Positions 1 through 27,830 of a stretch of 27,830 nt of DNA are shown piece after piece. A program made the position numbers and the translations under genes. Origin of the DNA: a virus; IMG/VR virus record IMGVR_UViG_3300010883_000316, positions 1 to 27,830 of that record; one strand, given 5' to 3'. Every line of letters starts with the position of its first letter. The first letter of the stretch is position 1. The notes below the pieces were generated by a model. The model saw only the letters and a program-made list of their open reading frames with translations. It did not search any database and was not told the origin of the DNA.

Positions 1-22
1 CTGCCAAGCGGATCGAATTCAC
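1..22 (-). CDS. possible start of next gene, cut by window edge
   Basis: A GTG codon at 20-22 on the minus strand is preceded by GGGGATCAGGCG, a plausible ribosome binding site, and the frame stays open to the window edge (M-N-S-I-R-L-A). It lies about 50 bases after the tail tube stop codon, where another tail gene is expected in a contractile-tail module. Only seven codons are visible, so the product is unknown. Confidence 0.3.
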
Positions 23-69
23 CGCCTGATCCCCGTCTGGTCGTCGAGGACAAACCTTAACCGACTAGG

Positions 70-585
70 CTACGCAGCCTCAGCCGGAATGACTTTGTCA
101 ACAGCAAGGGGGACGGTGAGGTTGTTACGGTCACCAGAGTCCATGCTGAATTGATCTGGCGCGACGGAAGTCGGCCAGCAACCTTGGCAAAGCCATGCTC
201 TACGTTTTTCACCCCCCGGCCCGTAGTAGCTTGTGGTGACGTCTTTTTTGTAGTTTTTCGCGAGACCAACATGGCCTGTTCGCGAATCGTGGACAAGGTC
301 CAACCAGTCGTGGAAGGCAGCCCACGTATCCTTGTCGCAGTAGTCCACGACTTGCAGACTGGCTGCGGAGACGGTGACCTTACCAGCCACCTTCCGCTCT
401 TCGTTGCCGTAAGGGATAACGACTTCGGCAATCTCACGTTGCGGAGGTTGCCACGACATGAGAGATTTTTCGATGATATCCGCCGCCGCCAAACCCGGAA
501 TTCTCACCGAGAAATGGTTCAAACGCTGAGGCTCGTAGTTGCCCCCAGACGCAGCGACGTGATCTGCTGTGAAATCGAAGGCCAT
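70..585 (-). CDS. tail tube protein (T4 gp19-like)
   Basis: This 171-residue protein should form the inner tube of the contractile tail, as stacked rings through which DNA passes. The sequence fits the family: an N-terminal NHFSVRIPGL strand, a central IEKSLMSWQPP stretch, the strand VIPYGNEERKVAGKVTVS, and a helix with DKDTWAAFHDWLDLVHDS. The length is typical. I chose the ATG at 585 because AGGAGAAGAG lies about 8 bases before it, although the frame is open further upstream. It follows the tail sheath gene directly, the usual sheath-then-tube order, with a hairpin in the 88-base gap. Family assignment is from motif resemblance and gene order. Confidence 0.85.
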   Translation of the reverse strand: MAFDFTADHVAASGGNYEPQRLNHFSVRIPGLAAADIIEKSLMSWQPPQREIAEVVIPYGNEERKVAGKVTVSAASLQVVDYCDKDTWAAFHDWLDLVHDSRTGHVGLAKNYKKDVTTSYYGPGGEKRRAWLCQGCWPTSVAPDQFSMDSGDRNNLTVPLAVDKVIPAEAA

Positions 586-625
586 GATCTCTTCTCCTGA
601 AAGAGGATTCGTTTGTGACTCATCC

Positions 626-653
626 GTGAGCGGCAAACCAAGTTGCCGCTCAC
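626..653 (-). other. intergenic hairpin between sheath and tube genes
   Basis: A perfect 11-base-pair inverted repeat (GTGAGCGGCAA / TTGCCGCTCAC) with a 6-base loop lies between the sheath stop and the tube start. No T-run follows it on either strand, so it is not a classical rho-independent terminator. It could stabilise or separate the sheath and tube messages. Confidence 0.6.
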
Positions 654-673
654 GAATTGCGATTCATGATTCT

Positions 674-2230
674 CTAGGGTGTCGACGCGGTGGTTGTCAC
701 GAACTCATCAAAGTTGGCACCCTGCGCCATGAGCGCGAAGTTGACGTTGATGACTTCCGCAGACTTTGTCGGTTTCAACAGGATACGACCATACGCTTCG
801 TTCTGATCTTGAAGCGCTGTCGGGTTCGTGGTCTCGTCCATGTAGACGCGGTAGTCCCGCAGTCCTCGTCCGGCCTTGATCATCCGCAGGAACGGAATGA
901 CGAGACCCTTGAAGTCATCCCACATTCTTTCGTCGTTCGGCTCGAAGACGATGTACCGCGTTGTGGTCGCGACGACCTTACGCAGATACAGCAACATGCG
1001 ACGAACATTGATGCGGTCGAGTGCTGTCGGGGCGCGTTGCAACGTCCTCTGCCCCCAGATAGCCGTGCCTTCACCGATGAAGCCCATGATGGGGTTGACG
1101 GCGTTGACGCCATTCGCCCCCGCACGCCCGCCGTACATATAAGCACCCTCGCCGTCCGAAGGGACGACTTCCGTTTGAAGCACTTGAGGCAGACGACCAC
1201 GGCGGAAGCCTGCGGGTGCGAACCACGTCTCGAACTGACGATCCGTGTACGCGAACTGCTGCGCGGCGAAGCCGGACGGCGGACACCACACATTCTCATT
1301 GTTGTAGGAGTCGAAGACTTGGCACCAAGGCCAGTACAACGCAGCGAAAGATGAGTTCAAAGTGGCTGTCGGGTACTTGTCAGAGCCTCCCAGCGCACCG
1401 TTGTGCCAGTCCACAACCTCTGTTGCGTTGAGGCCGAACGGAGGATCGATCAGCGCCATGCAGTCTTGTCGCCCCTCTGCGATCGAGATGAGTTCGGTGA
1501 CGATCGTTTTGTCATCCTGTCCCGGAGCCGCGATCGTGTTGACGTCGATGACCTTTGGGTCGCGGAACAACTTCAGTCCCGTTTTGACGGCACCCACGAT
1601 GGTTCCGACGTAGTCTGAGGCGGACACACCAACGCCGTCATCACCCCCGGAGAAGTTCACCCCGGATTCGAGTTTCAGATCGGTCTGGGCGACCGTCACG
1701 ACCGCCGTGGCGTAGTCGGACGAAGCCAGCCGGGTTTCGACGAAGTCATCACTGTCGGACGGATTGAGGACCAAGTTGGTATGTTCCTCAACGAGGTAAC
1801 CATTCCAGCGGAATCGGATCGTGAAGGTGCCAGCGATATCACCCGCCACAACCTCAACTCCCAAACCACCTGCCCCGTTCGCCCAGCCACCACTGCTACT
1901 TGCGGTGAGGGTGATAGCCGTCGCGTTGTCAGCGGCGTTTTGCAGGGTTCGTGTGGCTGTTGCTTCATCGTAACCGGCGACCCGGACAACCCAAAGTTGG
2001 TTGCCCTGCCGGAGGTACTGCTGTGCAGCCAAGATGCCCTTGTATTGGGTTCCGGGGAACCCAAAGATGTTCAGGAGTTGCTCCTCTGTCGTGACGAACG
2101 TCAACTCGTCAACCGGGCCTTTGCTGGCGGTTGTGACGATACCGAAGACCATCGTCGTCAGACGGGGAACGTAGAGAGAAAAATCCTGCTCCTGAGTGTA
2201 AACGCCGGGAAATGTGAAGGCACCAGCCAT
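674..2230 (-). CDS. contractile tail sheath protein
   Basis: This 518-residue protein is the tail sheath, which polymerises around the tube and contracts on infection. Typical features are an N-terminal FPGVYTQEQDFS segment, the following hydrophobic strand TTMVFGIVTTASKGPVDE, and a conserved C-terminal sheath domain with VATTTRYIVFEPNDERMWDDF, PFLRMIKAGRGLRDYRVYMDE and a final strand VINVNFALMAQGANFDEFV. A variable insert at about residues 130-210 separates the two conserved parts, as in other sheaths. The ATG at 2230 is preceded by AAAGGAACTTGAAC. An upstream in-frame TTG at 2236 is less likely. It sits between a tail-terminator-like gene and the tube gene. Confidence 0.92.
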   Translation of the reverse strand: MAGAFTFPGVYTQEQDFSLYVPRLTTMVFGIVTTASKGPVDELTFVTTEEQLLNIFGFPGTQYKGILAAQQYLRQGNQLWVVRVAGYDEATATRTLQNAADNATAITLTASSSGGWANGAGGLGVEVVAGDIAGTFTIRFRWNGYLVEEHTNLVLNPSDSDDFVETRLASSDYATAVVTVAQTDLKLESGVNFSGGDDGVGVSASDYVGTIVGAVKTGLKLFRDPKVIDVNTIAAPGQDDKTIVTELISIAEGRQDCMALIDPPFGLNATEVVDWHNGALGGSDKYPTATLNSSFAALYWPWCQVFDSYNNENVWCPPSGFAAQQFAYTDRQFETWFAPAGFRRGRLPQVLQTEVVPSDGEGAYMYGGRAGANGVNAVNPIMGFIGEGTAIWGQRTLQRAPTALDRINVRRMLLYLRKVVATTTRYIVFEPNDERMWDDFKGLVIPFLRMIKAGRGLRDYRVYMDETTNPTALQDQNEAYGRILLKPTKSAEVINVNFALMAQGANFDEFVTTTASTP

Positions 2231-2302
2231 GTTCAAGTTCCTTTCGAGTGTGTCATAGGATCGAAATCACCTATCGACGAAACGGATCAAATCACCGTCT
2301 CA

Positions 2303-2322
2303 CCGCCGGGGTCGCCCGGCGG
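2303..2322 (-). other. hairpin directly after the terminator-like gene
   Basis: The inverted repeat CCGCCGGG / CCCGGCGG with a 4-base loop begins one base after the stop codon of the gene ending at 2324 and lies ahead of the sheath gene. It is very GC-rich but lacks a T-run, so it may be an mRNA-stabilising or weak stop structure rather than a strong terminator. Confidence 0.5.
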
Positions 2323-2323
2323 G

Positions 2324-3190
2324 TCATAATTCAACGCACGGATTGCCCTCGTTGAAGCGGGCAAGTCGGTAGTCAGTTCCGCTGTAGTCGTCTGAAAAAT
2401 CCTCAACACCGTCAACGATCTCTCCTGTCGTGGCGTCTCCACGAGACATGGGGCCGTGAAATTCCAGCAGGTTGTCTCCGTATGGGTCGTCTGGGCTGCA
2501 CAGTGAGTCGTCATCTTCGATGCTGATATCCACGGAGTGGACCAGCTTTTGCGTGATCGGCACCGGCGGCAGCCAGCCCTCAAGTCGAATGGAGAATGTC
2601 CACCGCAGTGACCGTTGCTGGTCAACAGGCTCCAGATTTGTGTTGTCTGTCATCCCCTCTAAGAACCAAGGAACGGTCTTCACGCCCATCGGGGTTCCGT
2701 GATCCACGTCCCGGTAAAGCATTCCACCCTCGTCCCACAACCCAGCAAACTGAGCAACGGCGACACGGGCTTCAAGTCGAGTTTTCGTCCACATCTCAGC
2801 GCTGTACTGAAATGTGTAAGGCAGGGGATGAGCGTGTGCGATGGCTTCCTTGTACTCGGTTGTTTCAAGGGCGACCTTGCGATACAAGATTTTTCGGTAG
2901 AGATACCGCTGAGGGTCGTAGGTGGTGTCCCCTATCTGCTGGAGCGAGATGAACGGCAGGGGGATTTTGAACTCGCGAGTGTTCGCGATATCCTTCTGGA
3001 ACTTCCTGCGCATCCTCGCCCATGCACGTTCCGGCGTTGCGAAAATGAGAGGGATGACCCTTGCGGTCGGCACGCCCTGATCGTCAACGATCTTCAGCGC
3101 GTTGAACAATCGCGCTGTCGCAGAATCGTATGTTCCGTAGTCCCATGCGTGCTTTTTGGGGGTCATTTCAATCACGGGGAAGTCAGGCAT
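2324..3190 (-). CDS. virion protein, probable tail terminator/completion protein
   Basis: This 288-residue protein lies immediately before the sheath gene, the usual place of the tail terminator (T4 gp15 position). It starts MPDFPVIEMTPKKHAWDY, carries a middle region rich in aromatic and beta-type segments (LPYTFQYSAEMWTKTRLEARV, RSLRWTFSIRLEGWLPPVPI) and ends in an acidic tail. I chose the ATG at 3190, which overlaps the end of the homing endonuclease gene by 8 bases and has GGGGGTG before it inside that gene. Its first 18 residues match the first 18 of the endonuclease at 13 positions (see findings). The function comes from position and general character only; no diagnostic motif was recognised. 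Confidence 0.75.
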   Translation of the reverse strand: MPDFPVIEMTPKKHAWDYGTYDSATARLFNALKIVDDQGVPTARVIPLIFATPERAWARMRRKFQKDIANTREFKIPLPFISLQQIGDTTYDPQRYLYRKILYRKVALETTEYKEAIAHAHPLPYTFQYSAEMWTKTRLEARVAVAQFAGLWDEGGMLYRDVDHGTPMGVKTVPWFLEGMTDNTNLEPVDQQRSLRWTFSIRLEGWLPPVPITQKLVHSVDISIEDDDSLCSPDDPYGDNLLEFHGPMSRGDATTGEIVDGVEDFSDDYSGTDYRLARFNEGNPCVEL

Positions 3191-3914
3191 GGCACACCCC
3201 CATGAAGTAGTCCTTCGAGAACTCACATTCGCGAATGCGGATCAGGGTGTATCCGAAATTGGATGCGACCTGCTCACACTCCCGGTCACGTCGGTTATTC
3301 TTCTCGATGAATTCGTTCTGTGGTCCGCCTTGGCACGCACAACCATGCCAGAAGCAGCCATCAAGTTCGACCAACCGATTCAATCCCGGCAGGAAGAAAT
3401 CGTAGGGGTGCGAAAAGCCGGGAATGTGGTACTGGTGGTGAAACTCTAAACCAGCTTCCACAAGCCACGCTGCCGCTTGCTGCTCCCACCGGGGGGTGAA
3501 GTTCGTCTGCCTCTCCCCGGCGTCCCACTGACGCTGCGTGGCGGCTCCAATCTTGGCTTTATGCTCCGCAGTAAACTTTCGCCCCTTGAGAGTTTGGCTT
3601 AGCTTTCGCCGAGATTCTTCGGACCAATGGTAGCCAGTCACTTCACGAGTTCTTTTCGTTGATGCGGCTCGTTTTGCTTTGTGTTCTTCCGATTGAACAT
3701 CGCCGGTATGAGTCTGGCGAATTGCTTCGCCGACTTCTGCACAGGCCATTGAAGCGGTGGGAAACTTTTGAGCGTATTGAGCGGTCGTCATCCCGTGTTT
3801 GCGCAGGTGCGTCCCAGTGATGACACGGAATCTCAACCCGCAAACGAAGCAGGGGACTTCGTAGTCCCACGCATGTTGCTGGGGAGTCATTGTGATCGTT
3901 GGAAAAGGCGGCAT
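3183..3914 (-). CDS. free-standing homing endonuclease, Vsr-like nuclease with N-terminal zinc finger
   Basis: This 243-residue protein is probably a mobile endonuclease that cuts unoccupied alleles. After an 18-residue leader comes a Ros/MucR-like zinc finger with C22, C25, H36 and H40 (CFVCG ... HLRKHGMT). Next is a NUMOD3-type DNA-binding repeat region at about residues 98-126 (SEESRRKLSQTLKGRKF then TAEHKAKIGAA). The nuclease part at about 170-192 holds YDFFLPG with D172 and VELDGCFWHGC with D185 and H190, as in Vsr and related homing nucleases. It starts at an ATG that overlaps the previous stop as TGATG. Its 3' end supplies the ribosome binding site and start codon of the next tail gene. 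The leader duplicates the N-terminus of that gene. Confidence 0.88.
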   Translation of the reverse strand: MPPFPTITMTPQQHAWDYEVPCFVCGLRFRVITGTHLRKHGMTTAQYAQKFPTASMACAEVGEAIRQTHTGDVQSEEHKAKRAASTKRTREVTGYHWSEESRRKLSQTLKGRKFTAEHKAKIGAATQRQWDAGERQTNFTPRWEQQAAAWLVEAGLEFHHQYHIPGFSHPYDFFLPGLNRLVELDGCFWHGCACQGGPQNEFIEKNNRRDRECEQVASNFGYTLIRIRECEFSKDYFMGVCHA

Positions 3915-4423
3915 CAAGTTCTCATTTTTCGCCGGAAATCAGTCAGGATTTGATCCCCAAACTGACGTTTAACTATCGGCAAGTCCCGGACAAAGAGTCC
4001 CCACGTCGGTCGCCAATGCGGTCTCGCATACGGCTTTTTACCGTCCCTTCGCCCATACTCCATGATGCGGGCGAGTTCTTTGAACGGCAGACCTGAGTTG
4101 TGTTCTTCGTCTGGCACTCCAATTCGGTACAGGACGCCAAACTCCGTATCTTCGGGGTCTGGTGTCTGCAACGATTCCACGTACTGTTTCGTGCGGACAA
4201 GGATTCGGGGGTCGTACCCTTCCTTCACCTTCTGCCGCAAATACTTCGGGTCCAGCGGATACCAGTTGTATTTCTGACCAAGGATCGCGTCCCGTAGCTG
4301 ACGGGTGAGTTTGTCGCTTTGCAGCTTCAAAAACTGCTCTGCGGTTTCCCTCGCGCTTTCCTCAAACTCTTGAGCGAAGTTCTTATGGTACTGGAACTTC
4401 GTGCGAGTTTTTCGGACAGACAT
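3914..4423 (-). CDS. virion neck/tail completion protein (HK97 gp10-like)
   Basis: This 169-residue basic protein begins with a long helical stretch (EFEESARETAEQFLKLQSDKL). It later holds LPFKELARIMEYG followed by PYARPHWRPTW. An L-A-x-I-x-E-Y/F-G stretch followed by an aromatic/RP motif is characteristic of HK97 gp10-type head-tail joining or tail completion proteins. Its place before the terminator-like and sheath genes supports a role at the head-tail junction. The ATG at 4423 follows GGGGGTAGGGAG at a spacing of about 11 bases, and a structured leader lies just upstream. The stop overlaps the endonuclease start by one base (TGATG). In the ancestral order this junction may have been with the tail gene now at 3190. 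Confidence 0.7.
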   Translation of the reverse strand: MSVRKTRTKFQYHKNFAQEFEESARETAEQFLKLQSDKLTRQLRDAILGQKYNWYPLDPKYLRQKVKEGYDPRILVRTKQYVESLQTPDPEDTEFGVLYRIGVPDEEHNSGLPFKELARIMEYGRRDGKKPYARPHWRPTWGLFVRDLPIVKRQFGDQILTDFRRKMRT

Positions 4424-4438
4424 GGCATCACTGACTCC

Positions 4439-4495
4439 CTACCCCCAATACGAAAAAGGCAGGCAAAAACCCTGCATCGTGCAATGTGGGGGTAG
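4439..4495 (-). promoter_or_regulatory. structured leader upstream of the neck protein gene
   Basis: On the minus strand a 9-base-pair outer stem (CTACCCCCA / TGGGGGTAG) encloses a smaller hairpin GCAGG-GTTTTTG-CCTGC followed by CTTTTT, which looks like a weak intrinsic terminator. A TGCA/TGCA pair overlaps the inner hairpin as an alternative. The 3' arm of the outer stem runs directly into GGGAG, the likely ribosome binding site of the gene starting at 4423. This arrangement could attenuate transcription or mask translation, but no ligand or protein partner is visible. Confidence 0.35.
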
Positions 4496-4531
4496 ACGCT
4501 CTGGGCGTGTAAGCTGCCCGGCGTAAAAGGG

Positions 4532-5176
4532 TTACGGCAGAGCGTGGTCAGGATTCAGCGGGTCATCTCGCCAGTCGTCGGTTGAATCGTCCAGCGTCAC
4601 GTCAGCAGCGACGTTCGCGCGGACCTTGGAACAGGTTCCCACCAACCACGTCGGAATTTCCGTGTTCGCCCAGAATTGGTCTTCATGCAGGGTCAGAATG
4701 TCGTATTGGAACCCTTGGAAGAAAACACGATCTGCCATGTTGACCAGAAACAGCAGGGGGCCACCATCCGTCGTGGCCGGGCTGACGTCCACTTCCTGCC
4801 CACTGACCACTGTTTTCGCGTTCAACTGCGTAACAAGGCCCTGCTCTTCGAGAACGGGCAAAGCGATGTGGATCAACAGGTCTCGTGGCTCATCGATCCC
4901 GAAGGTTGAGAGTTCCTGACGCTTCGGCTGAGCATCAACATGGATGGGGAAACGGTAGTCTGTCCACTCCCGATTCGCCGGGATGACTTCCAAGTGAAGC
5001 CTGTCCTCCAGCGCAGACTCTGGGGTCGTCCGGCGGCGGTAGGTCAGCGTCGGGAACCGTGTGGCCGCGTTGGGCATCACGTCCGTCGCGTACTCGTGCA
5101 GGTTCATCATCATTGTGACGAAATCCTGACCAAGCGACGAGAACTTCAAACTCGTTTTGTATCCACCAGTAGGCAT
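4532..5176 (-). CDS. virion structural protein, neck region
   Basis: I do not recognise a named family for this 214-residue protein. It begins MPTGGYKTSLKF, has mixed alpha/beta character and contains NMADRVFFQGFQYDILTLHE followed by FWANTEIPTWLVGTCSKVRA, and ends in an acidic tail. AGGAGAGCAGG precedes the ATG closely. It lies 9 bases after the preceding neck-type gene and before the HK97 gp10-like gene, so a head completion or neck role is the best inference. Base and codon use look like those of its neighbours. Confidence 0.72.
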   Translation of the reverse strand: MPTGGYKTSLKFSSLGQDFVTMMMNLHEYATDVMPNAATRFPTLTYRRRTTPESALEDRLHLEVIPANREWTDYRFPIHVDAQPKRQELSTFGIDEPRDLLIHIALPVLEEQGLVTQLNAKTVVSGQEVDVSPATTDGGPLLFLVNMADRVFFQGFQYDILTLHEDQFWANTEIPTWLVGTCSKVRANVAADVTLDDSTDDWRDDPLNPDHALP

Positions 5177-5185
5177 CCTGCTCTC

Positions 5186-6343
5186 CTATCCCATCTCAGG
5201 TATGGCTTGAAGCGGAAGACGCTGCATCACCTCTTCAACCTCTTGGATCAGCTTCTCGCCCCGCTGAAGCTGCTGCTGCGCATCAATCTCCACACCACCC
5301 GTGGGTCCGGGAATCTGGGAGCCAAACTTGCCCCGGATATCAGACAGCATGATCCTCGCGTACCCCTCAAGAGCTTTGAGAAAGTAGTTGTTGTACCCGG
5401 CGGGGAGATTCGCGGGGGTGTACGCATACGACTTCAGATACGTCACGTCCCACGGCCCCTCGTTCGGCATCGAGAGGGCAAGCTGTCGATTCGTTTCGTC
5501 CCACAGCCAATCGTTGTCGTTACTCAGCAGCCGGTCAGCCGCTTCATTGTGCTGCTTCCAGAATGCAATGTCCCCTAGCCCTGTCCGACCAGAGGGGGCC
5601 ATACCGCCCCCGCTGCCGCTGTATCCGCCGGAGAGACCACTTCCCCCGATGATCCTGTTGGTCAGGATGAATGGGTCGTCAGAGCCGGGCTGACCGCCTG
5701 TCTGAGGGTCTTTGAACATCACCCTCACAACGGATTGGACATTCAGGTCATACGTCGTCGGAGAACCGGCCAAATCGCCAAACTTAACGACGGCGTTTTC
5801 CCCCGTCTGTCCATCGATAAATGCCCAAACAGGTCGGTACAAGTAGGTATTCAACAAGTCCATTGTCTGTGAGACGGCTTCGCACCAATGATCGTCGGTC
5901 ATCTCGATGGTACGCCGCCCGGCACCAACACGGAGGGCCACGCGGTTGATGAAGTTCTGCCAGCAGGTTCGCCCCACGTTCTCAACTTGAACGTAAAACT
6001 CGTGTCGCTGTTGTTTCGACCCGGAGTCCCAAATCCACGTCAAGACGGCAGAGTGGGTTTCAAACCGCAAGGCCGTGTCGACGACCGCGCTGTCCAAGGC
6101 TTCAAACGCCCACTGAAACAAGCCTGACGTGGCGTGGTAGGTGCATTCGTTGAGGTTCAAGACGTTTTGATCGTCGCGAGAGTTGATTGACGCCCCGGTC
6201 AGATCATCCTTGTACTGCAACGAGATGGAATCGACGCCCGCAAGTGGGATGGCCGCTTCGTTCTCATCCACCAGCGTCACGCTGTAGGTGGGGGTCGAAC
6301 CTTCGGTGATTTTGAGTGTGTTGTTCTCAATTACAGCAACCAT
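5186..6343 (-). CDS. virion structural protein with N-terminal Ig-like domain, probable neck protein
   Basis: This 385-residue protein appears to have two parts. Residues 1 to about 125 look like a beta-sandwich (NNTLKITEGSTPTYSVTLVDE ending HEFYVQVENV), resembling the small Ig-like domains of phage appendage proteins. The rest is largely helical, with NRVALRVGAGRRTIEMTDDHW near 135-155, a glycine/serine-rich loop at about 235-255 (GGSGLSGGYSGSGGG) and a C-terminal helical tail with QQQLQRGEKLIQEVEEVMQR. Helical proteins of this size with a glycine-rich loop occur in the neck of large myoviruses, but that is inference from context. It starts 10 bases after the repeat protein stop. Confidence 0.7.
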   Translation of the reverse strand: MVAVIENNTLKITEGSTPTYSVTLVDENEAAIPLAGVDSISLQYKDDLTGASINSRDDQNVLNLNECTYHATSGLFQWAFEALDSAVVDTALRFETHSAVLTWIWDSGSKQQRHEFYVQVENVGRTCWQNFINRVALRVGAGRRTIEMTDDHWCEAVSQTMDLLNTYLYRPVWAFIDGQTGENAVVKFGDLAGSPTTYDLNVQSVVRVMFKDPQTGGQPGSDDPFILTNRIIGGSGLSGGYSGSGGGMAPSGRTGLGDIAFWKQHNEAADRLLSNDNDWLWDETNRQLALSMPNEGPWDVTYLKSYAYTPANLPAGYNNYFLKALEGYARIMLSDIRGKFGSQIPGPTGGVEIDAQQQLQRGEKLIQEVEEVMQRLPLQAIPEMG

Positions 6344-6353
6344 TGCGGAACCC

Positions 6354-8726
6354 TCACAAAATGATGTTTTCGTCGATTCCTTTGCCGAAGATCATATCAG
6401 GCGAGTCCGGGTCGCCAGAGTCCAAGGCAGGAGAAACTACAGTATCGAAGACCAGAGTCGGGAACTTGGCTGCGCCGACGATCATAACAGGAGAACCCCC
6501 GGCGCTGGAGAGCAAGCCGGGAGAATTAGCAACCCCGGAGACCAAAGCTGGTGAACTCGCAAGGCTGGCGACCACGACAGGAGACTGAGCAGCCGCAGAA
6601 ACTGAGGCAGGGGAGTTGGCAACACTGGCGACCAAAATCGGAGAGGTTGCGGAGCCAAGAATAGAAATCGCAGCGTTGATGGCATCGCCACTTTGCACGC
6701 CTTGGTTTATGAAGCTCATCCCCACGCTGGGGAGAATTCCACCGATGCTCACGAACAAGAAACCCACATCGGTTTCGGATGCGAGACCTAAGCTGACTTG
6801 CTTGTAAAAACTGGTCGGGAAGGTCGAGTCAACCTCTGAGGACAGAGCGATTGGAACGAACTTACCCGGAACGAATACCAGCCCGGAGTCAGTCTCCAAG
6901 GCAAGACCAATGGGGATGCGGCTCGCGAAGGGCAGACTAAAGGCTGCATCCGTCTCAGATGCTAAGCCCATCCGGGAGAGCTTGGCGTGAGCAAACAGAA
7001 ACGCGGAGTCTGTCTCTGACGCGAGGCCGGGCAGGTACACCTTCGCAGACGTCAGAGGAAATGCGACGTCTGTCTCCAATGAAAGACCCATGAGCAATCG
7101 CTTCGCGTGAGCAACCGCGAACGCGGAGTCTGTTTCTGGAGCCAACCCCATTCGGGCTTGCTTCGCGAAGATCGCCGCAAACGCTGAGTCGACTTCTGGT
7201 GCGAGGCCCAACGAAATCAAAGCGGAAAGCCCCAAGTTGATTGCTGAGTCTGTTTCAGTCGACAGCCCCAGTCGGGACAACTTCGCGTGTGACATTGAGA
7301 ACGCCGAATCAGTCTCCGACGCGAGGCCCGTTGCATACACCTTCGCAAAGGTATGGGGATGTGCTGTGTCTGTCTCCGACGCAAGGCCCATCGGGTACAG
7401 AATCGTGATGAACATGGGGTAGGCAGAGTCGGTTTCCGATGCCAACCCCATCCGGGATTGCTTCGCGTAGGCCATTGCGAACGCTGAGTCTGTTTCGGTC
7501 GCCAAGGCCGATGCGTAGACCTTCGCAACCGACAGCAGAAATGCTGAGTCGATCTCCGAAGCCAAGCTCATCGGGGACGACTTCGCAAAGGCCATCGAAA
7601 GTGCGGAGTCGATCTCGGAAGACAGCCCCAACGGTTGACGCTTCGCAAGAGACCAAGGGAATGCGGAGTCTGTTTCAGACGACAAGCCCAGTGAGTATTG
7701 CTTCGCAATAGTCCAAGGGAACGCTGAGTCTGTTTCCGAAGCTAAGCCCATCGGGGACGACTTCGCAAAAGCTGCTGCAAGAGCGGAGTCTGTTTCCGAC
7801 GAGAGGCCCATCGGGGACGACTTCGCAAAGGCCATCGGAAATGCTGAGTCTGTTTCGGACGCCAACCCCGGCGAGTAAATAATCGCAAAAGAAAACGGGA
7901 ACGCGGAGTCGGTCTCTGAAGCAGCACCCAACGCAGAAACGAGATACAGCGTCACAGAAAACGCAGAGTCGGTTTCTGAGGAGAGACCCAACGCATACAG
8001 CTTCGCAGCCGTCAGCAGGAGTGCGGAGTCTGTTTCTGTTGCAAGACCCAACGCGGAGAGCTTCGCGTAAGCCATCGCAAACGCTGAGTCGGTCTCCGAT
8101 GAAAGACCCAACGCTTGACGCTTCGCAAGAGACCAAGGGAAAGCGGAGTCCACCTCAGCGGAAAGACCCAACGCATGTTGTTGTGCAATTGACAGAGGGA
8201 ACACGGAGTCCACTTCTGAGGCCAGCCCCAGAGAAAGCACAGTTGCGAGGCCCAACAGAAACGCCTCGTCAGTTTCCGTTGCGAGGCCCATCGGAGAAGA
8301 CTTCGCAAAAGCTGCCGTGAACGCTGAGTCTGTTTCGGATGCTAAGCCCATCGGAGAGGACTTCGCAAAAGCTGCTGCGAACGCTGAGTCTGTTTCGGAT
8401 GCTAAGCCCATCGGAGAAGACTTCGCAAAAGCTGCCGTGAACGCTGAGTCTGTTTCGGACGCCAAGCCCGGCAGATAGACCTTGGCCGGAGTCCACGCGG
8501 GTGCTGAATCGGTCTCTGGGGCCAGTCCGGGATTCAGCAGCTTGGCTGGTGTGGACGCTAAGGAAGAATCCAACTCCGCCGAGAGGCCGATCGTTACTCG
8601 CTTCGCCGGGGCGAAAGACTGAGCCGAGTCCGTCTCCGAGCCGAGTCCCGGAGTAAGCGTCTCCGCGCGGCGGGTGTACGCCGTCCTCGGACCACCGTAC
8701 ATCCCAAGTCGTGAAATCTTTGCCAT
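6354..8726 (-). CDS. giant tandem-repeat protein (32 x 20-residue ETDSA repeats), probable tail appendage
   Basis: This 790-residue protein has a short leader of 25 residues (with GMYGGPRTAYTRRAE). Residues 26-665 are exactly 32 tandem 20-residue units without spacers; the consensus is x-G-L-A-S-E-T-D-S-A-F-x-x-x-x-A-K-x-x-x. A linker of 26 residues follows, then nine 10-residue units at 692-781 with a fixed SP (FP once) pair, and a short acidic end. No catalytic motif is present. The regular period suggests an extended fibre or solenoid. I have seen similar ETD repeats in phage tail genes, but no established function is known to me. The start overlaps the previous stop by one base (TGATG), so translation is coupled. 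The gene lies in the fibre-type cluster, which supports an appendage role. Confidence 0.88.
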   Translation of the reverse strand: MAKISRLGMYGGPRTAYTRRAETLTPGLGSETDSAQSFAPAKRVTIGLSAELDSSLASTPAKLLNPGLAPETDSAPAWTPAKVYLPGLASETDSAFTAAFAKSSPMGLASETDSAFAAAFAKSSPMGLASETDSAFTAAFAKSSPMGLATETDEAFLLGLATVLSLGLASEVDSVFPLSIAQQHALGLSAEVDSAFPWSLAKRQALGLSSETDSAFAMAYAKLSALGLATETDSALLLTAAKLYALGLSSETDSAFSVTLYLVSALGAASETDSAFPFSFAIIYSPGLASETDSAFPMAFAKSSPMGLSSETDSALAAAFAKSSPMGLASETDSAFPWTIAKQYSLGLSSETDSAFPWSLAKRQPLGLSSEIDSALSMAFAKSSPMSLASEIDSAFLLSVAKVYASALATETDSAFAMAYAKQSRMGLASETDSAYPMFITILYPMGLASETDTAHPHTFAKVYATGLASETDSAFSMSHAKLSRLGLSTETDSAINLGLSALISLGLAPEVDSAFAAIFAKQARMGLAPETDSAFAVAHAKRLLMGLSLETDVAFPLTSAKVYLPGLASETDSAFLFAHAKLSRMGLASETDAAFSLPFASRIPIGLALETDSGLVFVPGKFVPIALSSEVDSTFPTSFYKQVSLGLASETDVGFLFVSIGGILPSVGMSFINQGVQSGDAINAAISILGSATSPILVASVANSPASVSAAAQSPVVVASLASSPALVSGVANSPGLLSSAGGSPVMIVGAAKFPTLVFDTVVSPALDSGDPDSPDMIFGKGIDENIIL
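6384..6653 (-). repeat. nine 30-bp coding repeats (10-residue period)
   Basis: Near the 3' end of the repeat gene the protein shows nine decads with an S-P pair at a fixed place, such as SATSPILVAS, VANSPASVS and VANSPGLLS. The period is half that of the main array and the sequence is unrelated to it. The last units are more degenerate. Confidence 0.85.
6732..8651 (-). repeat. 32 tandem 60-bp repeats coding for ETDSA units
   Basis: The DNA has an exact 60-base period over 1920 bases with no indels. Units vary mostly at the variable residues and silent positions. Blocks such as 8281-8340 and 8401-8460 are nearly identical, and those at 7741-7800 and 7801-7860 are very similar, which points to recent unit duplication or gene conversion. 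Confidence 0.93.
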
Positions 8727-9409
8727 CAGATGATAACTCCGACGTCTCCAACTCCCGGTGCTTCAGTGAGTGTTGCGTAGGTCAGCGTGCCGTTCGTGCC
8801 TGAGTACGCAGTGATGGCGGTCATCTGCCCTTTCAGATCACCCGTCACCCAGATGATCGACCTGTTAAGATAGTGATCGGTCGTCGCCTCCACCAAATCG
8901 GTCGTCGCCACGGTCGTCGATAACGTGCCTGCTTCCGTTACGAAGGACTGCACGCCGCCATCACTCAGTGTCAACGCCAAGTTCGTTGCAGCATCCAACC
9001 CAATCGCGTCGATGATGGCTTTGATAGCAGTGATGGCGTCTGAAATTGAACCTGTCACCGTGTGGTCTGTTGATAACTCTTCAAGAATCCCGCCGCCTGT
9101 CACTTCAACGCTGTTCCAGACGTAAATCTCAGCCGCCGCGATCACCTCATCGGACGCCCCGTCATTGTGGATTCTGATGCGAACCAGACCCGCGTCCCCC
9201 ATGCTGCCCGTAGACACTGCCGTATAGGAGTTGAGTTGATGCGCCGCGCCTTCCGTTAGCGCATACTTATCGTCAGCGAACACCGATGGCGCAGCCACCC
9301 AGCCAGTCACTCCGTCGCTGTCCCAAAACTTACCATCACTTAACCGCTCGAATGTTACCGCGAGTGCGATGCCGGTCGTGGCGCTGGTGTACGTGACTTT
9401 TACGGTCAT
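8726..9409 (-). CDS. tail appendage-type structural protein
   Basis: This 227-residue protein is rich in Thr, Ala, Val and Asp, as are phage fibre and baseplate-upper type proteins. Residues 1 to about 105 look like a beta-sandwich (VTYTSATTGIALAVTFERL, DAGLVRIRIHNDG, AAAEIYVWNSVEV). A helical stretch SISDAITAIKAIIDAIGL follows, and then a C-terminal beta domain with YLNRSIIWVTGDLKGQMTAI. The start overlaps the previous gene by 4 bases (ATGA) and the stop overlaps the repeat protein start by one base, so three fibre-type genes are translated as a unit. The family name is unknown to me. Confidence 0.75.
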   Translation of the reverse strand: MTVKVTYTSATTGIALAVTFERLSDGKFWDSDGVTGWVAAPSVFADDKYALTEGAAHQLNSYTAVSTGSMGDAGLVRIRIHNDGASDEVIAAAEIYVWNSVEVTGGGILEELSTDHTVTGSISDAITAIKAIIDAIGLDAATNLALTLSDGGVQSFVTEAGTLSTTVATTDLVEATTDHYLNRSIIWVTGDLKGQMTAITAYSGTNGTLTYATLTEAPGVGDVGVII

Positions 9410-9918
9410 TCTGGCTCATATCCATCAAGCTCGGTCGGCCATAACGCCTTCAACTCTTTAGGGGTTGTCGCCCCGGACAGGTCGAATGTTTGGGGTAGGT
9501 CTCGCAAGGCTTTTCGTCTTTGCCTTAGTAGGGTTGTTGGCTCGCCAGCGTCCTCTCCCGTCCTGATGCCGTTGTCTAAATCAACAAACGCCTTCGCACG
9601 AGCCGAACGAATATGGCTCAGGTGGACAACTCTGGCTTTGGGTATGTCGACTTTGACCCTGTTAGGCAGCCCCACCCACGCATCCCGATACGTCCTATCG
9701 TCTGGAATTGCGTCAGTGTTCTTGTCAACGATCATGTCGTCCGTAACGGCGATTGGGTTAGGAAACTCTGGAAGTCCTCCCCAGTTCTCCGCGATGAGCC
9801 TAACTGCTTCCATCTCCGATAAGCCGTAGGACATGAACTCTTGTAGAAGCCGACTTGACGGATTGGATACACGCAGCCTGCCATCAGGTAGGTTTATGAG
9901 TACCCGTAGACTGCTCAC
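9406..9918 (-). CDS. phage tail-associated protein of the DRT(F/Y)R-AW family
   Basis: This 170-residue protein contains AIPDDRTYRDAWVG followed by VDIPKARVVHLSHIRSARAK and RRKALRDLP, then TPKELKALWPTELD near the end. I recognise this pattern from small phage proteins located beside tail fibre genes, where aspartate-rich loops precede an arginine-rich helical hairpin. Their exact role is not established. The GTG start follows the preceding TAA directly (TAAGTG), with GGAGACC about 8 bases upstream. It overlaps the next gene by 4 bases. Confidence 0.75.
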   Translation of the reverse strand: MSSLRVLINLPDGRLRVSNPSSRLLQEFMSYGLSEMEAVRLIAENWGGLPEFPNPIAVTDDMIVDKNTDAIPDDRTYRDAWVGLPNRVKVDIPKARVVHLSHIRSARAKAFVDLDNGIRTGEDAGEPTTLLRQRRKALRDLPQTFDLSGATTPKELKALWPTELDGYEPE

Positions 9919-10356
9919 TTATTGGTCTCCGAAGAGGGCAACACCAAAGCTGGTCGGATCATAGTTCGCGGTATCACCTGCATTGCTAAACCTGAGTTGG
10001 ATCGAGCCTACTGCGATTGAAGCGTACTTCATGATTGCCACACTGTTTCCGTCAGCAAAACCAAAAACTGGTGCGTAGTTAGCAGCGGAAAAGTCGGTCT
10101 CGATAGAGATTGTAATCGTACCCACGCCATCATCATTCAGAGAAGCAATGTTGTAGTCGTGATCAAGCGAAGGTGTGCCTCCGCTAGTTGTGATGTATGC
10201 CCAAGCCTTTGCAGCACAAGGGTGCAAGTGCTGCCTTCCGGGGGTGACAATCCGTGTGTTTTCCGTGCCAGCTTCCTGCTCCGCATCAGACACCGTCCGC
10301 ATAACTCCGGCGACATTGTTGGTCGCGAGGGGTGGTTGGCCGTTTATGGAAACCAT
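9919..10356 (-). CDS. tail fibre C-terminal-type protein
   Basis: This 145-residue protein has the pattern of a phage tail fibre tip domain: TVSDAEQEAGTENTRIVTPG, then HPCAAKAWAYI, DHDYNIASLNDDGVGTITIS and NYAPVFGFADG. In that family the T-P-G-R and AKAW elements precede a small beta domain that trimerises at the fibre end. I chose the ATG at 10356 because GGGGGAGATGCA precedes it. The frame extends 11 codons further upstream without a good site. It is short for a whole fibre, so it may be an attachment tip or a free-standing fibre module. Confidence 0.75.
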   Translation of the reverse strand: MVSINGQPPLATNNVAGVMRTVSDAEQEAGTENTRIVTPGRQHLHPCAAKAWAYITTSGGTPSLDHDYNIASLNDDGVGTITISIETDFSAANYAPVFGFADGNSVAIMKYASIAVGSIQLRFSNAGDTANYDPTSFGVALFGDQ

Positions 10357-10398
10357 TGCATCTCCCCCAAGCCCGCTCGACGGTATCACGGCTGCTGA

Positions 10399-10944
10399 CT
10401 ACGCCGGGAAGTATCCACGGAGCAATTTGAAATGCTCTCTGGCTTCTCCTGCGATTCTTTTGTCTGAAACGCTCGTGACGGCTTTCCCGTCGTCGACAGA
10501 CTTCGCTTTGGACAGACCAGCAGCTTCTTGGATCGCAGCCAGACGTCCTCCTGCCGGGTGTGCTTTCAAGGCCCAGCGGCTTTTGTAGTCAGCCTTGGAG
10601 CCTTTCACGATGAGCAAGGTGGCAACAGTCGGGTTGTGGAGACCCGCATTCTTGATCGCGATGACCGCGTCCACCTTGAAAATCTGATGGCAGACTTCCA
10701 GCCAATACTGATCCTTGGCAACTTGCCCCCCGAATGCACCCGGAGAGAAGCCAGCGGCAACGGTTTCGTACTCTCCCGCCGCTTTCCCTTCAACCGGCGG
10801 GTACAACTTTGCCAGTTGGTCGAGAACAAGGGGGTAGCAAAGGTCCGGGTCCAAGATGAACCGGCATTTGAACCCTTTGACTTGCTTGATCCACGAAGGG
10901 AGTGAGGGTGCCACTTCTGCCTTTTTCTTCGCTGTTTCCGCCAT
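10399..10944 (-). CDS. conserved-looking virion-cluster protein of unknown function
   Basis: I do not recognise this 181-residue protein. It begins with a lysine/alanine-rich leader (MAETAKKKAEVAP), has FKCRFILDPDLCYPLVLDQLAKLYPP, a central YWLEVCHQIFKVDAVIAIKNAG helix and a C-terminal basic helical region ending HFKLLRGYFPA. It reads as a soluble mixed alpha/beta protein without membrane segments. AGGAGATACTC precedes the ATG. It sits between a structural protein gene and the fibre-type genes, so a virion or assembly role is possible. Confidence 0.7.
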   Translation of the reverse strand: MAETAKKKAEVAPSLPSWIKQVKGFKCRFILDPDLCYPLVLDQLAKLYPPVEGKAAGEYETVAAGFSPGAFGGQVAKDQYWLEVCHQIFKVDAVIAIKNAGLHNPTVATLLIVKGSKADYKSRWALKAHPAGGRLAAIQEAAGLSKAKSVDDGKAVTSVSDKRIAGEAREHFKLLRGYFPA

Positions 10945-10998
10945 GAGTATCTCCTGCCGGGTTGGGCTGTCGATGGGTTGGTTGTTGTTTACGCTTTA

Positions 10999-11442
10999 CT
11001 ACTCGGCTGCGCGGAAGAACCCTGCCGCGTTGACTTGTGCAATCAAGTCCGCCCCGTCCGTTGTCGTGGCAAAGTCGTGATTGGTCAAAGGGACTCTGGT
11101 GGCGTCAGCAGCCGCGTCTTCGTAGAACACGACCAAGTCGGTCAGTGTGTTGTCCAACCCACCACCCGCAGCCGTCCATGTCTGGTCGGGAATGTCCACG
11201 TCCACACGATCGTTGGTGTTGTCCACCGTGATCACGCCAGTCAGGGCGGTCTTTCTCGCGTAGTTCGTGAAGGTGGCTTCAGTGTTTCCTGCTTCGGTGA
11301 GAAGGTCGGCAATGTCTGTGCGATCTTTCAAGGTCGCGTCAGCCTCAGCCGCTTGCAGAAGCATCATACCCAGAACGGAATCACTGTCCCGAACTTTTTC
11401 AGCGACAGCACCTTTGGAGATGTTGTAGACAAAATCTGACAT
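10999..11442 (-). CDS. phage virion structural protein (MSDFVYNISKG family)
   Basis: This 147-residue protein begins MSDFVYNISKGAVAEKV and continues with ADATLKDRTDIADLL, FTNYARKTALTGV, VDIPDQTWTAAGGG and LTDLVVFYED. I recognise this series from a widespread family of small phage structural proteins found in head or tail gene clusters. Their precise place in the virion is not firmly known to me. AAAGGGAACAA precedes the ATG. Length and motif order look complete. Confidence 0.8.
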   Translation of the reverse strand: MSDFVYNISKGAVAEKVRDSDSVLGMMLLQAAEADATLKDRTDIADLLTEAGNTEATFTNYARKTALTGVITVDNTNDRVDVDIPDQTWTAAGGGLDNTLTDLVVFYEDAAADATRVPLTNHDFATTTDGADLIAQVNAAGFFRAAE

Positions 11443-11544
11443 TTGTTCCCTTTCACTTTATTGTGGAAAATGGCTGGGGAGCAAGCCGGGGAAGGTACTC
11501 TCCATTGGGGGAAGCCTGCCCCCCAGCCGCAGTCGAAAATGGCT
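11443..11544 (-). other. intergenic gap with inverted repeat
   Basis: The gap between the genes at 11545 and 11442 holds GGCTGGGG and its complement CCCCAGCC about 50 bases apart, with a possible inner GGGGG/CCCCC hairpin. On the minus strand the distal arm is followed by ATTTTCC. GCCATTTTC also occurs as a direct repeat at both ends of the gap. This could be a poor terminator. Confidence 0.3.
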
Positions 11545-12339
11545 TCAACTTGTCAGTTTTGTAATGTGTGACTTCATGGCGGTGAGGTGTTCTGTGGTCC
11601 AACCAAGCTGTATCCGGCTGGCGTATTCTCTTTTGCCACCAACCTTGATTCGGATGTAGTCCGCGTGCATTTCGAGAACGTCTTGGTCTGACAGGTCAAA
11701 CTGCTCCATGATCTGCGAGACCGTCGCGCGGTCAGTGCTGTCGCTGATCTCTTCGTTGACTTGTGGTGGCGGAGACGCGGTAGTCGCTGCGGGGGCAGGA
11801 GACGGCGTAGAAGCCGCTGAGGGCATCGGTGGGGCGATTCCCGGCTCAAGGCTATGCTGCGCGTCCAACATCGTGTCCGCAGCCGTAGGCGGCGTCTCAG
11901 AGGCTTCAGGCTGATCGCTGAGCGGGGGTTCTGGGTCTGTCGGGGGTTTATCCATCCCGGCGTTGATATCATCGGCCACAGCCGGGCTGGTCTCAATGGG
12001 GAACTGACAGGCCCCCTCGCAAGCTGTGTCGCATCCTGCGGGAGGAGGCGTAGCTTGAGGTCTCCGGCTCTGAGGTGCCGTGAGCGTCGTCAGGGGCTTC
12101 CGTATCCCGTCTTCCTCTGGAAGGTCGTCAACGCCAACGGGGGTTCCGTCCGCGTACTCCATGATGAGTGGTTGTTTCCCGGCAGGATTCCCGGTGTGTA
12201 CCAAGCGGGCGAACCGCTCATAATACTTGTCGGTAACAAACTCTCCCGGAGCCAGAGCTAACCGATTCCCACGGGGGGACGGAAAGCGTAAGACCTTTGG
12301 TGAGCGGTTGACAAACCTGATGTTTCCAGTGTGCGGCAT
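11545..12339 (-). CDS. two-domain protein with proline/alanine-rich linker, unknown function
   Basis: This 264-residue protein has an N-terminal beta-type domain (GNIRFVNRSPKVLRFPSPRG, then LALAPGEFVTDKYYERFARL), a long Pro/Ala/Ser/Thr-rich linker from about residue 90 to 195, and a C-terminal helical domain (ATVSQIMEQFDLSDQDVLEMH followed by IRIKVGGKREYASRIQLGW). Three cysteines, C103, C107 and C111, lie in the linker with a C-x3-C-x3-C spacing. GGAAGG precedes the ATG. The linker suggests two anchored or binding domains kept flexibly apart. I do not recognise either domain. Confidence 0.72.
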   Translation of the reverse strand: MPHTGNIRFVNRSPKVLRFPSPRGNRLALAPGEFVTDKYYERFARLVHTGNPAGKQPLIMEYADGTPVGVDDLPEEDGIRKPLTTLTAPQSRRPQATPPPAGCDTACEGACQFPIETSPAVADDINAGMDKPPTDPEPPLSDQPEASETPPTAADTMLDAQHSLEPGIAPPMPSAASTPSPAPAATTASPPPQVNEEISDSTDRATVSQIMEQFDLSDQDVLEMHADYIRIKVGGKREYASRIQLGWTTEHLTAMKSHITKLTS

Positions 12340-12388
12340 GTGTTGTACCTTCCGTGTCTAGTAGACCTGACTCCCCCGAATCGAAGAT

Positions 12389-12419
12389 GGCCGGTGGCTC
12401 ACTGTTCGAGCCACCGGCC
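12389..12419 (-). terminator. strong hairpin, possible terminator after the secreted protein gene
   Basis: A perfect 12-base-pair inverted repeat (GGCCGGTGGCTC / GAGCCACCGGCC) with a 7-base loop lies 24 bases after the stop of the gene ending at 12444. On the minus strand it is followed by ATCTTCGATTC, so the T-run is poor. It may act as a terminator or as a 3' end stabiliser. Confidence 0.45.
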
Positions 12420-12443
12420 CTAAATCTCATGCTTTTGAGTACG

Positions 12444-13010
12444 CTACCGAAGTGAGACGAGCGTCTTCAGAACAAGCTGCACGTCCCAGTGTTTGTCATT
12501 CGACTGCCGAAGGCGAAGCAATACCGCTTGTGGTGAGTCATGCCGCCATCGAGTCCACGCAATAAGCGCTTCCCGGAGCTTGGCCTGCTTCGCTTTCACA
12601 AACTGAGGTACTTCCTCTTCTGCTTGAAATTGACTGTTGTTTGAGCAGTCACTTTTCCACGCAATGTTTACGAGAACGGCGTTGGGCTTCTGCCCTTTTT
12701 CCCTTATCCCGATGACAAGGGTCTTCCCGTCAGTCGCGTAGGTAGCATTCTTGAAAGTCTTCGCGACAAAAGCGATGCTGGGAGACAAGTCTTTGAGAGC
12801 GACAGCCCCGTAGCATCGAGTTTTGACGCACAGGCTGGCCTGCCCATTCACGATCTTGAGGGTGGTCAACTCAACTTTCAGCACAGGTGCGACAGCAGTC
12901 GAATCAACGACAGCGTTTGCAGGCTGCGAAGGCGGGGCCGGTTCATCTGCCTGTACCGTCATCATCGTCATCATTGCGATTGCAGCGGCGAGCAACAGAT
13001 AGCGTTTCAT
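12444..13010 (-). CDS. secreted protein of unknown function
   Basis: This 188-residue protein starts with a signal peptide: MKRYLLLAAAIAMMTMMTVQA followed by DEPAPPSQPA, with cleavage likely after the AxA-type VQA. The mature part has a proline-rich stretch, a beta-type region with two cysteines in ASLCVKTRCYG, a further cysteine at WKSDCSNN, and a C-terminal helical region (FVKAKQAKLREALIAWTRW). I chose the ATG at 13010 because AAGGGAG precedes it and the signal peptide then begins correctly. The frame runs 15 codons further upstream. An exported protein among head and tail genes is unusual. No enzyme motif was found. Confidence 0.72.
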   Translation of the reverse strand: MKRYLLLAAAIAMMTMMTVQADEPAPPSQPANAVVDSTAVAPVLKVELTTLKIVNGQASLCVKTRCYGAVALKDLSPSIAFVAKTFKNATYATDGKTLVIGIREKGQKPNAVLVNIAWKSDCSNNSQFQAEEEVPQFVKAKQAKLREALIAWTRWRHDSPQAVLLRLRQSNDKHWDVQLVLKTLVSLR

Positions 13011-13077
13011 GGTTCGATCTCCCTTGAGAAAACGGGTCAGAAACTTTACGGCCACGCCATCAAATCAAAAGCCGAAC

Positions 13078-13278
13078 TCAGCCAAGGTTTTCCGCGCGGT
13101 CAGTGCTGGCTCTCGACTGCCGAGACCCGGTCTGCTGGTTCAACGGGTGATTCGGAACTTCCTCTCCGCTGGTGACGCGAGTGGCACCACTGTAGACAGC
13201 AGGCACGGCCCGCGTGACAGGCATGACGTTGTGATGCGCGATGTTGGCGGTGGGGTAACCGGCTTTGGGCTGTCCCAT
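13078..13278 (-). CDS. small hypothetical protein (66 residues)
   Basis: The ATG at 13278 has GGGAGAAGAGTC before it, a good ribosome binding site. The product begins MGQPKAGYPTANIAHHNVMP, is rich in Asn, Pro, Thr and Arg, and looks disordered, with no membrane segment. It lies 67 bases before the secreted protein gene and 84 bases after another small gene. The function is unknown. Confidence 0.5.
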   Translation of the reverse strand: MGQPKAGYPTANIAHHNVMPVTRAVPAVYSGATRVTSGEEVPNHPLNQQTGSRQSRASTDRAENLG

Positions 13279-13362
13279 GACTCTTCTCCCGGAATAGGTG
13301 TCGAATTGATATTGATCGAAGCGTAAGGCGTGTTGGTCGCGACAAATCGGATGTGGAGTTCC

Positions 13363-13521
13363 TTACCTTTGGTGTGCGACGTTGTCCGGCTGGGACGGAG
13401 CGTTCGTGTTGGGGATGGTTGACCCCACGACTTTGTTCTGTGCCGGAGCCTGTGCGTCGTGCTTCGTCTGGCGTGCCGTCTTGATGGCGTCAGGGACGGC
13501 GGGAACATTGGCAACTGCCAT
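13363..13521 (-). CDS. small hypothetical protein (52 residues)
   Basis: The ATG at 13521 is preceded by GGAGGATAAGACTC, a near-ideal ribosome binding site. The product begins MAVANVPAVPDAIKTARQTK and ends NVAHQR. It is polar and probably flexible. It is the first gene after the capsid terminator. The start signal is the main evidence, since the product matches nothing I know. Confidence 0.55.
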   Translation of the reverse strand: MAVANVPAVPDAIKTARQTKHDAQAPAQNKVVGSTIPNTNAPSQPDNVAHQR

Positions 13522-13548
13522 GAGTCTTATCCTCCAAGGGGTTCAGTC

Positions 13549-13586
13549 AAAAAAAAGAAACGAGCGGCGGCGGTTGCCGCCGCCCG
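13549..13586 (-). terminator. rho-independent terminator downstream of the major capsid gene
   Basis: On the minus strand a GC-only 8-base-pair stem (GGCGGCGG / CCGCCGCC, loop of 3) is followed by CTCG and then TTTCTTTTTTTT. It lies about 40 bases after the capsid stop codon. This is the only hairpin in the window with a full T-run, and it should limit read-through from the highly expressed capsid gene. Confidence 0.85.
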
Positions 13587-13625
13587 TTTTGCGGTTCGGT
13601 TCACTTCAGTTCTTCAGTCCGATCT

Positions 13626-15095
13626 TTACGACGAGGAGTCGAAGATGAATCCACGAGCGTAGAAGTTCTCGTTCACGACCTTTTGGGCCGTTCGACTCAT
13701 CATTCCCTTGCGGGTGATGAAGTCGTCAAGGGTGATCGAAGGCGTCGAGATGAGGCCCTGATACACCGCGTGAACGTATCCGGTGTCGAGGAAGTTTCCG
13801 CCCTTGTGTCCCATGAGGAACTCGTTGGACGGATAGGACGGGTCTTTGTAGACGTCCCAGTCACCCAGACGACCGATCTTGCGGATGCCGGACACACTTG
13901 TGCTTTGCGGCACCTTGACGAAGTGGGGAGCGAGCGTTTCGACGATGTTCGCCACTTCGACGGACACGATCAGCCACGTTCCCTCAATCCGCTGCGTCTG
14001 TTGGAAGATGGTGTTCGACAATTCGACGAACGTATCAACCAAGATTTCCTTGTGATCCTTGTAGCTGACGCCAGTCGGCGGAGCCACGTCGAAGGTCACA
14101 GGGTTGGAAGCGTTGAAGGCGATCGCCCGCAAGTGGCGGATGATCTTCTGGTTGATTTCCTGCGCGATCCGGTTGCTCATCAAGGTGACGAACTCCGTCT
14201 CAGCGACCATTCCGTGTGTCGCCAGCAGGTCTTGCTCTGCTTCCATCGACCAACGCGCCCGGAACTTGTTCGGGCGAGCGATGACGGGAGCGGAGACCAA
14301 CTGAATCTCGATTTCAGGAATCGAGTCGTTGGCTTCCATGTTGTACTCGTAAGTACCCGTTACGGCCAAACCATTCGCGGGGTTTGCGGCGAACGTCACG
14401 TCGTACGCGCCTGTCGCGTAGTTGATCGTGTTGTTACCACCACCGTTGATATCACCGATCAGGTTCCCGGCACCGTCGTCGGTCGCAACCTGCGAACCGT
14501 CAGTGATGCTGAGCGTACCCGGACGAAGCGGAGAGTACGAAGCGGTTCCGGTGAACTGGGCTGTCGCACCAGTACCTGTACCGAGCGCTTCGTTTTCGAC
14601 GATCTCGTCGGTGTAATGGAACGACTGTTCGGGGCCGAGCTTCGAGTCGAACAGTTTGTCGCCTTTTTGGATGGACCCCTTGGTCACACCCGCGATGGCG
14701 TCGTAGTAGAAGATCAGCCCGGAAGGTCCGGGAAGGGGCTGGACGGAGACCAAGTCGGCGGCGACGAGGTTCGCGTACACCATCCGAATGATCGGAAAGA
14801 CGTACTTCTCGTAGTTGCCAACGGCCAAGGTTCGAGTCGTCTCATCCATACGACTGAACTGTTTGTAGGTCTGCTCCAGCAAGTGGCCGACGAGCGCCCG
14901 ACGATACGGGTTCTCGATGCCAGCGGTGAAGTTGACCGATTCGTGCTTTTCCCAGCCGCGAATTCGCTCGCCGGGGAAGTTCGACCATCGCTCCGCAAGC
15001 TGCATCCCCTGATTGTGAAGATTACCATAATCTTCAGTCATCAGTGAGGGGTCAGCTTGCATCGCAGCGGGGGTGAATTGACCACCGATACTCAT
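13626..15095 (-). CDS. major capsid protein (T4 gp23-like, HK97 fold)
   Basis: This 489-residue protein forms the head shell. Family signs are the motif VSVQPLPGPSGLIFYYD at about residues 116-132, RWSMEAEQDLLATHG at 281-295, and the C-terminal region with GDWDVYKDPSYPSNEFLMGHKG. All are close to T4 gp23-like capsid proteins. Residues of about 172-254 look like an inserted beta domain (SPLRPGTLSITDGSQVA, then NYATGAYDVTFAANP). The N-terminus lacks the long T4 propeptide, but LAE at 33-35 is a candidate cleavage site for the prohead protease encoded just upstream. GAGAGGACGCATT precedes the ATG. A strong terminator follows the gene. Confidence 0.93.
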   Translation of the reverse strand: MSIGGQFTPAAMQADPSLMTEDYGNLHNQGMQLAERWSNFPGERIRGWEKHESVNFTAGIENPYRRALVGHLLEQTYKQFSRMDETTRTLAVGNYEKYVFPIIRMVYANLVAADLVSVQPLPGPSGLIFYYDAIAGVTKGSIQKGDKLFDSKLGPEQSFHYTDEIVENEALGTGTGATAQFTGTASYSPLRPGTLSITDGSQVATDDGAGNLIGDINGGGNNTINYATGAYDVTFAANPANGLAVTGTYEYNMEANDSIPEIEIQLVSAPVIARPNKFRARWSMEAEQDLLATHGMVAETEFVTLMSNRIAQEINQKIIRHLRAIAFNASNPVTFDVAPPTGVSYKDHKEILVDTFVELSNTIFQQTQRIEGTWLIVSVEVANIVETLAPHFVKVPQSTSVSGIRKIGRLGDWDVYKDPSYPSNEFLMGHKGGNFLDTGYVHAVYQGLISTPSITLDDFITRKGMMSRTAQKVVNENFYARGFIFDSSS

Positions 15096-15161
15096 AATGC
15101 GTCCTCTCTCATTCGGGTTCAGGTTTGTTTGTCGTCAGTCTCTCAGCCAAATTCGACTTGA

Positions 15162-16136
15162 TCAGCCGTATGTCGGCATGACGTTGCCATGAACGAGCAT
15201 TTCCATCAAGTCGTTCTGCTGCGGCGGAGAAGGCTGCGTCACAACGCCTGTCGCCGGGCTGGTCCCGTTCCCACGGACACTCTCTGTGAGAGCCTTGTGA
15301 GTAACCGGGGGCAGGTCGGTTCGGTTGTTCGACGTTCCTTCAACCAGCGGTTGGATCGTGCCTTCAACGAGGGTCTTCAGCGACCCCATGTCTTGGCATT
15401 CTCGCAAACGGCCTTCGACAGCTTTCAGGGACGGATTGTCCGTGATCAGCTTTTCGACAACCGTTCCAACTTTCTCGCCACGGTAGCGAGAGATTGTGGC
15501 TTCCAGCAGAGAACGGCTGACTGCCGCTGTCTGCGTTGATTCTTCGAGCCTCGTCCCCATCTCGGTCAGACGATTCTCGTAAACTCTCGCGTCTCGGTTT
15601 GCACGAGCGACGACCGCTTCGCCAAGTTCGACGGCGACACGGTACTTCTCGACCGGCACTTGCCCTTCGATCTGCCGAGAGAGTTCGGCATTCCGCGCGG
15701 CGAGAGCTTCGATAATGTCGACGCCGGTCAGCCCGGAGAGAGATTCGACACCAAGCAGACCGGCGAGACGTTCTTCTTTCTCTTCGCCGTCACCGTCGTT
15801 GTCAGCACCACCGGGAGCTTTATCGGGGAAGGGGTTCACGCCCTTTTTGGGCTTTCCGCCACCTTCACCGTCGTCATCGCCTTCGCTGACCGTTCGCTGG
15901 ACTTCCCGGCGAAGGGTCGTGGCGTGTTCGCCCAGTTTGGCACGAAGTGCAGTAGCCTCATGCACCATGTCATCCGGGAAGGAACTGCCCATCCCAGACA
16001 ACGTCGTGACGACGGCCTGTTGATGCTCCATCAAACCCGCGAGGTTTGTGTCGCCGCTATCAAGGTAGGCTTCGGATGCAGCCAACACTTGTTTTGCGGT
16101 CAGAAGCGTTTCAGTCGATTCGCGAAGCTGTGTCAT
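15162..16136 (-). CDS. scaffold protein from an in-frame internal start
   Basis: Within the protease-scaffold gene, an in-frame ATG at 16136 (MTQLRESTETLL) is preceded by AAGGTGGAG with an 8-base gap. It falls exactly where the protease domain ends and the helical scaffold-like region begins. Its product would be 324 residues. This copies the known arrangement of lambda C/Nu3, where a nested start makes free scaffold in excess over protease. The site is visible in the sequence; its use is inferred. Confidence 0.5.
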   Translation of the reverse strand: MTQLRESTETLLTAKQVLAASEAYLDSGDTNLAGLMEHQQAVVTTLSGMGSSFPDDMVHEATALRAKLGEHATTLRREVQRTVSEGDDDGEGGGKPKKGVNPFPDKAPGGADNDGDGEEKEERLAGLLGVESLSGLTGVDIIEALAARNAELSRQIEGQVPVEKYRVAVELGEAVVARANRDARVYENRLTEMGTRLEESTQTAAVSRSLLEATISRYRGEKVGTVVEKLITDNPSLKAVEGRLRECQDMGSLKTLVEGTIQPLVEGTSNNRTDLPPVTHKALTESVRGNGTSPATGVVTQPSPPQQNDLMEMLVHGNVMPTYG

Positions 16137-16937
16137 GTTTGGTTCTCCACCTTGCGGTACACTAGGATTGACGAAAGTGGGTGTGAAATTCACTGTCTCC
16201 GACACCGGATGGGTCTTCTTTTCGGTGCGTGATTCGCCAACCTTTGAAGGTCGTGCAGTGGCGACAGAGGGTTGGGCAACAAAGTCCCAAGTGTCTAGTG
16301 CGAAGTCACTTGCTTCGACAACATCAACACCATCCACGTTGCGGGTACTCCCCGCTCCTCGCGAACTTACACCGGGGACGGCCCCCGCTTTGTAAAGTTC
16401 CTCGATAATCTTGCCGTTCGGTGTACGGAAGAGAAGATGTTGTGCGAAGACTACACCCTCTGCCCGCCACACTTTTTCGACAAGGTGACTGACTCGCGGC
16501 AGTTTTGTGTTCCCCTCAGTCGGATGTTCCAACTCACCGAGAACCTGCCTGTTGCTCAATCGCTCTGAGAAGTCTGAAGACTCACCGAGAACACGATCCC
16601 ACAACTCAGTCGGATACATCCGACCGTTTCCGTTCTTTTCATTTTCAACTTGTGCCGGGCCAGAGACCCGCATCCGTTTGTGGTTGTTGGCTTCCCGGAG
16701 TTCGTGTGCGAATCCATCCTTGAACTCGATAAGGGTCGCCTTGACATACTCCTCAGTCAGAGTCTCGTTATTCAGCAAAGCCTCCGTCATCTTTGCGAAA
16801 CGGTCTTCCGACTTGGCGATGTACGATTCGATCAGGTCTTCCCCGAAAGGCTGGGGCTTGACCATCTCCACGGTCCATGCGGACGGGGGGGACATGATTG
16901 GAGAGGCGTGTTCAACCAGTAGGATGCGTTGTGTCAT
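15162..16937 (-). CDS. prohead protease fused to a scaffold-like domain
   Basis: This 591-residue protein combines two head assembly functions. The N-terminal half matches T4 gp21-type (S80/U9) prohead proteases: NGNGRMYP near residues 102-109, GELEHP with catalytic-type H138, GVSSRGAGS with S191/S192, and DTWDFVAQPS near 215-224. The C-terminal part from about 268 is helical and charged, with an acidic Gly/Asp-rich stretch at 352-387, a coiled-coil-like segment at 405-475 and a proline/glutamine-rich end, as expected of a scaffold core protein. The start overlaps the preceding stop by 4 bases. An internal start at 16136 could make the scaffold alone. The capsid gene follows. Confidence 0.88.
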   Translation of the reverse strand: MTQRILLVEHASPIMSPPSAWTVEMVKPQPFGEDLIESYIAKSEDRFAKMTEALLNNETLTEEYVKATLIEFKDGFAHELREANNHKRMRVSGPAQVENEKNGNGRMYPTELWDRVLGESSDFSERLSNRQVLGELEHPTEGNTKLPRVSHLVEKVWRAEGVVFAQHLLFRTPNGKIIEELYKAGAVPGVSSRGAGSTRNVDGVDVVEASDFALDTWDFVAQPSVATARPSKVGESRTEKKTHPVSETVNFTPTFVNPSVPQGGEPNMTQLRESTETLLTAKQVLAASEAYLDSGDTNLAGLMEHQQAVVTTLSGMGSSFPDDMVHEATALRAKLGEHATTLRREVQRTVSEGDDDGEGGGKPKKGVNPFPDKAPGGADNDGDGEEKEERLAGLLGVESLSGLTGVDIIEALAARNAELSRQIEGQVPVEKYRVAVELGEAVVARANRDARVYENRLTEMGTRLEESTQTAAVSRSLLEATISRYRGEKVGTVVEKLITDNPSLKAVEGRLRECQDMGSLKTLVEGTIQPLVEGTSNNRTDLPPVTHKALTESVRGNGTSPATGVVTQPSPPQQNDLMEMLVHGNVMPTYG

Positions 16938-17266
16938 TTGACCCTTCCCGATTCAATAATCCACCCCAAATCCTCCAGCGGTCGAGCGCCTACCACTTCG
17001 GGATACTGTGGCGGCTCAAGAGTTTCAGTCCTGAACTGGTTACCGTCGTTGTAAAATTTGATGGCGTAAAAGTTCCAAAGTTGATCCAACGCTTTTTCCC
17101 TGCGTAACTCTGGGAAGCCGAGTTGAAGCAGATACAGCTTCGTTTCTGCCAACGTGCAATCGAATGTGTCGCCCGTTGGAATCGTGATCTCAATGTCGTC
17201 GCAGCCAATTTCTTTTCGCAGTTCGACCCATACGAACGTCCTGTCTATCGTCGGCGCGAACTTCAT
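16934..17266 (-). CDS. small virion-cluster protein of unknown function
   Basis: This 110-residue protein begins MKFAPTIDRTFVWVELRKE and has a helical middle (ETKLYLLQLGFPELRREKALDQLWNF) followed by a proline-containing C-terminus. It is linked on both sides by 4-base ATGA overlaps, to the 72-residue gene before it and to the prohead protease after it. Such strong coupling suggests a head assembly or head-proximal role. No family was recognised. Confidence 0.7.
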   Translation of the reverse strand: MKFAPTIDRTFVWVELRKEIGCDDIEITIPTGDTFDCTLAETKLYLLQLGFPELRREKALDQLWNFYAIKFYNDGNQFRTETLEPPQYPEVVGARPLEDLGWIIESGRVK

Positions 17267-17481
17267 GCCTGACCCTCTGACAAGTCTTTTCGCGAGCCAC
17301 CAAACACAGCAACTTGTATCGCGTCTTCTGTCGCGTTAGGAAACAAAGTCTGAAGTCTTTTGACGACGGACTTCCTCTCCGCTTCGTCGAAGCCAAACCC
17401 TTCCAAGGGATTTGGAATCATCGGCACCATCCCGGAGACGGTGGCTTCCATGATTCGATTTGCTTCGACGGTTTCCGGCAT
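17263..17481 (-). CDS. small protein (72 residues), unknown function
   Basis: This protein begins MPETVEANRIMEATVSGMVP and has a short helical segment FDEAERKSVVKRLQTLFPNAT. It shares a 4-base ATGA overlap with the next gene. AGAGGATCGGACCAGAGT precedes its ATG. It lies 16 bases after the end of a reading frame that may extend the gene before it. The function is unknown. Confidence 0.6.
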   Translation of the reverse strand: MPETVEANRIMEATVSGMVPMIPNPLEGFGFDEAERKSVVKRLQTLFPNATEDAIQVAVFGGSRKDLSEGQA

Positions 17482-17497
17482 ACTCTGGTCCGATCCT

Positions 17498-17680
17498 CTA
17501 AGCCTGCGTGACTGCCGGAGCCGTTCTTGAGGCGACCCCGGCAGTTAGCGTGAAGGCTCTGTCGGTAGCGTCCTCACCCTTAGCGGATGAAGTTGCTACT
17601 TTGATCGAAGATTTCGATGCGACCTTCACTGTCACCAGTCGAACTGAGGACGGCGATTCGCCAGTGTTCTTCGGTGCCAC
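17498..17680 (-). other. open frame overlapping the end of the upstream gene, possible +1 frameshift extension
   Basis: After the stop of the gene ending at 17580, the +1 frame continues open and reads KGEDATDRAFTLTAGVASRT, ending TQA at 17498, only 16 bases before the next ATG. This frame begins with a GTG at 17680 that has no ribosome binding site, so an independent gene is unlikely. Either the upstream protein is extended by a +1 shift (to about 146 residues), or one base was gained or lost, or the frame is open by chance. No standard slippery heptamer was seen. Confidence 0.35.
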
Positions 17681-17939
17681 GGATGGCAGCCTGCAACACC
17701 GCGTGGGACTTGGCCGGGATCGTCACGGTTCCCCGTGTGGTCCAAGCGAGTCCGTACCCGGCATCGACGGCGGAGCCATCGACTGTGATCACAACCGGCA
17801 CGTCGCCGTCGTTGTAAGCCAGTGACTTGAAAACTCGGACGCCAACGCCAAAGTTTCCGTGCGGCGCTCCGACTTTGCCCGACAACACAACCTTGTGCTG
17901 GGGAGTTGAGCCGAAGTGTACTTGTTCGGTCGTGAGCAT
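17580..17939 (-). CDS. small beta-rich virion-type protein
   Basis: This 119-residue protein begins MLTTEQVHFGSTPQHKVVLS and consists mostly of strands (VRVFKSLAYNDGDVPVVITVD, then VTIPAKSHAVLQAAI). It looks like a single beta-sandwich, possibly a head decoration or tail protein. GAGGAAGAAAAC precedes the ATG. The C-terminus may be longer if the +1 frame downstream is read. It shares a general strand pattern with the 121-residue protein at 18297, so the two could be related. No named family was recognised. Confidence 0.72.
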   Translation of the reverse strand: MLTTEQVHFGSTPQHKVVLSGKVGAPHGNFGVGVRVFKSLAYNDGDVPVVITVDGSAVDAGYGLAWTTRGTVTIPAKSHAVLQAAIRGTEEHWRIAVLSSTGDSEGRIEIFDQSSNFIR

Positions 17940-17949
17940 GTTTTCTTCC

Positions 17950-18294
17950 TCACATCAGGGTTTCAATGGCAGAGCCAACAGGTAAATCGTTTTCGACAAG
18001 GTCGTTGACGAGTCGGCTGATCAACAGGGCCTTCTCTCGCATTTCGAGTACAAACCAAATTTGTCCAGCCACGTCAGCCGAGCGATATGTTGAGTCCGAT
18101 GATTCTGCCAACAGCAGGTTTCTATCCGGCCTCTCGCTCTTGGACCCCTGTTTGTGGAGGCCCACGGCATTCAGTAACTTTCGAGCAACTTTGTCCCCAG
18201 CTTTCGTCTGTTCGGAGAGAACGGACTTAGCACGCGGGAGTCCAACCCTGTAAACGATACTTAGGAACGAATTTGCTCTTTCGTGCGAAATCAT
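17950..18294 (-). CDS. small helical protein of unknown function
   Basis: This 114-residue protein is mainly helical (ANSFLSIVYRVGLPRAKSVL, then WFVLEMREKALLISRLVNDL) with a basic middle. Its ATG follows the previous stop by two bases (TAGCCATG) without a clear ribosome binding site, so it is probably translated by coupling. It lies among small virion-type genes. The function is unknown. Confidence 0.65.
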   Translation of the reverse strand: MISHERANSFLSIVYRVGLPRAKSVLSEQTKAGDKVARKLLNAVGLHKQGSKSERPDRNLLLAESSDSTYRSADVAGQIWFVLEMREKALLISRLVNDLVENDLPVGSAIETLM

Positions 18295-18296
18295 GG

Positions 18297-18662
18297 CTAC
18301 ACAACCGTCAGAGATTCTGTCGCAAGATCAAACGACGGAACGGGTTGGTACGCTACGACTTCAATTCTCACACCGTCGTTGATCCTCGCCCCCAGATGGA
18401 AGGCGGTGAACGCTGCGATATCTGTGATGACGGCGGGAATCATCGAAGCGCGTGCAGGAATGTTGACGAGGGAGTCAGCACCGTACTGCCGGACAAATGG
18501 CCCGGCGATATCCTGACCACCCTTGATGTGGAGTACCGCGTCCTCGTCGCTGAGGTTTTCAGCAAACACGACGAAGGCAGGCTTTCCAAACTCAAAGCGT
18601 TGGGCCACTTGTGGGTTAGCAGCGAGTTGATCTCGCAAGATGTACTCGGTTCGTCGAATCAT
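18297..18662 (-). CDS. small beta-rich virion-type protein
   Basis: This 121-residue protein begins MIRRTEYILRDQLAANPQVA. It has a strand-rich core with FVVFAENLSDEDAVLHIKGG, VNIPARASMI and a final strand VRIEVVAYQPVP. It overlaps the end of the acidic protein gene by 4 bases (ATGA). Its shape suggests a small structural or decoration protein. The IPAR segment after a strand pair resembles IPAK in the protein at 17580. No family was recognised. Confidence 0.68.
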   Translation of the reverse strand: MIRRTEYILRDQLAANPQVAQRFEFGKPAFVVFAENLSDEDAVLHIKGGQDIAGPFVRQYGADSLVNIPARASMIPAVITDIAAFTAFHLGARINDGVRIEVVAYQPVPSFDLATESLTVV

Positions 18663-20296
18663 TTTGGCTCTTCTCCTAGCAGCGAGTTTACGCTGTCAAA
18701 TAGGATTCCCGGAGTCGATTGCTCTTCGTTTTCTTCTTCCTCTTCCTCTTCATCCTCGTCGTCGTCGTCGTCGTCGTCTTCCGGGTCTTCCTCGTCGTCG
18801 TCCGGCGGGAATTCATCGTCAGGCACTTCACCGTCGTCGTCTGGCGCTGGTCCGGGCAGTTCTCCGTCGCCCGGCTCTACACCATCACCCGGTTCTTTAC
18901 CCGCGCCCGGAAGGTCGCCCGGCTCGTTTGTGTCCGGCGGAATTTCTTCACCGTCTTCAGGTGGTTCTTCCTCGCCGTCTTCTGGCTCTTCCTCGCCATC
19001 TTCAGGCTCTTCGCCACCACCGGATTTTGCAAATGGATTCTCTCCGCCCTTGCCGTCTTCCGGTTCCTCGTCGTCGCCACCAGACTTCGCGAATGGATTT
19101 TCGCCACCACCATCGCCCGGTTCTTCACCACCACCTTGAGCAGCGGCTGGTTTTTCTTCGCCGGGTTCTGGGAAGCCTGTGATGCCTTGGTCTTGCTCGT
19201 CTTCCGGGGGCGTAACACTGCCGTCAGCGGCGATGTTTACTTCGTCGCCAGAGACAAGGAATACCCAAGGCAAGGCGTGTGGATTCGTTGTGTCAAACTG
19301 GGGGGTGCTGTCGACCTGCATCCCTTGTGGCGTAGTCGGATCGACACCCGGTTCCTCTTCCTCGTCCTCTTCCTCGTCGTCTTCGTCGTCGTCGTCTTCC
19401 TCATCGCCATCTTCTGGTTCTTCCTCGTCAGAGTCGTCCCCGTCTTCGGGTTCCTCTTCCGGCGGAAACTCTTCGCCGTCTTCTGGCTCTTCCTCGCCGG
19501 GGATTTCTTCTCCGGGGATAGGCTCTTCCTCGCCGGGGATTTCTTCGCCGTCTTCAGGCTCTTCGTCTCCGTCTTCCGGCGGAAACTCTTCGCCGTCTTC
19601 AGGCTCTTCGTCTCCGTCTTCCGGCTCTTCCTCGTCGGGGATTTCTTCGTCGTCTTCTGGCTCTTCCTCGTCGTCTTCCGGCGGAGGCGGCGATGCTTCT
19701 GCCCCCGGAGCCAGCGGACCCTGCACAATCTGCGTGCCGGGCATGATCTCTTTCAACGACTGCAACAACTGTGCGGCTTGCGTCACAGGCATCATCGGAG
19801 AGAAGAAAAGCAAAAACGCGGCAAGGTCTTGTTCGATATCACTCGCAACGAAAAAGTCGAGAGCGTCAACTGCGTTCACACGCAGGATGGCTGAGTCGTA
19901 AACGTCGTCAAGGGTTGGCCCATCCTCTGGCTGCAAGTCGATAGCCCCGGATGCAAGGTCCGCCAAGCGAGGGTCCGGCAGGCCAGCGTTGGGGTCTTCT
20001 GGCGGCGCTTCCTCTTTTTCCGGCTCTTCCTCGTCGTCATCCTTTTTCTTTTTCGCGAATGGTGGAGGGGCTTCCGAAAGAAGCTGGATGGCTTCGGACA
20101 GGTCCGTGTCACCATCCAAAATGCTTTCGAGCGTGACGCCCATTGCGGACTGCGCTCTCTGCATTCGGGTTTCAAGCGCACTCTTGATGCGAACTCCCAG
20201 AGGGGAGCGCATGAACGCAGAAGCCATCTTCACCCGCTCAACGCGGTTGAATCCAGCGGTAGGGCTTCGCAAAATTGGTCCAGCATGTGCAGGCAT
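18659..20296 (-). CDS. very acidic low-complexity protein (545 residues)
   Basis: The first 100 residues are partly helical and basic (MRSPLGVRIKSALETRMQRA), ending in PPPFAKKKKDDDEEE. A folded-looking region covers about 103-190, with a hydrophobic stretch AAFLLFFSPMMPVTQAAQLL. Residues 200-315 and 375-525 are mostly Glu, Asp, Pro and Gly with repeated EEPEDGEE/EIPGEEEP units, separated by a small island near 338-366 (LPWVFLVSGDEVNIAADG). NPFAKSGG occurs twice. GAGGGAATCT precedes the chosen ATG at 20296. The gene overlaps the next by 4 bases. Possible roles are an internal head/scaffold-type protein or a DNA-mimic, but no family was recognised. The coding strand is strongly purine-rich. Confidence 0.82.
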   Translation of the reverse strand: MPAHAGPILRSPTAGFNRVERVKMASAFMRSPLGVRIKSALETRMQRAQSAMGVTLESILDGDTDLSEAIQLLSEAPPPFAKKKKDDDEEEPEKEEAPPEDPNAGLPDPRLADLASGAIDLQPEDGPTLDDVYDSAILRVNAVDALDFFVASDIEQDLAAFLLFFSPMMPVTQAAQLLQSLKEIMPGTQIVQGPLAPGAEASPPPPEDDEEEPEDDEEIPDEEEPEDGDEEPEDGEEFPPEDGDEEPEDGEEIPGEEEPIPGEEIPGEEEPEDGEEFPPEEEPEDGDDSDEEEPEDGDEEDDDDEDDEEEDEEEEPGVDPTTPQGMQVDSTPQFDTTNPHALPWVFLVSGDEVNIAADGSVTPPEDEQDQGITGFPEPGEEKPAAAQGGGEEPGDGGGENPFAKSGGDDEEPEDGKGGENPFAKSGGGEEPEDGEEEPEDGEEEPPEDGEEIPPDTNEPGDLPGAGKEPGDGVEPGDGELPGPAPDDDGEVPDDEFPPDDDEEDPEDDDDDDDEDEEEEEEENEEQSTPGILFDSVNSLLGEEPK

Positions 20297-20385
20297 AGAT
20301 TCCCTCACCCCTTATGACGGTTTCAGCGGGGGAATTCACTTCGCGGGCTGGAAGGCAAATCCCTAAAACATTTGCTGCACTGTGG

Positions 20386-20712
20386 TTAAGCCGGTAGGAC
20401 TATCTTTTGAAGCTCACCCACGATCAGCGCCTGAACGGATGGGTTAGCCGCCTCTACCAAAAGCACGTCAGCAATTTCCTGCAACGCGATAGCGTATTCC
20501 TGCAAGGTGTCTTCCACGGCTTCGTTGTTGAAAACCTCGTCCACAATGAAGCACAAGGATTCGAGAGTATCCCCGGAGTCTTCGTCCACGGCTTCTGTGA
20601 GTCCCTGCAACTTCTCTCGGATTCCTCTCCAGCGGTCAGCAGCCTCAGCGACAGTCCAAAACCTAGCGCTTAGCTGGTCTTCGCTGACGAGTCCTCCGGT
20701 TAATCCGTCCAT
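20386..20712 (-). CDS. small acidic helical protein, unknown function
   Basis: The start is set at the ATG at 20712, giving 108 residues, because AGGAG lies 8 bases before it. A GTG three codons upstream overlaps that site and is unlikely. The protein is helical and acidic (DRWRGIREKLQGLTEAVDED, then VEDTLQEYAIALQEIADVLL), so it may form helical bundles. It starts 15 bases after the preceding gene. The function is unknown. Confidence 0.7.
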   Translation of the reverse strand: MDGLTGGLVSEDQLSARFWTVAEAADRWRGIREKLQGLTEAVDEDSGDTLESLCFIVDEVFNNEAVEDTLQEYAIALQEIADVLLVEAANPSVQALIVGELQKIVLPA

Positions 20713-20727
20713 CTTCGACACTCCTGA

Positions 20728-21156
20728 TCAGGTTCCCGAACTGGTGAAACCAAAAGAGTCAACGGGGTCTGTGATATCAATGACCGATGTATCATCCCCA
20801 TCCCCCGTTTCGAGGACTCTCGGATCGGCTGCAATCAGAGCTTCCATAACGTGGTCTGGTAGGTCTTCGATGAGCCGACTCAAATAAACCAACGGGACTT
20901 CCCCGGCGGCGAGAGCAAAATCCTCCGGGTTGTAGAAACCCTTGCACTGAGTCAGGATCGAATCGCGTTCCCCCGCCTCGTCAACCAGAACAATGAGGTT
21001 GTAGAGATTGGGGAAGATTGAGATTTCTCGGTTGACACCGAGATTCATGAAGTCCTCTTCCCGCCGATTGAACTCGTCAATGAGGGCGCTGGAAACGACG
21101 ACTTCAATTTCAATATCAGCTTGGATGCTGATCTGCGTGGGAAAGACTTCGGCCAC
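20728..21156 (-). CDS. small virion-cluster protein of unknown function
   Basis: This 142-residue acidic protein begins with GTG right after the previous TGA, with GGGAG 7 bases upstream. It has an N-terminal strand region (ISIQADIEIEVVVSSALIDE), a middle with ISIFPNLYNLIVLVDEAGER and a C-terminal acidic tail. Its mixed alpha/beta pattern resembles no family I can name. Confidence 0.7.
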   Translation of the reverse strand: MAEVFPTQISIQADIEIEVVVSSALIDEFNRREEDFMNLGVNREISIFPNLYNLIVLVDEAGERDSILTQCKGFYNPEDFALAAGEVPLVYLSRLIEDLPDHVMEALIAADPRVLETGDGDDTSVIDITDPVDSFGFTSSGT

Positions 21157-21834
21157 TCACTCGCTCCCGTTCGATGATCTCGACGGCCAGAATTGAGGCA
21201 AGTCCAAGGGGGTCAACCCTGCTTCTTTCCGCGTGAGGTTGAGAACTATAAGCGATTGTTGGTGGAGTAGATTATTCTCCACTTGCGCCGAACGAAGTTG
21301 CTCTCCCAAACCCCGGAAGTGTTCTGTTGTCCGAACTTCGAGTTCCGCGATTTTCTTCTCTACGGAGTGGGGGTGGCCGTTAGCCATGTGTTCCTTGAAA
21401 CTCTCTTTGAGGGGACCAAGAGACATGGAACCCAGAAGAGCCATGAGCGTGATAGTCACGCCTGCAAAACCTATGAACGCAGCACCTGCCGTCACGATCA
21501 GCGGCCAGTTTACGGCTCGCGATTCAGAAAACTTTGAGCCGAGTACGTTAAGGTCTTTGCGTGTCTCCGAGCCTTGCTCATGAATTGCAGCCCGAAGAAC
21601 CTCGCCTTGCTCCCGAATCGCATTCCACTGAGAGTCTGCGGTGGACTGCAAGGTGTCTGAGAGTGATTGAATAGAGCTTGTTAGATTTGAGATATCTCGA
21701 TCGTGAGACGCAACTTTGGCTTCCAAAGTTGCACTAGACGCTCCGTTATCGCTACCTGAAGGCATATTTGGGGGTGCATCCTTACTGGGGTTTGTTTGTT
21801 GAGTGCGTTTACGCGCGACTTGCTTATCGGCCAT
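21157..21834 (-). CDS. membrane-anchored coiled-coil protein
   Basis: This 225-residue protein has a polar N-terminus, a long predicted coiled coil at about residues 35-105 (heptad-like DISNLTSSIQSLSDTLQS), one clear membrane segment at about 111-135 (PLIVTAGAAFIGFAGVTITL) and a second helical region at 155-200 with SVEKKIAELEVRTTEHFRGL. It has no signal peptide. Such single-pass coiled-coil proteins occur beside lysis genes or as membrane-associated phage proteins. A holin or spanin role is possible but unproven. It overlaps the nuclease gene by 11 bases, in a different frame, with only a weak ribosome binding site. Confidence 0.72.
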   Translation of the reverse strand: MADKQVARKRTQQTNPSKDAPPNMPSGSDNGASSATLEAKVASHDRDISNLTSSIQSLSDTLQSTADSQWNAIREQGEVLRAAIHEQGSETRKDLNVLGSKFSESRAVNWPLIVTAGAAFIGFAGVTITLMALLGSMSLGPLKESFKEHMANGHPHSVEKKIAELEVRTTEHFRGLGEQLRSAQVENNLLHQQSLIVLNLTRKEAGLTPLDLPQFWPSRSSNGSE

Positions 21835-22309
21835 TTTTTGTCTTCGTCGCGTGACCTTTCCTGACCATCGTTTCCGAGAGCGTTACCTCTCCCCCATCCA
21901 GCCAAACATGCCCCAAGGCGCGTCCAAAAGAAAATGAATTCCCCACTTTTTTACCCGGTTCCACCGGGACGAAAACCTTCACTTGGCGATTATCCGCCAA
22001 GTCCTCAAGAAACCTCTTAGCGGCTAAGCCTTTTGCTTTTTCTGCGAGGTCTCTGGTTCTGGTCTCAGGTGACCAGCAATCGAGAAGACGAATCCTCACG
22101 ACACGAGACACTCTAACATCGATTGTGTCTCCATCTACGACCCGGACGACTTCAGCAGGAAACGTCAACCCGTAAGGTGGGGCGACGACAGCAGACGGCG
22201 CGATGGCCTCTCCTGCATTAACGAAATACGCGCTGCAAAGTGCTATGGCAGCAATGAGGGCCAGTCTACTCAGTCGCGTCATTGCCCTTTGGGTGTAGTC
22301 CGAGTTCAT
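21824..22309 (-). CDS. secreted staphylococcal-nuclease-like protein
   Basis: This 161-residue protein has a signal peptide (LSRLALIAAIALCSAYFVNA) and a thermonuclease-type (SNase) OB-fold domain, a family that cleaves DNA or RNA with Ca2+. The motifs VVRVVDGDTIDV, IRLLDCWSPE with R74 and E82, and SFGRALGHVW with R130 match the catalytic Arg, Glu and Arg. The aspartate sits at D77, two residues earlier than in the S. aureus enzyme, so metal binding may differ. The ATG at 22309 has AAGGACACTTATT before it. Export suggests degradation of host or competing DNA in the periplasm, or after lysis. Its 5' end overlaps the preceding gene by 44 bases. Confidence 0.85.
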   Translation of the reverse strand: MNSDYTQRAMTRLSRLALIAAIALCSAYFVNAGEAIAPSAVVAPPYGLTFPAEVVRVVDGDTIDVRVSRVVRIRLLDCWSPETRTRDLAEKAKGLAAKRFLEDLADNRQVKVFVPVEPGKKVGNSFSFGRALGHVWLDGGEVTLSETMVRKGHATKTKNGR

Positions 22310-22982
22310 AATAAGTGTCCTTGTCGTTGGGGGTGGGCGTGATAACCGAGGGTGGTTTGTCACCGAACATCGCATTGTAAGCCAATGGAATTCCGATCGC
22401 GGCTCCCCCACCGCTGCCAAGCAAAGCTGCTGCGACCCCGACTTTCGCAAGTTTCCCCAGCCCGGCTACGCCTGCCTTCACAATGTTTGGTGGCTGGTTG
22501 ATAGGCGAAGGAACAATGACGTTAGGCGGAGCCGGGTTATCAGGGCGAGGCTGCTCTATGCTGATATTGCCGACGTTTATCATGTCACCTAAATCCGCCA
22601 AGATACCCGAAGGTGTGTTTGCGACAGCGACGGCTCCCGGAGTCTCAGTCAAGGCCGACCCCCCATTCATAATGTCTTTGTGGTTGGGGTTATCGCGAGC
22701 TTCTACGAGAACTTTTTGGGCGTCCTGCAACATCATAGCTTCGTGACCAAGCCTGATGCCAGACAGCTTGTTCATGTGGTTCTCGACCAAGTCATCCATC
22801 TTGCCAGCGTGTTCGACCTGCAAGCTACCCATACCCTTCCGGTAGTCGTTCTGCATCCCCTTGACTTTATCAACCACGTCCGTGAACGGTTGATCGATCG
22901 TCGCCGGTCCCGTCGTCGCTGCGGGGTTGTCGCTCAGTGGTTCCGCTGTCGTCGCTCCCCTCGCCGTCGTTTGTGTCATCAT
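22266..22982 (-). CDS. protein with one glycine/alanine-rich hydrophobic segment, unknown function
   Basis: The start is set at the ATG pair at 22982/22979, preceded by GGGGAAGGGGAAACCG. The protein has about 238 residues: a polar N-terminus, a helical region (VVDKVKGMQNDYRKGMGSLQ), a flexible Pro/Asn-rich stretch and a C-terminal hydrophobic segment (KVGVAAALLGSGGGAAIGIP) that could insert in a membrane. It overlaps the end of the preceding small gene by 113 bases in another frame and overlaps the start of the nuclease gene. A membrane-active or virion pore role is possible, but there is no direct evidence. Confidence 0.7.
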   Translation of the reverse strand: MMTQTTARGATTAEPLSDNPAATTGPATIDQPFTDVVDKVKGMQNDYRKGMGSLQVEHAGKMDDLVENHMNKLSGIRLGHEAMMLQDAQKVLVEARDNPNHKDIMNGGSALTETPGAVAVANTPSGILADLGDMINVGNISIEQPRPDNPAPPNVIVPSPINQPPNIVKAGVAGLGKLAKVGVAAALLGSGGGAAIGIPLAYNAMFGDKPPSVITPTPNDKDTYYELGLHPKGNDATE

Positions 22983-23157
22983 CGGTTTCCCCTTCCCCGG
23001 AGAGTTCATCCACCAAGTCTGAAACGTACTCTTTGTGATTTCCCTGCTGGTAAGCCATGCGAGACCGCAAGGCTCTCTCATCGTGTGCCGTTGCCTCTGA
23101 CTGCATCGACGCAAAGACCGCAGACTTCGCGTCAACGATTTCGTCATTATCTGCCAC
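22870..23157 (-). CDS. small acidic protein (95 residues), unknown function
   Basis: This protein starts at GTG with GAGGATTGAGTT upstream. The N-terminal half is helical (AKSAVFASMQSEATAHDERA, then GNHKEYVSDLVDEL); the rest is disordered and rich in Asp, Gly, Ser and Thr. Its end overlaps the next gene by 113 bases in another frame. The function is unknown. A hairpin lies upstream. Confidence 0.6.
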   Translation of the reverse strand: MADNDEIVDAKSAVFASMQSEATAHDERALRSRMAYQQGNHKEYVSDLVDELSGEGETDDDTNDGEGSDDSGTTERQPRSDDGTGDDRSTVHGRG

Positions 23158-23184
23158 AACTCAATCCTCATTCCGTGGGGAGAA

Positions 23185-23211
23185 CCGCCCCGACCAAGAT
23201 GGTCGGGGCGG
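23185..23211 (-). terminator. strong hairpin between two small genes, possible terminator
   Basis: A perfect 11-base-pair inverted repeat (CCGCCCCGACC / GGTCGGGGCGG) with a 5-base loop lies 38 bases after the stop at 23249. On the minus strand TTCTCCCC follows, so the T-run is weak. Confidence 0.45.
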
Positions 23212-23248
23212 CTATCAGTCTCCACTGATCGCTTCCGTGAGGACGCGA

Positions 23249-23557
23249 TTAACCGCCTGCTCCCGTCGTGTGCGGAGCGTTGACTTCAGAGCGAGTTCGC
23301 CCGGAGCCACTTTCCGTCGCGGTGCGGTAACCCAGTCCTTCACTGATGGACTGGCTGTCCTTGCCTTCGAGGTAGTCATAACGCAGGTTTTCTGCGTAGT
23401 GACCAGCACCGTCAGCCTGTCGTTGCGACCCGTTGAGGGCGTGCAACTTCAACATTCCATAATCCGACTCGTTCATAGCTTCCTCACTTTCAGTGTTTCC
23501 ACCTGAAACAGAATCGCCGGAGCCGACCGGAATTTCGGTCACACCATCGTCCGGCAT
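23249..23557 (-). CDS. small hydrophilic protein (102 residues), unknown function
   Basis: AGGAAGGGAGAGTTTT precedes the ATG. The protein is Gly/Ser/Thr/Glu-rich and probably flexible, with a short ordered-looking middle (ESDYGMLKLHALNGSQRQAD). It starts 14 bases after the peptidase gene. No family was recognised. Confidence 0.62.
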   Translation of the reverse strand: MPDDGVTEIPVGSGDSVSGGNTESEEAMNESDYGMLKLHALNGSQRQADGAGHYAENLRYDYLEGKDSQSISEGLGYRTATESGSGRTRSEVNAPHTTGAGG

Positions 23558-23571
23558 AAAACTCTCCCTTC

Positions 23572-25272
23572 CTAGTTTGATGAGTCCCTCGCGACTCCAC
23601 TGCGAGGGACTGCGTAAATGGGTATGGGGTCTCCCGGCTTCAGTGCCTCTTCCCCCGCCAAAGAATCCGTCAACTTCCCGTTGACATAAAGCCGGACTTC
23701 CCGGCGTAGCAATGGTTCAAGCGCTTTCACCCGCGAGTTCAAACCGAGAACCGCAGGGCTGGCACGAAACTGAATAATGATAGGCTGCTTACCGAGGGAG
23801 TAAGTGTCCGAATCAAGAGTCGTTCCGTCAGTGTCTTTCACCGTGATCACTTGCTTGATCACCGGAAAAACTCCGACGTCTTCCCACTTTTCGTTGTTGG
23901 TGTACTTCACCTGCAACTTGTTCTCGTGGATTCGCATGGCTGTGACCCCAACACCGGCTGAGCCATCGTCCCCGCTCCGGCCCGTAGGACCGGCTGTGCG
24001 CTCCAGTGCGGCCAACCGAGACTCTAGGTCCTTTATGCGATTGAAAGCCGCTGTGAAGCAAGCTCGGCATCGACAGCCGGTAGAAACCAAGTGTGGGGTA
24101 AGCGGCTCGAACACAGGCTGTGATGGTTGAACCCGAATTGGCCGTGATCTGTCTTCGATTCGTCTGGGTACAGGCGGTGGAGGAGCAACGTCTTGAATGC
24201 GGACGACGGTTGTCTTCAACCCCCTCAGATGGCCGATAAGCCACGCGGTGCCTTCAAAGCCTTCAACATGGCTAGACGCATTCTCCGGGACAAACGCCGG
24301 GACACTTTTCACCCCGTGTGATCTCGCCAAGGCTGCTCCGCTCTCGTCGGCAACATCGACATAAACGATCTTGTAGCGAGCCTGCAAATTATCCCGGAAG
24401 GCGGGGTTGTTCAGGTACGCCATGTCGAAGTTGTGGCAACCAAGGCAGAAGATGGCTGAGTTTTTGAAGACGTAGAGCGTGGGCTTCGACTCAGCAGACT
24501 TTTGTACCGGAGCCTCGTACCCAACGAACCACGTTTGCATCGGAGACCGCGTTGCTACGTCACGGTCTCTGGCCCATGTTCTCCAGCGACCCCACGCCGT
24601 GGAGACAGACACACCGTAGAATTCTTGGAACTTCTCAGAGGGCTTGCGTGTATCGATGGCGAACGCCCAGAGAGTTTCTTTTCCCTTTTGCTCCACCAGC
24701 CATTCGACGAAAGAGAACCCAGTCGCGTACACGGCCAAGATGCCTTCTCTGTCTCCGGGTGGATACTGCGTGTCGTCGAAGTGCCGAAAGACGTTGTGTG
24801 TGTGATCCAAATACCGAACCGCGTTCCGTCGAATCTCAGTCTGCTCCTCTTGCGACTCAAACATCGCAGCCATCCCCTCGTCAAGCCAACGAGGTATAGG
24901 CTTCCGAGTAAACGTTGCAATGATCGTATGCTGTACTTCGTGTGGGATGACAGACCGGCGAATTTCTGTCCGGGAACCTTGAACCTGCATCGACCAGCCG
25001 AAGACCTGACCCCGGTCGAACTTGAAAGTTGTCGCGCCGGAAGAGGAGAAGTGTTCCCCTTCGTTGGAGACATGAAGCGAGCAGGCTCTACTCCAGTTTC
25101 CCCGGAGTGGTTTTCCTGTCCAAAACACCGCAATGTTTTTTCTTGCGTCTTCCGCAGCTTGCAGGTACTCCTCGCGAACGCCTTCACCTTGGGCGGCAAA
25201 GTTGGCACCACCCAGAGTAGGGGGAACGTAACCCACCAAAAACAGGATCAAAAAAATCAGTTTTTTCATCAT
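23572..25272 (-). CDS. secreted HExxH metallopeptidase-thioredoxin-coiled-coil fusion
   Basis: This protein of about 566 residues begins with a signal peptide (KKLIFLILFLVGY). The first domain is a gluzincin-type zinc peptidase: HEVQH at residues 111-115 and the third ligand E132 in PRWLDEGMA. Next is a thioredoxin-like domain with CLGC at 276-279 and VKSVPAF as the cis-proline-type loop. After a proline-rich linker come CRCRAC (400-405), a short coiled coil and a collagen-like GPTGRSGDDG stretch, followed by a beta domain resembling those in phage fibres (KLQVKYTNNEKWEDVGVFP). The start lies one base after the preceding stop with a weak ribosome binding site. It may act on host envelope proteins. 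The substrate is unknown. Confidence 0.82.
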   Translation of the reverse strand: MMKKLIFLILFLVGYVPPTLGGANFAAQGEGVREEYLQAAEDARKNIAVFWTGKPLRGNWSRACSLHVSNEGEHFSSSGATTFKFDRGQVFGWSMQVQGSRTEIRRSVIPHEVQHTIIATFTRKPIPRWLDEGMAAMFESQEEQTEIRRNAVRYLDHTHNVFRHFDDTQYPPGDREGILAVYATGFSFVEWLVEQKGKETLWAFAIDTRKPSEKFQEFYGVSVSTAWGRWRTWARDRDVATRSPMQTWFVGYEAPVQKSAESKPTLYVFKNSAIFCLGCHNFDMAYLNNPAFRDNLQARYKIVYVDVADESGAALARSHGVKSVPAFVPENASSHVEGFEGTAWLIGHLRGLKTTVVRIQDVAPPPPVPRRIEDRSRPIRVQPSQPVFEPLTPHLVSTGCRCRACFTAAFNRIKDLESRLAALERTAGPTGRSGDDGSAGVGVTAMRIHENKLQVKYTNNEKWEDVGVFPVIKQVITVKDTDGTTLDSDTYSLGKQPIIIQFRASPAVLGLNSRVKALEPLLRREVRLYVNGKLTDSLAGEEALKPGDPIPIYAVPRSGVARDSSN

Positions 25273-25273
25273 G

Positions 25274-25942
25274 TCAATGTCTCGATTCAGGCGGAGGCAC
25301 ACCGATGCTGTCGTTTGACTTCAACAGCAAGCGATCTACAGCAGAAAGTACGCCCCTACGAAATTCGTTGCTATTGTCCATGTAGGAGTGTGTGGAAGTC
25401 TTCAATATAGGGCCGTTGATGATCGTTTTGTTTGGGTCCGCAGCGACGACTTTGTGGCCGCGAGGCTGGAAAGGATCGTTGCGAAAAGCCCAGCGAGGAT
25501 TTCTCTGCACGAAGTAATTGCATTGCTTGACGTTGTCCGGGACCACCAGACGACCAAGCCCCGTGGCACCCGCTACGCCCGGCGCGCAGTCGAAGCGTCG
25601 GACAGCATCACAAAGCCACATTTCGTTGATCGTGCAGTCACCACGGTCTTTGAGGGCTTTGGCAAACTTAACAGCACGGTCGCCGCCATAGCTGTAGCCA
25701 ACAACGATGTGTTCCTGCTTCGGGTTGACCCCGTTGTCCTGCGGGCGATATCGCCAAAGCGACTCAGCCACGTCATTCGCGTCAATGTTCCAAGGGAACA
25801 GGCGCACTCGCACGTCTGGGCGGTTACAGGCCCGCACAAAGGCGTCGTGTTCAATGCCGACCATCCCTGAACCCGGACTACCTAACGATTGTAGGTAGCC
25901 GGAAAAGATCGTAACGGCGTAGCGGATCGGTTCGTGACTCAT
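25274..25942 (-). CDS. alpha/beta hydrolase
   Basis: This 222-residue protein has the alpha/beta hydrolase nucleophile elbow GYSYGG, a following helix DRAVKFAKALKD, a strand with LCDAV that could carry the acid, and a C-terminal THSYMDNS with the likely catalytic histidine. There is no signal peptide, so it acts in the cytoplasm or reaches the envelope through lysis proteins. Esterases of this type occur in phages near lysis genes, but the substrate cannot be told. The ATG is preceded by GGGGGGACAAGGGGAAG. Confidence 0.8.
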   Translation of the reverse strand: MSHEPIRYAVTIFSGYLQSLGSPGSGMVGIEHDAFVRACNRPDVRVRLFPWNIDANDVAESLWRYRPQDNGVNPKQEHIVVGYSYGGDRAVKFAKALKDRGDCTINEMWLCDAVRRFDCAPGVAGATGLGRLVVPDNVKQCNYFVQRNPRWAFRNDPFQPRGHKVVAADPNKTIINGPILKTSTHSYMDNSNEFRRGVLSAVDRLLLKSNDSIGVPPPESRH

Positions 25943-25969
25943 CTTCCCCTTGTCCCCCCAGCGGAAGAA

Positions 25970-26869
25970 TTACGCCCCGGCCCCCCGTAGGAGGCGAGAA
26001 GCAAGCATTGACGGATCAGCACCCCGGTGAACGAGATGCAGAGCGTCGTTTACGTCGTTGGTGATGGCTTCGGAGACGCCGCTGCCGCCTTGCGACTTGT
26101 CGGATGTTCCCGGAGTGTGTTCGCCGCTCTGAGGCAGCGTACCATCGATTGTCGGAGAGCCACCGACGTCTCCGTTAGTCTGTACTTGGTCAGCAGGAGC
26201 GCCACCACCGACGTTGGATGAGGCAGCCCCGGCCATCGTCTGCACGTCACTCGGATTCTGAATTCCGATCGTGTCGGCGGGCGGCGGCGTGTCGGCTGGG
26301 TCTTCTCCGTCATTGCCGTCAAGCGGGGCAGTCACCCCACCAGCGGTTGTGGTGTCAGGCACTTGACTGCCGGGGTCGCTGCCCTCTTCACCGAGGAAGC
26401 TGGACAGGTCTTCGGCGAAGTCGTCGTCGATGCCAAGGTCTCCATCGAGACCGAGATCACCATCGATGCCAAGCTCTCCATCGAGACCAAGGTCGTCACC
26501 GACGCCAAGATCACCATCGAGACCAAGGTCGTCACCGGCGGGGAAGTCATCGTCGAATTCGTCGTCGATACCCATCTCTTTCAGAGCGTTGGACATATTG
26601 TGTTCTCCCTCGTCGATCCAGTATTTGAACTCTGCCCCATCTTTGGCGGGAGAGTCCGGGTTCAATGAAATGCTTTGTACGCCGCCCCCATCCGGGTCAG
26701 AGACGACAACGGTATTCGGTGGCTTCAGTTCCTTCACCAGCTTGTGGGTGACCGAGCCGCCCGACTTGATGAGGAAGCCGTCACCGACCCGAAAGTCGTG
26801 CATGGACTTCGCAGGCGTGATGTGGCGGCTCTTGGCTTCAGCGAAATTTTCGACTGTGGCGATGGTCAT
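25970..26869 (-). CDS. acidic repeat protein, unknown function
   Basis: This 299-residue protein has an N-terminal beta-type domain (HDFRVGDGFLIKSGGSVTHK, then NTVVVSDPDGGG). An acidic stretch at about 100-155 contains six hexads of the type G-[LIV]-D-G-[DE]-L. A Gly/Thr/Pro-rich disordered region follows, and then a C-terminal helical tail (VNDALHLVHRGADPSMLASR). The Asp-rich hexads could bind divalent metal, but that is inference. Start and stop of the neighbouring glycosyltransferase overlap as ATGA, so the two are co-translated. No family was recognised. Confidence 0.72.
   Translation of the reverse strand: MTIATVENFAEAKSRHITPAKSMHDFRVGDGFLIKSGGSVTHKLVKELKPPNTVVVSDPDGGGVQSISLNPDSPAKDGAEFKYWIDEGEHNMSNALKEMGIDDEFDDDFPAGDDLGLDGDLGVGDDLGLDGELGIDGDLGLDGDLGIDDDFAEDLSSFLGEEGSDPGSQVPDTTTAGGVTAPLDGNDGEDPADTPPPADTIGIQNPSDVQTMAGAASSNVGGGAPADQVQTNGDVGGSPTIDGTLPQSGEHTPGTSDKSQGGSGVSEAITNDVNDALHLVHRGADPSMLASRLLRGAGA
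26417..26524 (-). repeat. six 18-bp coding repeats (acidic hexads)
   Basis: Six tandem hexapeptide units (GLDGDL, GVGDDL, GLDGEL, GIDGDL, GLDGDL, GIDDDF) are encoded here, all in frame. The repetition is clear in both DNA and protein. Confidence 0.85.
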
Positions 26870-27612
26870 GTTTGATCCTTCAACTCTCGTTGAATGCGAC
26901 GTTTTATTTTCGTCGCACAGTCCAATTGAATTCGGAACCGACGACGGTCGCTGGTGACTCGTCTATCGTGAACCCGGTAGAAATACAGGGGGTCTGGAAT
27001 CGTCGCGATAGGATGCTTCTTCGCAATCCGCCAGAACAGGTCGTAGTCCTGTGCATGAGGGAATTGTGCGTCATACCCATTCACTTCCGTTAAGACAGAG
27101 CGGCGAATCATCACCGATCCGTGAGCAAGTGGTGACCCTTTCGCGAAGGATTTCTTCGGAATGAGGCCACTTGCCCTGTACCAAACTTCCTCAACAACTT
27201 TTGGCCCATGAACGACTTGGACGGCGGAGCCGACCATCGCCACATCCGGGTTTTCAGTCAAAAACTCAATCTGCTTCGTGAATCTACTCTCGGCTGACCA
27301 GTCGTCTGCGTCGTGTCTCGCCACAAACTCGCCAGTCGCCAGCGTGATTCCGTGGTTGAGAGAGTGAGTTACCCCCTCGTGCGGGCGAGCGGCCACGACA
27401 ACTCGTCGTGACTTCCAGCCTGCGTTTATCTGTTCCGCCCATTCTCTGGCGGACTCCAGTGATTTGTCATTCGATCCGTCGTCAACAAGGATGATCTCCA
27501 CAGGCCCTTCGTAGTCCTGATGAACCAGCGAAAAGACTGCTTTGCGGAAGTATCCGGGTCCGGCCCGAAGTCCATTCCAAACCGGCATAACGACAGATAT
27601 CAAAGGTTTCAT
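26866..27612 (-). CDS. family 2 glycosyltransferase
   Basis: This 248-residue protein has the GT2 fold signs: ISVVMPVWNG at the N-terminus, ILVDDGSND with the nucleotide-binding aspartates, HEGVTHSLNHGI, ARHDADDW carrying the DxD motif at about 101-103, and a C-terminal YDLFWRIAKKHPIATIPDPL followed by YRVHDRR. It should transfer a sugar from a nucleotide-sugar donor, in the cytoplasm. In phages such enzymes modify virion proteins, DNA or host surface glycans; which applies here is unknown. GGGCAGAGAC precedes the ATG. It overlaps the next gene by 4 bases. Confidence 0.9.
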   Translation of the reverse strand: MKPLISVVMPVWNGLRAGPGYFRKAVFSLVHQDYEGPVEIILVDDGSNDKSLESAREWAEQINAGWKSRRVVVAARPHEGVTHSLNHGITLATGEFVARHDADDWSAESRFTKQIEFLTENPDVAMVGSAVQVVHGPKVVEEVWYRASGLIPKKSFAKGSPLAHGSVMIRRSVLTEVNGYDAQFPHAQDYDLFWRIAKKHPIATIPDPLYFYRVHDRRVTSDRRRFRIQLDCATKIKRRIQRELKDQT

Positions 27613-27621
27613 GTCTCTGCC

Positions 27622-27780
27622 CTACAAACGAATGATCGACCCGGAAAGGGTACTTGAGGCGATTCCGGGCCGACAGACTGAGAATGGCCGATCGTCACAA
27701 CTAACTACCAGCTTTGAAGTTACCCGGCAAGGCCAGTCGTTTTCTCCGGGATTCTCGCTATGTTGCTCACTTTCGCTCAC
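27622..27780 (-). CDS. possible small protein (52 residues)
   Basis: A GTG at 27780 has GGGGGACGGCAGG before it and opens a 52-residue frame (MSESEQHSENPGENDWPCRV to the stop at 27622), ending 9 bases before the glycosyltransferase start. Three cysteines are present. The close spacing favours a real gene, but the size and GTG start leave doubt. The remaining 50 bases to the window edge show nothing I can name. Confidence 0.4.
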   Translation of the reverse strand: MSESEQHSENPGENDWPCRVTSKLVVSCDDRPFSVCRPGIASSTLSGSIIRL

Positions 27781-27830
27781 CCTGCCGTCCCCCGCCTGCC
27801 GATGATTAAAGATAGGGGGAGGAAAAACAC

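Follow-up and report, generated by a model that had tools for sequence, protein, structure and literature searches.

A phage homing endonuclease whose N-terminal leader matches the start of the adjoining gp15-like tail terminator

In a 27,830-nucleotide stretch of an uncultured phage (positions 1 to 27,830 of IMG/VR record IMGVR_UViG_3300010883_000316, hereafter the window), a free-standing homing endonuclease gene (HEG) stands between a gp14-like neck gene and a gp15-like tail terminator gene, and the first 18 residues of the nuclease closely resemble the first 18 of the gp15-like protein. With a confidence only slightly above even, we favour an origin in which the HEG inserted at the gp15 start and brought a foreign gp15 start along, while the native start was taken over by the nuclease. 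By such a route an essential virion gene could survive having a selfish nuclease gene lodged on its first codons: its native start passes to the nuclease, and it is itself expressed from a start located within the nuclease gene.

The genes follow each other on the minus strand in the order gp14-like, nuclease, gp15-like and tail sheath (Table 1), and the window gp14-like protein can be aligned with gp14 homologues encoded upstream of gp15 in loci L114-L116, L194 and L195. The gp14 stop and the HEG ATG overlap by one base in TGATG (3916-3912), an overlap already pointed out in a preliminary description of this DNA. That description also took the ribosome-binding site and ATG of the tail gene to be supplied by the 3′ end of the HEG, and the sequence agrees: the gp15 ATG lies in an 8-nt overlap with the HEG, and a GGGGG run is the candidate ribosome-binding site. 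RNA structure was significant neither at the HEG start nor at the gp15 start (z 0.0 and -0.84, respectively).

Table 1. Features of the gp14-HEG-gp15 locus in window coordinates.
Feature	Position	Strand	Basis or remark
gp14-like neck / tail completion gene, 169 aa	3914..4423	-	phrog_222 4.5e-6
Free-standing HEG, 243 aa	3183..3914	-	MucR-type zinc finger + NUMOD3 + Vsr/EDxHD-like nuclease
HEG leader, codons 1-18, MPPFPTITMTPQQHAWDY	3861..3914	-	matches gp15 start; proposed stranded native gp15 start
HEG MucR-type zinc finger, residues 19-52	3759..3860	-	Pfam ROS_MUCR, residues 10-52
HEG NUMOD3 motif, residues 94-112	3579..3635	-	PF07460
HEG Vsr/EDxHD-like nuclease domain, residues 144-235	3210..3485	-	domain searches, alignment, AF2 model
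GGGGG, candidate gp15 ribosome-binding site, within HEG 3′ coding sequence	3197..3201	-	sequence and inference; 6 nt ahead of gp15 ATG
8-nt HEG/gp15 overlap ATGCCTGA = gp15 ATG + codons 2-3	3183..3190	-	sequence; HEG stop TGA within gp15 codons 2-3
gp15-like tail terminator / tail sheath stabiliser, 288 aa	2324..3190	-	PF16724, phrog_227 2.2e-8, T4 gp15 fold match
gp15 leader, codons 1-18, MPDFPVIEMTPKKHAWDY	3137..3190	-	proposed foreign copy that came with the HEG; low-confidence arm ahead of helix 1
Tail sheath protein, next gene after gp15	674..2230	-	phrog_23 5e-84

The gene downstream of the HEG, at first described simply as a tail gene, does encode a tail protein and can be named more sharply as a T4 gp15 tail terminator / sheath stabiliser. 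It matches PF16724 (T4 gp15 tail terminator) at 1.6e-10 and 41 bits against a cut-off of 25, and Foldseek pairs it with T4 gp15 (5e-9) and with the T4 neck complex (8e-11). Family score, fold and the gp14-gp15-sheath gene order all agree with T4 gp15.

The nuclease sequence is that of a free-standing homing endonuclease of the EDxHD/Vsr-like type, with putative cleavage and homing. ROS_MUCR scores 25.0 bits on its residues 10-52, just under the cut-off of 25.4, and NUMOD3 scores 20.6 bits, over the cut-off of 20.4. E144, D172, D185, H190 and D210 are conserved in a 20-sequence alignment and pLDDT is mostly around 90 over the nuclease domain in the AF2 model. The protein is predicted to be an active nuclease. 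As a Vsr mismatch endonuclease (PF03852) it reaches 18.9 bits against a cut-off of 27, and it is classed as Vsr-like and not assigned to Vsr. A phmmer search against the PDB gave no matches, a plasmid search gave one Vsr-type match, and codon usage distinguishes neither the HEG nor its leader from the rest of the genome. With members of the EDxHD (Vsr-like) family of homing endonucleases, so named in PMC6083498, the window HEG has in common a Vsr-like core in which the catalytic residues are kept, and it differs from them in being free-standing and in its N-terminal MucR-type finger and presumed captured leader.

The HEG product begins MPPFPTITMTPQQHAWDY and continues EVPCFVCG, and the gp15-like protein begins MPDFPVIEMTPKKHAWDY and continues GTYDSA. 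We thus recover the 13 identities in 18 residues that had been described, together with their abrupt end at the zinc finger (1/12 beyond). The chance of at least 12 identities at the 17 positions after the start Met is 1.8e-11, random pairs, 300,000 in all, reached 9/18 at best, and in tblastn with the gp15 protein against its own contig the HEG start is matched at E = 5.6e-5. The comparison was extended to ~1.1 million pairs of starts lying no more than 3 kb apart in 246 sequences. At 13/18 or better, only the window pair was seen to join two unrelated proteins; the others inspected at this level were duplicated genes, tail-tube-like paralogues and repeat arrays (mostly L160, antisense), labels that come from inspecting the list and not from a systematic classification. 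Convergence or a chance likeness of two short N-termini could appeal to a match of just 18 residues and to the tail-tube-like paralogues of L139, L143, L129 and L067, which also share conserved N-termini, but given the probability above and the singularity of this pair we consider it highly improbable. The match is bounded by the zinc finger on the HEG side and by helix 1 (residues 18-29) of gp15. AlphaFold pLDDT is below 50 at gp15 residues 1-14 and HEG residues 1-17, so in the models both leaders look like flexible arms and the shared piece ends where helix 1 or the finger begins.

This similarity exists only at the protein level. The DNA of the leaders is no closer than that of two independent codings: 36 of 54 nucleotides are identical (37.0 ± 1.8 expected if codons were chosen independently), as are 3 of 10 informative synonymous codons (4.3 expected), and there are no long DNA repeats between the two copies. 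The synonymous codons rule out a recent duplication of the leader, and duplication in situ followed by neutral drift of the HEG copy is rejected in simulation, where both observed values arose together with P ≤ 0.0025 at every rate tried. From randomised synonymous sites and the rejection of neutral duplication in place it follows that the copies descend from the gp15 starts of two phages and diverged there, or that both were selected; as far as 18 codons, a small sample, can carry the argument, divergence as gp15 starts in different phages appears most likely. This rejection of a newly made duplicate whose HEG copy drifts freely in place agrees with the diverged flanking copy proposed in the preliminary description.

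Selection on both copies is the core of an alternative in which the gp15 start underwent partial tandem duplication within the lineage, with the HEG between the copies and the peptide selected in both proteins, the leader serving the nuclease in stability, binding of a shared partner or delivery. Identity at codon positions 1, 2 and 3 (13, 15 and 8 of 18) does follow the pattern of protein-level constraint, and the simulation does reject a neutral HEG copy, but such a leader occurs in no related HEG, the HEG model assigns it no confident structure and no partner is known; we regard this reading as rather improbable. We would speculate, at still longer odds, that a captured gp15 arm was kept on the nuclease by selection, e.g. 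by binding a neck or tail partner and so stabilising the nuclease or carrying it in the virion. If true, the selfish nuclease would carry, as its address, a tag borrowed from a structural protein.

Distant relatives that lack the HEG show the gp14 and gp15 genes abutting or overlapping, through ATGA in L114, L209, L211, L221, L223 and L226, through TAATG in L116 and with the same zero gap in L206 and L230, so the TGATG between gp14 and the HEG in the window looks like the former gp14/gp15 junction. Intact alleles had been expected to show this tight junction together with a single gp15 start carrying the leader. The first part stands in these distant relatives; the second finds no direct support, as the MTPxxHAWDY leader is absent from all relatives with a complete gp15 start (gp15 22-29% identical), in a family whose gp15 N-terminal extension is variable. 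The exact leader pattern has 0 matches in viral_contigs, and other genuine zinc-finger HEGs, which start a few to a few tens of residues from the finger, show no copying of a neighbour's start (best 7/18). The objection anticipated beforehand, that the leader belongs to many unrelated homing nucleases, therefore finds no backing in either set.

At the gp14/gp15 junction no HEG was recognised in any of the examined relatives, which are all distant, nor in ten loci with extra genes between gp14 and gp15, whose inspected ORFs resemble other phage genes. Neither a close HEG-less allele nor a donor allele came up when viral_contigs was scanned with gp15, sheath and gp14 and genome_contigs was scanned once. 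The gp15 single-protein scan found no relatives, a two-sequence scan with the gp15 C-terminus returned the contig of L061 alone, and the nearest contigs (L061 and L062) are cut off: L061, the nearest sheath match (74%), ends before the gp15 start and retains only the last 65 gp15 residues.

Insertion with a foreign start would have proceeded as follows. Before it, gp14 and gp15 would have abutted through the overlapping stop/start TGATG. The HEG would have entered with flanking DNA of another phage, including a diverged gp15 start, at a point that we infer to lie after codon 18. The resident start and its 18-codon N-terminal arm would have been left attached to gp14 and joined in frame to the zinc finger, the HEG now using this old, gp14-coupled start, and the gp15 body would have been joined to the foreign start, with its ATG and putative ribosome-binding site within the last HEG codons. 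We count against this sequence of events the lack of a close HEG-less or donor allele in the scans above, the variable gp15 extension with the leader in no relative, and the SPO1L5 HEG (below), which did not keep the host-gene start and leaves that half of the proposal without precedent here.

The main rival, which we think unlikely, treats the gp15 start as native and has a HEG cassette, already bearing a foreign gp15 leader from an earlier host, insert cleanly between gp14 and the gp15 ATG. It explains the divergence of the leaders equally well. The HEG boundary lies exactly at the gp15 ATG, with gp15 codons 2-3 giving the HEG stop, and the codon-usage score of the gp15 leader is slightly more typical than that of the HEG leader (-0.92 vs -1.08; 18-codon windows -1.04 ± 0.13), a difference that is not significant. 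Such a cassette requires, however, an earlier identical capture elsewhere and a coincidental TGATG junction with gp14.

An allele-level case of a host-gene start rebuilt inside a selfish gene, as the preliminary description envisaged, is found in Bacillus phages SPO1L5 and Goe9, where a zinc-finger-NUMOD3-Vsr HEG directly precedes the terminase large subunit gene (L246). A DNA search with this nuclease returned only the records of these two phages, and the terminase start is matched by 33. Compared with HEG-less SPO1L3, the DNA upstream of the SPO1L5 HEG is 100% identical, and the terminase ribosome-binding site, ATG and first codons have been replaced by the HEG (MTKYTKEQ to MKFTKEQ), with the new ATG inside the HEG 3′ end in a 14-nt overlap. 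The first ~150 nt after the HEG are 92-98% identical to SPO1 vs 84-86% to SPO1L3, and beyond this stretch the terminase identity to SPO1L3 is 99-100%. A HEG of this architecture can thus come with both a rebuilt host-gene start and a 5′ tract of foreign origin. The likeness to the window covers the domain order, a place at the beginning of an essential late gene, the start codon and ribosome-binding site rebuilt in the HEG 3′ end (the latter a candidate in the window) and the host-gene 5′ stretch that came with the HEG, of ~150 nt there and a proposed foreign start here. Unlike the window HEG, that of SPO1L5/Goe9 has no host-gene leader at its own N-terminus and is uncoupled from the upstream gene, and its empty allele is known. 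The window and the SPO1L5/SPO1L3 pair suggest that phage HEGs of this architecture can swap the 5′ ends of essential genes for foreign ones, which would be a route to chimeric structural proteins.

Fungal mitochondrial mobile ORFs (mORFs) carry foreign gene ends in a similar manner, in Allomyces atp6 and in Glomus sp. atp6, atp9, cox2 and nad3 (PMC3630166). There, as in the window, an endonuclease gene is flanked by duplicate terminal pieces of an essential gene, and the copies, one native and one foreign in the fungal case and proposed to be so in the window, are alike in protein and diverged in DNA (91% and 63.5%, respectively, for atp6; PMC3630166), the same signature as that of the leaders flanking the window HEG. 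The mORFs differ in being C-terminal, mitochondrial and of the LAGLIDADG or GIY-YIG type, and empty alleles of close relatives are known for them (PMC3630166). The window would extend this C-terminal case to phages and to N-termini. Among phage genes, T4 mobE is likewise a free-standing HEG, with an ATG that overlaps the stop of the gene before it (UAAUGA), but mobE belongs to the HNH family and either splits its host gene, as in Aeh1 nrdA, or sits between genes, as in T4; no duplicated host-gene start is reported for either in the portion of PMC2988022 drawn on here. A literature search turned up no account of a phage HEG capturing an N-terminus, and leader capture by the nuclease itself is seen only in the window among the cases compared here.

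Several other features were noted. The T4-like HEG of phage ELT4 (L248, 2222-2917) has a stop that overlaps the head completion gene start (TAATG) and shows no leader copying. SPO1L5 (L246) at 2483-3500 presents an apparent co-conversion tract against L283 and L284, with donor-like and recipient-like alleles both sequenced. Adjacent tail-tube-like gene pairs in L139 (10391/11042), L143 (12307/12889), L129 (2636/3207) and L067 (7316/8039) have a strongly conserved N-terminal leader and differ over the next 40 residues. Elsewhere on the minus strand of the window are a nuclease gene with an SNase-like stretch (21824-22450; phrog_452 endonuclease, 5.7e-22), a gene for an extremely acidic 549-aa protein with many EEPEDGEE repeats (18659-20308), and one for a 790-aa protein that consists largely of a repeated GLASETDSAF-like unit (6354-8726; phrog_14065, 6.9e-37).
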